Shown here piece after piece: positions 1-64,000 of a stretch of DNA of 64,000 nt; position 1 is the stretch's first letter, and every line of letters begins with the position of its first letter. The notes beneath the pieces are model-generated. The model had not been told where the DNA came from and searched no databases. It worked only from the letters and a program-made list of their open reading frames with translations. Source of the stretch: Exiguobacterium sp. FSL W8-0210 (GTDB taxonomy: Bacteria; Bacillota; Bacilli; Exiguobacteriales; Exiguobacteriaceae). The position numbers were made by a program, and so were the translations under genes. The DNA is taken from NCBI RefSeq assembly GCF_038006045.1, contig NZ_JBBOUK010000001.1, positions 1,777,001 to 1,841,000 on the forward strand, read 5' to 3'.

Positions 1-374
1 CCGATGGCATGACTCATGACGATGGCATCTGCTCCAAGACCAAGTGTGCAGTCAAGCACACGCATCCCTTCCGATAAGCGTCCGATTGTAACGAGAGGAT
101 CGCCTCCTCCTGCATCAATTTGTTTGATACGAAACACCGCACTCGAAGGATGGAAAAAGAAAGATGTCGTCTCGCCTAGTGGATATAAATCAAGTCGCTG
201 TTTATCGACGACAAGCACCGGTAATCCTGTCTCCTGTTGCAAGTGTTCTATGCTTTTTTTCTGACGCACGACGTAGATAAAATGTATCGTTTCATCCGCT
301 AACAACTGCTTCACACGATGATGCACATCGTCAGTCGGACGAAGACATGTCGTCAGTCCAATGGTTGGTTTCAT
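1..374 (-). CDS. Class I SAM-dependent methyltransferase, N-terminal part (cut off by window start)
   Basis: The first 124 codons are visible; the rest lies outside the window. It begins MKPTIGLTTCLRP and reaches a glycine-rich segment, VLDCTLGLGADA, near residue 110, which looks like motif I (SAM binding) of class I methyltransferases related to the RsmJ/YpiP group. The substrate cannot be told from this fragment. The ATG at 372-374 follows a GGAGG about 8 nt upstream. The upstream coiled-coil gene ends in a terminator just before it. The methyltransferase assignment is an inference from the motif I region only. Confidence 0.6.
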   Translation of the reverse strand, partial: MKPTIGLTTCLRPTDDVHHRVKQLLADETIHFIYVVRQKKSIEHLQQETGLPVLVVDKQRLDLYPLGETTSFFFHPSSAVFRIKQIDAGGGDPLVTIGRLSEGMRVLDCTLGLGADAIVMSHAI

Positions 375-389
375 AATGTGTTCCTCCAT

Positions 390-416
390 AAAAAAATAAG
401 CTAGCCGGAGCTAGCT
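390..416 (-). terminator. Rho-independent terminator of the coiled-coil gene
   Basis: Read on the minus strand, AGCTAGC and GCTAGCT arms enclose a 4-nt loop and are followed by ATTTTTTTAT. It overlaps the stop codon of the 416-730 gene and lies just upstream of the methyltransferase start. Confidence 0.75.
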
Positions 417-730
417 CATTTCTTTTTCTTCAATAATCCTTCGATATCTTCAATCAATGCTTTTTTCGAAATCAGGTCTTCTTGCTTTTCCTGTTCGACT
501 TTTGCATCGACCGTCGTCCGCTTCATGAGTGCCTGAAGCGTCTCATCGATGCTTGACTTCAAATGATCGCGGTCTTCTTTATTAAGGGAAAGATCATGTT
601 GAACTTCATCCCCTTGTTCATCTAATTGGCGTAAGCGTTCCGTCAATTGTTTCGCTTCACGATTCAAGTCCGAATACAATCGTTCGATTTGCTCTAGACG
701 CAATTTGATTCCGTCACGTTCTGTGAACAC
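416..730 (-). CDS. Small coiled-coil protein of unknown function
   Basis: Encodes 104 residues rich in Glu, Lys, Gln and Leu, with heptad-like spacing across residues 5-60 and a C-terminal run of lysines (LLKKKK). It has no signal peptide or membrane segment, so it is probably cytosolic. I do not recognise a family. The start is GTG (728-730), preceded by an AAGGGG-like site about 10 nt upstream. It is a single-gene unit ending in its own terminator. Confidence 0.6.
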   Translation of the reverse strand: MFTERDGIKLRLEQIERLYSDLNREAKQLTERLRQLDEQGDEVQHDLSLNKEDRDHLKSSIDETLQALMKRTTVDAKVEQEKQEDLISKKALIEDIEGLLKKKK

Positions 731-934
731 GTTTTCCAGCCCCTTCCAGTATGCAGTTGTCTACATCATTACTTTACCATATTCCGAGGTAATTAAAACA
801 ATCACAAGATGATTACAGAATGACTTTTTTTAGATTTCTTCCTGCGGATTGATTCCAGTTAATTTTTGCAATTGCACGGAGGGTATCGCTATAATGTAAA
901 CGAAGCATCAATTGGGATGAGGGAGGATTTTGTG

Positions 935-1417
935 ATGGAATTGAGACGTCGAACATTACGTCATGTCGATCAAGCTGAGTACGATCATTTCTTGAAGTAT
1001 GGCGAGCAAGCATATGGACTGACTCCGCAAGAAATCAAAGGGTATGACCATGAGCTTGGAGAAGAGCGGGCTTTTGATTCCGTCGAGCACAGTTATCCTG
1101 AAGATTATTACTTTGATATCGTTGAAGCGGATACGATCGTGGGGCGGGTTTTGCTCTTAAAAATGGGTCACTACTTCCAACTCGACTTCATGGTGTTTGA
1201 TCCCTATACGCGTCGGGGTCTAGCTACTCAAGCAGTTGCTGAAGCATTGACGTATTCCGGGGTACTAGATCGTCACGAAGTACGTGCGCGTGTCCTTGAA
1301 CAATCACCGCACGCTTCGTTTGCAAAACGCATTTTAGAAGCGAATGATTTTACATCGACAGAGAACTATTACGTCAAAGGAAGACGTCGTCGATACTCGC
1401 TGCAACGAATGGGCTAA
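935..1417 (+). CDS. GNAT-family N-acetyltransferase
   Basis: Encodes 160 residues. The segment FDPYTRRGLATQAVAEAL near residues 90-107 matches the GNAT acetyl-CoA-binding motif (R/Q-x-x-G-x-A), and the following ASFAKRILEANDF resembles the conserved B-motif region. It presumably transfers an acetyl group from acetyl-CoA; the acceptor is unknown. The ATG at 935 is chosen because GGGAGG lies 8 nt upstream; the reading frame is open further upstream but without a ribosome site. It ends in a strong terminator, so it is monocistronic. Confidence 0.8.
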   Translation: MELRRRTLRHVDQAEYDHFLKYGEQAYGLTPQEIKGYDHELGEERAFDSVEHSYPEDYYFDIVEADTIVGRVLLLKMGHYFQLDFMVFDPYTRRGLATQAVAEALTYSGVLDRHEVRARVLEQSPHASFAKRILEANDFTSTENYYVKGRRRRYSLQRMG

Positions 1418-1429
1418 AGACCGTCCGAA

Positions 1430-1456
1430 AGACCATGAAACTCATGGTCTTTTTTA
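1430..1456 (+). terminator. Rho-independent terminator after the GNAT gene
   Basis: AGACCATG and CATGGTCT arms with a short loop, followed by TTTTTT. Confidence 0.85.
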
Positions 1457-1479
1457 ATGCCCTCATCGCTTCATCACCT

Positions 1480-1508
1480 TTGACAGTTGATCGATTTCAG
1501 CGTACAAT
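1480..1508 (+). promoter_or_regulatory. Sigma-A promoter of the queuosine-precursor transporter gene
   Basis: TTGACA (1480-1485), 17-nt spacer, TACAAT (1503-1508). The ribosome site AAAGGAG lies about 20 nt downstream. Confidence 0.75.
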
Positions 1509-1541
1509 TTTCATTTGTATGAACAGAAAGGAGTACATCTC

Positions 1542-2240
1542 ATGAACGAATGGTTATGGATCCCTTCCATTTTCTTAACGATGGGATTATTGATTTTCAG
1601 TTATTATTTATTTGGTAAGACAGGATTGTTGATGTGGATTGCCATCGCAACAATCATTGCAAACATCCAAGTTACACAAACCGTCGATATTTTCGGTTTC
1701 GTCTTCACGTTAGGGAACGTCGTGTATGGCAGTTGTTATCTAGCGACAGATATCCTCAATGAAAAATACGGAAAACAGGTCGCTCGTAAAGGCGTCTATA
1801 TGGGGTTCTTCTCCCTAATCACGACGACCGTTCTCATGCAGTTCAGTCTCTTGTATACACCACTTGCTGATAAGGCTGCACTCGAAACATCCGATTCCTT
1901 GCATTTATTGTTTGGACTCTTACCATGGATTGCTGTCGGTAGTCTTGCCGCTTATCTCGTCTCGCAACTATTCGATGTCTTTATCTATTCAAAGATCCGT
2001 CAGAAGACAGGCGAACGTAAGCTTTGGTTACGGACGACAGGGTCAACCGTATTAAGTCAATTGCTTGATACGTTGACGTTTTGTGCGATTGCCTTTCACG
2101 ATATGCCCTTCTCCATCTGGTGGCAAATCTTCATTACGACGTATCTTGCGAAATTCGTCGTCGCTTGGTTCGCGACACCATTCATGTATTTAGCAAAACG
2201 TATCCACCCAACGAAACAATCGACAGACGCTGCTGCATGA
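1542..2240 (+). CDS. Queuosine precursor transporter family (YhhQ/YpdP, VUT) membrane protein
   Basis: Encodes 232 residues with about six hydrophobic segments. Family-typical stretches include ANIQVTQTVDIFGFVFTLGN and YGSCYLATDILNEKYGK near residues 40-85 and SQLFDVFIYSKIRQ near 155-170. Members of this family (formerly DUF165) are assigned to uptake of queuosine precursors such as preQ0/preQ1 for tRNA modification; the exact ligand is inferred. The ATG at 1542 is 8 nt after AAAGGAG. A consensus sigma-A promoter stands just upstream. I saw no convincing preQ1 riboswitch in the short leader. Confidence 0.85.
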   Translation: MNEWLWIPSIFLTMGLLIFSYYLFGKTGLLMWIAIATIIANIQVTQTVDIFGFVFTLGNVVYGSCYLATDILNEKYGKQVARKGVYMGFFSLITTTVLMQFSLLYTPLADKAALETSDSLHLLFGLLPWIAVGSLAAYLVSQLFDVFIYSKIRQKTGERKLWLRTTGSTVLSQLLDTLTFCAIAFHDMPFSIWWQIFITTYLAKFVVAWFATPFMYLAKRIHPTKQSTDAAA

Positions 2241-2299
2241 CCTAAAAAAAACTAGAAGACTTGACGAAATTGTCGGATAATGGGATTGGAGGTGCCTAC

Positions 2300-2671
2300 A
2301 TGAAAATCAAACGGAATGAACCGTTTCGATATACGCTGAAGACTCCTATAATTGGTGAATTTTACTTGCTCAAAGATGAACAGCGTACACCGAAAGGGTT
2401 GATGAAGATTCATAATATCTCACCGAACGGACTAGCAATCAGCACAGAACTAAAACTTCCACTCCTCAAATCAATGAAAATCGTCGTCGAATTCTCATTG
2501 ATTGAAGGACAAGTGCCACTATGCATTGAAGGGTTTTTATTGCATGAGAAGCCTTCCGGTCCTGGGCGGTTGTACGGTATCCATCTCAATTCGACAACAA
2601 CTGATCGTGAAAAAATCATTTCACAAGTGAAACAGATCGCGAAATCAGAACGTTCCCTTCTTAATGATTAA
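2300..2671 (+). CDS. PilZ-domain protein, probable c-di-GMP effector
   Basis: Encodes 123 residues. The N-terminal RNEPFRY fits the RxxxR half of the PilZ c-di-GMP site and NISPNGLAI (about residues 41-49) fits the (D/N)xSxxG half; the pattern is intact. There is no membrane segment. The protein most likely binds c-di-GMP in the cytosol and passes the signal to an unknown partner. A GGDEF protein is encoded about 4 kb away (6606-8123). The ATG at 2300 lies 7 nt after GGAGG. It ends in a strong, largely symmetrical terminator. Confidence 0.75.
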   Translation: MKIKRNEPFRYTLKTPIIGEFYLLKDEQRTPKGLMKIHNISPNGLAISTELKLPLLKSMKIVVEFSLIEGQVPLCIEGFLLHEKPSGPGRLYGIHLNSTTTDREKIISQVKQIAKSERSLLND

Positions 2672-2716
2672 AATGGCATTGCCCCTACATATGTAAGGGC
2701 AATGCCATTTTTTATC
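2671..2716 (+). terminator. Terminator between convergent PilZ and alpha-glucosidase genes
   Basis: GGCATTGCCC and GGGCAATGCC arms around a small loop, followed by ATTTTTTA on the plus strand. On the minus strand the T-run is shorter (TTTTA), so it may serve both genes. Confidence 0.8.
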
Positions 2717-2724
2717 GAAACAAT

Positions 2725-4395
2725 TTATGCGTCAAACGTACGGAAGACGACGGCCTCATAAGGTCGAAGTGTGAGTTCGTCGGTAACAACGGACCCATCA
2801 TAGTTTCCAATGACCCGATCTGACGTATCATGCGTAGACGGAATATTCACATCATGATCCGCAAACGAACAGTAGACATACCAGGTCTCCCCTTCAAGCG
2901 TTCGTGAGTAGGCGTATACTTTTGGATGATCTTCGAGTAAGAGTTCATAGCGACCATAGACGACGAGCTCATGGTCATGTCGTAGACGAATCAACTGTTG
3001 ATAGTAATAAAAGATGGATTGCTCATCTGCAAGCGCCTGTTCGACGTTGATTTCCGGATAGTTCGGATTGACCTTCAACCATGGTGTTCCCGTTGAGAAA
3101 CCAGCGTTCTCCGACGCATCCCACTGCATCGGTGTCCGCGCATTGTCGCGTCCTTTGATATGGATGGAACGTAGTAGTTCAGCCGGTGATGCCCCTTGTT
3201 CCGTACGTTCTTTCCACATGTTCCGAATTTCGATATCTTCATAGTCCGCGATGTCTTCAAAAGCGACGTTCGTCATGCCGATTTCCTCGCCTTGATAGAT
3301 ATATGGTGTCCCTTTTAACAAATGCAATAATGTAGCAAGCATTTTAGCTGACTCGACGCGGTACGTCGTGTCATTTCCGAATCGACTAACGACACGGGGT
3401 TGATCGTGGTTGTTCCAATAGAGTGAGTTCCAGCCCGTCTCATGTAAGGCCGTCTGCCATTTGGTAAAGTTTTGCTTGAGTTTAAGTAAATCGAACGGAA
3501 TGACGTCCCATTTCCCATTCGGACCTGAATCGATATCCATATGTTCGAACGTAAAGACCATGTTGACCTCTTTACGTGCCGGATCCGTGTAAAGAATGGC
3601 ATCATCCGTCGTCGCTCCTGGCATCTCACCGACTGTCAGGACATCATATTTACCGAAAGAGGCTTCATTCATCTCGTGTAAAAATTCATGGACACGTGGT
3701 CCATTGATATAATGTTCTCCACCATCTCCATACAGTGCTCCTGGATGGACCGTCGCATCTGGTAAGCCGGGTGTCTTCGAAATCAAGTTGATGACATCCA
3801 TTCGGAAACCATCAATCCCTCGATCCAACCAACGACGAATCATCCCGTACACATCGTGACGCATCTGCTCATTTTCCCAGTTCAAGTCAGGCTGCTTCTT
3901 CGAGAATAAGTGTAAGTAATACTCATTCGTTGTTTCATCATATTCCCAGGCAGGTCCAGAGAAAATCGATCCCCAGTTGTTTGGTAGCGAACCGTCTGGA
4001 TTTGCCGGGCGCCACATATAATAATCCCGATATGGATTGTCCTTGCTTTGACGCGACTCCGCGAACCACTGATGTTCATCTGACGAATGATTGATGACGA
4101 GGTCCATGACGATTTTGATATCTCGTGCATGTGCCTCATCTAGAAGACGATCAAAATCATCCATCGTCCCGAATTCCTTCATGATGGCTTCATAATCACG
4201 AATATCATAGCCATTATCGTCATTCGGTGAATCATAGACAGGACTTAGCCAAATGACGTCGATACCAAGTGTCTTCAAATAATCCAACTTTTCGATGATT
4301 CCGTTCAAGTCACCGATTCCATCCCCATTCGAATCATTATAACTACGTGGGTAAATTTGATAAACGACACTATCATGCCACCATTTACGTTCCAT
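2725..4395 (-). CDS. GH13 alpha-glucosidase / oligo-1,6-glucosidase (MalL-like)
   Basis: Encodes 556 residues, close to B. subtilis MalL (561). It hydrolyses terminal alpha-glucosidic bonds of isomaltose- or maltose-type oligosaccharides in the cytosol. GH13 signatures are visible: DLVINHSSDEH (about 98-108), GFRMDVINLIS with the nucleophile Asp (about 196-206), VGEMPG with the acid/base Glu, and NNHDQPR. There is no signal peptide. The ATG at 4393-4395 is preferred over upstream GTG/TTG codons because GAGGAG is about 10 nt upstream. The upstream region holds a cre-like site and a LacI-type operator, so catabolite repression and sugar induction are likely. Confidence 0.92.
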   Translation of the reverse strand: MERKWWHDSVVYQIYPRSYNDSNGDGIGDLNGIIEKLDYLKTLGIDVIWLSPVYDSPNDDNGYDIRDYEAIMKEFGTMDDFDRLLDEAHARDIKIVMDLVINHSSDEHQWFAESRQSKDNPYRDYYMWRPANPDGSLPNNWGSIFSGPAWEYDETTNEYYLHLFSKKQPDLNWENEQMRHDVYGMIRRWLDRGIDGFRMDVINLISKTPGLPDATVHPGALYGDGGEHYINGPRVHEFLHEMNEASFGKYDVLTVGEMPGATTDDAILYTDPARKEVNMVFTFEHMDIDSGPNGKWDVIPFDLLKLKQNFTKWQTALHETGWNSLYWNNHDQPRVVSRFGNDTTYRVESAKMLATLLHLLKGTPYIYQGEEIGMTNVAFEDIADYEDIEIRNMWKERTEQGASPAELLRSIHIKGRDNARTPMQWDASENAGFSTGTPWLKVNPNYPEINVEQALADEQSIFYYYQQLIRLRHDHELVVYGRYELLLEDHPKVYAYSRTLEGETWYVYCSFADHDVNIPSTHDTSDRVIGNYDGSVVTDELTLRPYEAVVFRTFDA

Positions 4396-4440
4396 CCTCA
4401 ACACTCTCCTCTTTTATGTACGTATCGTGCTACATATTGA

Positions 4441-4452
4441 GCAAACGATTGC
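4441..4452. promoter_or_regulatory. LacI/MalR-type operator upstream of the alpha-glucosidase gene
   Basis: GCAAACGATTGC is an almost perfect dyad (one mismatch) and resembles GalR/LacI-family operators such as the streptococcal MalR site GCAAACGTTTGC. It sits about 45 nt upstream of the start codon. No cognate regulator gene is in the window. Confidence 0.45.
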
Positions 4453-4461
4453 ATCAATTTG

Positions 4462-4475
4462 TAAAAGCGCTTTCA
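4462..4475. promoter_or_regulatory. cre-like (CcpA) site upstream of the alpha-glucosidase gene
   Basis: TAAAAGCGCTTTCA (reverse TGAAAGCGCTTTTA) differs from the cre consensus TGWAARCGYTWNCW at one position in either orientation. It overlaps TTGAAA, a possible -35 with TGCAAT 17 nt downstream on the minus strand. Confidence 0.5.
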
Positions 4476-4619
4476 ATTATCACAACGTCATCTTAACATG
4501 TCCATGAGAGGTGCTCAAGCAAGAACCTTAACATATTTGATATCATGAAATATGAAATACAAGTGTTTACTACATCCAAGATGATGGGAAAGAAAGGTAT
4601 GGGAAAGGAGTGTGGACAA

Positions 4620-5237
4620 ATGTATCGTCGATATTTGCTCTTCCTTGTTTGGGCGATTGCTATTGTCTTCATCTTATTATTTGGAAATAATCGTGTCTTT
4701 CCAGAAGGTTTCTTGATTTCGTTTTTACGTTTCGACCAAAGTCAATTTGATACATCCGCGTTAAGTTTATTTGCCTTACTCGGTATTTATCCGTTCACTT
4801 TCTTTTTACTATTTCTAGATGAGAAACGATTCATGCGCCCCGGACCGCTCGTCGCAAGTATTGGATCGTTCTTCTTAGGTGCCTTCGTGTTGATGCCTTA
4901 TGTCGCCCTCGCTATTCCAAGGAAAACGTTTCTTCCTTTTCGTCGTCGCGGGTGGATTCCTACCGTCGTCGCCTTACTTAGCGTCGTGACGACATTATTG
5001 CTTTGGATTGCTCTTGCTCGATCTGATTGGAGTATATTCCGCATCTACTTTGAGACCAATCAATTCGTTCGAACGATGACCGTCGATTTGTTATTATTCT
5101 ACATTCTGCAAGTCTATCTGCTCCGGCGCATTCGTGTTCGGAATGCACAATCATTAGAGTGGCAAGACGTGATTCCGCTCTTTGGCTTATTTCGTTATCT
5201 ATTCGCAAGACATTTACCGACATCCTCAAAATCTTAA
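4620..5237 (+). CDS. Polytopic membrane protein of unknown function
   Basis: Encodes 205 residues with four or five hydrophobic segments (about residues 6-23, 45-68, 80-100, 115-135 and 155-170). Basic loops such as RRRGW and LRRIRVR fit the positive-inside rule. I do not recognise the family. The ATG at 4620 is 9 nt after AAGGAG; the frame is open to 4545 but without a ribosome site. It lies 48 nt upstream of thyA on the same strand, so it may be co-transcribed with thyA-dfrA. Confidence 0.6.
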   Translation: MYRRYLLFLVWAIAIVFILLFGNNRVFPEGFLISFLRFDQSQFDTSALSLFALLGIYPFTFFLLFLDEKRFMRPGPLVASIGSFFLGAFVLMPYVALAIPRKTFLPFRRRGWIPTVVALLSVVTTLLLWIALARSDWSIFRIYFETNQFVRTMTVDLLLFYILQVYLLRRIRVRNAQSLEWQDVIPLFGLFRYLFARHLPTSSKS

Positions 5238-5285
5238 TTTATGGTACAATGAAATTTGGATTTTTCGAAAAGGAGATGTCATCCG

Positions 5286-6080
5286 ATGGAACAATATCAT
5301 GCACTTTGCGAACACATTTTGGAACACGGAACAAAAAAGGAAGACCGGACGGGAACGGGAACACTCAGCGTGTTTAGTCACCAAATGCGCTTCTCCCTTC
5401 AAGATGGTTTTCCTCTCATTACGACGAAAAAGTTACATATGAAGTCGATCATCCATGAGTTGATTTGGTTCATCTCTGGTGATACGAATATTCGTTATCT
5501 ACAGGAAAATGGTGTGCGGATTTGGAACGAATGGGCCGATGAGAACGGAGATCTAGGTCCTGTTTACGGGGCACAATGGCGCTCTTTTCCACGTCCAGAT
5601 GGCACGACGGTCGATCAGCTGGCACAAGTCATTGAACAGATCAAAACGAATCCGGATTCTCGTCGTTTGATCGTCAGTGCTTGGAATCCTGGACAAGTCG
5701 ATGAGATGGCTTTACCGCCCTGTCATCTCTTGTTCCAATTTTATGTCGCTGACGGAAAACTATCATGCCAATTGTATCAACGTTCAGCTGATGTTTTCTT
5801 AGGCGTACCATTCAATATTGCATCTTATGCGTTACTGACACATATGATTGCTCATGTATGTGGACTTGAAGTCGGAGACTTCGTTCATACGCTCGGTGAC
5901 GCTCATATCTATTCAAATCATATTGAACAAGTCAATCTTCAGTTGACGCGTACCCCGAAAAAATTACCGACGCTGCGCTTCGCTCGAACAGTCGATCGTA
6001 TCGAAGACTTCCGCTTCGAAGACATCATTATTGAAGGCTATGATCCTGATCCGCACATTAAAGGTGTGGTAGCCGTATGA
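5286..6080 (+). CDS. thyA: Thymidylate synthase ThyA
   Basis: Encodes 264 residues, exactly the length of E. coli ThyA. It methylates dUMP to dTMP using 5,10-methylene-tetrahydrofolate and releases dihydrofolate. The catalytic cysteine lies in [12 protein letters not shown] (about residue 146), and [20 protein letters not shown] is the conserved dUMP-binding region. The ATG at 5286 follows AAGGAG by 10 nt. The dfrA start overlaps its stop by 4 nt, so the two enzymes of the dTMP/folate cycle are translationally coupled. Confidence 0.97.
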
Positions 6081-6553
6081 TCACACATATCGTAGCGTAT
6101 ACGAAAAATCATGTCATTGGTCATGACAATGCGATGCCTTGGCATCTTCCAGCTGATTTGGCTCACTTCAAGCGTACGACGATTGGCAAACCGATCATCA
6201 TGGGACGAAAGACGTTCGAATCCATCGGACGACCGTTGCCCGGTCGAGAGAACATCGTCATTACGCGCGATCAGACGTTTGCAGCCGAAGGTGTAACGGT
6301 ATGGCATGATCTATCTGCTTTACAACCATACGTCGATTCAGAAGAAGAAGTCTTTTTGATTGGTGGTGGAGAGTTGTTTGCTCAAACGCTTCCTCTTGCT
6401 CGCCGCCTGTATGTCACTGAAATTGATACGGTTCTTTCTGGAGATGTACATTATCCCGAAATCCCATCTTCATTTCAGATTACTTCCGAAACACATTATG
6501 ATGCGGTCGAGGGAAACGATTATCCGTTCATCATTCGTCGATATGATCAGTAA
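6077..6553 (+). CDS. dfrA: Dihydrofolate reductase
   Basis: Encodes 158 residues, normal for bacterial DHFR. It reduces dihydrofolate (made by ThyA) to tetrahydrofolate with NADPH. Visible signatures: [14 protein letters not shown] with the catalytic Asp (about residue 27), [18 protein letters not shown], and IGGGELF for nucleotide binding. The ATG overlaps the thyA stop (ATGA). A strong bidirectional terminator follows. Confidence 0.96.
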
Positions 6554-6555
6554 CT

Positions 6556-6608
6556 AAAAAACAGCCACATTGCTCCGTATGACGGACAAATGTGGCTGTT
6601 TTTTTTTA
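6556..6608. terminator. Bidirectional terminator between dfrA and the GGDEF gene
   Basis: AACAGCCACATT and AATGTGGCTGTT arms, with A-runs on the left and T-runs on the right, serving the two convergent genes. Confidence 0.88.
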
Positions 6609-8123
6609 AGGAATTTGCATGATCCATTCAGCAATCCATTCCTCCATATCAGAATCGAACTGTGAGGTCATGATATAGTCTGTCGCACCGCATGATAGCG
6701 CATTGGCTAAACGATCGTCTTCTTGATTTGTCACGATCAAAGCATCAATGATCGATTCCCGTTGTTGTCTCCACTCCTCTAATCGTACAAAGTTCTCGCT
6801 TGCTAACTGATCGAGTGAAAGAATCGCCAATTGTATTGGCGACGTCCGTTGATCGTCTAGCGAAATCACCTCAATATGGTATTTCGGATGATCCGGCATA
6901 TCAAGCGTATGTACCTGTTTAAGGAATCCTTGCTCGACACGGATATAGACCGGTATTTTTTCGATCGATATCGCTGTTGAATAGGACACCACTTGATTAC
7001 GGCCGTTACGTTTCGCTTGATACAGAGCTTCATCTGCCTCTGCTGTTGCTTGCGCCAGGGATGTGTGGAGATCAAAAGCAAAGGAGAGACCAATCGAAAC
7101 TGTTACTTTTAATCCGTTCGCAAAAATATGGCGCTCGACACGCTCGCGAATTTTATTCATACTCGCAACTGCTTGCGGTACTGTTTCTGCTGAAAACAAT
7201 AAGATGAATTCCTCACCACCGAAACGAATGAATTCATCATCGAGACGAGCGGCTTGTTGAACGACGGTAGCTAGTTCGGAGAGGACCAAATCCCCTGTTG
7301 GATGTCCATGTAAATCATTGATCCGCTTAAAATGATCGATATCAAAAATCGCTAACCCAAATGTCCGCTGTTCACGTTCGAGACGTGCTACGCGACGATC
7401 ATAGGCACTTTGGAGGTATTTCCGGTTATAAGCTCCCGTCAGTTCATCGACTAAAATCGTCGAAGATACGACCCTTAATTTTCGTAATAGTCTCGCTAGA
7501 CGAACATGTCGTTCTTCATTCGTCACTGTCTCATCCCAGTAGTCATCAGCTCCCATCTCATAGCTGACTTGACGAATGTCAGACCGGTTCGGACCTACGA
7601 TGATGACGGGAACGAATGCTGACTCCATTTGTTTGATCAGTTTTTGAGTCAACTCTAAGGATTCCGCGATAGATGCATGGTCGATGATGACAGCATCCAT
7701 AGCAATATCATGTGATATCGACAACGTGTCTTCCACCGAACTGAAGAATCGTGACATATAGCGCTCCTGTTCGAGCGATTTCTTCCATTTAATATTCTCA
7801 AGAAAACGTCTTGTCACAGTGACGACCAATTTTTTTCGAATCCGATTGGCGCGTGAGCGTTCCGACAACTGATCGACGATTGGCCGCAGTAATTCTTTAA
7901 CGATCGGCTGCGTGATGACCGCATTCATTTGTTCCCACGTCGCTTTTTCCCGACTCACTTGATCGGCAAGTCCTTTAAACAGTTCCTCTCTCCCGAGCCC
8001 TTCAAGCCAGCTTGCTAATGCGAGTAATTCTGTCCGTGGCACGGTCGGCATCCGAAGTAACGTCTCCACCATGATGATCGTCTGTTGCAGTTGTTTTTCT
8101 ATCCGTTTTCGACTCCGTTCCAT
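6606..8123 (-). CDS. GGDEF diguanylate cyclase flanked by degenerate receiver-like domains
   Basis: Encodes 505 residues. Residues about 1-125 are helical. About 130-240 looks receiver-like (AMDAVIIDHASI, PVIIVGPN, MGADDYWDE) but I cannot identify a clear phosphoacceptor pocket. The GGDEF domain follows (about 245-405): DELTGAYNRKYL, FDIDHFKRINDLHGH, the active-site GGEEF and an RLDD inhibitory I-site five residues before it. About 405-505 is a second receiver-like domain ending NALSCGATDYIM. Synthesis of c-di-GMP with product inhibition is predicted. The ATG at 8123 follows GAGGGG. There is no transmembrane segment. It lies 80 nt downstream of fumC on the same strand. Confidence 0.88.
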   Translation of the reverse strand: MERSRKRIEKQLQQTIIMVETLLRMPTVPRTELLALASWLEGLGREELFKGLADQVSREKATWEQMNAVITQPIVKELLRPIVDQLSERSRANRIRKKLVVTVTRRFLENIKWKKSLEQERYMSRFFSSVEDTLSISHDIAMDAVIIDHASIAESLELTQKLIKQMESAFVPVIIVGPNRSDIRQVSYEMGADDYWDETVTNEERHVRLARLLRKLRVVSSTILVDELTGAYNRKYLQSAYDRRVARLEREQRTFGLAIFDIDHFKRINDLHGHPTGDLVLSELATVVQQAARLDDEFIRFGGEEFILLFSAETVPQAVASMNKIRERVERHIFANGLKVTVSIGLSFAFDLHTSLAQATAEADEALYQAKRNGRNQVVSYSTAISIEKIPVYIRVEQGFLKQVHTLDMPDHPKYHIEVISLDDQRTSPIQLAILSLDQLASENFVRLEEWRQQRESIIDALIVTNQEDDRLANALSCGATDYIMTSQFDSDMEEWIAEWIMQIP

Positions 8124-8173
8124 CCAATCCCCTCTCTTTCCATACATCCGAAGAATCGTCCTCGGATAAAGAG

Positions 8174-8197
8174 AAAGCGAGGGAATTCCCCCGCTTT
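8174..8197 (-). terminator. Weak terminator-like hairpin after fumC
   Basis: AAAGCGnGGGAATTCCCnCGCTTT dyad, followed on the minus strand by CTCTTT only. It may attenuate rather than stop transcription into the GGDEF gene. Confidence 0.45.
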
Positions 8198-8203
8198 TTC
8201 AAC

Positions 8204-9598
8204 TCACGCTTTTAAGTTCGGACGGACCATATCTGCTGGTACAATCCATTGATCATATTGTTCTTCTGTTAGTAGACCAGTCGCAAGTGCTGCTTCTTTT
8301 AAGGTTGACCCGGATTGATGCGCTGCCTTTGCAATTTTCGCCGCATTCTCATATCCAATGTGCGGGTTGAGTGCAGTGACAAGCATCAACGAACGTTCGA
8401 CGTTCTCAGCGATGACGGATTGTTCTGGTTCGATTCCGATCGCACAGTGGTCATTGAACGAATGCAAGGCGTCTGTCAGTAAGCGAACGGATTGTATGAA
8501 GTTATACATAATGACCGGCTTGAAGACGTTTAGTTCGAAGTTTCCTTGACTTGCAGCAAAACCAATCGTCGCATCGTTTCCAAGGACTTGTGCAGCGACC
8601 ATCGTCAACGCTTCACTTTGAGTCGGATTGACTTTCCCAGGCATGATTGAGCTTCCCGGCTCATTTTCTGGAATCGTGATTTCGCCGATTCCTGCTCGTG
8701 GACCTGATGCGAGCCAGCGAACGTCGTTTGCGATCTTCATCGCGTCCATCGCTAATGCTTTGACCGCACCATGCGTAAAGACGAGTTGATCGTGGCTTGT
8801 TAGGGCGTGGAATTTGTTTTCCGCACTCGTGAATTCATATCCCGTTTCTTCACTCATCTTTTGCGCAGCCAAATCACCGAAGTCCGGATGTGCGTTGATG
8901 CCCGTTCCAACAGCCGTACCGCCGATTGCTAATTCCGTTAACGGATCAAGCGTCCGTTCGATCATTTGCTTCGAAAGTGCAAGCATCCGGACCCAACCGC
9001 TGATTTCTTGACCGAGTGTGATGGGTGTAGCATCTTGCAAGTGTGTCCGTCCGATCTTGACGATATCCGCAAACGCGTTAGCTTTTTCGTCAAGTGTCGC
9101 ATGCAAAGCATCGATTGCTGGGAATAGTGATTCCAACAAGACTGTCTTCGCCGCTAAATGCATCGCTGTCGGATATGTATCATTTGAACTTTGTGATTTG
9201 TTGACGTCATCATTCGGATGAATCGTCGTCTCACTGCCTTGTTGTTTCAACTTGCGTGTCGCGACCCGAGCGATCACTTCATTGACGTTCATATTTGACT
9301 GTGTACCTGAACCCGTTTGCCAAACGACAAGCGGAAACTCATCATCGAATTTCCCCGCGATGATCTCGTCACATACTTCAGCGATGACACCCGCTTTTTC
9401 TGCCTCAAGCACGCCTAAGTCGCGGTTCGCAAGCGCCGCTCCTTTTTTCAGGACTGCAAAGGCACGAATGACTTCAATCGGCATTTTTTCCGTTCCGATC
9501 TTAAAGTTTTCCAGACTACGTTGTGTTTGTGCGCCCCATTCCTGCGCTTCTGGTACACGAATTTCCCCCATCGTGTCACGTTCTACACGGTATTCCAT
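8204..9598 (-). CDS. fumC: Class II fumarate hydratase
   Basis: Encodes 464 residues, standard for FumC. It interconverts fumarate and malate in the TCA cycle as a cytosolic homotetramer without an iron-sulfur cluster. The superfamily signature [13 protein letters not shown] (about residues 317-329) is intact; [16 protein letters not shown] and [16 protein letters not shown] are also conserved. The ATG at 9596-9598 follows GGGGG by 9 nt. The IS256-family element begins only 74 nt upstream, so its insertion may have altered the fumC promoter region. Confidence 0.96.
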
Positions 9599-9663
9599 AA
9601 ACAAATTCCCCCTTTTGATTATTTCTCTTTTAGTTTAACGCAAAAGTAGACAGAATGGGAATG

Positions 9664-9671
9664 AGAGAGAC
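9664..9671. repeat. Left 8-bp target-site duplication of the IS
   Basis: AGAGAGAC, identical to 11013-11020 on the other side of the element. Confidence 0.82.
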
Positions 9672-11012
9672 GAGAGCGTAAAATATCTTGTGTAAATGAA
9701 TAAATAGAAAAAGGAAGACCTTTTCTTGTAGAATTAAGTCACCACAACCCATTCACAGAAAAGAGGCCTTCCCTATGACTCAGTTTACAACAGATATCAT
9801 GCAAGCTCTAGTAAAAAAAGAAGACATCTCCGAAGTTTTCCGCAAGCATCTGGAGACAGCGGTCAATACGCTCCTTCAGACCGAACTCACAGCTTTCCTG
9901 GATTACGAAAAATATGACCGCATCGGCTTCAACTCCGGCAATTCCCGGAATGGCGTCTACACGCGGACACTCCATACGGAGTACGGGGATTTAAACCTGT
10001 CGATTCCACGTGACCGGAACGGCGAATTCAACCAACAGACGGTCGCTCCATACAAGCGCTCAAACGATACGCTGGAATCTTTCGTCATTCACATGTTCCA
10101 GAAAGGCGTCACGATGTCCGAGATCTCGGATCTGATTGAGAAGATGTACGGCCATCACTACACCCCGCAAACGATTTCCAATATGACGAAAGCGATGAGT
10201 GAACAGGTCGAAGCGTTTAAATCTCGTCCGTTGGATAAGCGCTATGCCTGTGTCTATCTGGATGCGACTTACATTTCCCTCAAGCGCGACACCGTCTCCA
10301 AGGAAGCCGTCTATATCGCAGTTGGCATCCGGGAGGATGGCTCGAAAGAAGTCCTGGCTTATACAGTGGCGCCCACGGAATCCGCGTTCGTTTGGGAAGA
10401 AGTCCTATTGGACTTAAAGGAGCGCGGTGTCGAAGAGGTGCTTCTGTTTATCTCCGACGGCTTGAAAGGCATCACCGATCGCATCTTTGCGGTTTTTCCG
10501 GATGCCAAGTATCAAGCGTGCTGCGTCCATCTGTCGCGCAACATCTCCCACAAAGTCCGTGTCGCTGACCGGCCAGAAATCTGTGAAGACTTCAAATCGG
10601 TGTACCGGGCGGAAAGCCGGAAACTGGGCGAAGAGGCACTGAAAGCCTTTGTCGAGAAATGGAAAACCGCCTATCCGAAAGTGACAAGATCATTGGAATC
10701 CAATCCCTTTATTTTCACCTTCTACGACTTCCCAAAATCGATTTGGCGAAGCATCTATTCGACAAACCTCATCGAGTCGTTCAATAAGAAAGTGAAGAAA
10801 TACAGCAAGCGCAAGGAGCAATTCCCGAACGAAGATTCCTTGGACCGCTTCCTGGTTTCCCAATTCGAAATCTATAATCAGAACTTCTCCACCCGTTGCC
10901 ATATCGGATTCGATCAAGCTCGTGCAGAGCTGGTTGAGATGTTCAAACAGGCTTAATCAACATATATACAAGAAAAGGATTTACTTATTTACACATAATT
11001 ATTGACGGTCTC
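9672..11012 (+). mobile_element. Complete IS256-family insertion sequence (1341 bp)
   Basis: The left end (9672-9705, beginning GAGAGCGTAAAA) and the inverted right end (11012 back to 10979, beginning GAGACCGTCAAT) match at about 26 of 34 positions, with the core TGTGTAAAT perfect. Both ends abut the same octamer AGAGAGAC. Length, one transposase gene and 8-bp duplication all fit IS256. Intact ends, target duplication and an open transposase suggest a recent, possibly active insertion. It sits between divergent fumC and the CNNM-type gene. Confidence 0.88.
9775..10956 (+). CDS. IS256-family DDE transposase (mutator type)
   Basis: Encodes 393 residues, typical for the family, with no frameshift. 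The DDE region shows YLDATYI (first Asp, about residue 163), LLFISDGLKG (second Asp, about 229) and TNLIESFNKKVKKYSKRK carrying the Glu (about 336); C/D(2)H-like YQACCVHLSRN is also seen. It catalyses cut-and-paste or copy-paste transposition via the terminal repeats at 9672 and 11012. Codon use looks GC-richer than neighbouring host genes, consistent with recent acquisition. Confidence 0.95.
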   Translation: MTQFTTDIMQALVKKEDISEVFRKHLETAVNTLLQTELTAFLDYEKYDRIGFNSGNSRNGVYTRTLHTEYGDLNLSIPRDRNGEFNQQTVAPYKRSNDTLESFVIHMFQKGVTMSEISDLIEKMYGHHYTPQTISNMTKAMSEQVEAFKSRPLDKRYACVYLDATYISLKRDTVSKEAVYIAVGIREDGSKEVLAYTVAPTESAFVWEEVLLDLKERGVEEVLLFISDGLKGITDRIFAVFPDAKYQACCVHLSRNISHKVRVADRPEICEDFKSVYRAESRKLGEEALKAFVEKWKTAYPKVTRSLESNPFIFTFYDFPKSIWRSIYSTNLIESFNKKVKKYSKRKEQFPNEDSLDRFLVSQFEIYNQNFSTRCHIGFDQARAELVEMFKQA

Positions 11013-11020
11013 AGAGAGAC
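11013..11020. repeat. Right 8-bp target-site duplication of the IS
   Basis: AGAGAGAC, identical to 9664-9671. Confidence 0.82.
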
Positions 11021-11064
11021 AGTTTTGGGGAATAGTTTATTATCGAAAAAGGAGTGAAGATTTC

Positions 11065-12369
11065 ATGTGGTTGATTAACTTAACGATTGTACTGCTTTTG
11101 ATTCTAGCAAACGGTATTTTTGCGATGACCGAACTCGCTTTGCTTTCCTCAAAACGGTCCAAATTAGAGAAAGCAGCGAATGATGGCAAAAAGTCAGCCC
11201 ATGTTGCGTTAGAGTTACTTGATCGACCAACCGATCTGTTATCGACTGTTCAAGTCGGCATCACGTTAATCGGCATCGTCAATGGTGCCTTTGGTGGTGC
11301 CGCTCTCTCAGGACCGGTCATCAAGTGGCTTGCTCAATTCGCGTGGCTCGCCCCTTATGCCAGTACGATCGGATATATTCTAGTCGTAACGATCATCACC
11401 TATATTTCACTCGTCATCGGTGAACTCGTTCCTAAGCGTGTCGCCCTTGTCAGTCCAGAACGGGTCACGATGTGGCTTGCTCCACCGATGCGTTTTTTCT
11501 CGATTGTGCTTCGACCATTCATTTGGGTTCTAAGTAAGTCGACGAGTTCCATCTTCCGTTTGATTGGTCTGGATCGACTGCAAACAGAAGACGAGACGGA
11601 AGACGAAGTCCGGCAATTACTGATTCGTGGTACGCAAGAGGGAACCTTCAATCGGTCTGAAGCGGAGCAAGTCTCTCGTGTGTTTGATTTTCATGATTTG
11701 TACGCTTACGAACTGATGGAGCCGCGTACCGTTACCGAATGGATTGACTTAGCGGATGACTCCGATACGATCTTACAAGAGCTCCGGCAAGCGCGACATC
11801 GAAACTTACCGGTTGGTCATGGTGACTTGGATCACTTCGTCGGTTTCATCGATGCGAAAGAGGTGCTATCAACGGAACGACCTGTTCAAGAACTTGAACG
11901 GCTGATTCAATCACCGCTGATCGTTCCCCGTCAATTAAAAGCAACCGTCTTGCTTGAACGGATGCGCAAAGAGACGGTATCAATCGCATTTGTTCTCGAT
12001 GAATACGGTGGTTTCCTAGGCATGATCACCTTATTCGACATCCTCGAAGCATTCGTTGGCGAAATTTCAAGCGTTGAGGAAGAACCGGAACTCGTCATGC
12101 GAAAGGATGGCTCCTTCCTAGCGGATGGTCTATTGCACATCGATGATTTAAAGCGGACGCTCGGTTATACAGAAGACTTACCCGGTGAACAGTTGAACGC
12201 CTATCATACGGTTGCTGGTTTGATTCTATATACGTTAGGTGATGTTCCCTCCCGTGGGAGTACTGTCGAAATTGGACCGTACCGGTTTGAAGTCGTTGAT
12301 TTAGACGGACGACGCGTCGACCAAATTCTGATCGAGCGCATCGAACATGAACAAACACCCCTACCGTGA
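11065..12369 (+). CDS. CNNM/CorC-HlyC-family membrane transporter (hemolysin-like, DUF21-CBS)
   Basis: Encodes 434 residues. An N-terminal CNNM (DUF21) domain has about four membrane segments (about 1-190) including FAMTELALLSSKRSKLEKA and ISLVIGELVPKRVAL; a CBS pair follows (about 210-330), then a CorC_HlyC C-terminal domain (about 345-425). B. subtilis relatives such as YhdP/MpfA are tied to Mg2+ export; that role is inferred. The ATG at 11065 follows AAAGGAG. The IS lies only 45-50 nt upstream, so transcription may depend on sequence kept at the insertion site. Confidence 0.9.
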   Translation: MWLINLTIVLLLILANGIFAMTELALLSSKRSKLEKAANDGKKSAHVALELLDRPTDLLSTVQVGITLIGIVNGAFGGAALSGPVIKWLAQFAWLAPYASTIGYILVVTIITYISLVIGELVPKRVALVSPERVTMWLAPPMRFFSIVLRPFIWVLSKSTSSIFRLIGLDRLQTEDETEDEVRQLLIRGTQEGTFNRSEAEQVSRVFDFHDLYAYELMEPRTVTEWIDLADDSDTILQELRQARHRNLPVGHGDLDHFVGFIDAKEVLSTERPVQELERLIQSPLIVPRQLKATVLLERMRKETVSIAFVLDEYGGFLGMITLFDILEAFVGEISSVEEEPELVMRKDGSFLADGLLHIDDLKRTLGYTEDLPGEQLNAYHTVAGLILYTLGDVPSRGSTVEIGPYRFEVVDLDGRRVDQILIERIEHEQTPLP

Positions 12370-12383
12370 GGATAGGGGTGTTT
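12353..12383. terminator. Hairpin terminator overlapping the end of the CNNM-type gene
   Basis: AAACACCCCTA and TAGGGGTGTTT arms around a 9-nt loop that contains the stop codon. The T-tract is short. It probably serves both convergent genes. Confidence 0.65.
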
Positions 12384-12391
12384 GTCGTCAA

Positions 12392-12793
12392 TCATGCTTC
12401 GTATAATCGTAACGCCTCTCGTGCGACACGATCTGCTTTGTTCTCCGACCGTGGAATCCACTTCACGAAAGCGAGTGGTAAGAGTTGATAACGCGCAAAG
12501 GCAGGATCAAAAATCGTCTGCGTTCGTTTGTTCTTGACGAATTCGCGTTCGACTGCGAGTGCAACGGCTTCTGAATCCGTCCGAAACGAAATGACGCTCT
12601 CGCCTTGTGCAATCAGTTCGTGCGCCCACTCGACGGCTTTCGCAAAAGCAATAAATTCTGCTTCATGATTATTGATCGCTTGAATTTGATACATTTTTTC
12701 CGTGACTTCGCCCTCGGAATTTTTACTGAAAAGCCCAACCGCCGCTTCATCATTTGAAGGACGGACCGTACCGTCAAAATAAAGTTCAACCAT
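12392..12793 (-). CDS. RNase H-like (reverse-transcriptase-like) domain protein
   Basis: Encodes 133 residues. The RNase HI acidic set can be traced: YFDGT (first Asp, about residue 6), NNHEAEFIAFAKAV (Glu), FRTDSEAVA (Asp) and ENKADRVAREA (Asp), so hydrolysis of RNA in RNA-DNA hybrids is plausible. It lacks a hybrid-binding domain and resembles the YpeP/YpdQ-type short proteins. The ATG overlaps the end of the upstream CobW-family gene by 8 nt, indicating translational coupling. Confidence 0.75.
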   Translation of the reverse strand: MVELYFDGTVRPSNDEAAVGLFSKNSEGEVTEKMYQIQAINNHEAEFIAFAKAVEWAHELIAQGESVISFRTDSEAVALAVEREFVKNKRTQTIFDPAFARYQLLPLAFVKWIPRSENKADRVAREALRLYEA

Positions 12794-13745
12794 GTTCAAT
12801 TGCCGCCTCGATTCCTTTTCGTATCGCTTGTTCATCTAGCCCTTTCCCAATGAAGACGAGCGTCGTCTTTGGTTGTTCGCTAAATGGTTCTCTGATTGCT
12901 GTGCCATAAATCATGCCAGTACCTTGTAAAATGACCTTTCGATCCGTATCTGCAAAATGAATGATTCCTTTATAGCGATAGAGATCTTCCGCATACGCTT
13001 CTAACACCTCACGTAGAACCATTCCAAATCGATTTCGGTTCAAGGGTCGTTCCTCGACAATCGTCAATGCCGTGAAATCCTCAACCGATTGATGAATCTG
13101 ATCCGTTTGTTGACTGAGTCGTACTTGCTCTTCTTTTGGAAAATGGAACGTTTCAAACAGTCGGTCCGATTCAAGTTGAGCCTGTTCCGTTTCAATGATA
13201 GCTGCAGAAGGATTTCGTTCGCGCAGTAAAGCGGTCAACGTTTCGCGCTCTGATACATCAACTAAATCCATCTTATTTAAGATAAGGACATCAGCAAAAC
13301 CGATTTGTTTCACATTTTCTTGGAACGTCAGTTGACGTTCTAAATGATATGCATCGATGACTGTGACGACACTGGAAATCTGATAGGACTGTTCAACAGC
13401 CGGCTCAAAATAGAATGTCTGTAGAATCGGTCCTGGATCAGCAACGCCTGTCGTCTCAATCAATAATCGATCAAACGATAGCTCCCCATCTCGACGGCGT
13501 TTTGCGATCCGGAGCAACGCATCCCGTAAATCACCGCGAATCGAACAACAAATGCAGCCATTCGTCAATTCGATCATCTCTTCGTCACTTCGTTCAATCA
13601 ATGCTTCATCAATATGAACAGAACCTACTTCATTGACGAGCAACGCAAACTTTTCTGTCGGTTGAGAAACGAGATGATTGAGTAGCGTAGTTTTACCGGC
13701 ACCTAAAAAACCAGTAATGACAGTCGTACGTATTTTGTCTTGCAT
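12786..13745 (-). CDS. CobW/COG0523-family metal-chaperone GTPase
   Basis: Encodes 319 residues. The Walker A GFLGAGKTTLLNHL is near the N terminus; TNGCICCSIRGDL carries the family CxCC metal-binding motif (about residues 64-68); NKMDLVD gives GTPase specificity. A C-terminal CobW_C domain (about 225-310) has the FADTDRKVIL region. Members deliver zinc or another metal to client enzymes; the client here is unknown. The ATG at 13745 follows AAGGAG by 8 nt. Only 11 nt separate it from the upstream HD gene. Confidence 0.88.
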   Translation of the reverse strand: MQDKIRTTVITGFLGAGKTTLLNHLVSQPTEKFALLVNEVGSVHIDEALIERSDEEMIELTNGCICCSIRGDLRDALLRIAKRRRDGELSFDRLLIETTGVADPGPILQTFYFEPAVEQSYQISSVVTVIDAYHLERQLTFQENVKQIGFADVLILNKMDLVDVSERETLTALLRERNPSAAIIETEQAQLESDRLFETFHFPKEEQVRLSQQTDQIHQSVEDFTALTIVEERPLNRNRFGMVLREVLEAYAEDLYRYKGIIHFADTDRKVILQGTGMIYGTAIREPFSEQPKTTLVFIGKGLDEQAIRKGIEAAIEHG

Positions 13746-13756
13746 GATTTCACTCC

Positions 13757-14947
13757 TTAGCGTCCTTGTTGCTGACGCCATTTTTCTTTTCGTGCATCGA
13801 GTAGATCGATCGCATGGAGATACCAAGCATCTGTCGTTTGCGGCGTAACACTTGATCCCCACTCGCGTTTACCATGGTGTGATAATACCATATGCATGAG
13901 ACGGTGATAAACAGCACGCGGTAATCGGATATCTTCTTCTCGAAGTGTTTGTTCGAGAACAAAACATCCATATGGCATATGCCCCATCAACACGCCGTCC
14001 AGATCAAGCGCAATGCCCGCCAGTTCTTCCTCTTCCTCTGTTACGTGCAGCAGTCTTGAAAAACGATCTGCCGAAGCCCCTGCATGTGTATACTCCCATA
14101 GCTTTCCGATGTCATGCAATAAAATGCCGAGTAACAATTCGTTCGGATTTGGACGTTGATCTAACAGTGCAATCCCTTTTGCCGCTTGATAGAGGGCATC
14201 AAAACTATCATCCCAAGAAAATTGACGTATCTCTCGTTCAGCTGCTTGGAATAGTTCATTTTTATGATCGGCTTCTGCTTCTTGAATACATTTGAGTAGC
14301 GTCAAGTATGGTTGTTCACTATCACAAATTCCTCGACCAATCGTCATCATACAAGCAGTGTGTTTCAGCAACCCACCGATATAGGCATGGTGATGAAAAA
14401 GAGCAGCCGGTCGTGTCGAAAAATCTGCCCAGTACTGTCGCAAAATCGAGAGCGCGATTTCTTGATGAGGAGAATCAAGCTGACCGACTAATCCAAGCAA
14501 CTGATCACGGTATGTTTCAAGCGATTCACCTGCAGGTAACTGTGGCAAGAACTGCGTCGGTGAGGCATCATGAATCGGAGTGACACGCTGAACGGTCAAT
14601 GATTTGTTTCCGGATTGCGGCGGATATTCCTCTACCTTGGCCTCGACCCGAACGATTCGTGTTTCGAGATAGGGACGAAGTGCTTCTTCTGCCGTTCCTT
14701 GATTGATCCATTGTTTTCCCTTACAAGATCCAGCGGGCGAATTGAACGTGAATTGTAACCATTCTCGTCCGGTTTGACCAGTACGGATTTCACCAGAGGC
14801 AACAAGTAGGACCTCTTCCACTCGTTCACCGGGAGCACATGTATCAATCGAAAATCCAATCGGTTGATTCGACTGATTAATGGAAAAATCAACATTTTCA
14901 TAAGGAGGCATCGTCACTTCTGGAAGTGCCTTAAATAATTGAATCAC
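13757..14947 (-). CDS. YhaM-like OB-fold/HD-domain protein with an insertion in the HD domain
   Basis: Encodes 396 residues. The N-terminal ~130 residues resemble the OB-fold part of YhaM-type 3'-5' exoribonucleases. The HD domain begins at HHHAYIGGLLKHT (about 186-198), but the HD doublet LHDIGK comes only at about 287. Residues about 205-280 between them look like an insertion; YhaM is about 314 residues in all. LSHHGKREWG (about 357) supplies further metal-ligand histidines. Nuclease activity is inferred. The start is GTG (14945-14947), 9 nt after AAGGAG. It heads a unit with the CobW and RNase H-like genes. Confidence 0.7.
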   Translation of the reverse strand: MIQLFKALPEVTMPPYENVDFSINQSNQPIGFSIDTCAPGERVEEVLLVASGEIRTGQTGREWLQFTFNSPAGSCKGKQWINQGTAEEALRPYLETRIVRVEAKVEEYPPQSGNKSLTVQRVTPIHDASPTQFLPQLPAGESLETYRDQLLGLVGQLDSPHQEIALSILRQYWADFSTRPAALFHHHAYIGGLLKHTACMMTIGRGICDSEQPYLTLLKCIQEAEADHKNELFQAAEREIRQFSWDDSFDALYQAAKGIALLDQRPNPNELLLGILLHDIGKLWEYTHAGASADRFSRLLHVTEEEEELAGIALDLDGVLMGHMPYGCFVLEQTLREEDIRLPRAVYHRLMHMVLSHHGKREWGSSVTPQTTDAWYLHAIDLLDARKEKWRQQQGR

Positions 14948-15019
14948 GTCATCTCACTCCTTTTTCTTCATTCATATCATAGCAGACACGATTTCATCAC
15001 GACTACTATTAAGCAGATA

Positions 15020-15048
15020 TTGTAAGCGTTTTCTAAATGAATTATGAT
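15020..15048 (+). promoter_or_regulatory. Sigma-A promoter with overlapping cre, upstream of the unknown gene at 15088
   Basis: TTGTAA (15020-15025), 17-nt spacer, TATGAT (15043-15048). The cre overlaps the -35. Confidence 0.72.
15021..15034. promoter_or_regulatory. Perfect cre (CcpA) site
   Basis: TGTAAGCGTTTTCT matches TGWAARCGYTWNCW at every position and overlaps the -35, the usual geometry for CcpA repression. Confidence 0.7.
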
Positions 15049-15087
15049 GAAATTGGAAGTCCATTTTATGCTTAAGGAGGAGAAACG

Positions 15088-15573
15088 ATGATTCGACCAC
15101 TTACTCAACTATACAGTGAAGCTGTTGGCACACTCGATCAATGGACGGTATCCGAAATCGTGACACGCGATCAAATTCGGCAAGCTGTTCAGTTGTACGA
15201 TCCATATCAAATGCATACGTCGTATGCTTTGGAACAATTGTTGATTCATGAATTGAGTGAGGCTTGTCAGCATGTCCAAGAACAAGGGCTAACGTTGGCT
15301 GATGCGCAAACAGAGCTTCTCATTCTCTCTGCCTTCCAAAGTGATGCGGGCTATCAAGCAGAGGAAATTCAAGATATGTCTCCCACTGCAATCAAACGGC
15401 ACTTGTCTTCGCTAGACGCAGCCTTCAGCCGACTATTACATCAACTATTCTTACATCAATCGCAACCAGACATCCTCTGTCAGCGATTCATGACGATCCT
15501 TTCAGGTGCGGTCGCCACAAAATGTGCGATCCGTGCTAAACGCCTCAAGGAAGCGACACTTGTTCATCCATAA
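15088..15573 (+). CDS. Unknown protein with a sigma-region-4-like helix-turn-helix segment
   Basis: Encodes 161 residues, soluble and mostly helical. Residues about 75-120 (ELLILSAFQSDAGYQAEEIQ, then MSPTAIKRHLSSLDAAFSRL) have the spacing of a sigma-70 region 4 or LuxR-like helix-turn-helix; this is my reading, not a firm family hit. I do not recognise the protein. AAGGAGG lies 7 nt before the ATG. The promoter carries a perfect cre, so repression by CcpA in rich sugar is predicted. It is monocistronic, ending in a strong terminator shared with a minus-strand unit. Confidence 0.65.
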   Translation: MIRPLTQLYSEAVGTLDQWTVSEIVTRDQIRQAVQLYDPYQMHTSYALEQLLIHELSEACQHVQEQGLTLADAQTELLILSAFQSDAGYQAEEIQDMSPTAIKRHLSSLDAAFSRLLHQLFLHQSQPDILCQRFMTILSGAVATKCAIRAKRLKEATLVHP

Positions 15574-15574
15574 A

Positions 15575-15607
15575 AAAAATCCTGACTCATGTGAGTCAGG
15601 ATTTTTT
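15575..15607. terminator. Bidirectional terminator between the 15088 gene and the minus-strand small transcription unit
   Basis: ATCCTGACTCA and TGAGTCAGGAT arms with eight As on the left and TTTTTT on the right, so it gives a good T-tract in both directions. Confidence 0.88.
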
Positions 15608-15610
15608 CAT

Positions 15611-15676
15611 TCAACGACCTGGCATTCCAGCTCCTTGATTGGTTTTGTATGAAAATGCGGCGTTCCGCTTCGTCAT
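15611..15676 (-). other. Candidate micro-ORF (21 codons) within the second small minus-strand transcript
   Basis: An ATG at 15674-15676 opens MTKRNAAFSYKTNQGAGMPG plus one Arg before a TGA. No Shine-Dalgarno sequence precedes it, and the predicted transcription start is only a few nt upstream, so it would be nearly leaderless. An internal AAGGAG precedes a 4-codon frame in the same phase. It may be non-coding. I do not recognise the peptide. Confidence 0.25.
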
Positions 15677-15687
15677 ATTCTATAGTC

Positions 15688-15716
15688 ATCATGACAAACT
15701 ATTCAATTCCTGTCAA
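15688..15716 (-). promoter_or_regulatory. Sigma-A promoter of the second small minus-strand transcription unit
   Basis: On the minus strand, TTGACA (15711-15716), 17-nt spacer, CATGAT (15688-15693). The predicted transcript runs to the terminator at 15607-15575, about 105 nt. Confidence 0.6.
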
Positions 15717-15724
15717 TTCTTTTC

Positions 15725-15763
15725 TAAAAAAAAGTGGACCGATTTTCGATTGAAAATCAGTCC
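15725..15763 (-). terminator. Strong terminator of the first small minus-strand transcription unit
   Basis: GGACTGATTTTC and GAAAATCGGTCC arms with AATC loop, then ACTTTTTTTT on the minus strand. It lies about 80 nt beyond the dCMP deaminase stop. Confidence 0.8.
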
Positions 15764-15798
15764 GAATGGAAGAGTGAATAATTACCATGGCAATGCTT
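15725..15798 (-). ncRNA. Candidate small RNA under cre control (about 75 nt)
   Basis: A promoter with a perfect cre (15805-15833) and a strong terminator (15725-15763) frame this short stretch, which has no ribosome site. A 28-codon frame from the ATG at about 15786 has no Shine-Dalgarno sequence. The 5' part has an ATTGCCATGGTAAT near-palindrome, then an unpaired CACTCTTCCATTC region that could pair with targets; target pairing is speculation. The RNA call is an inference from promoter plus terminator geometry. I do not match it to a known family. Confidence 0.5.
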
Positions 15799-15804
15799 GA
15801 TTTC

Positions 15805-15833
15805 ATCATACAATGCAATGGAAGCGTTTACAA
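15805..15833 (-). promoter_or_regulatory. Sigma-A promoter with overlapping cre, downstream of the dCMP deaminase gene
   Basis: On the minus strand, TTGTAA (15828-15833), 17-nt spacer, TATGAT (15805-15810). Both hexamers and the spacer are identical to those of the 15020 promoter. Confidence 0.7.
15819..15832. promoter_or_regulatory. Perfect cre (CcpA) site over the small-RNA promoter
   Basis: Minus-strand TGTAAACGCTTCCA matches TGWAARCGYTWNCW at all positions. Confidence 0.68.
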
Positions 15834-15843
15834 CCCTTTTTCG

Positions 15844-16410
15844 TTAAATTTTTTCAAGAAAATATTCGTTTGCGAGTGGCAAGTGAATGACTTCGATCCC
15901 ACTCTGCCTCATCAGGTTCAACCCGTCCCCGTATTCATACCCTGTCGAATAGACGACCCGATCGATTTTAGAGGCAATCAGCGCCAAACTACATGCATGA
16001 CACGGACTATGGGTGACATAAGCGGTCGCATGACGCGCACTCGTCGAATCGGCTGCCAGCTTACCGAGCGCGTTGATTTCAGCATGAATCTCGTGTTGTT
16101 TCGACCATTCATGGTGTTCTTCTTGATTTTCGCACCGATAAAAAAGAATCCCGTTTCGTTCAATCGATTCTTCAACCACCGGGTGGTCAGGTCGTGATGT
16201 ATAGAGAATACCCTCTTGCTTTAAGTAAATTTCGTTGCAATTCACATGCTGACTAGGTGTTCCGTTTATCCCAATCGAAATCGGCTTTTCATCTTTGACG
16301 ATGACACAGGCAACAGATTTCGAGGCACATTTAGAATGACGATCTGCCATCATCCGTGCGAATAATAACCATGTCGTATCCCATTGCAGCTGTTTCTCTT
16401 CACTTTTCAT
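15844..16410 (-). CDS. Deoxycytidylate deaminase-family protein (dCMP deaminase / ComEB-like)
   Basis: Encodes 188 residues. The zinc-dependent cytidine/deoxycytidylate deaminase motifs are intact: IHAEINAL (His ligand and catalytic Glu, about residues 107-114) and SPCHAC (two Cys ligands, about 134-139). A further Cys/His group (ADRHSKCASKSVACVIV, HVNCNEIYLK) in the N-terminal half matches dCMP deaminases with an extra zinc site. It would convert dCMP to dUMP, feeding ThyA. The ATG follows AAGGAAGG. It is monocistronic; the downstream cre promoter belongs to a separate small unit. Confidence 0.88.
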   Translation of the reverse strand: MKSEEKQLQWDTTWLLFARMMADRHSKCASKSVACVIVKDEKPISIGINGTPSQHVNCNEIYLKQEGILYTSRPDHPVVEESIERNGILFYRCENQEEHHEWSKQHEIHAEINALGKLAADSTSARHATAYVTHSPCHACSLALIASKIDRVVYSTGYEYGDGLNLMRQSGIEVIHLPLANEYFLEKI

Positions 16411-16435
16411 TCCTAATCCTTCCTTTCATGAAGGA

Positions 16436-16461
16436 AAGGAACACGAAAAATCGTGTTCCTT
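16436..16461 (-). terminator. Terminator hairpin overlapping the telA stop codon
   Basis: AAGGAACACGA and TCGTGTTCCTT arms; the minus-strand T-tract is interrupted (TTTCCTTC). Confidence 0.65.
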
Positions 16462-17668
16462 AGTATGGTCGATTCGGTAATTCTCTGCTTTTTGAAGCGA
16501 CTTCGATGACTTTTTGTTTCAGTTCGTTCTCCATTCGTTCTAACTCATGCTCCGCATCACGACGCTTTTGTTTTCCTTCTTGTTGGATGCGTAATGTCTC
16601 ATCGAGTGTCTCAATCAAGTTTTGATGTGCAACCTTTAACGATTCAACAGATACGATACCTTTTTCGTTTTCTTCCGCAATTTCAATTGACGATTCCTTC
16701 AGCAACTTCGAATTTTGCTCAAGTAACTGGTTCGTAGTATTGGTGACATCCTTCTGCATTTCAAGCGCTGCCTTTTGACGCGACAGACTCAAAGATAGGA
16801 CAACTTGGTTCTTCCAAAGTGGAATCGTATTGACGACGGCTGATTCAATTTTTTCCGCTAGAATTTGGTTGTTTTGTTGAATGACACGAATTTGCGGTGC
16901 CATCTGCAAGCTAATCGTTCGAGATAATTTTAAATCATGGATTTTCTTTTCAAAACGATCCGTCAATTGAATCAAGTCATTTAATTCCTGTAACTTCGTT
17001 TGATCCCGCGATACCTCGACTTCTGTTCGTAACGGTTCGATTTCATGTTGACGAACGTGAGCAATTTTCGTTTCGCCGGCTGCAATATAGACGTTCAATT
17101 CTTCGAAATAACGCTTGTTCTTTTGATACATTTGATCAAGTAGCGTAATATCCTTCATTAAACCAAATTTCGATCGATCAAGATTGTGTACGACTTCTTC
17201 CAGATACGCACTCATTTTCTCGTATTGCAAGAAGTACGTTTCCGCTTTTTTCTTCGCCCGACCAATGACCGGTACGTTCGACCAGAAACTCTTTTTTTCT
17301 TGGAGCGTGTCTGGATCCATTTGGCGGACACGTTGCATTAAATCACTCAACAATTTTCCCGCTTCGCCGCCATCCTTCATCTTCACTTCACTTAAGACTT
17401 GATCAGAGAATTGGGATAACTCACGTTGAACAGGCGCGCCAAACTGCATGACAGCATCTGTTTTCTGAAGATCAATCACCTGTAGTAGACGTTCGATCTT
17501 TTGTCGTTGTTCTGACGGAACATCTGAAGGAATCATCTCTTCGACCGGACGTGCCGGCATTTTAGGTGGTGTCTCTGCTACATTCAAATCGACCGATGGA
17601 TCAGAAATCGTCGGTTGCTCTTGCTCATCAGGCCATTGTTGCCATGTATCTTTATCAGAATGGGTCAT
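16460..17668 (-). CDS. telA: Toxic anion resistance protein TelA family
   Basis: Encodes 402 residues. It is mostly alpha-helical and charged, matching the TelA family (B. subtilis YceH): KSFWSNVPVIGRAKKKAETYF and the C-terminal VVNTIPLWKNQVVLSLSLSRQ region are typical. TelA proteins are linked to tellurite and other cell-envelope stress, probably at the membrane surface; mechanism unknown. The ATG at 17668 follows AGGAGG and overlaps the xpaC 3' end by 14 nt. The xpaC-telA pairing is seen in B. subtilis and other Bacilli. Confidence 0.88.
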   Translation of the reverse strand: MTHSDKDTWQQWPDEQEQPTISDPSVDLNVAETPPKMPARPVEEMIPSDVPSEQRQKIERLLQVIDLQKTDAVMQFGAPVQRELSQFSDQVLSEVKMKDGGEAGKLLSDLMQRVRQMDPDTLQEKKSFWSNVPVIGRAKKKAETYFLQYEKMSAYLEEVVHNLDRSKFGLMKDITLLDQMYQKNKRYFEELNVYIAAGETKIAHVRQHEIEPLRTEVEVSRDQTKLQELNDLIQLTDRFEKKIHDLKLSRTISLQMAPQIRVIQQNNQILAEKIESAVVNTIPLWKNQVVLSLSLSRQKAALEMQKDVTNTTNQLLEQNSKLLKESSIEIAEENEKGIVSVESLKVAHQNLIETLDETLRIQQEGKQKRRDAEHELERMENELKQKVIEVASKSRELPNRPY

Positions 17669-18398
17669 GTCGGTAACTCTCCTCCTGTTTTCGTTGTTCA
17701 GTCTCTTGCGCCAGTACCTTTTCAATCGTCAAAAGTTCCCGTTCTAAATCAACGGTGTCTCCTTCAAGCAACAAGGTTTGTTGCTGTTTCAGCTTTTGAC
17801 CGATCATCTTTAAGTTCGAAATCAATTGATTTTTCGTATCCAATTGAACTTGGGCACCACGGCGTTCCAAATCGGCATATTTTTCTGAAATCGACAATAA
17901 GGAATCCAAGTAGAATGTAAAGAAGTCCCGAACTTTTTTGACGTCGCGTGGACTTTCATATAATTCCTCGAACAATACATGCGCTTCACGAGAGACGATT
18001 CGCATCTCGCTTCTAATTTCGCTATCTCGAATGGACGGAACGATTTGATCGTACGTCTGGATTTTCGCAAATCCTTCTTCGATTGTCCGCTGCAATACTT
18101 GAAGCTCCAAATCATCCGTCTCTTCAAAACGGCGTGTCGCCCGTTCTGGTTTTAAAATGACACTTCCGACGAATTCCTCTTCATCGTCAAGAAGTAATTT
18201 CTTTTTCACATTTTTCCGCTTGATTTCAGTCGACTTCCGTTCTGTCCGATATCGTCGACCTGGTTTTGTCCGGTAACCGCTCCAAATGAACCACAAACCA
18301 AGAGCGATGAAGATTCCCGAGAAGTTGAACGTATCGGCTAATTGTAGAAATACGAACATCATACCGATGGAACCAAATATCCACCATGAAGACTTCAT
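17655..18398 (-). CDS. xpaC: XpaC-family protein (5-bromo-4-chloroindolyl phosphate hydrolysis protein)
   Basis: Encodes 247 residues. Two hydrophobic segments (about 3-17 and 24-42) anchor it in the membrane; the rest is a charged helical cytosolic domain with DLELQVLQRTIEEGF and FFTFYLDSLLSISEKYADL, typical of XpaC. The enzymatic name is historical; the true function is unclear, and pairing with telA suggests envelope stress. The ATG follows GAGGGGATGAC. It ends inside telA by 14 nt. Confidence 0.85.
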   Translation of the reverse strand: MKSSWWIFGSIGMMFVFLQLADTFNFSGIFIALGLWFIWSGYRTKPGRRYRTERKSTEIKRKNVKKKLLLDDEEEFVGSVILKPERATRRFEETDDLELQVLQRTIEEGFAKIQTYDQIVPSIRDSEIRSEMRIVSREAHVLFEELYESPRDVKKVRDFFTFYLDSLLSISEKYADLERRGAQVQLDTKNQLISNLKMIGQKLKQQQTLLLEGDTVDLERELLTIEKVLAQETEQRKQEESYRHDPF

Positions 18399-18602
18399 GT
18401 CATCCCCTCTTCCTTCGTGCTGATTCTTCTATCAGGTTTACGTGTCTTTATTTTAACATTACGTACGGTCTAACAAAAAGTTTCCCGTTTTTGCGAAATG
18501 TTACGCCTCATGTATTCATATTTCACCATACTTTTTAACGAATGACATCAGGCTGAAGAATGAACTGTTCAGGCTTTTCTGTTTGATATCCTTTCATGAC
18601 AA

Positions 18603-18637
18603 ATAAGGTAGTCGACAATTTTAGTCGACTACCTTAT
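18603..18637 (-). terminator. Terminator-like hairpin after the NSS transporter gene
   Basis: ATAAGGTAGTCGAC and GTCGACTACCTTAT arms form a perfect 14-bp stem. The minus-strand T-tract is weak (TTATTTGTC). Confidence 0.65.
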
Positions 18638-18654
18638 GGAGAATACTTCATTTA

Positions 18655-19998
18655 TTATCCGAACAACGGCCAAACAAGAATAATGAGGATCGCAATTGGA
18701 CTTAGGTAACATACACTCAGTCGCCAGATTGGGACCATTTTTTTCATCATTGGGCTAGTAACCAATTCTTGTTCGACAAGTGCACGGTCTAACTTAAAGC
18801 CAGCAAAAATCGAAATTAATAATGCACCGATTGGCATTAAAATATTCGAGACTAGGAAATCAACGCTATCAAAGAACGTTTTCCCCATGAACTGCGCATC
18901 ACCTAAGATTCCGAACGAAAGCGCGGACGGAATCCCGACGATTGCAATCGCTAGTGTCGCAAGCCATGTCGTCCGTTTTTTATCACGCATCGTCGCGTTT
19001 TCTTTACGATCCGTTAAGGAAGCAACAACGACCTCAAGCATAGCGATCGATGACGTGATCGATGCGAAAGCAAATAGAAGGAAGAACAATGTTAAGAACA
19101 ACGAGCCAAACTGGATCTGACTGAAAACAGTCGGCAATACGATGAAAAGTAATGCCGGTCCTTCTGCAGGGTCAAGACCCGAAGCAAAAACAGCTGGGAA
19201 AATCGCGAATCCAGCTAATAATGAGACGGCGACATTCATTGTAACGATCCAAGCTGCAGAACGATTAATCTCTCCACGTTCCTTCATATAGGAAGCGTAT
19301 GTCAGCATCGCTGATACACCGAGCGATAGTGAGAAGAACGCTTGACCGAGTGCACTGAGCACTGATGTTCGATTCAGGACCGAGAAATCAGGCTGTATGA
19401 AGAATTTAACACCTTCCATTGCACCATCGAGTGTCAAAGAACGGACAACAAGAACAATGAAACAAACAAATAATAAAGGCATCATGATTTTACTCATTTT
19501 TTCAATACCAGATTGAACACCACGTAAGACGATCCAACACGTCAATGCGAGGAAAATCAATTGTCCTGAAATGACATAGAGCGGTGAGGCAGAAATCGTG
19601 CCGAACAGTTCACCAAGCGCACCACTGTCCATCGTCGTTAAACGACCAGTAAACCCTAGAATGGTATAAATCAATACCCATCCACCAATGACGCTGTAGA
19701 AAGAGAGCAACAAGAAACAGGCGATGACACCAAGGACACCAATGAACGTGAACTTCTTATGGCCAAGCTCCGAGAATGCTCGAAGTGCTGTTTTCCCGCT
19801 CGTTCGACCGATTAAAAATTCGGCAATCAAGACAGGCAGTCCCAGCAGTAAGGTAAACACGAGGAATAAGAGTAAAAACGCGCCTCCTCCGTTCGTTCCA
19901 GTCGTGTACGGAAATTTCCAAATGGCCCCCAGACCAATGGCGGATCCCGCTGCTGCTAAAATAAATCCAACTTTTGAAGCCCATGCGTTTCCTTTCAT
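18655..19998 (-). CDS. Sodium:neurotransmitter symporter (NSS/SNF) family transporter
   Basis: Encodes 447 residues with about eleven to twelve membrane segments. The N-terminal GFILAAAGSAIGLGAIWKFPY is the NSS signature that forms the Na+/substrate site in TM1, and GGGAFLLLFLVF is TM2. It probably co-transports an amino acid with Na+; the substrate cannot be read from sequence. The ATG at 19998 follows AAAGGAGGTG; an upstream GTG-like extension has no ribosome site. It appears monocistronic. Confidence 0.92.
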   Translation of the reverse strand: MKGNAWASKVGFILAAAGSAIGLGAIWKFPYTTGTNGGGAFLLLFLVFTLLLGLPVLIAEFLIGRTSGKTALRAFSELGHKKFTFIGVLGVIACFLLLSFYSVIGGWVLIYTILGFTGRLTTMDSGALGELFGTISASPLYVISGQLIFLALTCWIVLRGVQSGIEKMSKIMMPLLFVCFIVLVVRSLTLDGAMEGVKFFIQPDFSVLNRTSVLSALGQAFFSLSLGVSAMLTYASYMKERGEINRSAAWIVTMNVAVSLLAGFAIFPAVFASGLDPAEGPALLFIVLPTVFSQIQFGSLFLTLFFLLFAFASITSSIAMLEVVVASLTDRKENATMRDKKRTTWLATLAIAIVGIPSALSFGILGDAQFMGKTFFDSVDFLVSNILMPIGALLISIFAGFKLDRALVEQELVTSPMMKKMVPIWRLSVCYLSPIAILIILVWPLFG

Positions 19999-20122
19999 GG
20001 TGCTCCACCTCCTTTTCAAAATACTTTTTCATTGTACAGAAAGAATCCGTGAAAGTCATCCTTTATCAAATATTTTCTTTAAAGCGTCAAAGCATAACCG
20101 CATACGCGTGTTGAATAATCAC

Positions 20123-20162
20123 TAAAAAAGAGAAGATCGTATACTTTTACGACCTTCTCTTC
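20123..20162 (-). terminator. Terminator of the lipid kinase gene
   Basis: GAAGAGAAGGTCGTA and its complement with a small loop, followed on the minus strand by TTTTTTAG. Confidence 0.8.
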
Positions 20163-20174
20163 CTTCCAATTTTA

Positions 20175-21047
20175 TTATAGAGTGTCTCCATACATTCGGA
20201 GAAACTCTGGTAATACTTTGACTGTCACTGGTGTATGAATCGCTTTTTCACCATCTGTATCAATGACTTTTGCATCTTTCGTTTTCAACTGAAAACCGCT
20301 TGTCAGGATATGCGTAAAGGAAGGATCATTGGCAAGACCGATTTTTTGAAGGATCACATCACGAATAGTCGTCAAGTTTACTTCATCGACGATGACTAAA
20401 TCAAGTTTCCCATCGTTATATGCTCCATCTGACAAGTTTGTTTCGATTCCACCGAGCGATTCTCCATTTGCCGCAAGGATTAGTACCGCTTCGCCTGTCA
20501 TATGACGACCTTCGTCTAAGATTAATTCATATTCAAATGGTTTTGCTTCTAGACTCGAACGAATCGTCGATAGATAATAACCCATCTTACCAAGACGTGC
20601 TTTTTCTTCCGTATCGATTCCAATTGATGCTTCTGCGACAAGACCAACGCCAAGGAAATTCAAGAAATAGCTATCTTCGACTTGTCCGAGATCAACTTGA
20701 ACGACATGTTGCATCGCAATCGCTTCCGCGGCAAGGCGCGGCGCCATCGGCAACCCGAGTGTTCGTGCGAAATCATTACAAGTACCTCCAGGAATGATCC
20801 CAAGAATTGGTCGCTCGTCTAGTTTTGCGACGCCGTTGATTGTTTCAAAGACCGTTCCATCTCCACCAATGACGACGACGGCATCAAACGAAGATGATTC
20901 TTCCGCAAAATGCATCGCATCGCCGGCTTGTTTCGTATTTTTAATGACGATTTCATCGAACAATGTACTTAACGGTTCGATGACTTCTCCAAGTAATCCC
21001 ATACCATTCATGCCCGCTGTTGGATTACTGATCAGTAATAGCTTCAT
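20175..21047 (-). CDS. Diacylglycerol/lipid kinase (DgkB/YegS family)
   Basis: Encodes 290 residues. VVVIGGDGTVFETINGV (about residues 56-72) carries the GGDGT nucleotide-binding motif and PGGTCNDFARTLGLP (about 86-100) the second conserved loop. It phosphorylates diacylglycerol or a related lipid at the inner membrane face, recycling phospholipid headgroup products. Substrate identity is inferred. Its ATG overlaps the stop of the upstream permease fusion gene (ATGA), an unusual coupling of a lipid kinase to an osmolyte-type ABC operon. Confidence 0.88.
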   Translation of the reverse strand: MKLLLISNPTAGMNGMGLLGEVIEPLSTLFDEIVIKNTKQAGDAMHFAEESSSFDAVVVIGGDGTVFETINGVAKLDERPILGIIPGGTCNDFARTLGLPMAPRLAAEAIAMQHVVQVDLGQVEDSYFLNFLGVGLVAEASIGIDTEEKARLGKMGYYLSTIRSSLEAKPFEYELILDEGRHMTGEAVLILAANGESLGGIETNLSDGAYNDGKLDLVIVDEVNLTTIRDVILQKIGLANDPSFTHILTSGFQLKTKDAKVIDTDGEKAIHTPVTVKVLPEFLRMYGDTL

Positions 21048-22186
21048 TGAATGATGCCTTCTTTCTTCAGATAATCACGAGCGACTTCATTCGCTGTTTT
21101 CCCACCATATGCGACCGCTTCATTCATTTTGGACATCTCTTCATCAGAAATTTTACCTGACAATTGCTCAAGTGCTTGTTTTACTTCTGGATACTCCTCG
21201 ATCGTCTCTTGACGCAGAAGAGGAGCCCCTTCGTACGGCGGGAATAATTGCTGGTCGTCTTTTAGGACCACCATGTCGTATTTCGCGATTTCTGGATCCG
21301 TTGAGTAAGCATCAATGACATCGATTTCACCTGATTCGATTGCTTTATAGACGAAGGTCGTCTTCCCGAAGTTCGGTTTGACTTGTACCGTCAAATCCGT
21401 TTCATCTTCAATGACAATCTTATACATGTTCATTAAAATTTCCGGTTCTACACCTAGTTTTCCAGCGACGACGAGATCTGGTCGTTCACTACGACCGAAG
21501 GCAAAAGGTGCGACGACGATCGCAACCATTAAGACGACTGCCGTCACGAGACGTGCTGTTTGTCGTTTACGAGTCGCTACTTCCGTTTGACGTAATAAGC
21601 CATCAAATAAAAGCGCGAGCAGTGCTGCCGGAATCGCACCGAGCAATAATAGATAGTTATCGTTACGGTCAATCCCGAGGAGAATGATCGAGCCTAATCC
21701 TCCAGCACCAATCAAGGCAGCAATCGTCGCTGTACCAATGATCAGTACCATCGCGGTCCGAATCCCGGCCATCATGACAGGTAAAGCTAGTGGGAGCTCG
21801 ACTTTCCAAAGGCTCTGCATCGGAGTCATCCCACATGCGCGTGCCGCTTCCTTAATTGAAGGATCGACTTCGGCAAGCCCTGTATAAGTGTTTCGAACGA
21901 TCGGTAATAAAGAATACAAGACAAGTGCAATAATCGACGGTACTGTACCAATCCCGACAAGTGGTATCATCAAACCGAGTAATGCGAGTGATGGAATCGT
22001 TTGGATGACTGAGGTCACACCAATCGACCACTCACTCAGACGTTTGTTACGTGATAAGTAAATCCCAAGCGGAATAGCGATTACACAGGCAATGAGCAAG
22101 GAGATGACAGATAATTGGATATGTTCGATCAATGCTTGAAGCAGTTCGCTCTTTCGGTCTTGATACGTCTCCAGCAATCCGTTCAT
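21044..22186 (-). CDS. Quaternary-amine-type ABC transporter permease fused to a shortened substrate-binding domain
   Basis: Encodes 380 residues. About 1-215 is an OpuB/OpuC-type permease with six membrane segments and EAARACGMTPMQSLWKVELP, the EAA loop contacting the ATPase. About 235-380 is an OpuAC-like binding domain, but it reads IEDETDLTVQVKPNFGKTTF, then AIESGEIDVIDAYSTD and FFPPY-like LFPPYEGAP. In homologues about 125 residues separate the first and second SG(D/E)IDV-type segments, and permease-binding fusions are near 505 residues. The ligand site is therefore probably incomplete. The frame is intact. ATGA overlaps join it to the ATPase and lipid kinase genes. Confidence 0.85.
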   Translation of the reverse strand: MNGLLETYQDRKSELLQALIEHIQLSVISLLIACVIAIPLGIYLSRNKRLSEWSIGVTSVIQTIPSLALLGLMIPLVGIGTVPSIIALVLYSLLPIVRNTYTGLAEVDPSIKEAARACGMTPMQSLWKVELPLALPVMMAGIRTAMVLIIGTATIAALIGAGGLGSIILLGIDRNDNYLLLLGAIPAALLALLFDGLLRQTEVATRKRQTARLVTAVVLMVAIVVAPFAFGRSERPDLVVAGKLGVEPEILMNMYKIVIEDETDLTVQVKPNFGKTTFVYKAIESGEIDVIDAYSTDPEIAKYDMVVLKDDQQLFPPYEGAPLLRQETIEEYPEVKQALEQLSGKISDEEMSKMNEAVAYGGKTANEVARDYLKKEGIIQ

Positions 22187-22914
22187 TCGATATTCCCCCT
22201 GACTTGACGCATGAATTCTTGAACGAACGGATCATTACTTGCTAATACCTCTTCCTTCGTACCGATGAAAGCGATCTCTCCAGCGTTCATCAGACAGATG
22301 CGACTGCCTAGTTTCAACGCTTCGTTCATATCGTGCGTGACGAACAAAATTGTTTTACCAAGCTCTTCGTTTAGATGCAACAAATCATTTTGTAATTGTT
22401 CCCGTGAAATGGGATCAAGAGCAGAAAATGGTTCGTCCATCAAGATGACGTCTTGTTCTGCTGCGAGTGCCCGCATAACCCCAACACGTTGTTGCTGTCC
22501 ACCAGAGAGTTCACTTGGATATTTTTTCTTAAGTGAGGTGTTTAATCCAGTCAACCGAAATAATTCATCGACCCGTTGTGCTACTTTCTCCTTATTCCAC
22601 TTCAATAACTCAGGCACGACGCTGACGTTTTCCTCAATCGTCATGTGTGGAAAGAGAGCGATCTGTTGTAAGACGTAGCCAATTCGCCGTCGAAGTTCAT
22701 GTTCATTGATCGACATGATCGGTTCACCATCGATCCAAATTTGTCCTTGCGTATGATCAATCAATCGATTGACCATTTTCATCGTCGTTGTTTTACCGCA
22801 TCCTGAAGGACCGATCAAACAAAAAATCTCGCCTTGTTCAACCGTAAAATTCACGTGTTGCACTGCCTTTGTTCCGTCTGCATACGTTTTGCCGACATCC
22901 TTGAATTCAATCAC
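22183..22914 (-). CDS. ABC transporter ATP-binding protein, glycine betaine/choline/ergothioneine type
   Basis: Encodes 243 residues. Walker A GPSGCGKTTTMKMVNRLI, Q-loop VLQQIALFPHMTIEENV, signature LSGGQQQRVGVMRAL and Walker B DVILMDEPFSALDP are intact, with VTHDMNEAL as H-loop. It drives import through the fused permease 21044-22186. Unlike OpuCA or OpuBA it stops before any CBS pair, as in EgtV-type ATPases. The start is GTG (22912-22914), with GAGGG 7 nt upstream; the frame is open further but lacks a ribosome site and the family starts here. Confidence 0.93.
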   Translation of the reverse strand: MIEFKDVGKTYADGTKAVQHVNFTVEQGEIFCLIGPSGCGKTTTMKMVNRLIDHTQGQIWIDGEPIMSINEHELRRRIGYVLQQIALFPHMTIEENVSVVPELLKWNKEKVAQRVDELFRLTGLNTSLKKKYPSELSGGQQQRVGVMRALAAEQDVILMDEPFSALDPISREQLQNDLLHLNEELGKTILFVTHDMNEALKLGSRICLMNAGEIAFIGTKEEVLASNDPFVQEFMRQVRGNIE

Positions 22915-23052
22915 GAACCATCCCTCGTTTCCCGGTTTATTATCTTTGTAAAATTCCCCTTTCTTGGACATTCTAAAACCTATTCCGTCCACTCTTTCCC
23001 CTGTTTTCTAAATCCAACATCGAACAGATCGTTATTATATTCTTCATCAAAA

Positions 23053-23083
23053 CAAAAAAGACGATGGAAACCATCCATCGCCT
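23053..23083 (-). terminator. Terminator of the 3D-domain gene
   Basis: Minus-strand GCGATGGA and TCCATCGTC arms followed by TTTTTTG. Confidence 0.78.
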
Positions 23084-23098
23084 ACCCATATACGCCTC

Positions 23099-23734
23099 TT
23101 ACTCGAACGTCACCGTGACATGACGGCGACCCCATTCTAAAGCTTCTTGTTTTGAACCGACAAGAAGATCCATGATTTTTCCGCGAATCGCACCACCTGT
23201 ATCGAGCGCAATCGCATCGCCGAAACCTTCTACATGTACCTTAGTTCCAAGCGGTACGACCGATGGATCGACAGCAACGATGCGACGCCCTTCGTATGTA
23301 ATCGTATTCGTGACGTCATAACCCGATGCCGTTAAGGCACGACCATTATACAAACGGCTTCCATTGTTTTCTGGATTCGTCGTATATGCTGTCGTCTCAA
23401 ACGTTTCCGTACGCTTTGTGGAACGGTCAGCGTTTGCTTGTGTTCGACTTTGTTTCTGTACCTGTCGTGCTTCCTTTTTGGCTTCTTGTACTGCTTTTGC
23501 TTTTTGCTCTGCTTCTGCTTTTTGCTTAGCCAAGGCTTTTAGACGCGCTTGTTTTTTCGCCTCTGCTTGTTCACGCTTCTCTTGAGCAGCTTGACGCTTC
23601 ATCTCTAATGGATTTTGTACGATCGTTTTCTCCGTACCGATCCCGATTTGTGCTGCCGACGCTTCGTGATGCGGCAAAAGAATAAATATGAATCCCGCTA
23701 AACAAAGGGATAAAAGGAATGATGTTCGTTTCAT
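23099..23734 (-). CDS. Secreted 3D-domain cell-wall protein (YocH-like)
   Basis: Encodes 211 residues. A signal peptide (about 1-26, ending EASAA) leads to an exported Ala/Lys/Glu/Gln-rich linker (about 35-105) of likely coiled-coil or wall-spanning type, then a 3D domain (about 120-211) with the three aspartates in VAVDPSVVPLGT, ALDTGGAIRG and KIMDLLVG. Such domains resemble the MltA lytic transglycosylase barrel, so peptidoglycan cleavage is likely. The ATG at 23734 follows AGAAAGG. WalR-type boxes upstream suggest control by the WalRK system, as for yocH. It ends with its own terminator. Confidence 0.82.
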   Translation of the reverse strand: MKRTSFLLSLCLAGFIFILLPHHEASAAQIGIGTEKTIVQNPLEMKRQAAQEKREQAEAKKQARLKALAKQKAEAEQKAKAVQEAKKEARQVQKQSRTQANADRSTKRTETFETTAYTTNPENNGSRLYNGRALTASGYDVTNTITYEGRRIVAVDPSVVPLGTKVHVEGFGDAIALDTGGAIRGKIMDLLVGSKQEALEWGRRHVTVTFE

Positions 23735-23820
23735 GTTGATGCCAACCTTTCTCGCCGTTTTACGACCCGCACAACGTATCACGGTGACAAATAGTTTGAA
23801 AAGCGAACACCATGAATTGA

Positions 23821-23854
23821 AATATATCTGTCAAAAAGTAACGAAATGGTTACA
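23821..23854 (-). promoter_or_regulatory. Predicted promoter with proximal WalR box for the 3D-domain gene
   Basis: Minus-strand TGTAAC-CATTT-CGTTAC (23838-23854) fits TGTWAH-N5-TGTWAH with one mismatch. A TATATT -10 candidate (23821-23826) lies 11 nt downstream, with no good -35, as expected for an activator-dependent promoter. Confidence 0.55.
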
Positions 23855-23903
23855 CGCTTACAAAAAACGCTCTCAATCGTTGTGTATCAACGTTTTTATA
23901 TTT

Positions 23904-23948
23904 TGTAACCGTTCTGTTACGAATTAATCTTTGTTATTCTTTTGTAAT
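23904..23948 (+). promoter_or_regulatory. Two distal WalR-type boxes
   Basis: TGTAAC-CGTTC-TGTTAC (23904-23920) and TGTTAT-TCTTT-TGTAAT (23932-23948) both match TGTWAH-N5-TGTWAH exactly, 28 nt apart, on the opposite strand to the proximal box. They lie about 170-215 nt upstream of the 3D-domain start. Confidence 0.5.
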
Positions 23949-24044
23949 AAATGTATCTTTTCGATGTTTTCAGTCATTTTGTCCAATTCTTCAAAAATCA
24001 AAAGAATGTAGGATTTCATTATTATTCAGTTCGCTGGATGAACA

Positions 24045-24073
24045 TAAAAAACACACCAATTATGTGGTGTGCT
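24045..24073 (-). terminator. Probable original terminator of the DUF2187-like gene, now displaced
   Basis: Minus-strand CACACCA and TGGTGTG arms followed by TTTTTTATG. Half of the hairpin sequence is repeated at 24389-24407, right after the gene, without the second arm or T-tract. Confidence 0.6.
24055..24073 (+). repeat. 19-bp direct repeat, copy 1
   Basis: ACCAATTATGTGGTGTGCT, identical to 24389-24407. Confidence 0.85.
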
Positions 24074-24388
24074 GAGTTTGCAAACAAGATGGTCCTGCGG
24101 AACCAGTTGTTCCAATATGATGGTATGTTTTAATCGATGATGGTGATCTCTTTTACCCATTATGGGAAGTCTTCCTCCTTCTTCGTTTCTACTTTTTTAT
24201 ACCGAAAGAAAGAGGCGAGAAGCATTTTGTTCAATCGAAATCGCTTCCTAGAGAAAAACAAGCAGGAGCGACCCTGCAACGAAGTGAAGCGGCGCAATGC
24301 TTGTCCCAGGAAAACGATTCGAGATGAACAAAAAAGCGCAATCTTTCTCGTTAAGAGAAAAATTACGCTTTGTCTTAAGTCTGAGCAA
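24074..24388. repeat. Structured non-coding insert between direct repeats (MITE-like or RNA element)
   Basis: The centre is a long imperfect inverted repeat: 24222-24248 pairs with 24308-24337 (TTTTGTTCA, TCGAA, ATCG and TTCCT blocks). Inside it, ACAAGCA (24258-24264) pairs with TGCTTGT (24298-24304), and GCAGG/CCTGC forms an apical hairpin. A smaller GGAAC/GTTCC hairpin lies near 24100-24112. No transposase or reading frame with a ribosome site is present. I cannot assign a family. Confidence 0.5.
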
Positions 24389-24407
24389 ACCAATTATGTG
24401 GTGTGCT
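24389..24407 (+). repeat. 19-bp direct repeat, copy 2
   Basis: ACCAATTATGTGGTGTGCT, identical to 24055-24073; it lies just downstream of the DUF2187-like stop codon. Confidence 0.85.
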
Positions 24408-24415
24408 TTCATGTA

Positions 24416-24625
24416 TTATTTTGTTTTGCGTTCTAGCAATTCAATCTCTGACTTTAATAAAACTTGTTTTTCAAACTCTAAGCCGAGTGCCTCAAAGTTT
24501 TTCGTGTGGGATACATCACCAACGACCGTATTTGTCAATACTGCCGTTACTTCCGCCACCCAGCCTTCTTTCGTTTTTACCATATCGCCAACGATATAAT
24601 CGAATAACTCTTCTGTTTCTTCCAT
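24416..24625 (-). CDS. Small DUF2187-like protein
   Basis: Encodes 69 residues. YIVGDMVKTKEGWVAEVTAV followed by NTVVGDVSHTKNFEALGLEF resembles the SH3-like beta-barrel of DUF2187 (YkvS-type) proteins, whose function is unknown. The ATG at 24625 follows AGGAG by about 9 nt; an upstream ATG sits too close to the same site. Its terminator appears to have been interrupted by the insert described at 24074-24388. Confidence 0.65.
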   Translation of the reverse strand: MEETEELFDYIVGDMVKTKEGWVAEVTAVLTNTVVGDVSHTKNFEALGLEFEKQVLLKSEIELLERKTK

Positions 24626-24685
24626 TTGACTCATCTCCTGACACGTTCAATTACAGTTAATCATATAAAATAACGACCGAAAAAG

Positions 24686-25297
24686 CTAGTCACGCGTCAA
24701 TTGAGCTAAGAACTGGCGCAAGATTTTAGCAGTTAGTCCCCAAATCAAATAGTCCCCGTGCTCATAAAAATGCTCCGTGACTGTATACGTACGATCCAGA
24801 TAGGCTTCTCGATTCGCCATTCGTTCGGTCGGCACTTCCTTACCAGGGCGAATCCGCCACTCCATATCTCCTTTAATCGGCTTTGAAGTCATCAATTCCG
24901 TTAATGACACGAGAAACACATGATCGACTTCAGCCGGCGAAGGATTAAAGTCTGTCGCATGGAGAATACCAAGATACGGGTAAATGATCGACCGGTTCGG
25001 TGTCACGAGTGGTTCAAGCGTTCCAATCACTTCGATTTCAGAAGCACTGACATTTAATTCTTCAACCGTTTCGCGGACAGCCGCTGCTTTCGGTAATTCA
25101 CCGCCATCGATTCGACCACCCGGAAAAGCAATTTCACCTGGTTGTGAACGTAATGTCTTAGCTCGTACTTGAAATAACAAATAGACTTCGCCATTCTGTT
25201 CGACTAACGGAACGAGTACAGCTGCCGCATGACGAGGTAAACGTTCTTCAGAATCTACGTAATGCTTTCGGATATCGGCTAAGTTCACCTGTTTCAT
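24686..25297 (-). CDS. NUDIX hydrolase, CoA pyrophosphatase-like
   Basis: Encodes 203 residues. GGRIDGGELPKAAAVRETVE followed by EL gives a complete NUDIX box (G-x5-E-x7-R-E-x2-E-E). FRQVRAKTLRSQPGEIAFPGG-type context just before it (about residues 42-60) is shared with CoA-diphosphatases of the NudL/YeaB group. It would cleave CoA or its oxidised forms to phosphopantetheine and 3',5'-ADP; the substrate is inferred. The ATG overlaps the stop of the 25294-25515 gene by 4 nt. Confidence 0.85.
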   Translation of the reverse strand: MKQVNLADIRKHYVDSEERLPRHAAAVLVPLVEQNGEVYLLFQVRAKTLRSQPGEIAFPGGRIDGGELPKAAAVRETVEELNVSASEIEVIGTLEPLVTPNRSIIYPYLGILHATDFNPSPAEVDHVFLVSLTELMTSKPIKGDMEWRIRPGKEVPTERMANREAYLDRTYTVTEHFYEHGDYLIWGLTAKILRQFLAQLTRD

Positions 25298-25515
25298 CGC
25301 CCTTCTTGTGCAACGTGTTGGTACGCCTCTTCCAGATGGCGCATACGGACGATGAGATCCGCATTCTTAGCAATCCGGTCCGATAAAATCGATCCTGCTA
25401 CCGTCTTGTAATAGGCGTTTAACGCGTGTCGTTTCGTCAGATGTGCCTCATTCTGACGGATATATTCTTTAAAATTCGCAATCAATCGTTCTGTCGTAAA
25501 AAGTTGTTCGTTCAC
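25294..25515 (-). CDS. Small helical protein of unknown function upstream of the NUDIX gene
   Basis: Encodes 73 residues, all helical and basic/acidic, without membrane segments. I do not recognise it. The start is taken as GTG (25513-25515) because GAAAGGA lies about 8 nt upstream; an ATG 9 nt earlier is too close to that site. It overlaps the NUDIX start by ATGA, so the two are co-expressed. A perfect ACACG-N5-CGTGT dyad lies just upstream of its ribosome site. Confidence 0.6.
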   Translation of the reverse strand: MNEQLFTTERLIANFKEYIRQNEAHLTKRHALNAYYKTVAGSILSDRIAKNADLIVRMRHLEEAYQHVAQEGR

Positions 25516-25553
25516 AAGTTTCATCCTTTCACACGTCAAGCGTGTCATCAATA

Positions 25554-25579
25554 GTTTAATGGTAACGATTTTTGGCTAA
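25554..25579 (+). promoter_or_regulatory. Possible sigma-B-type promoter of the flavin monooxygenase gene
   Basis: GTTTAA (25554-25559), 14-nt spacer, GGCTAA (25574-25579). This differs from the sigma-B consensus GTTTAA-N12-14-GGGWAW at one or two -10 positions. Weak evidence. Confidence 0.3.
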
Positions 25580-25603
25580 GATGTAAATTAAGGGGGGTTA
25601 TCC

Positions 25604-27178
25604 GTGAATAAAAAATTAGATGTCCTCATTATCGGTGCCGGACCAACCGGTTTAACACTCGCACTCGCACTCTCGCGCTATGGATTATCCTTTCGCATCG
25701 TCGAACGTTCAAGCGGACCATCCGTCGTTTCAAAAGCGATCGGGATTCAAGCGCATTCTTTGGAGTTGTTCGCAAGGCTTGGTGTTGCAGAAGACTTGAT
25801 GGAGAATGCAATCAAAATCAATCAAGGAAACCTCTATGTCAATGGTGCATGGCAGGCAAAACTTGATTTTACGGATTTGAATACACCTTTTCCGTTCGTC
25901 ACGCTGTTGCCTCAAAGTGAGACCGAACGGATTCTTGAAGCGCAACTCGCCACATATGGACACGTAGTCGAGCGCGAAACAGAATTAACAGGGTTTGCTC
26001 AATTTCCAACTTTCGTTACAGCATCCTTACAACATAAAGGAGAAACAGAGACGGTCGACGCTTCCTTCATCATCGGAGCAGATGGTGCAAACAGTTTCGT
26101 CCGTCGTGAGCTCGGGCTTCCGTTCAGCGGGAAGTCGTTCAAAGAATCGTGGGCACTGGCTGACATCGAGGTCGACTGGCCGCTCTCTTCTGAGGAAGTT
26201 CATATTTTTTTCTCTGATCATGGCGTTATCGAGTCGTTCCCTCTCCAGTCGAACTTGTTCCGGATTACCGGCAATCTAACGAGCGGACCTGTTCCGACCG
26301 ACCATAAAGCGATTGATGACTTTTTACAAAATCGAGCAAAAGTACCGTTTGAGCTCAAAAAAGTCCATTGGTATTCGATGTTTCGTGTCCATAATCGGAT
26401 CATCGAGAAATTCGGTCACCACCGGATTTATTTGATCGGGGATGCAGCACACATCAATTCACCCGTCGGTGGTCAAGGAATGAATACCGGAATTGCTGAT
26501 GCGATGAACCTCGCTTGGAAACTATGGTGTGTCCATCAGTTCAAGGCGAGTTTTCCATTACTTGATTCTTACAGCGTCGAACGTCGGGAAGCGGCACAAG
26601 GGATCTTACGATCAACCAATCTTGCGACGGAACTTTTGCAAATTAATATTCCTTTTTTATTGCCCTTGCAGGAAAAAGTCATTCGAAATAGTCTCAAGAT
26701 CGCACCCTTACATCATTTCGTGACAAACCGGATTGCTCAGCTCAACAGCCACTACCCAGCGAGTTCGACCTTCGTCACACAAGGACACTTTAGTCCATTG
26801 ACACCAAAACCAGGTGAACCGATGCCTTACAGTGAAGTCGTCCACCCGCGGACGAAAAAGAACGAACTATTGTTACGTCGTGCCAATCGGAATTTCTTAT
26901 TGCTGCTGTTCTTACCAAAAAATGCAACCGATGATCTTCTTGAGCCATTCAAGGAACTCGCCTATACCTATCCCGATCTATTTGAGACGGTACCGATTCA
27001 TCAATCCCTTAAAGAGGATGGTGTCGTCGATCAAGGCGGTGAACTGGCACGACGCTTTGGCATCAAGCAATCCGGATTATATTTGATTCGCCCTGACGGT
27101 TATATCGCGTATCGCCAACAAGGTTTGAAAAGTAAATCATTCGCCCGGTATGTTGAACGTTTACTTTATGCGCGTTAA
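25604..27178 (+). CDS. FAD-dependent aromatic-type monooxygenase (PHBH/PheA-TfdB family)
   Basis: Encodes 524 residues. The Rossmann motif LIIGAGPTGLTLALAL is at residues 8-23, the DG motif FIIGADGANSFVRRELG near 158, and the FAD ribityl-binding motif YLIGDAAHINSPVGGQGMNT near 280. The last ~120 residues look thioredoxin-like, as in phenol hydroxylase relatives. It probably hydroxylates a hydrophobic or aromatic compound using NAD(P)H and O2; substrate unknown. The start is GTG at 25604 after AGGGGGG. It is divergent from the NUDIX operon. Confidence 0.88.
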   Translation: MNKKLDVLIIGAGPTGLTLALALSRYGLSFRIVERSSGPSVVSKAIGIQAHSLELFARLGVAEDLMENAIKINQGNLYVNGAWQAKLDFTDLNTPFPFVTLLPQSETERILEAQLATYGHVVERETELTGFAQFPTFVTASLQHKGETETVDASFIIGADGANSFVRRELGLPFSGKSFKESWALADIEVDWPLSSEEVHIFFSDHGVIESFPLQSNLFRITGNLTSGPVPTDHKAIDDFLQNRAKVPFELKKVHWYSMFRVHNRIIEKFGHHRIYLIGDAAHINSPVGGQGMNTGIADAMNLAWKLWCVHQFKASFPLLDSYSVERREAAQGILRSTNLATELLQINIPFLLPLQEKVIRNSLKIAPLHHFVTNRIAQLNSHYPASSTFVTQGHFSPLTPKPGEPMPYSEVVHPRTKKNELLLRRANRNFLLLLFLPKNATDDLLEPFKELAYTYPDLFETVPIHQSLKEDGVVDQGGELARRFGIKQSGLYLIRPDGYIAYRQQGLKSKSFARYVERLLYAR

Positions 27179-27211
27179 CTCGGTATGATAGTAGGTGAGG
27201 TGAAGGTAAAG

Positions 27212-27529
27212 ATGGATATACAGCTAGTTCGAACGGTTTTAATCATTCTTTTAGTCATTGCATTTCTCGTCATCGTCAGCAGACGAACGAAGGAAAATCT
27301 TCGATGGTCATTGATCGGGGAAGCATTTGGTGAAAAAGGAGAAGATTTATTAAAGGATGCTGCTCGACTTGAAGCAGCTGACTTAGACATTCGAGTCGAA
27401 CGCGGCGTCAAGACTTCGTTTTTATTCCGGCGTTTCAGTAAAGACTTGGATGATCGCGTAGCGGTGTATGTCTTGAAAGAAGACTTGGATCAAGCTGAAG
27501 ACATTCTTGCTTCTCGACCAAGACGATGA
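27212..27529 (+). CDS. Single-pass membrane protein with a DUF2007-like tail
   Basis: Encodes 105 residues. Residues about 5-21 form one hydrophobic helix followed by SRRTKE, giving an N-out/C-in or anchored topology. The rest contains GVKTSFLFRR and RVAVYVLKEDLDQAEDILAS, which resembles the ferredoxin-like DUF2007 signal-transducing domain; that link is weak. The ATG at 27212 has AGGTGAAGG upstream. It lies 33 nt after the monooxygenase and ends at a strong bidirectional terminator. Confidence 0.55.
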   Translation: MDIQLVRTVLIILLVIAFLVIVSRRTKENLRWSLIGEAFGEKGEDLLKDAARLEAADLDIRVERGVKTSFLFRRFSKDLDDRVAVYVLKEDLDQAEDILASRPRR

Positions 27530-27538
27530 ATTCAAACG

Positions 27539-27571
27539 AAAAGGCAGTGAAGCGAGCGCTTCACTGCCTTT
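27539..27571. terminator. Bidirectional terminator
   Basis: AAAGGCAGTGAAG and CTTCACTGCCTTT arms with a 6-nt loop between two convergent genes. Confidence 0.8.
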
Positions 27572-27573
27572 GT

Positions 27574-28128
27574 TCATTCCTGCTGCTGTGCAAGATAAAA
27601 TGCAACTTGTTTTCGTTCTTGCTCTAGAACAGGGGAGGATTTTTTTGAGACGATGAACGCCCGCACATCCTTGAAGCTATGCCCCGTCGGGAATTTAATT
27701 CGTTCCGTTCGCATCTGTGGTGCATTCGGAAAAAGTGTGATGCCATGAATCGGAATGATGATCCCTTGTTCTTTTAGCGTTTTTCGAACCGCTTGAACGA
27801 TTTTTTTCGACTGATTGATTGGATGAGGTTCAAACACTTTTCTTCCATGCTCAGAATCCATGATATGACAAGATTCCTCCGTCATCCATTCTACGACCGC
27901 ATCGTTTTGTAACACGAGGAACAATCCTTTTGGACCAATCAGTGCAAAAGGAATGACAATCGTGTCAGAAAGACGAATCCGATCAAACAACATCCAATCA
28001 AAACGACAAACATGACGGATTTCATTACAGAGTGCATCCGTCTCACTCGTCGTCGTACTCACTTGTTTATTTGCAAAAAAACGACGGCGCGGTGGTTCAG
28101 GAACAGAAGCAGTCATGACTTGTAACAT
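27574..28128 (-). CDS. NERD-like domain protein, catalytic residues unclear
   Basis: Encodes 184 residues. Residues about 30-80 (ETDALCNEIRHVCRFDWMLF and TIVIPFALIGPKGLFLVLQN) have the layout of the nuclease-related NERD domain, but the usual Asp and E-x-K positions are not obvious, so it may be inactive or unrelated. The C-terminal half shows SKKIVQAVRKTLKEQ. No membrane segment. The ATG at 28128 follows AAAGGATG. Function unknown. Confidence 0.5.
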   Translation of the reverse strand: MLQVMTASVPEPPRRRFFANKQVSTTTSETDALCNEIRHVCRFDWMLFDRIRLSDTIVIPFALIGPKGLFLVLQNDAVVEWMTEESCHIMDSEHGRKVFEPHPINQSKKIVQAVRKTLKEQGIIIPIHGITLFPNAPQMRTERIKFPTGHSFKDVRAFIVSKKSSPVLEQERKQVAFYLAQQQE

Positions 28129-28214
28129 GGTTCATCATCCTTTGTAGTATGTATTATTAGTTATCTTAACACCGTTTTCGTTCAGATGACGATTCTTTCA
28201 AAAAGAAGGAAATA

Positions 28215-28252
28215 AAAAAGACACTTCTGATTTGACAGAAATGTCTTTTTTG
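28215..28252. terminator. Terminator after gpsB
   Basis: AAAAAAGACA...TGTCTTTTTT arms with inner TTCTG/CAGAA pairing, giving A- and T-runs on both sides. In B. subtilis this is where rnpB begins; here only the terminator is present. Confidence 0.78.
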
Positions 28253-28257
28253 ATGCG

Positions 28258-28572
28258 TCAATCTTGGTGCGGACGTCCGAAAACGGCCTTCTCTAGATTC
28301 GAAATACGACGTAACATGTCATAGTTCGATGAACTTGATACTTGTGGCTCCGCTTGTTCGACGCGGCGTTCTTCACGTTTTACCGGTTGTGCTGGTGCTT
28401 GTTTTAACGCCTCGTTCTCTTTCTTCAGACGTTCGATCTCACGTTCGAATCCTTCATAATCCTTAATGATTTGATCCAAGTATCCATCGACATCCTCGAT
28501 GACATAGCCACGGAGGCCGGTTTTGAATTCCTTTTTGTAAATATCGTCCGCTGTCAACAATGGCTTATACAT
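28258..28572 (-). CDS. gpsB: Cell division/elongation regulator GpsB (DivIVA-like)
   Basis: Encodes 104 residues. The DivIVA/GpsB N-terminal domain is clear: [36 protein letters not shown], then a coiled coil to about residue 65, a Pro/Gln-rich linker and the C-terminal trimerising segment [14 protein letters not shown]. GpsB shuttles PBP1 between septum and side wall; ponA is encoded 4 kb away. The ATG at 28572 follows GGGAG. It is 5 nt downstream of ypsA, as in Bacillus. Confidence 0.93.
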
Positions 28573-28577
28573 CCTCT

Positions 28578-29138
28578 TCACTCCCACTGATCATTGTATT
28601 GTAATTCTTGTTCGAGCCAAGATAAATCATCTTGTGTAATTAAAAACAACTGATAATCGGATTGTTCCATTTCTATTCTAGCACGCTCTACTAAAAATTT
28701 CGCCGATCCTCCATGTTCTTCATCAAAAACCGACAATAATCCTTGGCTTTTTTGAATCATGAACTCGGTTTTATTGCGTAACTGCGATGGATCCGTATAC
28801 GGTTTCTGACTGATTGCTTCGACGAAGTCAGCTTGTTCAAGAATGGAGAGGTACTGCGCTTGAACTGGCTCTTTCCAGCGTGCTTCCTGTTCCAAGAACG
28901 GCAAAAGAATACCGAGACGAATATGTGGATACTCTTCCTTTAATTCAAGCACGACCTCGCATGCCCAGATTTCGCAACCCGGTGAGGCATTCGTGATAAA
29001 CCACTCTGTACCTCGATCCTCAATTAAGCGAATCATCCGCTCTCGATATGCTGCCTTTAAGACCCGGATACCAGGATGTTTTTGATCAAAGATACCTAGT
29101 TCATTGGGTTTGTAACCTGTGATGGCGATAACTTTCAC
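28578..29138 (-). CDS. ypsA: YpsA, SLOG-superfamily protein (DUF1273)
   Basis: Encodes 186 residues. [20 protein letters not shown] at the start, [19 protein letters not shown] (about 50-70) and [21 protein letters not shown] are typical of YpsA, a Rossmann-like nucleotide-binding SLOG protein linked to cell division control in Firmicutes. Biochemistry is not settled. The ATG overlaps the end of mrfB by 4 nt, linking DNA repair, ypsA and gpsB in one unit. Confidence 0.9.
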
Positions 29139-30340
29139 GCGTCACACTTCCTTTTTAACCGACGTCCTCGATGATCTAGCTCTGCCAAGATTCGTTCTTT
29201 TTTAGTAATCAACCAATGATGTCGCTCGACGTGTTGTCGTGCTCGTTCCGTATAATCATAAGCAAGCACTGGATCTTTTGCAATGTGCTCTGCCCACTTC
29301 GCAAGTTCGACATACCCTAAATAACTGTCGCTCTTCAAGAAACACTCTCGAGCTTGTTCATGGTTCTTCATTTTTTTATGCAAATATCCTTGGCGCAACC
29401 ATCCTTCTGCTGATAGTTCTTTGACTTGTTGAAAATGAGCGTGTGATCCTTCATGAATTCCGAGATCTGCCAGCCAAATTGCGATGTTTTCTTGAATCGG
29501 GGAAGGCGCCTCTGCTCGATGTGTGACGAGTCGGTTGCACGCATCATAGAGTCCGACAAGCGTCAGACAATCATCCAGATGATGTTGCAAGACCCCTGTC
29601 ATGATATCCGGATGCTGGTGTTCGACGTACTGAAAGTAATGCATCGGTGCCAAAAATCCAGGTAAATCCCCTTCCCGTTCAAATCCGATTCGCTCTTCCA
29701 TCGCTGTCAATCGATAGGAATCATACATTCCTTTAAAGATTCGTCGCGCGACATGAAGTAAATCGAGATGACCGACTTTCGGCAAACGCGGAACACGTTC
29801 CCGAACGAAGACATGACGTGTCTTGATTTGCGGCCAATCAAAACTTTTCCCGTTATAGGTCACAAAGCGGACATCATCTCCGATATCGTGCAGGAAGTGA
29901 TGGTAAAAGGCAGCTTCAAAGTGCGGATGTGGTAAGAAATATTGTCGCATCAGCAATCCGCCCTGCTCAAAGCGCGCGAATCCGAGTAAAAAGATCGTCG
30001 TTCCGGTTCCTCGTAATCCTGTGGTCTCTGTATCAAAGAAAATGACCTGCTCGAGCGGGACATCTAACGAAAGCGGCGGATGCGGCAATTGTAAGGACTC
30101 ATACACTTCAGCAAAGCTTCGGTCTCCATGTCGATCTGTTAATGCATATCGCTTGTCGATCCTGACAATCCACTCTTCTTCGAACGTCAAGATATCGGCC
30201 CCACGATCAATCCAGGCTTGCTGTTCGTCAGTCCACCCGATTGGTGTCTTCAGCGTCTCCACTTCAGGAGCGGAAGACACTTGATCCTCCGGTGCGGCGT
30301 CTGATGTAGATTTCAGCATACGTCTAAGACGATTTTTCAT
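29135..30340 (-). CDS. mrfB: MrfB (YprB), DEDDh-type exonuclease of the mitomycin repair pair
   Basis: Encodes 401 residues. An RNase H-fold exonuclease domain begins at VIFFDTETTGLRGTGTTIF (about 99-117), with VTYNGKSFDWPQIK and HHLDDCLTLVGLYD giving the other acidic positions. The C-terminal ~120 residues look like TPR-type helices. In B. subtilis MrfA and MrfB act in repair of mitomycin C damage independently of UvrABC. The ATG at 30340 overlaps the mrfA stop (ATGA). Confidence 0.9.
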   Translation of the reverse strand: MKNRLRRMLKSTSDAAPEDQVSSAPEVETLKTPIGWTDEQQAWIDRGADILTFEEEWIVRIDKRYALTDRHGDRSFAEVYESLQLPHPPLSLDVPLEQVIFFDTETTGLRGTGTTIFLLGFARFEQGGLLMRQYFLPHPHFEAAFYHHFLHDIGDDVRFVTYNGKSFDWPQIKTRHVFVRERVPRLPKVGHLDLLHVARRIFKGMYDSYRLTAMEERIGFEREGDLPGFLAPMHYFQYVEHQHPDIMTGVLQHHLDDCLTLVGLYDACNRLVTHRAEAPSPIQENIAIWLADLGIHEGSHAHFQQVKELSAEGWLRQGYLHKKMKNHEQARECFLKSDSYLGYVELAKWAEHIAKDPVLAYDYTERARQHVERHHWLITKKERILAELDHRGRRLKRKCDA

Positions 30341-32601
30341 GATAGTTCCTTCTCCATTTCTGCTAACAACTGAATCGTTCGTTCTTTCTCGTCTGCTACA
30401 CCAACCATACCGATACAAGCAGGACAACCATCCTGACACGGGCATGTAACGATCGAATCACGGGCGGCACGCAACATGACAGCGCGTTGCTTATAAATCG
30501 ACTCCGCGAGACCGACACCTCCAGGGTAACGATCATATAGATAAACAGTCGGCTGTTTCGTGTGTGTCGCCTTGACTTGCGGCACGACGAAGACATCACT
30601 GGCATCACACATCAAATAAAGCGGTGCGACACGTCTGAGACTATTCGCGACCCCTTCTAACACTTGTTCGAGCTCTGTCGAAGAGCGTGCGTGATCGGGT
30701 AACGTGAACCAGACACCTGTTGTATGAATTTCTCGTTCCGGTAAGTGAATCGGACCAGACCCGATGTTCTCATGCGTACCGAACTTAATCTTCTTAAACA
30801 TCGTCGCCATTCCGCGGACGCTAACATCGCCACGAGCAACACTATATTCTCCCTCTGCATACTGTTCATCTTCTTCGAGCACGGAAAGGTCGACTGAAAA
30901 ATTAGCATCCGTATAATAATCAACGTCCACGGCACGTACGAACGCTTTTTTCTCTTCGAAATCCAAATGCTCAACTTGGTATTGATCAGCTCCGTGAAGA
31001 TAAATGGCCTCGTCATGTAACAATGTCATCGCACTAAACGTATCCATTTCACCGATGACTCGATTCGGTACCTCGGTCTGATCGACGATGATGACGTTCT
31101 CTTGATCACTCGACCGAAGCGATATTCCATGAGCCGGAAACGCATCGTTCATCCAATAAAATCGATCGCCACGTTCGTGCAGGACACGCTCTTCGACTAA
31201 GTATTCGAGGATATCTTCCGTCTCGAGCGTTCCAAATGATTCTCCTTTCGTAAAAGGCAGTTCAAACGCTGCACATTTGACGTGATCGACAGCAATGATC
31301 AAATTATCTGGATCGAGTCGGGCTGCTTCCGGGGATTGATTCAAGAACAACTCTGGTCGTTCTGCGACGTATTGATCGAGCATACCGGAAGAAGCGACAA
31401 GAATGATTAACGCATCATCTTGGCGGCGCCCCGCTCGTCCTGCTTGTTGCCAGAGCGAAGCAATTGTTCCCGGATAACCATTCATGATACAGACTTGCAG
31501 TTGACCGATGTCGACACCAAGTTCGAGAGCGTTCGTCGAGACGATACCGGTGATCTCTCCTTGACGTAACCGTCGTTCGATATCCCGTCGCTCACTCGGC
31601 AAATAACCGCCCCGGTACCCTTCAATGGATCGCGGACCGAGCTCATGCGGATAAATGCTTCGTAGATACGTCAGTAAGACTTCAACGCGAACGCGTGACC
31701 GTGCAAAGACGATCGTTTGGAACTTTTTCTTGATGAAGCGCATCGCCAGTTGTTTCGTCTCAAGCGTCGCTGAACGTCGAATGCCGAGTTGTGCGTTGAC
31801 GATGGGTGGTTGATAGACGAGAAAATGTTTACGTCCTGTTGGCGCACCGTTGTCATCAATCAAACCAACTGTTTTTTCCGTCAGACGTTCGGCTAGTTCC
31901 TGCGGATTAGCAATCGTCGCACTCGTCATGATGAAGACGGGATCACTACCATAATACCGACAAATCCGTCGCAGGCGACGAATGACATTGGCGACATGAC
32001 TGCCAAACACGCCACGATAGGTGTGAAGCTCATCGATGACGATATACCTCAAGTTCTCGAACAGTTCGATCCATTTCGTATGGTGTGGTAGGATGCCGGA
32101 ATGTAGCATATCCGGATTCGTGATGACGATATTACCAGCTTTTCGTACTTTTGTTCGAATCGTCGGTGACGTATCTCCGTCATAGGTAAAACATCTGATC
32201 GGCGCCTCTAATTGATCGATCAATTCAAGTAATTCACTGTTTTGATCCTGTGCGAGGGCTTTTGTCGGATAGAGATATAATGCCCGCGCGTTCGGATGCT
32301 CGAGCAGGTGCGATAAGACCGGTAAGTTAAAACAATAGGTCTTTCCGGAGGCAGTCGGTGTGACGATGACCGTCGATTCTCCCGCTTGTACACGTTCAAA
32401 CGCTAACCCTTGGTGACGGTACAATTGCGTGATCCCACGTGTGCGAAGGGCTTGTCGTAAACGCTCCGGGAGTCGTTCTGGAAAATCGACATAGCGCCCA
32501 GCTGTCGCTTCCATCGTTTTCATATACGTAATCCGCTCCATGAACGAGCGGTCCTGTTTCAATTCTTCGAGAAATGCAACGAGCGTTTGTTTCGCTTGCA
32601 T
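30337..32601 (-). CDS. mrfA: MrfA (YprA), DEAD/DEAH-box helicase with DUF1998 Zn-cluster
   Basis: Encodes 754 residues. Helicase motifs: VIVTPTASGKTYCFNLPVL (Walker A, about 63-81), VIDELHTYRG (DEVH-like box II), MTSATIANP (motif III), STNALELGVDIGQLQ and QQAGRAGRRQD (motifs V and VI). The C-terminal MZB/DUF1998 region has the four-cysteine cluster CPCQDGCPAC (about residues 721-730). It translocates 3'-5' on DNA in mitomycin-damage repair with MrfB. The ATG at 32601 follows GAAGGAAG. Confidence 0.93.
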   Translation of the reverse strand: MQAKQTLVAFLEELKQDRSFMERITYMKTMEATAGRYVDFPERLPERLRQALRTRGITQLYRHQGLAFERVQAGESTVIVTPTASGKTYCFNLPVLSHLLEHPNARALYLYPTKALAQDQNSELLELIDQLEAPIRCFTYDGDTSPTIRTKVRKAGNIVITNPDMLHSGILPHHTKWIELFENLRYIVIDELHTYRGVFGSHVANVIRRLRRICRYYGSDPVFIMTSATIANPQELAERLTEKTVGLIDDNGAPTGRKHFLVYQPPIVNAQLGIRRSATLETKQLAMRFIKKKFQTIVFARSRVRVEVLLTYLRSIYPHELGPRSIEGYRGGYLPSERRDIERRLRQGEITGIVSTNALELGVDIGQLQVCIMNGYPGTIASLWQQAGRAGRRQDDALIILVASSGMLDQYVAERPELFLNQSPEAARLDPDNLIIAVDHVKCAAFELPFTKGESFGTLETEDILEYLVEERVLHERGDRFYWMNDAFPAHGISLRSSDQENVIIVDQTEVPNRVIGEMDTFSAMTLLHDEAIYLHGADQYQVEHLDFEEKKAFVRAVDVDYYTDANFSVDLSVLEEDEQYAEGEYSVARGDVSVRGMATMFKKIKFGTHENIGSGPIHLPEREIHTTGVWFTLPDHARSSTELEQVLEGVANSLRRVAPLYLMCDASDVFVVPQVKATHTKQPTVYLYDRYPGGVGLAESIYKQRAVMLRAARDSIVTCPCQDGCPACIGMVGVADEKERTIQLLAEMEKELS

Positions 32602-32631
32602 GCCTTCACTTCCTTCCACTTCTCATTATAC

Positions 32632-32679
32632 AAAAAAAGAGGCAAGACCAAAGAACGAACTACTCGTCTTTGGTCTTGT
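32632..32679 (-). terminator. Terminator of the recU-ponA unit
   Basis: Minus-strand CAAGACCAAAGACGA and its complement with a short loop, followed by CCTCTTTTTTTG. A TATAAT (32624-32629) right after the T-tract may be part of the mrfA promoter. Confidence 0.8.
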
Positions 32680-32704
32680 CTACTTTACAAGTGACGCTCC
32701 TTTA

Positions 32705-35341
32705 TTAATCTTCAGAGTCATCTCCACTGTTATTCGGATTGTTCGGATTGTTGTTTCGTTCCGTCGAACCATTCGAATTATTTTGCGCGTTTGCTCCATC
32801 ATTCGAATTTGGTGCATCTGTTGCTGGTTCGTCCGTCGTCGGTTCATCCGTTGTCGGTTCGTCCGTTGTCGGTTCATCCGTCGTTGGTTCATCCGTCGTC
32901 GGCTCGTCCGTCGTCGGTTCGTCCGTCGTCGGTTCATCCGTCGTTGGTTCGTCCGTCGCCGGTTCATCCGTCGTTGGTTCATCCGTCGCCGGTTCATCCG
33001 TCGTTGGTTCATCCGTCGTCGGTTCTTCTGCTTCAGGATCGGTAACCGTTACCGTCGTCGAGACCGGACCTGATTCCTCTCCAGACGCTTTCGCTACGAC
33101 TTGGAACGTTGACCGTCCTGGCTTCAATCCATTGATGGCAATTCGATTCGTCGTGCTCGTACCAATCGTTGATGTTTCACCGTCAGCATCTGTCATCGTC
33201 ACTTCAAACGATACATCGTCATACCCATTGGCGCGAAGCGCAGCGTCATTATAGTTCCATGTCAGTTCACCGCTCTTTGTGTCTTCATCGTAAGATGCTT
33301 GTAATCCAGTCGGAGCGGGTACTGTCTTTTTTTCAACGACAGGTTCCTTCGTCCCTTTCACGTACAATTCGTTTCCGATACTGAGGACAGAACTAGGTTG
33401 TTCAAATGGTGCTGGCGTACGATCACGTGTCTTCGTGATGAAATCTTTCCAGATTTGCTGTGCCATCGTACTGTTGTACGGACCGCTCAGCCCGGCTCCA
33501 TTGTTGTTTCCGGATTTCGTCGTTCCTGTCCAGACACTGATTGAGACATCCGACGTATATCCTGCGAACCAGACATCTTTATAGGCATTCGTCGTTCCTG
33601 TCTTACCGGCTGCATCAAATGACAATCCAGCACTCGGGAACGTACCACCTGGTTTTAAGACGTCACGCAACATGTCCGTCAACATATACGCTGTATAGTC
33701 TTCCATTGCCTTTTTCGATTTGATCGGTGATTTGATTTTCGATCCATCACTGTACTCAATCGATTTGATGACGTGTGGCTTGATATAATCGCCACCATTA
33801 CCGAGTGTGGCATACGCTCCTGCCATCTGCGTCGTATTGAAACCGTGTTTCATCCCACCGATCGCATACGCAGGCGAAATCGACTCATCTTCTTTCATCT
33901 TCAAGCCGGATTTTTCAGCGAACGCCTCGACTGAATCACCGCCGATTTCTTGATACGTTTGGATGGCCGGTGTGTTCGCCGAGATTTTTAACCAGTGGCG
34001 GATCGTATTCGTGCCACGGTATCCATCGTAATAGTTACCAATCTCTTTGCCGTTGACTTCTGTCGGTTTATCCGTCAATTGTTTCGCAGTCGACCACTTA
34101 TCATTTTCGATCGCTGGTCCGTAAGCGAAGAATGGTTTTGCGGAAGATCCCGGTTGATGCGGTTCATTCGCAAAGTTTCGTCGCGCCGTACCTTTACCTG
34201 GATTTTTACCATCAACGACCGCAAGGATTTCTCCAGTTTGCGTGTTGACCGCTGTCGCAGCTGTTTCCGCATATTCCGGTAACTGAACGATTTGGTCTTT
34301 CTTGATCGCTTCATTCATATAGTCGTGCATCGGTTTATCGATCGATGTATAGATCTTCAACCCTTGACCGTAGATGTCTTTTCCTTCTAAACCAAAATCA
34401 TCTTCTAACTCTTTTGATACCATATCGAAGATGACGCTGTCGTACGATTCATCCTTCGTCGACTTTGGCGCTGGATTGATTAATTTTGAGATTGGTTGTT
34501 TGACTGCCTTGTCTCGTTGCGCTTGTGAGATGACGCCTGTCGTCAACATCGCATCAAGAACTTGTGTCTGACGCCATTTCGTTAGCTTCGGACTTCCTTT
34601 AATTGGATCGTATGCGGTCGGACGTTGTGGCAGTCCTGCGAGCATCGCGGCTTCCGCATAATTCAACTTATCAACTGATTTGTTGAAGTAAGCTTTTGAA
34701 GCCGTCTGAATCCCAAACGAGTTTTGACCATAATAGTTTTTGTTCAAGTACATCTCTAAAATTTGATCTTTTGTGTAGTCCTGCTCTAACCGGATCGCGA
34801 GCCATTGTTCTTGGACTTTCCGCGTAATCGTCTTATCAAAGCTAAGGAATGATTGTTTGACGACCTGTTGTGTGATCGTCGACGCTCCTTCCGATCCGAA
34901 ACCATCCGTCACGTTCGCGATGATGGCTCCGCCCAGACGACGGAAATCGATTCCGTTGTGCTGATAGAAACGACGGTCCTCAATCGAGATGAATGCGTCT
35001 TTAACGACTTCCGGTACTTCATCGATTGACACATATTCTCGACTCGTTCCGCCTTTCGTAATCTCTTCCTTATTGCTCGCATAGATTTTCAATGGCAAAG
35101 CATCTCGAAGTTCTGTTTCATCGAGCTCAGGGGCCGTAGCAATCGCGTAAGCGGCAAATCCGCCTCCGACCAACATCATGACGATGAATAATCCGGTAGC
35201 GATCAGCAATAACTTTTTCCAAAGTGGACCTTTCCCACCGGAACCTCCACCTGACTTTTTCTTTTGGGGACGTTTCGTCCGTTTCATCTTTTTCTCAGAT
35301 GACTTCGTCTCTTCACGACGTGCGACACGACTTCTTTCCAT
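32705..35341 (-). CDS. ponA: Class A penicillin-binding protein PBP1A/1B with FN3 domain and TTDEP-repeat tail
   Basis: Encodes 878 residues. A basic cytosolic tail (1-42) and a membrane helix (about 44-68) lead to the GT51 glycosyltransferase domain (about 85-260) with SIEDRRFYQHNGID and the motif GASTITQQVVKQ. The transpeptidase domain (about 335-640) has SSAK (active Ser), SAN and KTGTTN. A fibronectin-III-like domain (about 690-775) is followed by 14 PTTDE-type repeats and an Asn/Ser-rich end. It polymerises and cross-links peptidoglycan outside the membrane. It lies 20 nt after recU, as in Bacillus. Confidence 0.95.
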   Translation of the reverse strand: MERSRVARREETKSSEKKMKRTKRPQKKKSGGGSGGKGPLWKKLLLIATGLFIVMMLVGGGFAAYAIATAPELDETELRDALPLKIYASNKEEITKGGTSREYVSIDEVPEVVKDAFISIEDRRFYQHNGIDFRRLGGAIIANVTDGFGSEGASTITQQVVKQSFLSFDKTITRKVQEQWLAIRLEQDYTKDQILEMYLNKNYYGQNSFGIQTASKAYFNKSVDKLNYAEAAMLAGLPQRPTAYDPIKGSPKLTKWRQTQVLDAMLTTGVISQAQRDKAVKQPISKLINPAPKSTKDESYDSVIFDMVSKELEDDFGLEGKDIYGQGLKIYTSIDKPMHDYMNEAIKKDQIVQLPEYAETAATAVNTQTGEILAVVDGKNPGKGTARRNFANEPHQPGSSAKPFFAYGPAIENDKWSTAKQLTDKPTEVNGKEIGNYYDGYRGTNTIRHWLKISANTPAIQTYQEIGGDSVEAFAEKSGLKMKEDESISPAYAIGGMKHGFNTTQMAGAYATLGNGGDYIKPHVIKSIEYSDGSKIKSPIKSKKAMEDYTAYMLTDMLRDVLKPGGTFPSAGLSFDAAGKTGTTNAYKDVWFAGYTSDVSISVWTGTTKSGNNNGAGLSGPYNSTMAQQIWKDFITKTRDRTPAPFEQPSSVLSIGNELYVKGTKEPVVEKKTVPAPTGLQASYDEDTKSGELTWNYNDAALRANGYDDVSFEVTMTDADGETSTIGTSTTNRIAINGLKPGRSTFQVVAKASGEESGPVSTTVTVTDPEAEEPTTDEPTTDEPATDEPTTDEPATDEPTTDEPTTDEPTTDEPTTDEPTTDEPTTDEPTTDEPTTDEPATDAPNSNDGANAQNNSNGSTERNNNPNNPNNSGDDSED
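32813..33022 (-). repeat. Tandem 15-bp coding repeat (14 units of P-T/A-T-D-E) in ponA
   Basis: Fourteen 15-nt units encode PTTDE or PATDE (last unit PATDA). Units differ by synonymous changes (gtcgtc, gttgtc, gttggt variants), with three PATDE/PATDA-type units. Antisense frames over it are artefacts of the repeat. Confidence 0.95.
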
Positions 35342-35361
35342 ATGCTATCCTTCTCCTTCAA

Positions 35362-35982
35362 TCAAAAAGTGTCTGAATTGAAATATAGTTCGTCCACTGC
35401 CTTTAAATAATCGATGGCAGGGTACGCGCCAGTCTCGACTTTGATACCGTCTCGTTCAATGACCGTCAGCGGAATTGATTTTCGTCCGCTTTCTAGTTGA
35501 TCCCACCAGGGGAACACGTGCTCGACTGAAAGCACATATTGCACATTATACAGACTGAAACGAATGATGACAAAACAAATTCCTCCATGTTCGACACATT
35601 GACGCATGTGTGCGATTTGATGGGGGTGAAAATTTTTTATCGGGAAGGACGTTTTATTCGTCGTCTCCTTCGCTTCGAAATCAATATATTTTCCGCGATA
35701 AACACCGTTATAGTCCGTCGTCGACGGTTGCTTGAAATAGGCTTCCTTGACGACCGCTGCCGACCGTTTCGGATAATCAACTTGGACGATTTGTAACGGA
35801 GTGGGTTTCTTGTGAATGATTGCCCTATTATGAGTCAGGTAAAACGTATTACTTTCATTCAATAATTTTTCGAGCGTCATCCCTCGATTCGAAAAGGTGG
35901 AATCGGTTGATCGCGCCTTCTTGATTCGGGTTCCATGCGACTCGAGTGGCTTTTGAAATTTTTTCCCATTCGGGTAATTCAA
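35362..35982 (-). CDS. recU: Holliday junction resolvase RecU
   Basis: Encodes 206 residues, the same as B. subtilis RecU. It cleaves Holliday junctions in recombination and segregation. The N terminus LNYPNGKKF, the conserved [12 protein letters not shown], the catalytic region [20 protein letters not shown] (Asp, Glu, Lys) and [18 protein letters not shown] are intact. The start is TTG (35980-35982), with AGGAGGGG 7 nt upstream; the longer frame has no ribosome site. It precedes ponA by 20 nt. Confidence 0.95.
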
Positions 35983-36062
35983 AACAATTCCCCTCCTATC
36001 GCGTTTATTGTACCATGATATGTGATTGTACCGTATCGGCCGAGAGGAGTAGTTAAAAACCA

Positions 36063-36365
36063 ATGACAATTGAACCGTTATTACAAGAGATTGAACGTAT
36101 TTATCAAGAAGGACGTGCCGGAACCGAATATGACTTCAATCGAGACGTCGTACCGTTCGTTGAACGAGCGGATCAACTGATTGCACAGTGGCAAACGAAT
36201 GCCCAAGATAGTCCTTACTTACGACCTAGCATGGTCGAAAGCGCCGTTGATCAACTGAAGCAAATTTCCGTCCAAGCATTTCAGCCGAAAACGAGTCTGA
36301 AACGCTTCAATGAAACGATTAAATCCGTTCGTTATATCGATTGCTTGATGAATGGTGAAGAATAA
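36063..36365 (+). CDS. yppE: YppE-like protein (DUF1798)
   Basis: Encodes 100 residues, helical and soluble. [20 protein letters not shown] and [20 protein letters not shown] match the YppE/DUF1798 pattern as I recall it; function unknown. The gene is divergent from recU with an 80-nt gap, as yppE lies near recU in Bacillus. The AGGAG ribosome site is 13 nt before the ATG, longer than usual. Confidence 0.7.
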
Positions 36366-36370
36366 CGATT

Positions 36371-36392
36371 AAAAAACAGGAATTATCTTCCT
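36371..36392 (-). terminator. Terminator-like hairpin on the minus strand in the yppE-DUF3800 gap
   Basis: Minus-strand AGGAA-GATAA-TTCCT followed by GTTTTTTAATC. No minus-strand gene precedes it, so it may end an unannotated RNA. Confidence 0.5.
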
Positions 36393-36500
36393 TAAGTCGA
36401 ACACCTAATCATACGAGGAAATGTTTCTACGGTTTCACTTATCAGGCTATGGCTTTTCAGCCGCCTAGCGTGTAAAGTGGCATCAAGAGCATTTCTTTCG
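36393..36500. other. Structured intergenic segment, possible RNA (unassigned)
   Basis: Dyads include ACACCTA/TAGcGTGT as an outer stem, AGGC-tat-GGCT...AGCC-GCCT as a nested hairpin, and a CGaGGAAATGTTTCtaCG near-palindrome. The minus strand ends in the hairpin plus T-run at 36371-36392. Parts (TTTCTAC, GGCTATGG) recall the purine riboswitch, but the second stem is missing. I cannot name a family. Confidence 0.35.
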
Positions 36501-36540
36501 AAAAGACTGTGTAATTATTGTGCAATTGGAGGAGATTCAT

Positions 36541-37455
36541 TTGAACAAACGGGTACAATCGAACGTCAAAGGCGTTGACGTCAAAGGATTTCCTAAGAAT
36601 TCAACCCCTGCCCCGAAGAAATACATCATGTTCGTCGACGAAACTGGGACACCGAAGGGTAATACACAATTCAATTTAACGGGTGTCTTGATGGAATATA
36701 AATATGCCATCGATTCGGATGAGACCGGTGAACCAAGTCCGCTTCGTCAACGTTTGATGGATTTTAAGGCAAAAGTTTTTGAAGATCCGCATATTCCCCT
36801 TCATCTGAAGGAAATTTTAAAAGCTGAGCATCCGTATGGTAAAGAAGATGGTATCACGATCGATATGTTACGACATTTCTGGATCGCCTTGCCGGAATTT
36901 TTAGTTGATATCGATTGTACGATCGTCAGCGTCGAAGTCGATAAACAGAAGCTACAAGACTTCTTCTCGACACCGAAGGATCCATATGTTGTTGCCTTCG
37001 CTCATCTGATGAAGTCGTTTTATTCCTTCCTTGATGAGACAGAAGCAACGAGTGCGCGTGTCGTTCTTGAAAGCCGTGATGATTATCAAAACTTGCTCAT
37101 TCAAAAGGCATTCTTCGATATCTTCAATTCGGGAACGGTCCATCTCGACGTCGAAAAAAGTCGTCAAAAAATCAAAGGCTTCATCTTTGCTGAAAAAGAC
37201 AGCGACCTCTACCAATCTGGTCTTGAGATTGCCGACTTGGTCTGCTTACCTTTATCTCGCGTCCGTCGTGGTGTCATCGAGGTAAAACCACGGTTTGTCC
37301 ATTATGGGGACGAAAACCGGATTTTTAAAGCCATCAAAGATAAGATTTACATTCGACGCGATAGTCCGGACCAAGATTTCCGAAACTGGGGCTTCAAAAA
37401 AGTACCGATCACGAAAAAGCGTCGTGAATGGTCCGATACTCCTTGGAATGGGTAA
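36541..37455 (+). CDS. DUF3800 protein, RNase H-like fold predicted
   Basis: Encodes 304 residues. KKYIMFVDETGTPKGNTQFN (about 26-45) is the N-terminal DUF3800 motif with the conserved Asp-Glu; a second acidic patch is ESRDDYQNLL (about 180) and a third DLYQSGLEIADLVCLPLSR (about 222-240). DUF3800 proteins are often found in phage or mobile contexts; catalytic activity has not been shown for this one. The start is TTG at 36541 with GGAGGAG 6 nt upstream. It sits alone between yppE and nth, where Bacillus has ypoC, and is flanked by structured DNA, suggesting acquisition. Confidence 0.8.
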   Translation: MNKRVQSNVKGVDVKGFPKNSTPAPKKYIMFVDETGTPKGNTQFNLTGVLMEYKYAIDSDETGEPSPLRQRLMDFKAKVFEDPHIPLHLKEILKAEHPYGKEDGITIDMLRHFWIALPEFLVDIDCTIVSVEVDKQKLQDFFSTPKDPYVVAFAHLMKSFYSFLDETEATSARVVLESRDDYQNLLIQKAFFDIFNSGTVHLDVEKSRQKIKGFIFAEKDSDLYQSGLEIADLVCLPLSRVRRGVIEVKPRFVHYGDENRIFKAIKDKIYIRRDSPDQDFRNWGFKKVPITKKRREWSDTPWNG

Positions 37456-37479
37456 TGACTCAAAAATTAGTCTCTACAA

Positions 37480-37515
37480 AGATAAGGGTGGCAGAATGAT
37501 CTGTCACCCTTATCT
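37480..37515 (+). terminator. Hairpin after the DUF3800 gene, T-tract lacking
   Basis: AGATAAGGGTG and CACCCTTATCT arms form an 11-bp perfect stem, followed by AATAG rather than Ts. Confidence 0.4.
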
Positions 37516-37523
37516 AATAGAAA

Positions 37524-37629
37524 AGAATGACTCGTCTTTTCACGCTCTTTCCTCAGGTCTTGTTTGTCTCTAACAGCGCAAAATGCGCTTTTCCTGTAGG
37601 AGTTGCGTGTGACGAGTCATTCTTTTTTG
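37524..37629. other. Long nested hairpin between the DUF3800 and nth genes
   Basis: AGAATGACTCGTC (37524-37536) pairs perfectly with GACGAGTCATTCT (37611-37623); inside, CACGC pairs with GCGTG, TCCT-CAGG with CCTG-t-AGGA, and GCGC-AAAAT-GCGC closes the apex. TTTTT follows on the plus strand. It could be a large terminator for both convergent genes, an extragenic palindrome or a small RNA. Confidence 0.55.
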
Positions 37630-37641
37630 AGTCTATCCCTT

Positions 37642-38298
37642 TTAGGGTGTAGCTATTCCTTTTGTCCGCTTTTTCCCCTCTCGACACATGTCGAGTAACG
37701 GGCACGCTTCACAGTTCGGACGTTGCGCCTTGCAGTGATACCGTCCAAAGAAGATGAATTGATGATGGAGCTTTGACCAACGCTCCCGTTTGAAACGACG
37801 CATCAGTGTTGCTTCGACCTGCGTGACATTATCCTTCCAGCGACAGATCCCGAGGCGTTTCGAGACACGTTCGACATGTGTATCGACCGCAAAGGCCGGT
37901 ACATCAAAGGCGACAGATAAGACGACATTCGCCGTCTTGCGTCCTACGCCAGGTAAGGCTTCGAGCCCGGCGCGTTCCGTCGGGACTTCTCCGTCGTGTT
38001 GCGCAAGGAGTTGTGCCGCAAGCGCCTTGATGTTTTTGGCTTTATTCCGGTACAATCCAAGTCGTTTGATTTTGTCCTCGATTTCCTCGACGGGTGCCGC
38101 AGCAAGCGACGCAGGATCCGGATACGCTGCGAACAACCCAGGCGTCACTTGATTGACAAGTACGTCGGTCGCTTGTGCACTGAGTGCGACCGCTACGACC
38201 AGTTCAAACGGGTTGCGATGAATCAACTCACAAAATGCATCTGGAAACATCTCTTCTAACGTTGCTTCAATCCGATCGATTTCTGCCTTTCGTAACAT
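37642..38298 (-). CDS. nth: Endonuclease III (DNA glycosylase/AP lyase)
   Basis: Encodes 218 residues. The helix-hairpin-helix LPGVGRKTANVVLS with the catalytic Lys, FAVDTHVERVSKRLG with the catalytic Asp, and the C-terminal 4Fe-4S cluster C-x6-C-x2-C-x5-C (CKAQRPNCEACPLLDMC) are all present. It removes oxidised pyrimidines in base excision repair. The ATG at 38298 follows GGGGAGG. It lies 4 nt after dnaD, as in Bacillus. Confidence 0.96.
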   Translation of the reverse strand: MLRKAEIDRIEATLEEMFPDAFCELIHRNPFELVVAVALSAQATDVLVNQVTPGLFAAYPDPASLAAAPVEEIEDKIKRLGLYRNKAKNIKALAAQLLAQHDGEVPTERAGLEALPGVGRKTANVVLSVAFDVPAFAVDTHVERVSKRLGICRWKDNVTQVEATLMRRFKRERWSKLHHQFIFFGRYHCKAQRPNCEACPLLDMCREGKKRTKGIATP

Positions 38299-38302
38299 TT
38301 CC

Positions 38303-38881
38303 TTAACCTCCCCGCCCTGCGAGATCCTCAAGCGTCTTGATCCCTTCACGTTCCCACGTCCGTAAAATTTGATTGATATAGGTCATTTTGCGGACATTAT
38401 GATAGACCGCTTCTCGAAGTGCGGCAAGTACTAGCTCTTCCGAAATGTTCTCGATCGTCAACCACTGAATGATCTGCTCCATCTGAAACGGTGACATCAT
38501 CCCGAGTTCACGCTCGAATTGTTGGAAGACGGACGGATTGATCGTATCAAAGTTCGGTGCTTCCTGTTCCGGTGGTGCCATCAGCTTTTCGTAAAGCGGA
38601 ACAAGCGAATAACGTTCAGACCCGTTGACGTTCTCCATTGCCAGTAATCCTTTTTGTAATAAACCGAGTGTCGTCTCGATCGTTTCCGTCTCGGATAGTC
38701 CAAGTCGATTACTTAACTCTTCCGGTGACGGCATCTCCATGCCCTCTGCCCGGCAAGCAAACAATTGACCAATTAACGTGAACTCGACAAAACTGATGCC
38801 TAACCGTTTTGCTTCGGTGAACAATCGTTTCGGTAAGACGACCGTCCCTTCCTCGAATAATTGCACTAAATTATGATTCAT
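38303..38881 (-). CDS. dnaD: DNA replication initiation/restart protein DnaD
   Basis: Encodes 192 residues. The N-terminal winged-helix domain has LPKRLFTEAKRLGISFVEF and LSNRLGLSETETIETTLGL; the C-terminal DnaD/DnaB2 domain shows FQQFERELGMMSPFQMEQI and KMTYINQILRTWEREGIKT. With DnaB and DnaI it loads the DnaC helicase at oriC and stalled forks. The ATG at 38881 follows GAGGAA. It sits downstream of asnS beyond a terminator and directly before nth. Confidence 0.93.
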   Translation of the reverse strand: MNHNLVQLFEEGTVVLPKRLFTEAKRLGISFVEFTLIGQLFACRAEGMEMPSPEELSNRLGLSETETIETTLGLLQKGLLAMENVNGSERYSLVPLYEKLMAPPEQEAPNFDTINPSVFQQFERELGMMSPFQMEQIIQWLTIENISEELVLAALREAVYHNVRKMTYINQILRTWEREGIKTLEDLAGRGG

Positions 38882-38902
38882 CGTATTTCCTCGATTCTCT
38901 AG

Positions 38903-38941
38903 TCTAAACAAGAAATCGACCCGTCGAGACGATGGGTCGAT
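38903..38941 (-). terminator. Terminator of the asnS unit
   Basis: Minus-strand ATCGACCC and GGGTCGAT arms, then TTCTTGTTT. The tail is moderately T-rich, so readthrough into dnaD-nth is possible. Confidence 0.6.
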
Positions 38942-38956
38942 GTTTTTCCTTACTGC

Positions 38957-40255
38957 TTATGGATAGAGGCGGTTTAGCAAACGTGGGAACGGAATTGTTT
39001 CCCGAACGTGCTCGACACCTGTGATCCAAGCGACTGTCCGCTCTAAACCAAGACCGAAGCCACTGTGTGGAACAGAACCGTATTGGCGTGTTTCGAGATA
39101 CCATTTATAAGCACCTGTCTCGTCAAGACCATGTTTCTTCATCTCAGCGAGGAGTTTTTCATGATCTTCTTCACGTTGTGAACCACCGACGATTTCCCCG
39201 TATCCTTCAGGGGCAATCAAATCATCACACAAGACGAAGTCTGGGTTTTCCGGATCTTCTTTCATGTAGAACGGTTTGATTGCTTTTGGCCAGTGCGTGA
39301 TGAAGACAGGACGTGCGAAGCTGTTTGCGATTGCTGTCTCGTGTGGTGCACCAAAGTCATCACCGAATTCGATATCGTCGAATCCTTGCTCCTTGAGCAT
39401 ATCGATTGCTTCTGTGTACTTGACGCGCGGGAACGGTGCTTTAATGTTTTCAAGGACCGTCAAGTCACGTCCAAGCAACTCAAGTTCCGCACGACAGTTT
39501 TTCAGTGCTGATTGCACAAGGTGTGAAACATAGTTTTCTTGGACTTCGAGGTTCATCTCGTGATCGTGGAATGCCATCTCAGGCTCCATCATCCAGAATT
39601 CGATCAAGTGACGACGTGTTTTTGATTTTTCAGCACGGAACGTTGGACCGAACGAGAAGACCTTTCCAAGTGCCATTGCTGCCGCTTCCATGTAAAGCTG
39701 ACCAGATTGTGAAAGGTACGCATCTTCATCGAAATATTTCGTGTGGAACAATTCTGTTGTTCCTTCTGGTGCGCTACCTGTCAAGATTGGCGGATCCACT
39801 TTGATGAATCCTTCTTGGTTAAAGAATTCGTACGTCGCACGAATCAATTCGTTCCGAACGACCATGACCGCATGCTGGCGCTTTGAACGCAACCAGAGGT
39901 GACGGTTATCCATCAAGAAGTCCGTTCCGTGTGCTTTCGGTGTGATCGGATAATCGATCGCTTCATGGATGACTTCGATTTTTGAAATTTCCATTTCATG
40001 ACCGATTGCTGTCCGACCGCCATCTGATTTGATGACACCGGTCACCCATAGTGATGATTCCTGCGTTAAGCCTTTTGCTTGTTTGAATAAGTCTTCGCCG
40101 ACCGTTTCTTTGACGACGACACCTTGCATGAATCCAGAGCCATCCCGAAGTTGGAGAAATGCGATTTTACCGCTTGAGCGTTTGTTTGCTAACCAACACC
40201 CGATCGTCACTTCTTCTCCTACATATTTGTTTACATCCCGAATCATTGCTTTCAA
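38957..40255 (-). CDS. asnS: Asparaginyl-tRNA synthetase
   Basis: Encodes 432 residues. The N-terminal OB-fold anticodon-binding domain (about 12-100) has [20 protein letters not shown]; class II motif 2 is [20 protein letters not shown] and motif 3 is [12 protein letters not shown]. It charges tRNA-Asn. The start is TTG (40253-40255), chosen because AGAGAGG is about 10 nt upstream and because [14 protein letters not shown] aligns end to end with the B. subtilis N terminus. It follows aspB by 20 nt. Confidence 0.95.
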
Positions 40256-40275
40256 CAGTCAACATCCTCTCTCTA

Positions 40276-41457
40276 TTAAACGGCTGTATGTGCCGTGATG
40301 AATCCTTCAATCCGGTCGAGTGCCTCTAGGACACGTGCCGGATCCGTCGCGTAAGATAGGCGGACATAGTCCGGTGCACCAAATCCTGAACCTGGAATCA
40401 AGGCGACCTTCGCTTCAGATAAAACAGCTGTACACCAGTCATCGACATTATCGAATCCACACATCTCGGCAGCTTGCTTTGCATGTGGGAACAAGTAGAA
40501 TGCCCCTTCTGGCTTCAGACACGTTAATCCTTCGATCTCGATGAGTCGTGCATAGATTTTTTCAAGTCGTTCTTCAAAGATGACACGCATCGCTTCGACC
40601 GGTGCATCACCTTCAGCATACGCAGCAACCGATGCTGCTTGCGCAATCGATGTCGGGTTCGACGTCGAATGGCTCGCTAAGTTCGTCATCGCAGAGATGA
40701 TCTCCTTCGGTCCAATTGCATACCCGATCCGCCAGCCTGTCATCGCATGGGACTTCGAGACACCATTGATGATGACCGTCCGTTCGCGCATCTCTGGCAA
40801 GGACGCGATCGAAATATGTGTCGCACCGTTATAGAGCAACTTTTCATAAATCTCGTCACTGATGACGAGTAGATCGTGCTTGATCGCAACATCTGCTACC
40901 ATCTCGAGCTCTTCTTTCGAATAGACCATTCCTGTCGGATTCGATGGTGAGTTCAAAACGAGTGCTTTCGTTTTTGGGGTAATGTGTTGCTCGAGCAATT
41001 CCCGTGTCACTTTGAAGCGAGACGATTCGTCCGTTTCTAAAATGACCGGTACGCCGTCACTGAGTTTAATTTGCTCTGGATAACTGACCCAGTATGGTGC
41101 TGGGACGATGACTTCATCGCCTGGATCGAGAATCGCTTGGAACAATGTTGATAGTGCATGCTTTGCTCCTGAAGCGACCATGACTTCTGAGCGTTCGTAT
41201 GGCATCCATAAGTCACGGCGTGTCTTTTCAATGATTGCATCTTTCAAGGCAACCGTTCCGCCAGACGGCGTATACTTCGTATCGCCCGCTTCTGCTGCCT
41301 CGAATGCTGCTTGGATGATGAATTCCGGTGTATTGAAGTCGGGCTCTCCCGCACCTAAACCGATGATGTCTTGACCTTCTTCACGTAGTGCCTTGGCTTT
41401 CGCTGTGATGGCTAGCGTCGTAGATGGTGTCAATTGTCGTACGCGTTTCGATAACAT
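40276..41457 (-). CDS. aspB: Aspartate aminotransferase AspB
   Basis: Encodes 393 residues, equal to B. subtilis AspB. It is a class I PLP enzyme exchanging amino groups between aspartate and 2-oxoglutarate. The PLP lysine lies in NGVSKSHAMTGWRIGY (about residue 235), with LNSPSNPTGMVYS and the C-terminal arginine in DYVRLSYAT. The ATG at 41457 follows AAAGGGAGTG. Located between ypmB and asnS, which together supply aspartate/asparagine for translation. Confidence 0.94.
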   Translation of the reverse strand: MLSKRVRQLTPSTTLAITAKAKALREEGQDIIGLGAGEPDFNTPEFIIQAAFEAAEAGDTKYTPSGGTVALKDAIIEKTRRDLWMPYERSEVMVASGAKHALSTLFQAILDPGDEVIVPAPYWVSYPEQIKLSDGVPVILETDESSRFKVTRELLEQHITPKTKALVLNSPSNPTGMVYSKEELEMVADVAIKHDLLVISDEIYEKLLYNGATHISIASLPEMRERTVIINGVSKSHAMTGWRIGYAIGPKEIISAMTNLASHSTSNPTSIAQAASVAAYAEGDAPVEAMRVIFEERLEKIYARLIEIEGLTCLKPEGAFYLFPHAKQAAEMCGFDNVDDWCTAVLSEAKVALIPGSGFGAPDYVRLSYATDPARVLEALDRIEGFITAHTAV

Positions 41458-41471
41458 GTCGCCCACTCCCT

Positions 41472-41939
41472 TTACTTGATTCGTAATCGTTTGATGAAAG
41501 AACCTTCTTGATACGTGTAATACGAATAATCATAGCCTGTCGTCGTCTTTGAAACGATCTCGATGACGGCACGATCCTCAAAGCCGTACTTAGCAGACAC
41601 GATGTCTCCTAGTTCCGGATGATCCGCGATGACCGTCTTGATGGCAATACCATCAGCAACTGGTCGTGTCTCAATCGTTCCTTTTTTCGGAACGAACGCC
41701 CGTACCGCCTGTTCGTTCTGCTTCATCGTAAAAACGACATATTGACGTTTCCCGTTAAAGACTGATTCGAACCGGACGTCCGTTGGTTTGAGTTCTTTTT
41801 TCAGACGCGCCTCTGCTTGTTCGGCGACGCTCTGTTCCCGGTCTTTTGCCTCAGCGATCGTCACCTGATAAACGGCGGTGCCAAGTACAGTCAAAAGGAT
41901 GAGTGCACTTAGCAGACCAAGCGTGATTTTCCACTTCAT
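41472..41939 (-). CDS. ypmB: YpmB-like membrane-anchored protein (DUF5590)
   Basis: Encodes 155 residues with an N-terminal membrane anchor or uncleaved signal (about 5-27, LLSALILLTVLGTAVYQVTI). The remaining extracytoplasmic part has PepSY-like strands, with KPTDVRFESVFNGKRQYVVF and YDYSYYTYQEGSFIKRLR. Function unknown. It overlaps ypmA by 4 nt and precedes aspB by 14 nt, the Bacillus order. Confidence 0.85.
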   Translation of the reverse strand: MKWKITLGLLSALILLTVLGTAVYQVTIAEAKDREQSVAEQAEARLKKELKPTDVRFESVFNGKRQYVVFTMKQNEQAVRAFVPKKGTIETRPVADGIAIKTVIADHPELGDIVSAKYGFEDRAVIEIVSKTTTGYDYSYYTYQEGSFIKRLRIK

Positions 41940-42106
41940 GTGCGGTAGATGGTAAAGACCATCTGCTCCTTGTCTTTTTCATCGAGAGCAAGACCGAACA
42001 TTAAATCTTCCGTTTTCAGTGTCCGATTCAACAAGTCGACGATTTTATACGTATCGTCATGGCGGTTCACTTTGACAGTCGCAAGTGTTTCAATTTTTGA
42101 ATCCAT
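41936..42106 (-). CDS. ypmA: YpmA-like small protein (DUF4264)
   Basis: Encodes 56 residues, equal to B. subtilis YpmA. TLATVKVNRHDDTYKIVDLL and EDLMFGLALDEKDKEQMVFT are the recognisable parts. Function unknown. The ATG at 42106 follows GGGAGG by about 8 nt. Its stop overlaps the ypmB start, and dinG is 62 nt upstream. Confidence 0.82.
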   Translation of the reverse strand: MDSKIETLATVKVNRHDDTYKIVDLLNRTLKTEDLMFGLALDEKDKEQMVFTIYRT

Positions 42107-42168
42107 CTGTATGTCCTCCCTCATTTTTCTCTATCTATTATAATGCGATAGGGTTTATCTGAATAGAC

Positions 42169-44985
42169 TTAATCGCCATCATTCAAGAACAATTCTAGTT
42201 CTGCCGTCAGTTCATCAAGCGGTTTTGATAAAACAGGTACTTTCGGCAGACTCGTGACGAACCGTTTTCCATAACGCGTCGTCTCAATCCGGCGATCAAG
42301 TACGAAGACGACACCTCGGTCGTTCGTCGTCCGGATCAAGCGTCCAAAGCCTTGTTTAAAGCGAATGATCGCTTGCGGTAAGCTGTATTCGAAAAATGAT
42401 GATTTCCCGAGTTTTTCGATTCTTTCCGAGCGTGCCTGGACGATCGGTTGGTCCGGTGGCGCGAACGGTAGCCGGACGATGACGAGACAACTGAGATCAT
42501 CTCCCGGAATATCGACCCCTTCCCAAAAGCTAGCCGTTCCGAACAAGATACAGGCATCGAGTTGCTTGAACTGTTTCATCAGTCGTTGCCGTGAACCTTG
42601 CGTGACCCCTTGCGAGAGTAATGTAAACCGGTCTGGCAGCAACGGCTTCGTCGCCTCATGCGTCAGTCGTAGCAAGTCATTTGAGGTAAACAAGACGAGC
42701 ATCCGTCCTTCCGTCACCTCTGCGATTTGTAAGATGGCTTCCGCAATCGTCTCTGCGAATTCCGGCAATGGTACATCCTGTAGAAGCGGAAGGTCCGTCG
42801 GAATCATCAGTCGAACGTTTTCGGCATATCCGAACGGTGACGGAACGACGAAACGACGTGTCTCGAACGCATCGAGCCCTAAACGGTTCTCAATGAACTG
42901 GAACTTGTTCGAGACAGTCAACGTCGCCGACGTCAGGATACACGTCCGTTTCGAAAAGACCTCGCGACGCAGTCGCTCTGAAATGTCGATTGGTTGTGTG
43001 TAGACCCGTGTTAGCTTCCGGTTCTTAACGGACGTCTCGATCCAAGATACCGTGTCATCGTGCGGAGCAAGCATCGTCTCGAAGATGGCGAGCTCCGCTT
43101 CTTCGATTTGTGACGTGATCGCTTTTAAATCCGCGACGAGTGAACGTTCGCGATAACTCATCTGCTCCCGGTGTTCATGGAACAGTTTATGAATCGCCCG
43201 GATTGCTTGACGCAAACGCCGCAACACCAATTCAACCCGCTTGGCACTTTCCTGGACGGCACGCATCGAACGGTCGAGTCGCTTGAAGCGAATGCTGACC
43301 ATTCCTTCCCGTCGTGCTTTGCGGGAAGCCAGTTCAAGCCCGTACGCTTGAATGATCATCAATAGACCGTCTGCTTCTTCGAGTAACGTCGTCAGTGCCT
43401 CATCGACCGTCTCACTATGGGCTTCGACCATCTCGGCGATGTCCCATTCTTCCGACAGATCGAGCAAGCGGTGTAATAATTTTTTATCGGACGAATACCC
43501 GAGTTGTCGGAACAGACGATCAAACGTATGTCCATCAAAGACGAGACCAAAATGATGGCTCGCGACTTCTTCGATTTGGTGTGCCTCGTCCAGAATCAAC
43601 GGACTTCCTTTCGGTAAGACCCCTGCTTCGAACTGCAGGTCACTAAACAACAAGGCATGGTTCGTGACGATGATCGTCGCATCCTTTGCTTGACGAATCG
43701 CATGTTGGAAGAAATCCCGGCTGTACCACGGGTCAAACCGTCCGAGCTGCGATTGGCTATCAGACTGGATCAACTGTTTGATGCCGATATTGCCTTGCGC
43801 TGCACCGCCCGGTAAGCTGACTTCTTCTAAATCTCCTGTTTCCGTCTCCGTCAACCAGACGAGCAGAATCGCTTTTGCGAGCGTGAAGTTATAGGCATCC
43901 TCTTGATCATTCAAGAAAAATTCGAACTTCCGTAAATCGATATAGTTACTTCGTCCTTTAAGCAATGCAATCTGGACCGGCGCATCGAACAATTGACGCA
44001 AGAGCGGTAAATCACGCGCGAACAATTGCTCCTGTAATTGAATCGTGTGCGTACTGACGACGATCGGTACTTCATGTTCGAGCGCGTAATGCGCTGCCGG
44101 GACTAAGTAACCGAGCGATTTTCCGGTTCCCGTTCCCGCTTCGACGAGTAACGGCGTTTCTTGATCGAGCGATTGATAGACATGACGCATCATCTCGAGC
44201 TGCCCACGTCGCTCTTCATATCCTTCGAATAGACGAGGGAACGTCACGGCATTTAATTCATCAACGAATGGTCCGAACGGTTCAAGAACGGGTGGATGTG
44301 CCAACCGCTCCATCGTCTGGCGCTTTTTCAAAGCGATTTTACGGAAACGATCAAACTGTGAATCCTCCTCGATGCCGACTAAACGAATCGCATGGTCGAT
44401 TTCCTCTTCGATGGCACTGAACAGGCGTGGTGATAAACGTCTTAAGTGCTTCAATGTCTCAAGCGGCAACGTATGTAGTCGTTTGAGTAGTTCAAGCAAC
44501 AATTCAGCCGTCGCCGAAGCGTCACTCCCTGCCCGGTGCGCCTCTTGATGGGCAAGTTGTAATGACTCTGACAGATGCGACAGCGCGTGGCTTTCTGCTG
44601 TCGGAAGTAAGATTCGTGCGAGTTCGACCGTATCGATGACAGGACCTGTGTACGGCAAGTATCCTTCCTCTTCTAACGCATCGTTTAAGAAGTTTAAATC
44701 GAACTGCACATTATGTGCGACGAAGACACCACCATCGAGCAATGATAAGACACGTGGTGCAATGACATCGAATGTCTCGGCCTCTTTGACATCCTCATCC
44801 GTGATGCCCGTCAACTGGGAAATGAACGGAGGAATCGGTTGGGTCGGACGCACGAAGGCAGACAATTGTTCTGTCAACTGTCCATCTTCAATGACCGCCA
44901 TGCCGATCTCAATCATCTCATCGCCAGCCTTTATGGAATGACCTGTCGTTTCCAGGTCGACTACGACGTACTTTTTCTTCAACAC
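42169..44985 (-). CDS. dinG: DinG-type helicase with N-terminal DEDD exonuclease
   Basis: Encodes 938 residues. The N-terminal DnaQ-like domain (about 1-170) shows VVVDLETTGHS, FVAHNVQFDLNFL and HRAGSDASATAELL. The XPD/DinG-type helicase has Walker A VEAGTGTGKSLGYLVPAA (about 281-298), Walker B LILDEAHQIEEVA, and GTASFWEGVDIPGD and QGFGRLIRTTNDRG as motifs V and VI. The Fe-S cysteines of E. coli DinG are not evident, as in other Gram-positive DinG/ExoDinG proteins. The start could be GTG (44985) or TTG (44982); GGAGG is spaced better for TTG, but family alignment slightly favours GTG. Confidence 0.92.
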   Translation of the reverse strand: MLKKKYVVVDLETTGHSIKAGDEMIEIGMAVIEDGQLTEQLSAFVRPTQPIPPFISQLTGITDEDVKEAETFDVIAPRVLSLLDGGVFVAHNVQFDLNFLNDALEEEGYLPYTGPVIDTVELARILLPTAESHALSHLSESLQLAHQEAHRAGSDASATAELLLELLKRLHTLPLETLKHLRRLSPRLFSAIEEEIDHAIRLVGIEEDSQFDRFRKIALKKRQTMERLAHPPVLEPFGPFVDELNAVTFPRLFEGYEERRGQLEMMRHVYQSLDQETPLLVEAGTGTGKSLGYLVPAAHYALEHEVPIVVSTHTIQLQEQLFARDLPLLRQLFDAPVQIALLKGRSNYIDLRKFEFFLNDQEDAYNFTLAKAILLVWLTETETGDLEEVSLPGGAAQGNIGIKQLIQSDSQSQLGRFDPWYSRDFFQHAIRQAKDATIIVTNHALLFSDLQFEAGVLPKGSPLILDEAHQIEEVASHHFGLVFDGHTFDRLFRQLGYSSDKKLLHRLLDLSEEWDIAEMVEAHSETVDEALTTLLEEADGLLMIIQAYGLELASRKARREGMVSIRFKRLDRSMRAVQESAKRVELVLRRLRQAIRAIHKLFHEHREQMSYRERSLVADLKAITSQIEEAELAIFETMLAPHDDTVSWIETSVKNRKLTRVYTQPIDISERLRREVFSKRTCILTSATLTVSNKFQFIENRLGLDAFETRRFVVPSPFGYAENVRLMIPTDLPLLQDVPLPEFAETIAEAILQIAEVTEGRMLVLFTSNDLLRLTHEATKPLLPDRFTLLSQGVTQGSRQRLMKQFKQLDACILFGTASFWEGVDIPGDDLSCLVIVRLPFAPPDQPIVQARSERIEKLGKSSFFEYSLPQAIIRFKQGFGRLIRTTNDRGVVFVLDRRIETTRYGKRFVTSLPKVPVLSKPLDELTAELELFLNDGD

Positions 44986-45046
44986 TGATCCTCCACCTTT
45001 TATCCATCCTCTCCATGACCGGATGGCATTTCATTCTTCATCTTAA

Positions 45047-45081
45047 CAAAAAAAGAGACCCGCTGACATGATCGGGTCTCT
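45047..45081 (-). terminator. Terminator of the panBCD operon
   Basis: AGAGACCCG and CGGGTCTCT arms, followed on the minus strand by TTTTTTTG. Confidence 0.85.
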
Positions 45082-45087
45082 AAAATT

Positions 45088-45471
45088 TCATAAGATCGTG
45101 TGGGCGATTTCTTGAGACAACATTTGTTTGATGTCGTTCTGTTCATTTAGAACAGCCACTTTTGGAACATGTGTCGCGATTTCTTCCGTGGATAGTTGCG
45201 CGTACGCCATGATGATGACCTCATCTCCGACTTGGAAATGGCGAGCTGCCGCACCGTTCAAACAGATGACACCTGAACCACGAGCACCTTTAATCGCATA
45301 CGTTTCAATCCGTGCACCGTTCTGATTGTTCGTCACTTGGACTTTTTCATTTTCAAGAATCCCGACAGCATCGAGTAAATCTTCATCGATCGTAATCGAA
45401 CCAACATAGTGTAAGTTTGCCTCGGTGACCCGAGCTTTGTGTAGTTTAGCGTGCATGAATGTGCGTAACAT
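45088..45471 (-). CDS. panD: Aspartate 1-decarboxylase (pyruvoyl enzyme)
   Basis: Encodes 127 residues, the usual length. It decarboxylates L-aspartate to beta-alanine for pantothenate. The self-cleavage site Gly24-Ser25 lies in [28 protein letters not shown] is also conserved. The ATG at 45471 is 10 nt after GAGAGGAGC; an earlier ATG is too close. It is 2 nt after panC. Confidence 0.96.
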
Positions 45472-45473
45472 CG

Positions 45474-46304
45474 TCATGCTCCTCTCGTATATAGTAAATT
45501 ATCGATCAAGCGTGCCGATGCAAACTGCACGGCGACAGCTAAGAGAATCGTCGTCGTTTGTTCCGTAACGGGTCTTAGTGAGGGATAGTCGATGGCTTCG
45601 ACGTAATCGATCGTCGTCCCTTCGAATTGAAGTGCTTCGCGCGTCCGATCGAGAACCGTTTCAACAGGCACCCCTTGATCGAGTGCTTGTTTCGCTTGTT
45701 GCAACGCCTGCTGGATGCCCGGTGCTTGCGTCCGCTCTGTTTCCGATAGATAGACATTGCGTGACGATTTCGCTAGACCATCCGCTTCGCGAATGATCGG
45801 ACAACGGACGATCTCAACCGGAACAAAATAATCAGCGACATACGCTTCAATCAATGCGAGCTGTTGTGCATCCTTTAAACCGAAATATGCACGGGTTGGA
45901 CGGACGACGTTCAATAGTTTGCTGACGACCGTCAACACACCATCAAAATGTCCTGGTCGTGATGCGCCGCATAAGACATCATCACCGGAGCGGACCGTAA
46001 CACGGGCCATATCCAGCGGATACATCGTCTCGTTCGTCGGATAGAACAGATAATCGACCCCTTCTGCCTCCGCGATCTTCTGATCGCGTTCCGCGTCTCG
46101 TGGATAACGATCCAAATCTTCGTTTGGTCCGAATTGTGTCGGGTTGACGAAAATACTCAAGACGACGACATCGTTCTCTTGTCGTGCTTGTTTGAGCAAA
46201 GAGGCATGCCCTTCATGCAAGAATCCCATCGTCGGTACAAAACCGATTGAACCGGCTCCCGCTAAACGTTCGCGTAACGTCTGGACGTCCTGGATGATTT
46301 TCAT
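45474..46304 (-). CDS. panC: Pantothenate synthetase
   Basis: Encodes 276 residues. It joins pantoate and beta-alanine using [19 protein letters not shown] holds the HIGH-like motif; [19 protein letters not shown] and [13 protein letters not shown] are typical, and KSSRN is the KMSKS-like loop. The ATG overlaps the panB stop by 4 nt. Confidence 0.97.
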
Positions 46305-47140
46305 TCTTTGGTCCCTCCATAAAGCGCACCAATCAGTTCTTCGTCCATCTGGAACGAGTGTGCTAGTTCAGGGAAAGCACCGGCTTTGACGTCTTTGACG
46401 TAAGCAGCGATTGCTTCCGTTCCTGAAGTATTCCAGTCCGTGTACGCTTTAACGAACTTCGGTAAACGACCGACACCATACGTCAAGATGTCATGATAAA
46501 CAAGTACTTGACCGGCGACGTCTGCGCCAGCACCGATGCCGATGACCGGAATCGAGAGGAGCTCTTGAATGCGTTTCGCGAGCGGATGCGGTACACATTC
46601 GAGGACGAGCATCTTCGCTCCGGCACGCTCTGCTTCCAAACTGTCTGCAATCAGTTGTTCGGCTGCTTCTAGTGATTTCCCCTGGACTTTAAATCCTTCA
46701 AGGACACCGACGGATTGTGGTGTTAATCCGAGATGCGCGACACAAGGCATCCCAGCGTCCGTCAAACGACGAATCGTTTTTAAGATCTCCCCTGCCCCTT
46801 CCAGTTTCAAGGCATCTGCCTGCGATTCTTGGAAGATACGCGCTGCTGATTCAAGCGTGCGATCAAATGAACCGTGATAGCTTGCGAACGGCATATCGAC
46901 GATCATGAACGTCTGTGGTGCGCCGCGGCGTACCGCGCGCGCATGATGAACCATGTCGTCGACCGTGACAGCAATCGTTGAGTCATAGCCGAGGATGACG
47001 TTCCCGAGGGAATCGCCGACGAGCAACATATCAACTCCTGCTGCCTCTGATAGTTTTGCTGAAGGATAATCATACGCCGTCAACATGACGAGCTTCTCTC
47101 CAGCTTGTTGTTTTTTGAGTAATGGACTCATTGTGTGCAT
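46301..47140 (-). CDS. panB: 3-methyl-2-oxobutanoate hydroxymethyltransferase
   Basis: Encodes 279 residues. It makes ketopantoate from 2-oxoisovalerate and methylene-tetrahydrofolate. [40 protein letters not shown] (metal ligands) and [19 protein letters not shown] (active site) are conserved. The ATG at 47140 has AAGGAG 8-9 nt upstream. A long leader with a pan-motif-like structure and an attenuator precedes it, so the whole panBCD operon is probably controlled by transcript termination. Confidence 0.96.
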
Positions 47141-47170
47141 CGTGTTCTCTCCTTACGTGTGTAGGGAGGA

Positions 47171-47222
47171 CAAAAGGAAAACGCCTTCTTCTCCAAAATA
47201 AATGCATGCGGAAAAGAAGGCG
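47171..47222 (-). terminator. Attenuator-like terminator in the panB leader
   Basis: Minus-strand CGCCTTCTTTTCC and GGAGAAGAAGGCG arms, followed by TTTTCCTTTTG, 30 nt before the panB start. Its position inside the leader suggests conditional termination. Confidence 0.65.
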
Positions 47223-47244
47223 GAATAATTGAATATCGTCCTTC

Positions 47245-47335
47245 TGTCCCTGTCCGTTAAGATCAAGGCAGTTGAAACAGCTAAAACTGGCACCTGTCAA
47301 TTCGGTATGGTTCCGGCAAGCGGATACCATCCGTG
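47245..47335 (-). promoter_or_regulatory. Candidate pan RNA motif in the panBCD leader
   Basis: Two tandem hairpins on the minus strand. The first has ATGGT/ACCAT and CCG/CGG helices with unpaired A residues between them (about 47305-47333); the second has AGG...CCT and CAGTT/AACTG helices (about 47265-47296). The pan motif is a known orphan RNA structure upstream of panB, panC or panD in Bacillota, often in tandem, with conserved bulged adenosines. A sigma-A promoter lies just before and an attenuator just after. Assignment is by memory of the motif and gene context. Confidence 0.6.
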
Positions 47336-47340
47336 GCTTT

Positions 47341-47370
47341 ATTATACATGACGGGAAAAGCTCTCTGCAA
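47341..47370 (-). promoter_or_regulatory. Sigma-A promoter of panBCD
   Basis: Minus-strand TTGCAG (47365-47370), 18-nt spacer, TATAAT (47341-47346), just downstream of the birA stop. Confidence 0.6.
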
Positions 47371-47388
47371 ACCGTCTGATTCAAACCC

Positions 47389-48360
47389 TCATTCTTTTTC
47401 CCAGTAAATCAGCTCTGCCGAATGGAAACGGGTCTCCCCCGTTTCCGTCTCAATCCGAATCGTGCCCGTCTCGTCAATACCAAGCAATGTTCCGGAAGCG
47501 GTCATCTGACGTGTCCGTAACGTCACTCGTTCATGTAAGCGATCTGCGAGTGTTTCCCACTCGGAGACGAAAGATCCGAACCCTAGCTCGAGCCACTGTG
47601 TGTATAGTCGTTCAAATCGATTCAAAAAAGTCGCGACGACCTCCGCACGTCGGAAAGTTCTTCCTGATTCTCGGACGAGCGAGGTAGCACGATCTTTGAT
47701 CCCTTCCGGAAACTGCTCGTGATGCACATTGATCCCGATGCCAATGATGACTGAACTGATTCGGTCCGCCTCGGTCTGCATTTCCGTCAAAATGCCTGCC
47801 ACCTTACGACCGTTGATCAAGATATCGTTCGGCCATTTAATCGTAACCGGAACATTGAATGTTTGGAGAGACTGGGCAAGTGCAATACCTGCTACGAGCG
47901 TTAATTGACCTGCTTGGTGCATCGGTACATCCGGTCGGACGAGTAGACTCATTGCGATGCCTTCATTTTTCGCTTCATGCCACGTCCTCCCTAGCTGTCC
48001 GCGTCCATTCGTCTGGTGATCGCATACGACGAGTGTTCCTTCCTGCGCTTGCTGTTGCGCTTGCTCATGTGCAATCCGCTGCGTCGTGTCCAGTTCTTCG
48101 AAATGAAGGATGTGGCGACCAAGACGCGCTGTCGTTAACCATTGTTCAATGGCAATCGGCGTCAGCAAATCGCCTTCATCGACTAATTGATAGCCTAGTT
48201 TTTTATTCGAGATGATCTGGTATCCTTCTTCCTTTAAGGTTTGCATATGTTTCCAAATGGCGGTACGTGAAATATTTAATGTCTCTGCTAATTCCTGTCC
48301 GGAGTACCACGTCCGCTGACGAAGTGCGATCAAGATTTGTTCTCGGACTGAGTGCGCCAT
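47389..48360 (-). CDS. birA: Bifunctional biotin ligase/repressor BirA
   Basis: Encodes 323 residues. An N-terminal helix-turn-helix (about 1-60; YSGQELAETLNISRTAIWKH) precedes the biotin-protein ligase domain with the GRGQLGRTW ATP/biotin loop (about 118-126), KWPNDILINGRKVAGIL and a C-terminal SH3-like cap. It biotinylates carboxylases and represses biotin genes. The ATG at 48360 follows AAGGAGG. It overlaps the cca 3' end by 31 nt. Confidence 0.94.
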   Translation of the reverse strand: MAHSVREQILIALRQRTWYSGQELAETLNISRTAIWKHMQTLKEEGYQIISNKKLGYQLVDEGDLLTPIAIEQWLTTARLGRHILHFEELDTTQRIAHEQAQQQAQEGTLVVCDHQTNGRGQLGRTWHEAKNEGIAMSLLVRPDVPMHQAGQLTLVAGIALAQSLQTFNVPVTIKWPNDILINGRKVAGILTEMQTEADRISSVIIGIGINVHHEQFPEGIKDRATSLVRESGRTFRRAEVVATFLNRFERLYTQWLELGFGSFVSEWETLADRLHERVTLRTRQMTASGTLLGIDETGTIRIETETGETRFHSAELIYWEKE

Positions 48361-49463
48361 CGCTCTACCTCCTTCAGTAATGTCACGCGGTCGTTTGGGC
48401 AAGCACGCGTGACGACACTGTATTCCAAATGCAAAAGTGCTTCCTTGATCTGTTGTTTTTGAAGACCGAGGCCAATCATGTCTTTTCCGTCGACAGAGAG
48501 CTCTTTACGACTGCGAATCGGTAAGTCTGATCGCTCTGGATAATCCGTTCCGGTCATTTCCTGAAGGATCATCAGTTCCTCGTCCGACAACTGATAACGA
48601 TCCCAGTCTTGTAACGGTCGGTGTAACAGAGGTGTTAAACGCACAGCGAGCTGCACTTGATGTTTCGATCGTTTCCAGCGCGTCAATTGATCTTTCGCAA
48701 GACCGGCATCGAGTACGAGTGTCCAGACGGCATCTTTTGAGACACCCTGAAACGACTGCTGCGCTAGTCCTTTGACGATTTCTGAAGTCATACCGGGGAG
48801 GTAGCGTTCGATTCCTGTCCGGAGCATCGCCTGTAACGCCTGCTGTTTTCCAGGACCAAGTAAGAGTTTCTCGAACTCGATTGCGATCCGCTCAATCGCA
48901 ACGGCCTCTAGATGCGGAGCGAGTTTAACGATTGCTCGTTCAGTTGCCTCGTCAAGCGAGAAATCCAGTTGGCTCATGAAGCGGAACGCCCGCATCATCC
49001 GAAGCGCATCTTCATTAAAACGTTCAGCTGGTTCGCCGACCGTCCGGATAATTCGCTCTTCGATGTCGCGCGCTCCGCCGAACAAATCCACACGTCCGGA
49101 TGGTCTGAGTGCCATCGCGTTGATCGTAAAATCACGCCGGGTCAAATCCTCTTCCAAACTAACGCCAAGCGTCACCGCATCCGGTCGCCTACGATCGCTA
49201 TAGGTTGCTTCCGAGCGGAACGTCGTGATCTCGTACGGTATGTGGTTGAGAACGACCGTTACGGTTCCATGCTCGAGCCCAGTCGGAATGACGACAGGGA
49301 ATAAGTCGATGATCTGTTCCGGTAACATCGAACTCGCTAAATCATAGTCTCCTGGTGTCCGGTCGAGTAACATGTCGCGAACGGCACCACCAACGATATA
49401 AGCCTCACCACCCGCTTGTTCGATCGTCTGAATGATATGATGCGCCCCTTCAAGCAAGTTCAT
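48330..49463 (-). CDS. cca: CCA tRNA nucleotidyltransferase
   Basis: Encodes 377 residues, class II type. It adds or repairs the 3'-CCA of tRNAs. YIVGGAVRDMLLDRTPGDYD (about 21-40) has the GG and DxD catalytic motif, EEDLTRRDFTINAMAL is motif B, and EDALRMMRAFRFMSQLDF is motif D. The ATG at 49463 overlaps the bshA end by 14 nt; the ribosome site is weak, so translation may be coupled. Longer upstream frames are not supported. Confidence 0.94.
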   Translation of the reverse strand: MNLLEGAHHIIQTIEQAGGEAYIVGGAVRDMLLDRTPGDYDLASSMLPEQIIDLFPVVIPTGLEHGTVTVVLNHIPYEITTFRSEATYSDRRRPDAVTLGVSLEEDLTRRDFTINAMALRPSGRVDLFGGARDIEERIIRTVGEPAERFNEDALRMMRAFRFMSQLDFSLDEATERAIVKLAPHLEAVAIERIAIEFEKLLLGPGKQQALQAMLRTGIERYLPGMTSEIVKGLAQQSFQGVSKDAVWTLVLDAGLAKDQLTRWKRSKHQVQLAVRLTPLLHRPLQDWDRYQLSDEELMILQEMTGTDYPERSDLPIRSRKELSVDGKDMIGLGLQKQQIKEALLHLEYSVVTRACPNDRVTLLKEVERWRTQSENKS

Positions 49464-50592
49464 GACGCGCACACACCCGTTCATAGACTTGTTCATAACG
49501 ACGGACGATCTCATTCGAATCAAAACGACGACGAGTATCGCGAATACCCTCTTCTGCCATCCGTTCTCGTAACAACGGATCATCCGCAAGTTCACCGATG
49601 CGCGCCGCAGCGACCTTAACGTCGTAAGTCGGAACGATATATCCGGTGACGCCGTCCTGTATGACTTCCGGTAAGCCACCTGCTGTCGAGACGACACTCG
49701 GGACCCCAATTGCCATCGCCTCAAGGACGACGAGCCCGAACGCTTCTTTTTCTGACAACAGGACATGAATATCACTAATGGCGAGCAATTGCGCGACGTG
49801 TTCCTGTTTACCGGCAAAGATCACTTTGTCGTAAATGCCGAGTTCCTTTGCGCGACGTCTCGTTTGTCCCATCTCTGGACCATCCCCGACGAGCAACAGA
49901 CGCATCTTCCGGTCTTTCGCTGCAATGGCGAACGCCGCAAGCGTATCATCGATTCGTTTGACCGGTCGGAAGTTCGAGATATGAATGACGACGACTTCGT
50001 CCGCTTCGATGCCGTAATGCCGCTTCAAGCGTTCATCCCGCATCGGATAATAGACACTCTCGTCAATCGAGTTCGCAATGACATCGATGTCGTAGTGTGC
50101 ATTGAGCGTCGCATTCGTCTCAAGTGCTAGACTCTCGGAGACGGCCGTGACCGCGTCTGATCGTTCGATGCCGTATCGAATAGCCGGTTGCATCTCTAAA
50201 TCTTGCCCGATGACGGTGATGTCCGTTCCGTGTAACGTCGTCACGACGGCGACGCCTTTTTTCTTAGCCATGTTTCGTCCGAGATCTGCACAGACCGCGT
50301 GCGGAACGGCGTAATGGGCATGGATGACATCAAGATCGAATAAATCAATGATTTCTGCGACTTTTGATGCTAACGTAATGTCGTATGGTGGATATTTAAA
50401 AACGGAATACTGGTTGACTTCAACCAAGTGGACCGTGATGTTTGGTCGATATTCCGTCAGGCGAAACGGCATGCTCGACGTAATGAAGTGGACGTCATGT
50501 CCACGGTCCGCAAGTTTCATACCGAGCTCCGTCGCGACGACCCCACTCCCGCCGACGGATGGATAACAAAGAATCCCAATTGCTTTTTTCAT
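49450..50592 (-). CDS. bshA: N-acetyl-alpha-D-glucosaminyl L-malate synthase BshA
   Basis: Encodes 380 residues, a GT4 glycosyltransferase. It makes GlcNAc-malate, the first step of bacillithiol synthesis. CYPSVGGSGVVATELGMKLA, HAHYAVPHAVCADLGR, TLHGTDITVIGQD, ISNFRPVKRID and LSEKEAFGLVVLEAMAIGVP (UDP-sugar E-x7-E motif) are typical. It precedes cca and birA as in Bacillus; the neighbouring Bacillus gene bshB1 is not in this position, where a YitT-family gene runs the other way. Confidence 0.93.
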   Translation of the reverse strand: MKKAIGILCYPSVGGSGVVATELGMKLADRGHDVHFITSSMPFRLTEYRPNITVHLVEVNQYSVFKYPPYDITLASKVAEIIDLFDLDVIHAHYAVPHAVCADLGRNMAKKKGVAVVTTLHGTDITVIGQDLEMQPAIRYGIERSDAVTAVSESLALETNATLNAHYDIDVIANSIDESVYYPMRDERLKRHYGIEADEVVVIHISNFRPVKRIDDTLAAFAIAAKDRKMRLLLVGDGPEMGQTRRRAKELGIYDKVIFAGKQEHVAQLLAISDIHVLLSEKEAFGLVVLEAMAIGVPSVVSTAGGLPEVIQDGVTGYIVPTYDVKVAAARIGELADDPLLRERMAEEGIRDTRRRFDSNEIVRRYEQVYERVCARHELA

Positions 50593-50762
50593 GATAAAAC
50601 CACACTCTCTTTATGTCTTCTATTCGTCTCTATTCTAAGCAATATCAATCGGAATGACCATACTGATCACTTTTCGAATGATTTTCATAGGAAAAGCTAG
50701 TCTTTTTCCGACCGTGCCGTTACCCTAGAGAAAGAGTCTTGATTTGAAAGGAGCATACGGAA

Positions 50763-51650
50763 ATGGCACCTCCATTCCAATTCCCGATTCGGATCCAGAA
50801 CATCCTCTGGATTTTAGTCGGATCGTTCATCTTTGCTTTTGGTATTTATCATTTTAACGTTCAAAATGAGTTAGCAGAAGGCGGTTTCACCGGAATCACG
50901 CTGATTCTAAAAGGTCTGTTCGGATTATCACCATCGATCACGAACTTAGTATTGAATGTCCCACTTTTTTTCGTCAGTTATAAAATTCTTGGTCGGACGA
51001 CCTTCGTCTACACGTTGATCGGTACATTCAGTTTTTCCTTCTGGTATGGATTGATTGCCAAATATTCACCACTCGTCATCGACCTGCGTGACGATATGGT
51101 GCTTGCTGCGCTCTTTGCCGGTGTATTCATCGGCGTTGGTCTTGGTATCATCTTCAACAATGGTGGTACGACTGGTGGTGTCGATATCATCGCGCGTTTG
51201 ACGAAACGCTACTTCGGTTGGTCGATCGGTCGAACATTCTTGATCTTCGATTTCTTCGTCATCGTCGCATCCTTGACGTATCTCGACTACAAGCAAGCGA
51301 TGTATACGTTACTTGCCGTCTACGTCGGTGCCCGCGTCATCGATTGGATGCAAGAGGGCACGTATGCCGGTAAAGCAGCGATGATCATCAGTGATCACCG
51401 GACGGAGATTGCCGACGGTATTCATGCGACGATGAATCGTGGCACGACCCGTCTAATCGCAAAAGGCGGTTACTCTGGACGGGATCTCGAAGTATTGTAC
51501 GTCGTCGTCGCTCGCAATGAAATCAATCGCTTGAAGACGCTCGTTAAAAGTGTCGACCAGCACGCCTTCATCACGTTGCATGATGTCTATGAAGTAACGG
51601 GAGAAGGATTCACGTTCGACGAAAATCGAGTCCCAATCAAAGAAACGTAA
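50763..51650 (+). CDS. YitT/YpjC-family membrane protein (DUF161, DUF2179)
   Basis: Encodes 295 residues. Five hydrophobic segments cover about 10-175, including FNNGGTTGGVDIIARLTKRY near residue 125-145. The C-terminal DUF2179 domain (about 205-290) has AAMIISDHRTEIADGIHATM and DLEVLYVVVARNEINRLKTL. Function unknown; some relatives affect cation or envelope stress. It is divergent from bshA. The ATG follows AAAGGAG. B. subtilis ypjC lies in the same neighbourhood. Confidence 0.87.
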   Translation: MAPPFQFPIRIQNILWILVGSFIFAFGIYHFNVQNELAEGGFTGITLILKGLFGLSPSITNLVLNVPLFFVSYKILGRTTFVYTLIGTFSFSFWYGLIAKYSPLVIDLRDDMVLAALFAGVFIGVGLGIIFNNGGTTGGVDIIARLTKRYFGWSIGRTFLIFDFFVIVASLTYLDYKQAMYTLLAVYVGARVIDWMQEGTYAGKAAMIISDHRTEIADGIHATMNRGTTRLIAKGGYSGRDLEVLYVVVARNEINRLKTLVKSVDQHAFITLHDVYEVTGEGFTFDENRVPIKET

Positions 51651-51688
51651 AAAAACACGGATCGCTCAAACGAGCAATCCGTGTTTTT
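51651..51688. terminator. Bidirectional terminator between the yitT-like and yugP-like genes
   Basis: AAACACGGATcGCTC and GAGCaATCCGTGTTT arms with A- and T-runs. Confidence 0.85.
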
Positions 51689-51692
51689 CATT

Positions 51693-52373
51693 TTAGTCAT
51701 CACTTGACGGGTTGAAGACGAGCAGTGCGAGACGAAGAAACTCGGCGACGGCGACAAGTGTTGCTGCGACGTACGTCCAAGCCGCTGCGTTTAAGACACG
51801 ACGTGAACCACGTTCTTCTTCAGCGTCGATGATGCCATGCTCCGTCAACTGCGCCATCGCTCGATTCGAGGCATCAAACTCGACCGGTAACGTGACGAGT
51901 TGGAAGACGACGGCACCGAGCATCAAGACGACACCAAGCATCGCAAGACCAGTGAACCCAGCGAATAGACCAATCAACAACAGTGGGAACGATAAGTTCG
52001 ACGTAATCGACGCGACAGGTGCAATCCGGTGACGGACACGCATCATATTGTAATCCGTCGCATCTTGAATGACGTGACCGATTTCGTGTGCCGCAATCGA
52101 AACGGCTGAGACCGTCGAACCATAATAGACGTCTTCCGACAAACGAACGACTTTGTTCGTCGGGTCATAATGGTCGGACATCGTTCCACCGATCGGCTCG
52201 AGACGGACGTTCGTGATGCCGTTCTGCTTCATGATGAAGTCTGCGACCTGTGCTCCTGTCACCCCACTCTGAATCGGAACATCTTGATATTTTTTATAGG
52301 TGCTCCGCACCCGCATCTGAGCCCAAATCGGGACGATCATGATGATCGCGAGATAAATCAAATAGTTTGCCAC
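51693..52373 (-). CDS. Membrane zinc metallopeptidase of the YugP family
   Basis: Encodes 226 residues. The N-terminal helix (about 3-20), two central segments (about 120-165) and a C-terminal segment (about 200-222) anchor it. AAHEIGHVIQDA (about 93-104) is an HExGH-type zinc site, and the downstream FDASNRAMAQL fits the third ligand region. Substrates unknown. It is a single gene between terminators and the ypjA-like gene. Confidence 0.88.
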   Translation of the reverse strand: MANYLIYLAIIMIVPIWAQMRVRSTYKKYQDVPIQSGVTGAQVADFIMKQNGITNVRLEPIGGTMSDHYDPTNKVVRLSEDVYYGSTVSAVSIAAHEIGHVIQDATDYNMMRVRHRIAPVASITSNLSFPLLLIGLFAGFTGLAMLGVVLMLGAVVFQLVTLPVEFDASNRAMAQLTEHGIIDAEEERGSRRVLNAAAWTYVAATLVAVAEFLRLALLVFNPSSDD

Positions 52374-52417
52374 GAGACATCGTTCCTTTCTTTTTTGTTT
52401 ATAGGTCTATTTTATGT

Positions 52418-53020
52418 TCAAGCGACCTCATTGTCAATTGAATCGCGTGCGACAAACAGATATCCTATCAAAAGACATAATCCAGTCAACCAGAAGGAGC
52501 CGTAGCCGATCCACTGGATATGCTCCGCAAGCGCTGGGTAACGCGGCCATTGTCCGAGGACATAATCGACGACATCGTTGTGAATGACCCAGATGGCGAC
52601 GAGAACAAGCTCCTTGACGCGAAATGTCATCAAAGGACTGAATAACAACGCCTGAAACGCCATCGCTCCGTGCGACACCATCAGCATCAGTGCCATCGTT
52701 GTTAAGTAGGCGTTTGATGTGCCGAGTTCGTTCAACATCAAGGCATTCATGACGACCGCCCAGACACCATATTTGATCAATGTCACGAATGCGAGCGCTT
52801 CAAACAAGCGGGAACGTCGTCCGAAAATCCATAGAAAAACGATGATCGTAAAGAACAGCGATGCGGTTGGGCTATCCGGAATGAACGGATAGAAGTACCA
52901 CTTCGATGTCGCGAGTTGTGGTTCATACCAGTAGTAGCCGTATAAGGTGCCTGCTAAGTTGATCAATCCGACGATCCAAAGCACGGCTTTATGACGGAGT
53001 AAAGTAAATATTCCTTGCAA
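52418..53020 (-). CDS. YpjA-like membrane protein (DUF1405)
   Basis: Encodes 200 residues with about six hydrophobic segments. PFIPDSPTASLFFTIIVFLW and EALAFVTLIKYGVWAVVMNA are family-typical. The role is unknown, but the gene follows qcrC as ypjA does in Bacillus. The start is taken as TTG (53018-53020), 5-6 nt after the strong GAGGTGA ribosome site; a GTG 9 nt upstream overlaps that site and is less likely. Confidence 0.82.
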   Translation of the reverse strand: MQGIFTLLRHKAVLWIVGLINLAGTLYGYYWYEPQLATSKWYFYPFIPDSPTASLFFTIIVFLWIFGRRSRLFEALAFVTLIKYGVWAVVMNALMLNELGTSNAYLTTMALMLMVSHGAMAFQALLFSPLMTFRVKELVLVAIWVIHNDVVDYVLGQWPRYPALAEHIQWIGYGSFWLTGLCLLIGYLFVARDSIDNEVA

Positions 53021-53041
53021 TCGTTTCACCTCATCATCGAC

Positions 53042-53072
53042 AAAAGCCGGAGGATTGCTCCCCCGGCTTTTG
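53042..53072 (-). terminator. Terminator of qcrABC
   Basis: Minus-strand AAAAGCCGG and CCGGCTTTT arms around a 12-nt loop, with TTTTG tail. It stands just after qcrC; weak tail may permit readthrough into ypjA. Confidence 0.7.
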
Positions 53073-53074
53073 GC

Positions 53075-53866
53075 TTATTTATTGTTTTCGCCGCCTTCAC
53101 CGTATGAAGCGATGAATTTCGCAAGTTCTTTATGATCGGCATCTGAGCCTTTGAACTGACCAGCCGGCATCGAACCGACACCTTTGACTGCGATATCATA
53201 AATCTCTTTTTCAGTCTTTTTCGTTCCGACGAGCGCTGGAGCTGCTGCTCCACCTTCGAGGTTCTTACCATGACAGTTGACACATGACTGGTTCGAATAA
53301 ATTTCGTATCCTTTTGCCGATGTATCAATTTTTGGTCCTTCGTTCATCGTCAACTCACCTTGCTTGTGGATGGTATCCCAGTGTGTCGTTTGAACAGATT
53401 CCCATGTCAAGAAGACGATCGAGACGACTGCGAGGAGCATCATGCTGACGGCGACTGGCCGTTTCGCAGGACGGCGTTCAAGACCTTGGTCGAGCCATGG
53501 CGCGACGAGAAGTGCTGTGAACGCAAGACCTGGAAGGATGACTGTTCCCATCAAGATGTATGGACCTGCAGCGAATTGGTATTTCAAGAGCTGATAGAGG
53601 AATAGGAAGTACCAGTCCGGAAGTGGAATGTACGACGTATTCGTCGGATCGGCAATGTTTTGAAGTGGTGCTGCTTCTACGATTGTCAGAGTCATGAAGC
53701 CGATCAAGAAGACCGCTCCAACCATCCATTCGCGAAGTAAGAAGTTCGGCCAGAACGCTTCCGTTCGACCTGGATATTCCGAATAGTCTTTTGACTTGTT
53801 CGGCATCCGGTTATTGATCGACACCCGTGAATCGGTGACGAATTTCATTCCTTTACCACGATGCAT
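53075..53866 (-). CDS. qcrC: Menaquinol:cytochrome c reductase cytochrome b/c subunit QcrC
   Basis: Encodes 263 residues. The N-terminal half is subunit IV-like with three membrane segments and the PDWYFLFLYQLLKYQ quinol-site region (PEWY-like). The C-terminal ~90 residues form a cytochrome c domain with CVNCHG (haem c attachment, about residue 206) and the distal Met in VGSMPAGQF. It receives electrons from the Rieske protein. The ATG follows GGGGGAG. Follows qcrB by 40 nt. Confidence 0.95.
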   Translation of the reverse strand: MHRGKGMKFVTDSRVSINNRMPNKSKDYSEYPGRTEAFWPNFLLREWMVGAVFLIGFMTLTIVEAAPLQNIADPTNTSYIPLPDWYFLFLYQLLKYQFAAGPYILMGTVILPGLAFTALLVAPWLDQGLERRPAKRPVAVSMMLLAVVSIVFLTWESVQTTHWDTIHKQGELTMNEGPKIDTSAKGYEIYSNQSCVNCHGKNLEGGAAAPALVGTKKTEKEIYDIAVKGVGSMPAGQFKGSDADHKELAKFIASYGEGGENNK

Positions 53867-53906
53867 CGTGTTCTCCCCCTTTTTTGTTGTCTAGATGATA
53901 GTCGGT

Positions 53907-54578
53907 TTAAAGTGGTCCAGAGATCCCTTGTTTACGGATCATCAAGAAGTGGGCCCCGAGCAAGACGAACAATGCTGCAGGAAGGAAGAAGACGTGAATC
54001 GCAAAGAATCGAGCGATTGTACTTGCGCCGACGATTTCTCCACCCGCAAGGAGGGTCTTCGCGATACCACCGATGACCGGGATACTTTCAGCAATCTGAA
54101 TCGTAACTTTTGTCGCGAACAACGCTTTCATGTCCCAAGGCAATAGGTATCCTGTCAGACCGAGAGCTAAGACGACGAAGAACAAGAGAACTCCGACGAC
54201 CCAGTTCAATTCACGTGGTTTTTTGTATGAACCAGTGAAGAAGACACGTAATGTATGTAGGAACAACATTACGATAACGACAGACGCACCCCAGTGGTGC
54301 ATACCACGAACGATTTGTCCGTGTGCGACTTCGTTTTGTAGATAGTAGACGGACGCGTGTGCGTTGATGATGTCCGGTACATAATACATCGTCAAGAACA
54401 TCCCCGAAAGAATCTGGATGACGATCGTAAAGAACGTCAATCCGCCAAAACAATAAACGAAAGCTGAAAAGTTATGTGCCGGGTTGACGTGCTCCGGTAC
54501 TTCATGATCGGCGATGTCTCGCCAGAGCGGCGTAATATCAACGCGCTCATCAATCCAATCATAGATTTTTTGCATCAT
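53907..54578 (-). CDS. qcrB: Menaquinol:cytochrome c reductase cytochrome b subunit QcrB
   Basis: Encodes 223 residues with four membrane segments. Haem-binding histidines sit in MHHWGASVVIVMLFLHTLRV and RFFAIHVFFLPAALF; QILSGMFLTMYYVPD and LPWDMKALFATKV are conserved. It oxidises menaquinol (made through HepT and MenG) and binds two haems b plus the covalent haem c-i of this family. The ATG at 54578 follows GAGGTG. It lies 3 nt after qcrA. Confidence 0.96.
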   Translation of the reverse strand: MMQKIYDWIDERVDITPLWRDIADHEVPEHVNPAHNFSAFVYCFGGLTFFTIVIQILSGMFLTMYYVPDIINAHASVYYLQNEVAHGQIVRGMHHWGASVVIVMLFLHTLRVFFTGSYKKPRELNWVVGVLLFFVVLALGLTGYLLPWDMKALFATKVTIQIAESIPVIGGIAKTLLAGGEIVGASTIARFFAIHVFFLPAALFVLLGAHFLMIRKQGISGPL

Positions 54579-54581
54579 CGC

Positions 54582-55088
54582 TTACGCACCTCTTTCGACT
54601 GGTTTACCAAGGTAGAGGTAACCATCTTTCTGTTGCATTTCATACTCATCGAGTGGTTTCGTTGGAGGCGTACCAGGTACATTCGTGCCATCCTTCGTAT
54701 ACCGTCCGAAGTGACATGGGCAATAGAATTGCTCCGGGTGCGTTGGATCTGCGCCGAAGCTGACTTGGCAACCTAAGTGTTTACAAATCGGTGAAAGGGC
54801 CAAAATTTCTCCCTTATCATCTTTGAACACCCAAGCCGACAACGTTTCTTCGAACTCATACCACGCATCTTGCGTTTGTTTCTTGAAGTCGACCCGTTTT
54901 GGTTCTGTCGTGATATCCGACAACTTCATTACTTTTACTTTATCGCCTGCTCCTGATTTCTTCAGGACTGGATCAACTGCGAAGTTGACCATCGGCATGA
55001 CCATTGTCGCAGCCATGAAACCGCCGACGCCTGTCAATGTATACGTCAAGAATTGACGACGTGTTACGTTAGACCCGTTTTGAGCCAT
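54582..55088 (-). CDS. qcrA: Rieske iron-sulfur subunit QcrA
   Basis: Encodes 168 residues (B. subtilis 167). A Tat-type N terminus, TRRQFLTYTLTGVGGFMAAT, anchors it. The 2Fe-2S ligands are in CKHLGC and CPCHFG (about residues 107-130), with the disulphide cysteines present. It passes electrons from menaquinol to cytochrome c. The ATG at 55088 follows GGGGGG. It starts the qcrABC operon behind a near-consensus promoter. Confidence 0.95.
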   Translation of the reverse strand: MAQNGSNVTRRQFLTYTLTGVGGFMAATMVMPMVNFAVDPVLKKSGAGDKVKVMKLSDITTEPKRVDFKKQTQDAWYEFEETLSAWVFKDDKGEILALSPICKHLGCQVSFGADPTHPEQFYCPCHFGRYTKDGTNVPGTPPTKPLDEYEMQQKDGYLYLGKPVERGA

Positions 55089-55158
55089 CTCGATCCCCCC
55101 TTGTGATGTACGCTGTGCCCCAAGACGACAGTACTTCACACAAATTTCTCACATGGTA

Positions 55159-55187
55159 ATAGTATCTTAATAAAATCATTGCGTCAA
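55159..55187 (-). promoter_or_regulatory. Sigma-A promoter of qcrABC
   Basis: Minus-strand TTGACG (55182-55187), 17-nt spacer, TACTAT (55159-55164), directly after the ypiF stop. So qcrABC can be transcribed independently of the ypi genes. Confidence 0.7.
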
Positions 55188-55192
55188 CCGCT

Positions 55193-55633
55193 TCATAGCG
55201 CGGTCCAACGGTTTCCTAACTGTTCGAGAACTTGTCCAACAAAATTCCCGACCATCTGACCTTGTTGGTCACGACTCATCGTCTCAAGAGCTAGACGTGG
55301 CACGTAGATAATCTCTTCTGCGGCAGTCTCCTTCCACCTTAAATCAGCGGTGATGAAGGTGATGAAACGGAATTGCCCGGAAGCAGCCGCTTGACGCCAT
55401 CCTTCCAACTGTTCGATCGACGGTACATCGATGTAGGTCATGGCAGGTAAGAGCAACGCCCGTCCAGATAGCTGGCGTTCGACTTCGGACGCCACCGTCA
55501 ATGTCATGTCTGCGCATTCCGCATAAGCATGCATCGCCTCATCGAAACCGATCGGAAGCAAAGGCACGATTAGCGTGTCGATATACGCTTGCTCGCTTCG
55601 TGTCCGCTGTACGTCGGATGGTTTGAAACGCAA
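55193..55633 (-). CDS. ypiF: YpiF-like protein (DUF2487)
   Basis: Encodes 146 residues, soluble. MRFKPSDVQRTRSEQAYIDT and YIDVPSIEQLEGWRQAAASG are the family-like parts; function unknown, though it stands next to qcrABC in Bacilli. The start is TTG (55631-55633), 7 nt after AAGGGGG. An upstream gap of 180 nt holds a terminator for ypiB and no clear promoter of its own. Confidence 0.82.
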   Translation of the reverse strand: MRFKPSDVQRTRSEQAYIDTLIVPLLPIGFDEAMHAYAECADMTLTVASEVERQLSGRALLLPAMTYIDVPSIEQLEGWRQAAASGQFRFITFITADLRWKETAAEEIIYVPRLALETMSRDQQGQMVGNFVGQVLEQLGNRWTAL

Positions 55634-55772
55634 GTCATTTCCCCCTTTCTTTCTTACTTACAATTCGTCACATTTAATGTATCATATCCACATTTCCTCC
55701 TGCTCTCTTAATGTGAACGTTTTATGAAATTCCACCCTATTTTTCTTCATATTTTGCACAAATCTTCACATA

Positions 55773-55810
55773 CGAAAAAGACTCTATCGCCTGTTATAAG
55801 CAATAGAGTT
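55773..55810 (-). terminator. Terminator of the ypiA-ypiB unit
   Basis: Minus-strand ACTCTAT-GC and GC-GATAGAGT arms followed by CTTTTTCG. Confidence 0.75.
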
Positions 55811-55816
55811 CTTTGA

Positions 55817-56347
55817 TTAAGGGAGTTGATTTCGAACGAGACGTAACTGTTCGGAAAGGGAGTGGAATCGATGTTGATCGCGTGCATCAAGTGCTTCATC
55901 GATCAATCGGACCAACCGTTCTTCTTCTTGTCGATTGACCGTGACAGCGATGAAATGAGTCGCTTCATCTGCTAAACGCGGTTCAACAGCGACTTCCGGA
56001 CGAAATGGATTTTCTTCCAGTAAAGACAAGTATTCATCGTCCATCATCATGCCTTGGAAGTTTAGCTCGATGTATATATCTTCCGATGTCAAACGAATGT
56101 CATGATACGCTTTTTCTGGATCTAGCGTCGTGACGTCCCCTTTTTTAAAAAGAAACGGTTCCGCATCGAATCCATATGTCGTCATGATAATGGCTTTCGG
56201 AGCGAAAGTCGCATTTTGAACGAAGTGTACCTGCTCGAGTTTTGCCTCGTTACGCAACCAGTAATCGATGATCCATTTTGATTCCCGTCGCTTTAACGTG
56301 TAATAGGTCAAGATGCGGCGTAAGAATCGCTGCTTTCTCTCTATCAT
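55817..56347 (-). CDS. ypiB: YpiB, UPF0302 family
   Basis: Encodes 176 residues. IERKQRFLRRILTYYTLKRR at the start, VHFVQNATFAPKAIIMTTYG and DIYIELNFQG match UPF0302. Function unknown in this organism. The ATG at 56347 is preferred (GGGAG about 10 nt upstream, family-like N terminus); an earlier ATG at 56398 would overlap ypiA but has no ribosome site. Confidence 0.85.
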   Translation of the reverse strand: MIERKQRFLRRILTYYTLKRRESKWIIDYWLRNEAKLEQVHFVQNATFAPKAIIMTTYGFDAEPFLFKKGDVTTLDPEKAYHDIRLTSEDIYIELNFQGMMMDDEYLSLLEENPFRPEVAVEPRLADEATHFIAVTVNRQEEERLVRLIDEALDARDQHRFHSLSEQLRLVRNQLP

Positions 56348-56375
56348 CTCAATCCTACTCCCTTCTCCCGTGAAG

Positions 56376-57662
56376 TCATCCATCCATTCGTTCAACATAG
56401 TCGACGAGTTCGTTATCCTCTGGTGTCAACTGTGCAGCGCGTCGTAAGAGACGTTGTCCCTCTTCACGCCGTCCTTCCTCGACGAGTGCAAAACCATACT
56501 CTTTCAAGAAAAGCGCGTCTTCCGTGAATGCGCCTTCGACTATCGCATAGTTCTCCATCGCTTGCGTGTATTCCTCTAACGCATATAAAGCGCGCGCCCG
56601 GTACCATGTCAGAATTGGAGCCGTGACATGTTCTTCAATGGCTGAGATCGTCTCAATCATTGCTTCATGATCCTCGTCTTCAGCAAGTAACGACAGCAAA
56701 CGTTCCGCTGCGACGATTGATTCCGGGTTTAAAGCGAGTGCTTCACGTAACGCTTGAACACTTCCTGCGCGATCGCCGAGTTTGAGAAGGAATAAGGCTT
56801 CCATCGTCCGTAACTCGTCATTATAATCATCGCGCTCCATCCCTTGCTTGATGACGTTCAGTGCTTCTTTCGTCAGCCCAAGTTCGGCTTGGCTTTCCGC
56901 GTACGGTACATACGCTGATGTATAATCCGGATCCTGCGCAATCAATTGTTGGAATGTCTCGACTGCTTTTTGGTGTTGACCGACACGGTGAGCCGTCATC
57001 GCAAGACCAAACAGCGTATGCAAGTCGGAACGTTCTGCGACAGCACGTTCATACAGTGGAATCGCATCCTCAAATTGTCCTGTCATCGCGAGTGATTCCG
57101 CGTACAGGGCATCGAGCGGCAATTCAGCACGTAACTCTGGACGCTCTGCGATTTCAGCGAATAGTGGTACCGCTTGATCAAACGCACCGAGCGTCATGTA
57201 GAGCTCGGCTAATCCGTATGCCAGTAATGGTTCTTCAGGAGCGAGATTACGTGCTTCCTTCAGCTTCGCTAATGCCACTTCGTCAAGACCTTGTGACTGA
57301 TAGAGGTCAGCGAGTAATACGAGAGAACGGGGACCATATTCCATGTCCGTTGTGTCGACCTGCTCAAGGACAGAAATCGCTTCCTCTTCCCGGTCCAAAT
57401 CGATATAACATTCTGCCAGTAACAAGGCGACTCCGGCGTTACCTGCGTATTCGACGTAAAGCGGTGCCAATAGATTAACTGCTCGGTCTGATAATCCAAG
57501 TTCGATATAGAGATCGGCAACCGCGAGGCGATCCTCATCCGTCCCTGTCTTTTCGAGTTGTTCTAGTGTCGCTAAGGCTTCCGAGGTATGGCCGTGTTCT
57601 AGTTCTTCGATGATGCCATTCAATACTTGTTCATTCAAGACAAACGCCCCACTTTCTGTCAT
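56376..57662 (-). CDS. ypiA: YpiA-like TPR protein
   Basis: Encodes 428 residues made of about eleven helix pairs with TPR spacing, for example EEAISVLEQVDTTDMEYGPR and KAVETFQQLIAQDPDYTSAY. It is a soluble scaffold; partners are unknown. The start may be ATG (57662), which has its ribosome site immediately adjacent, or TTG at 57638, which gives the family-like MNEQVLNGIIEELEHG. It lies 11 nt after aroA. Confidence 0.85.
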   Translation of the reverse strand: MTESGAFVLNEQVLNGIIEELEHGHTSEALATLEQLEKTGTDEDRLAVADLYIELGLSDRAVNLLAPLYVEYAGNAGVALLLAECYIDLDREEEAISVLEQVDTTDMEYGPRSLVLLADLYQSQGLDEVALAKLKEARNLAPEEPLLAYGLAELYMTLGAFDQAVPLFAEIAERPELRAELPLDALYAESLAMTGQFEDAIPLYERAVAERSDLHTLFGLAMTAHRVGQHQKAVETFQQLIAQDPDYTSAYVPYAESQAELGLTKEALNVIKQGMERDDYNDELRTMEALFLLKLGDRAGSVQALREALALNPESIVAAERLLSLLAEDEDHEAMIETISAIEEHVTAPILTWYRARALYALEEYTQAMENYAIVEGAFTEDALFLKEYGFALVEEGRREEGQRLLRRAAQLTPEDNELVDYVERMDG

Positions 57663-57673
57663 CCGCCTATTTC

Positions 57674-58930
57674 TTACTCAGATCGGTCGGATTGAAGTTT
57701 CTTTAAATCATCATAGAACGTTGGGTAGCTGACTTCAACTACTTCGCGTCCATGCACTATAATTTCCGGGTTGATTGTCGCCGCGATCGTCAACATCATC
57801 GCGAGTCGGTGATCACCTGCACTGTCAACTTCCGCTGCTTGCAAAGGTGTCGGTCCTTCGATAATCATACCGTCATCCGTCGCCTCGATATTCGCCCCGA
57901 GACGCCGTAACGCCGTCACGACCGTCTCGATCCGGTCCGTCTCCTTGACACGGAGCTCTTCCGCATCGCGAATGATCGTTCGTCCCTCTGCTTGCGTCGC
58001 AAGCAATGCAAGTAACGGGATCTCATCGATCAAGGAAGGGATTTGTTCACCTTCGACCGTGGTCGCTTGCAACGATGTCGTCTCGACGGTCACATCTGCC
58101 GTCTCCTCTCCACCGTCTTCTGAGCGATGATTGATTTCGACACTTGCACCCATCTGGCGTAACGTCTGTAAAAAACCAATCCGTGTCGGATTCATCAAGA
58201 CGTGGGTCGTCGTGATGCGACTATCCTGCCCGATTGCTGCTGCCGTCCACCAAAACGCTGCTGACGATGGATCGCCTGGAATGTCGAGTGACGTTGCTTG
58301 TAAGCGTACAGGACCTTGAACACGAATGTGCCGACCATCCTCACGTTCATCGATCGCTACGTCAACACCGAACTGCGGCAACATCCGTTCCGTATGGTCG
58401 CGTGACAGGATTGGCTCGATGACTGTCGTCTCACCCGTCGCATGCAGACCTGCGAGCAACACGGCACTTTTCACTTGTGCACTTGCGACTGGCAACGTAT
58501 ACGTCGTTCCGACAAGCGGCGTTCCTGTGATGTGAAGCGGCGCCGTCTCACCTGTGATGTTCGCTCCGAATAAGGCAAGCGGTTCCGTGATTCGTTTCAT
58601 CGGACGTCTGCGCAAGGAAGCGTCGCCATCGAGCGCATATGTCGCTTGACCGCCTGCTAGGATACCGCTCAAGAGACGAATCGTCGTCCCCGAGTTTCCG
58701 CAATCGATCGTCGCTTCTTGGAACGTATCCGTTCCGGTGATCCGAATTTCCTCTGATGTTCGATCGATTTGTGCACCGAGCGCCTGCATCGCTACTAGTG
58801 AAGCAAGACAATCGGCCCCTTCAAGTGCGTTTCTGACATGTGTCGTTCCCTCGGCGATTCCGCCGAACAGGAAAGCACGGTGCGTCATTGATTTATCGCC
58901 AGGTACTTGTACTGTTCCTCTTAAGCCCAT
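57674..58930 (-). CDS. aroA: 3-phosphoshikimate 1-carboxyvinyltransferase (EPSP synthase)
   Basis: Encodes 418 residues. It joins phosphoenolpyruvate to shikimate-3-phosphate. [38 protein letters not shown] (LxxGxxxTxxR-like), [12 protein letters not shown] and RVKETDRI are intact. The signature GNSGTTIR contains Gly96-Thr97 equivalents, so the glyphosate-site pattern near it is typical. The ATG at 58930 follows GAGGTG and overlaps the aroB stop by 10 nt. Confidence 0.96.
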
Positions 58931-59982
58931 TCTAGACACCTCACTGTTTGATTGAATGCTTGGCGCAATCGTTCTTCGTTGATCGCTTCTAAAATGAAGC
59001 GCCCTTCTTTTTCAAGGACGAATCGAATCATTTCTTGGTGGTTCTTCTTGTCGCGACGCATCAGTTCAAGGTATGTCTTAAACGATTGTCGATCCGGTAA
59101 TTCCGTTCCAAGACGGTGGAGCAATTGCCCGAGCTGTTTCGCCTGTCCGTCATTTCCTTCCAAGAACTTGACGAAGACGAGTCCGATCCCTACTGCCTCG
59201 CCATGCGCAAGACCAGGACTCGCATATTCAACGGCATGACCGAACGTATGTCCATAATTCAAAAAGGCACGCATCCCTTGCTCCGTCTCATCTTGTTCGA
59301 CGATATCCCGTTTCACATTAATCCCCCGTGCGAGCCAGTCTTCCAAATCGAGTCCTTTGACAGCATCCAGCGAAATATCGAGTAACGAATCCGCAAATGA
59401 TGGTCGCGCAAGGAACCCATGCTTGACTAACTCAAAGAAGCCACTTCGCCATTCCCGGTCTGGTAATGTCTGAAGGAGCGTTAAATCATACACGACACCA
59501 CTTGGCTGATAAAATGCACCGACTAAGTTTTTACCGAGGGAGAGGTTAAGACCAACCTTTCCACCAACACTTGAATCGTGCGCTAACAGTGTCGTCGGAA
59601 TTTGAATGAACGTGATGCCGCGCAAAAAAGTTGCCGCGACGAATCCCGCTAAATCACCAATCATTCCACCGCCAAACGCAAGGATCAGGCTATGACGTGT
59701 CATCCCATACCGAACCCCTTCTTCGAGTAGAGCGCCATAAACGGCAAGCGACTTACTGTGCTCCCCAGGCGCAACAGTGCTGATATGAACGTCGATCGAC
59801 GGCGATACATCCGCTAACGCATCCTGCAATCGATCCATCTGCAAGTGATGTACCGTTTCATCCGTGATGACCCAGATGCGGTCCGCCCCGTTCAGCGCTG
59901 AAAGATGCGATAACCGGGCTAATGCCCCATTTCCGATAAGTACTGGATATGACGTGTTCAACCGGATATCAAATTCGATCAA
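58921..59982 (-). CDS. aroB: 3-dehydroquinate synthase
   Basis: Encodes 353 residues. It cyclises DAHP to dehydroquinate with NAD+ and a metal. [40 protein letters not shown] and [20 protein letters not shown] carry the substrate and NAD residues; zinc ligands lie in the [12 protein letters not shown] segment and HGEAVGIG. The start is TTG, overlapping the aroC stop as TTGA. Confidence 0.96.
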
Positions 59983-61133
59983 AACGTCCGAACCTCCTCT
60001 TTATAAGCAGCGACGGCAGCCTGAAGACGATCGAGTGTCGATGTCCCGAACATTTCAAGGATAGCGACCGCAATCTCAAATGCGACGACGGCTTCTAGAA
60101 CAACCGATGCGGCTGGAACGGCACAGGCATCACTTCGCTCGATTTGTGCCGTGAATGCTTCCTTCGTCTCGATATCGACTGATTGCAGTGGACGATAAAG
60201 CGTCGGAATCGGCTTCATCGCAATTTGGACGCGAATCGGCATGCCTGTCGACATCCCGCCTTCGATTCCGCCTAGATGGTTCGTCCGCCGATGATAGCCG
60301 GATGCATCATGAACGATTTCATCTTGGACGGTACTCCCCTTGCGACGACCAAGTTCATATCCGTCACCAAAACCGACTGATTTCATCGCATTGACGCTAA
60401 TGACAGCTTGTGCAATCCGGCTGTCGAGCTTTAGATCGTTTTGGGTGAAGGACCCGACGCCTGGCATCATGCCTGTCACGACGACTTCGATTTCACCGCC
60501 GAGTGTATCCCCTTCTTTTTTGGCCGCATCAATTTCCTCCATCATCCGTTGTCCTGCTTGTTCGTCAGCACATCGAACGGGTGAAGCGTCAATCGTTTCC
60601 TGATGTTCGACGGGATCCTTCCACGGTGCATCGATGCCACCGATCGACCGTACGTGCGAGAACACTTCAATCCCGAGTTCATTCAGTAATTGTTTAGCGA
60701 AGGCGCCGACGGCAACACGTGCTGCCGTCTCACGAGCGGAAGAACGTTCTAGTACATCGCGTAAATCGCGATGACCGTACTTCAATCCACCAACGAGATC
60801 CGCATGTCCAGGACGTGGACGCGTCAACGTCCGCGGGCGCTCCAACTGTTCTTCGAGCGGTTCCGCTTGCATGACTTGTGTCCAGTGCGTATGATCCTTA
60901 TTCTCGATGAACAAACTGATTGGTGATCCCGTCGTATATCCATGACGGATCCCGCCACGTGCATCAATTTGATCCTGTTCAATTTGCATGCGTCGTCCGC
61001 GTCCGTATCCGCCTTGGCGACGTGTCATTTCACGCTGGATGGCTTCGAAATCAATCGTGAGTCCTGCTGGCATCCCATCGATGATGACGGTCAACCCTTT
61101 TCCATGTGATTCTCCTGCTGTCATGTAACGCAT
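59979..61133 (-). CDS. aroC: Chorismate synthase
   Basis: Encodes 384 residues (called aroF in B. subtilis). It forms chorismate from EPSP using reduced [43 protein letters not shown] and [20 protein letters not shown] are signature segments; [14 protein letters not shown] is the FMN loop. The ATG at 61133 follows GGAAGGG by 9 nt. Unlike the B. subtilis supraoperon, aroH and trpEDCFBA do not follow aroB. Confidence 0.96.
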
Positions 61134-61152
61134 TCGCTTCATCCCTTCCTGA

Positions 61153-61929
61153 TCAACCGATTTTTTCGTAAAAGAAGCTCTGTTTCATCTTTAACCCAAA
61201 CCGTTCGGGTTGGAAAATTTGTTCCGTTCCACCAACGAATAGGATTCCGCCTGGCTTTAAGGCCTCGACGAACGAACGATAGACGTGCGCTTTCGCTTCT
61301 TCTGTAAAATAAATCAGCACGTTGCGGCAGATGATTAAATCAAACCCCGTATCGTACCGGTCTCCTAACAGATTATGTTTACTGAAACGAACGAGTCGTT
61401 TGATTTCTGGAACGACTTCGAACGTTTGCTCTTGCTCGATGAAATATTTCTTTTTACGCGCTTCGACGACTTCATTCAATGCAGAAGCTCCATATCGACC
61501 AAGCTTGGCTTTTTCAAGAACGAGTTCATCCAAATCCGTTGCTTGAATCGTAAAGGCGGATGGATCGAGCCGTTCACTTAAAATCATCGCGAGAGAGTAT
61601 GGTTCTTCTCCGGTCGAACAAGCTGCGCTCCACGTCCGGATTCGTCCATGTGCTCGCGACTCTAGGATCGGTAAGATATCTTGTTCCAATTGTTGCCAAC
61701 GAATCGGATTACGGAAAAATTCACTGACATTGATCGTCATCCGGTCTAAAAACTCGTCGTATAACGATGTGTCCTTATCCATTGCCTGCATATAAGAAGC
61801 AAATGTACTATATCCTTTTTTGTCACGTAACGCCGTCAATCGCCGCTTCATCTGTGCTTCTTTATACTGACCGAGATCAATCCCTGATTTGGTCTTGAAT
61901 CGTTGAATAAAAAGTTCATAATCTTCCAA
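61153..61929 (-). CDS. cheR: Chemotaxis protein methyltransferase CheR
   Basis: Encodes 258 residues. It methylates glutamates on chemoreceptors with SAM. An N-terminal helical domain with YKEAQMKRRLTALRDKKGYS precedes the SAM domain: TWSAACSTGEEPYSLAMIL (motif I, about 97-115), ATDLDELVLEKAK and FDLIICRNVLIYFTEEAK. The start is TTG (61927-61929), 6 nt after GAGGTGT; this gives an N terminus aligning residue for residue with B. subtilis CheR. No other chemotaxis gene is in the window. Confidence 0.92.
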   Translation of the reverse strand: MEDYELFIQRFKTKSGIDLGQYKEAQMKRRLTALRDKKGYSTFASYMQAMDKDTSLYDEFLDRMTINVSEFFRNPIRWQQLEQDILPILESRAHGRIRTWSAACSTGEEPYSLAMILSERLDPSAFTIQATDLDELVLEKAKLGRYGASALNEVVEARKKKYFIEQEQTFEVVPEIKRLVRFSKHNLLGDRYDTGFDLIICRNVLIYFTEEAKAHVYRSFVEALKPGGILFVGGTEQIFQPERFGLKMKQSFFYEKIG

Positions 61930-61994
61930 TTGGCACACCTCGCTCACTCTCGATATCGAATGGTCATTTCCATGACCGGTTCAACTTATTTTCT

Positions 61995-62023
61995 ATAGTA
62001 GCATAAAGCTATAGGCATTCCAA
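61995..62023 (-). promoter_or_regulatory. Extended -10 sigma-A promoter of the cheR-aro unit
   Basis: Minus-strand TTGGAA (62018-62023), 17-nt spacer ending in TGC, TACTAT (61995-62000). Confidence 0.6.
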
Positions 62024-62064
62024 AAAGCAATTAGACAATTGGGTCATTCCGTTTTACAAGAACA

Positions 62065-62097
62065 CGACAAAAGGGATTCGATCAAATCGAATCCCTT
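62065..62097 (-). terminator. Terminator of ndk
   Basis: Minus-strand AAGGGATTCGAT and ATCGAATCCCTT arms with a 3-nt loop, then TTGTCG. The stem is strong; the tail weak. Confidence 0.7.
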
Positions 62098-62121
62098 CCC
62101 CGTTGTCTTTCTATTCATTTA

Positions 62122-62538
62122 TTACGCGTTGACTGGTTGTCCTTGAAACCAGAGGGCAAGCTCACGCTCCGCACTCTCGACACTATCCGAACCATGGATG
62201 ACATTCTCGCTCATCGTGTTCGCGAAATCACCACGGATCGTTCCAGGTGCTGCTTCAAGTGGTTTTGTTTTCCCAATCATCAAACGAGAGACGGCAACGA
62301 CGTCTGCACCCTCGACACGAAGTGCAACGACAGGACCTGATGTGAGGAAAGTGACCAACTCTCCAAAGAACGGTTTCTCCGCATGCTCTTCGTAATGTGC
62401 TTTTGCTAACTCTTCTGTGACGTTCATCATTTTCATTTCACGAATGATGAATCCTTTGCGTTCGATCCGTCCAATGATTTCCCCAATCAATCCACGTTCT
62501 ACGCCATCTGGTTTGACCATCAAAAATGTCTGTTCCAT
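62122..62538 (-). CDS. ndk: Nucleoside-diphosphate kinase
   Basis: Encodes 138 residues. It transfers phosphate between NTPs and NDPs through a phosphohistidine in [15 protein letters not shown] (His about residue 115); [15 protein letters not shown] begins the fold. Upstream a TGTAAGCGCTTTTCT sequence is weakly cre-like (two mismatches). It is a separate unit between hepT and cheR, keeping the Bacillus gene order. Confidence 0.96.
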
Positions 62539-62631
62539 CTCTAGTTCCCCCTATGAAATGCTTTTAGAAAAGCGCTTACATAGTCAGTTTACTGGCTTTT
62601 AAGAAGAACAGCAAGAAATTTTTGACAATCT

Positions 62632-63594
62632 TCAACCTTTTCGTTTTCCAACGTAGCGCGCGACTTCTTCAAGCGATCGCTTCGCAGAGGATTTAGGTAA
62701 TGGTTCGAGACGTTTGATGGCACGATGGATGTAATGATCGACTGTTTGTTGCGTTCGTTCGAGAGCACCCGAAGTTTGAAGAAACGACAATAAAGGTGCG
62801 ACTTCTTCATGTGTTGGCATACTCTCGATTTTTGAAAGACGTTCATAAAAGACAGCATCTTCTGCACCATAAAAGACAGGTAATGTTTTGTGTCCATGAC
62901 GCAAATCCTCTGCTACGGGCTTACCAAGTTCTGTGCGATTCGCTGTGAAATCAAGCAAATCGTCAGCAATTTGAAACGCAAGTCCGATATCTCGTCCAAA
63001 CAACCGTAACGCTTTCGTATCGGCTGCAGAACAGTTCGCAACAATGGCACCTAGGTGACAACTCGCTTCGATGAGAATGGCTGTTTTTCGTTCGATCCGT
63101 TTGATGTAGCGTTTAATCGACTGTTCCCAATCATATTGGTCATAGATTTGTTCAATCTCACCTTCGCAAATTTCACGCATCGTATGGACCATCACTTGGA
63201 CAAGTTCCGGTTTTCCGACTTCACCAATCAATCGAATCGCCTCTCCAAACAGATAGTTCCCGGAATACAGTGCGACTTCTTCATCAAAGTATTGCATGAC
63301 AGTCGGTTTCCCTCTTCGTAGTTCCGCGTCATCAATGACATCGTCATGAACGAGTGATGCCATATGGACGAGCTCAAGACTGGCCGCCACACGAATCAGC
63401 TCATCCCGATCTGCTTCACCGAATTTAGACGCTAACAATACGAATGCCGGTCGAATCCGTTTTCCACCAGCCTTCAACAGTTGCTTTCCTGCCGCATCGA
63501 TCGTTGGTTCCTCAGAAGCGATATGACTGATCAGAAAACGATCGACTAAATTAACTTCCTTCGTGACATCACGGTATATGGAATGCAGTGACAT
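62632..63594 (-). CDS. hepT: Heptaprenyl (polyprenyl) diphosphate synthase component II
   Basis: Encodes 320 residues. It elongates isoprenyl diphosphate chains for the menaquinone side chain together with a HepS subunit outside the window. The first Asp-rich motif LVHDDVIDDAELRRGKPT (about 78-95) and the second FQIADDLLDF (about 206) bind Mg-diphosphate; GGKRIRPAFVLLAS is also typical. The ATG at 63594 is one base after the menG stop. Confidence 0.93.
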   Translation of the reverse strand: MSLHSIYRDVTKEVNLVDRFLISHIASEEPTIDAAGKQLLKAGGKRIRPAFVLLASKFGEADRDELIRVAASLELVHMASLVHDDVIDDAELRRGKPTVMQYFDEEVALYSGNYLFGEAIRLIGEVGKPELVQVMVHTMREICEGEIEQIYDQYDWEQSIKRYIKRIERKTAILIEASCHLGAIVANCSAADTKALRLFGRDIGLAFQIADDLLDFTANRTELGKPVAEDLRHGHKTLPVFYGAEDAVFYERLSKIESMPTHEEVAPLLSFLQTSGALERTQQTVDHYIHRAIKRLEPLPKSSAKRSLEEVARYVGKRKG

Positions 63595-63595
63595 C

Positions 63596-64000
63596 TCACC
63601 ACTTCTTCCCAAGGTGCATCGCAGCAGCCCCACCCGCGAATGCCTTGACTTCCACTTGCATGAAGCCTGCCTGTTCGAAGAGTTGTTTCAGTTCGACGCG
63701 GTCGAGGAACACTTCCGTCGATTCTTGTAGCCAGTTGTATTGATCGTATGATTTCGCAAGCAATCGCCCGACTTGTGGCATGATTTTTCCGAAATACAAT
63801 GAATATGCCTCGCGGAAAATCGGTGCCGTCGGTTGACTCGTCTCGAGACAGACGACCGTTCCACCTGGTTTTAAGACACGATGCATCTCTTTGATGACCT
63901 GTAGATAATCCGGTACGTTTCGTAGACCAAACCCGATCGTCACATAATCGAACGAGTTATCACCGAACGGTAGATCCATCGCATTTCCGTGAATCAATTC
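63596..64000 (-). CDS. menG: Demethylmenaquinone methyltransferase, C-terminal part (cut off by window end)
   Basis: The last 134 codons are visible; the N-terminal half lies beyond 64000. [20 protein letters not shown] and [20 protein letters not shown] match the UbiE/MenG signature, as does [14 protein letters not shown] near the C terminus. It methylates demethylmenaquinone to menaquinone with SAM. It forms a unit with hepT, as in the Bacillus hepS-menG-hepT cluster. Confidence 0.94.

Follow-up and report, generated by a model that had tools for sequence, protein, structure and literature searches.

Does the short stretch of DNA that follows a deaminase gene of Exiguobacterium sp. FSL W8-0210 (genome of 3.35 Mb) specify an RNA of its own that responds to carbon source, or is it only the 3' end of its neighbor? 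A sequence-only reading of the 64,000-nt stretch analyzed here (the window) had proposed a small RNA (sRNA) controlled by CcpA at this place on the minus strand. We examined its anatomy, its conservation and its possible targets.

Anatomy of the unit

The sigma-A-type promoter TTGTAA-N17-TATGAT (15805..15833, minus strand), read from the sequence, has its -35 element TTGTAA at 15833-15828, a spacer of 17 nt and its -10 element TATGAT at 15810-15805. The exact 16-mer WTGNAARCGNWWWCAW, which we take to be the 16-mer consensus of the cre (the predicted CcpA site), is present on the plus strand at 15818..15833 and covers the -35 element, with the cre sequence TGTAAACGCTTCCA at 15832-15819. The predicted sRNA of about 73 nt (15726..15798, minus strand, start set by distance from the -10) contains CACTCTTCC (15776-15768, minus strand, read from the sequence) and the proposed seed (pairing) segment ACUCUUCCAUU (15765..15775, minus strand), which is identical at every locus compared. 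From the predicted fold and the unpaired probabilities, a short AUGG...CCAU stem-loop (15766..15788, minus strand) would present UUCACUCUU. The unit ends in an intrinsic terminator (15726..15763, minus strand) supported by compensatory changes and composed of a 12-bp hairpin plus T8; the hairpin GGACTGATTTTCAATCGAAAATCGGTCC (15763-15736, minus strand) has 12 pairs and a 4-nt loop and is followed by AC and eight Ts at 15733-15726. The distance from the -10 to the hairpin is 41 nt, and the predicted RNA length falls from about 73 nt in the window genome to about 60 nt in clade II. The coordinates thus bear out the sequence-only reading of TTGTAA-N17-TATGAT with a perfect cre on the -35 and, about 40 nt later, a hairpin with eight Ts, and its estimate of an RNA of about 75 nt is close to the length predicted here.

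Exact WTGNAARCGNWWWCAW occurs once in the 64-kb window versus 0.05 expected (one is seen in 5 of 100 shuffles), and TTGTAAACGNTTNC also occurs once (none in 100 shuffles). Allowing one mismatch there are five cre matches versus 2.4 expected, a number reached by 13 of 100 shuffles and hence not unusual. As one-mismatch matches are ordinary in the window, the cre is not decisive by itself. The promoter matches 9 of 12 consensus bases, and with six promoter-like sites in 1.6 kb versus 3.5 in shuffles a promoter alone is ordinary; terminator-like sites numbered two in 1.6 kb versus 1.2 in shuffles. The case for the unit therefore rests on conservation.

Conservation of the unit across Exiguobacteriaceae

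We compared 44 loci, 19 from genomes of the GTDB genus and 25 from named Exiguobacterium of both major clades; the two sets overlap and comprise 29 distinct sequences. The named loci were collected via the deaminase gene, the 25 named relatives of which are all Exiguobacterium. A 261-nt region gave one match per genome in 19/19 GTDB-genus genomes. At each of the 44 loci TTGTAAACGYTTNC occurs exactly once, with ACTCTTCCATT and a T run after it; the full 16-mer cre (on either strand) and the 17-nt distance between the promoter elements are likewise retained at all 44. The -10 element varies, being TATGAT at 21 loci, TATATT at 15, TATTAT at six and TAAGAT at two. The sequence-only reading had named weak preservation of promoter and terminator among close relatives as one outcome that would count against the RNA, and the loci went the other way: cre, spacing, ACTCTTCCATT and T run stand at every one of them.

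The sequence-only reading had also called for a covariance-model search and a comparison of related genomes. A model of the unit built from such loci found a single copy in each of the 38 family genomes (89.9-117.3 bits). Against 299 genomes of the class, in a search run with stricter filters that lose weak matches, the model gave 28 matches, 27 of them to family members and one chance-like. The latter, the sole match outside the family (genome G276, 34.7 bits), looks coding-like, lacks a cre and was discarded. Viral contigs contained no exact match to the cre promoter combined with ACTCTTCCATT. Hence, the unit is family-wide and, within the genomes searched, limited to the family.

The two parts of the predicted RNA have diverged in different ways. 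Among 13 distinct clade I sequences, 34/34 consecutive columns (36-69, which run from the presumed start to the terminator foot) are invariant, and ACTCTTCCATT plus TGCCA is invariant in the 27 rows of the two-clade alignment. Fourfold sites of the deaminase gene are invariant at 1/46 (11 clade I genes), 3/52 (15 clade II genes) and 1/39 (all 26 genes). In the clade I terminator stem 98.6% of cells are paired, and in 8 of the 12 pairs both sides have changed; neither that pair count nor the covariation score was reached in 500 shuffles (0/500 each). In the clade II terminator both-side changes affect three of seven pairs (reached in 3/500 shuffles) and the covariation score was again reached in 0/500. 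The number of pair types was not exceptional (39/500 shuffles in clade I, 432/500 in clade II). On the mixed-clade alignment the RNAalifold consensus was weak (-0.48 kcal/mol), because the terminators of the two clades do not align column by column. Core letters that stay frozen while the stem drifts by paired changes are the signature of a transcribed RNA. On this pattern of change, the terminator needs its shape only and the core needs its letters.

The upstream deaminase gene and neighboring elements

The gene upstream of the unit (15844..16410, minus strand) belongs to the dCMP/cytidine deaminase family (PF00383). Its score against the NCBIfam ComEB model is 65 bits, far below the cut-off of 219 bits, so that the name ComEB calls for caution. 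The frame ends at 15844 and the gap from its stop to TTGTAA is 10 nt; in 21 of the 25 named loci the TAA of TTGTAA doubles as the deaminase stop codon. As a scan for terminator-like sites found none between the deaminase stop and the promoter of the unit, the hairpin of the unit probably also ends the deaminase mRNA, and we judge by position that the terminator is probably common to both. The sequence-only reading had called the unit separate. This holds only for its initiation, given the probably shared terminator and a gap of only 10 nt that contains no terminator.

Directly downstream lies a second RNA-like unit (15716-15572, minus strand) with a TTGACA-N17-CATGAT promoter, two tandem hairpins and a terminator. 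Both hairpins have the same design, a 4-bp stem with an AAYG loop, two 1x1 mismatches and an outer stem. The second hairpin is identical in 18 distinct sequences, and the covariation of the first rests on one sequence. This second unit is found in 19/19 genus loci, is absent at the clade II locus (a statement about that locus only) and has no Rfam match above threshold. We considered a decayed sugar-hydrolase gene at this place, and rejected it: the small frame is broken in relatives by a 2-nt indel, and the region folds as the second structured RNA. A convergent gene of 161 aa (15088-15573) has no Pfam or NCBIfam match. Upstream of it (15020-15048, plus strand) TTGTAA-N17-TATGAT occurs a second time, here with a near-cre over the -35 element, and a similar TTGNAAGCG promoter is found in 10/10 clade I named loci. 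At 15572-15610, a hairpin resembling a terminator, with T runs on both strands, is apparently common to this gene and the second RNA unit. Elsewhere in the window, an Rfam pan motif (RF01749; 47240-47333, minus strand, 60.2 bits) was the only above-threshold match in 64 kb.

An open pyrimidine segment under predicted CcpA control

Folding of 26 sequences (the window and the 25 named loci) left UUNACUCUU mostly unpaired, with mean probabilities of 0.89-0.99. The adjoining CCAU was partly paired with AUGG (0.25-0.31 unpaired), which gives a small hairpin having the segment in its loop. The stem of this seed stem-loop is invariant within each clade and therefore lies beyond covariation testing. 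The exposed pyrimidine stretch proposed in the sequence-only reading is consequently fully open in ACUCUU and its 5' flank (UUNACUCUU) but partly closed in CCAU.

A cre placed on the -35 element gives repression when CcpA is active. CcpA is encoded in 38/38 genomes (above the TIGR01481 cut-off), and together with the cre on the -35 this leads us to expect the RNA when glucose is absent. We infer transcription, the direction of CcpA control (from the position of the cre) and the antisense mode of action. The reading that we consider probable is a stand-alone CcpA-repressed antisense sRNA of about 73 nt, the seed of which would pair with the ribosome sites of trans-encoded mRNAs. In the proposed mechanism transcription of the sRNA would begin at a promoter of its own, sited where the deaminase gene ends, and stop at the intrinsic terminator. 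When glucose is present CcpA bound to the -35 cre would block RNA polymerase, and upon glucose exhaustion the sRNA would accumulate. The open UUNACUCUU(CC), in or beside the short AUGG/CCAU stem-loop, would then pair with G/A-rich ribosome sites of the GGAAGAGU type and block translation of the trans-encoded mRNAs, ACUCUUCC being the sRNA letters presumed to face a candidate target.

Identity of the unit and alternative explanations

A search of Rfam 15 (4227 families) gave nothing above gathering threshold at the locus, only sub-threshold matches. The PyrR and RAGATH-19 matches were set aside, being far below threshold and absent from the four relatives tested. We hold with high confidence that the unit, as its sequence comparisons indicate, is a real and strongly conserved sRNA gene of Exiguobacteriaceae under CcpA that is absent from Rfam. 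That the sRNA acts on ribosome sites is proposed with moderate confidence, and confidence in any particular mRNA target is low.

Several other explanations of the locus can be weighed against this reading. Cre sites can act as roadblocks, and the hairpin, with no terminator ahead of it, probably ends the deaminase mRNA, so that the locus could be a deaminase terminator plus a cre acting as DNA (a roadblock or CcpA decoy), with an incidental promoter and no functional RNA. We think this quite unlikely, for it leaves unexplained the 34 invariant bases between the -10 and the hairpin in clade I, the 11 bases identical in both clades while the stem drifts, and the fixed 17-nt spacing at 44/44 loci. 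A promoter followed by a terminator would also fit attenuation, the unit then being the leader of a downstream gene, present or lost, and the downstream neighborhood does differ between the clades. However, the minimum-energy folds show no competing antiterminator, and what follows the terminator is the second RNA unit in clade I and a protein gene with its own TATAAT in clade II. The 3' neighbor changes while the unit stays, and thus the unit is not tied to one downstream gene; we regard an attenuator as very unlikely. Least credible to us is a short translated frame (MVIIHSS.../MVFYSSI...), which we consider extremely improbable even though all 25 named loci have the AUG of AUGG and a 3-nt difference in length between the clades preserves the frame up to UCUUCCAUU. 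The sequence-only reading had seen no ribosome site or convincing frame in the unit; indeed no ribosome site precedes the AUG, and the named loci contain no conserved reading frame that we could find. The first stop lies past the T run in 21 of 25 named loci (before or in it in the other four), and in those 21 the transcript would carry no stop. Invariance is equal at the three codon positions, and the 3' part of the frame differs among species because the terminator stem drifts.

A further possibility accepts a CcpA-repressed sRNA and alters its partners, which would be other sRNAs or a protein (a sponge or decoy) rather than ribosome sites. The published excerpts drawn on here describe the CcpA-repressed RosA of Bacillus subtilis as a sponge and RsaI of Staphylococcus aureus as binding other sRNAs, and we found no mRNA target common to both clades (see below). 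RosA and RsaI, however, use G-rich regions, whereas the Exiguobacterium RNA has no G-rich unpaired run and exposes a pyrimidine segment. Its duplex with the neighboring second RNA is at chance (-28.7 versus a shuffled mean of -24.9, sd 4.1, the control being a simple base shuffle), and the clade II locus lacks that second RNA. We judge a sponge unlikely and retain pairing with ribosome sites as the preferred mode of action.

Search for mRNA targets

Reading of the candidate sites (GGAAGAGT in six genomes, 11-mers in 38) revealed no target gene with a site in both clades. When the 12-mer complement was sought in the genome of the window with one mismatch allowed, 18 places were found including the RNA gene itself, and the other 17 were inspected. 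One of these falls on a ribosome site, that of a metal ABC permease gene (PF00950). The pairing is not striking, since 5.7% of base shuffles do as well, and we rejected this permease as a general target given that no inspected GGAAGAGT site in the other five genomes was at such a gene.

The six genomes contain 126 GGAAGAGT matches located 2-11 nt before an ATG, three of them the RNA gene (the reversed pattern gave 72). All places were inspected except G019:C1:1017365 and the three at the RNA gene, as one place plus 19 regions plus 110 site records, some seen twice. Most matches are internal to genes. A crude start test on the 110 site records passed nine; four were discounted (two inside longer frames, one at the edge of its stretch and internal in the ortholog, and one a probable internal start). 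The five kept and three more from the 19 regions make eight sites that look like real gene starts, with no gene represented in both clade I and clade II. In the window genome these are the metal ABC permease, an SMP-30/gluconolactonase-like gene and a Mur ligase. The clade I genome G006 has an amidohydrolase gene and a PTS EIIC gene (PF13303) with the 11-nt complement GGAAGAGTGAA. The clade II genomes G019 and G028 share a site at a different PTS EIIC gene (PF13303), and G028 has another at a DUF389 gene. The two PTS EIIC proteins (clade I versus clade II) are not close relatives, and both genes carry GGAAGAGU just before the start. The clade II PTS EIIC gene (loci L190 and L191) is preceded by a cre-like TGTAAACGRTATCA as well as by the ribosome site GGAAGAGT, and from these letters it is a possible joint target of CcpA and the sRNA.

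Across the 38 genomes we searched for AATGGAAGAGT and GGAAGAGTGAA and inspected 40 places, 39 of which coincide at least partly with an open frame on either strand. Outside the RNA genes the 11-mer complement AATGGAAGAGT was counted 73 times, versus 23 for the reversed-pattern control, which does not keep codon usage. Two recurring sites were rejected. The 14-mer AATGGAAGAGTGAA of four clade II genomes is antisense to an open frame of >400 codons, and a site common to two clade I genomes (G004 and G009) coincides with a likely -10 (TATAAT) and would fall mostly ahead of the transcript. GGAGGAGT before an ATG was also searched in the six genomes and, among the matches listed, ccpA was examined. 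The ccpA ribosome site GGAGGAGU pairs, with one G-U, in 19/19 clade II genomes and 0/19 clade I genomes. As the site is confined to clade II, ccpA was rejected as a family-wide target.

A tentative extension, which we consider doubtful, is that the sRNA serves family-wide as a dedicated RNA arm of carbon catabolite control, one frozen 11-nt segment silencing GGAAGAGU mRNAs when glucose is absent. Leads for such an arm, all from predicted pairing, would be the PTS EIIC genes, the gluconolactonase-like gene and the amidohydrolase gene (NagA-like by eye).

Comparison with known CcpA-repressed sRNAs

The CcpA-repressed base-pairing sRNAs of Firmicutes are a functional class, not one lineage. The Exiguobacterium unit has several traits of the class: its own promoter and an intrinsic terminator conserved as one unit, a cre positioned to block the promoter (the exact 16-mer on the -35 at 44/44 loci), and a conserved open pairing segment (ACTCTTCCATT invariant and ACUCUU mostly unpaired in the folds). 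Unpaired G-rich regions of the kind found in the RosA and RsaI sponges are absent from the 73-nt sequence. Likened by wiring and described features, the sRNA seems to resemble RsaI, RosA, SR1 and especially ArgX, which we compare as far as the cited excerpts describe them.

ArgX of Lactococcus lactis is a 66-nt CcpA-repressed RNA with its own promoter, and a cre near the promoter core, at the 3' end of argR; it has a terminator common with argR and a predicted pairing with the arcC1 ribosome site (PMC6586332). The Exiguobacterium sRNA is likewise a short RNA at the 3' end of a gene, having its own promoter with a cre, predicted CcpA repression and predicted pairing with ribosome sites. It shows the same nesting, with 10 nt between stop and promoter in the window genome, overlap in 21 of 25 named loci, and a sharing of the terminator that is deduced from position. 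Unlike ArgX, it follows a deaminase gene rather than argR, and ArgX is also induced by arginine (PMC6586332). In the excerpt cited, the authors report finding no ArgX homologues in more distant bacteria (PMC6586332). We regard ArgX as the closest precedent in arrangement.

RsaI (RsaOG) of S. aureus is described as stand-alone, CcpA-repressed and derepressed without glucose, and as repressing translation by pairing with the ribosome (Shine-Dalgarno) sites of glcU_2 and fn3K (PMC9266662). The Exiguobacterium sRNA shares with this description its stand-alone form and its predicted CcpA repression and ribosome-site pairing, but RsaI contains G-rich regions and has other sRNAs among its partners (PMC8216469). 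The same excerpt gives RsaI as conserved in Staphylococcus but not in Bacilli (PMC8216469). RosA of B. subtilis is reported to be a CcpA-repressed stand-alone RNA and a G-rich sponge of RoxS and FsrA (PMC8216469, PMC8464778). In contrast to RosA as described there (92-225 nt, cre at -1 to +12), the Exiguobacterium RNA is shorter, its open part is pyrimidine-rich and its cre lies on the -35. SR1 of B. subtilis is a base-pairing sRNA repressed under glycolytic conditions, the CcpA share of which is small (PMC8464778). It differs from the Exiguobacterium sRNA in being 205 nt long and mainly CcpN-controlled, with a cre about 260 bp upstream, and in encoding the peptide SR1P (PMC8464778).

Significance

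In the open-licence literature on Exiguobacterium sRNAs, CcpA and transcriptomes, taken as titles and the starts of abstracts, neither this RNA nor any described sRNA appeared; a bulk sRNA prediction that covers Exiguobacteriaceae exists in a source seen as an excerpt (PMC10837837). As far as the excerpts cited show, CcpA-repressed sRNAs have been described in a few Firmicutes, with RsaI, RosA and ArgX narrow in range. The Exiguobacterium sRNA gene, in contrast, was found in every one of the 38 genomes of an extremophile family that were searched. The strict conservation of its short segment simplifies both the search for targets and tests by mutation. If the sRNA pairs with the clade II ccpA ribosome site, a feedback loop would be closed in that clade. 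If confirmed, the sRNA would suggest that catabolite repression has gained, more than once, an RNA branch encoded at the 3' end of some unrelated gene.
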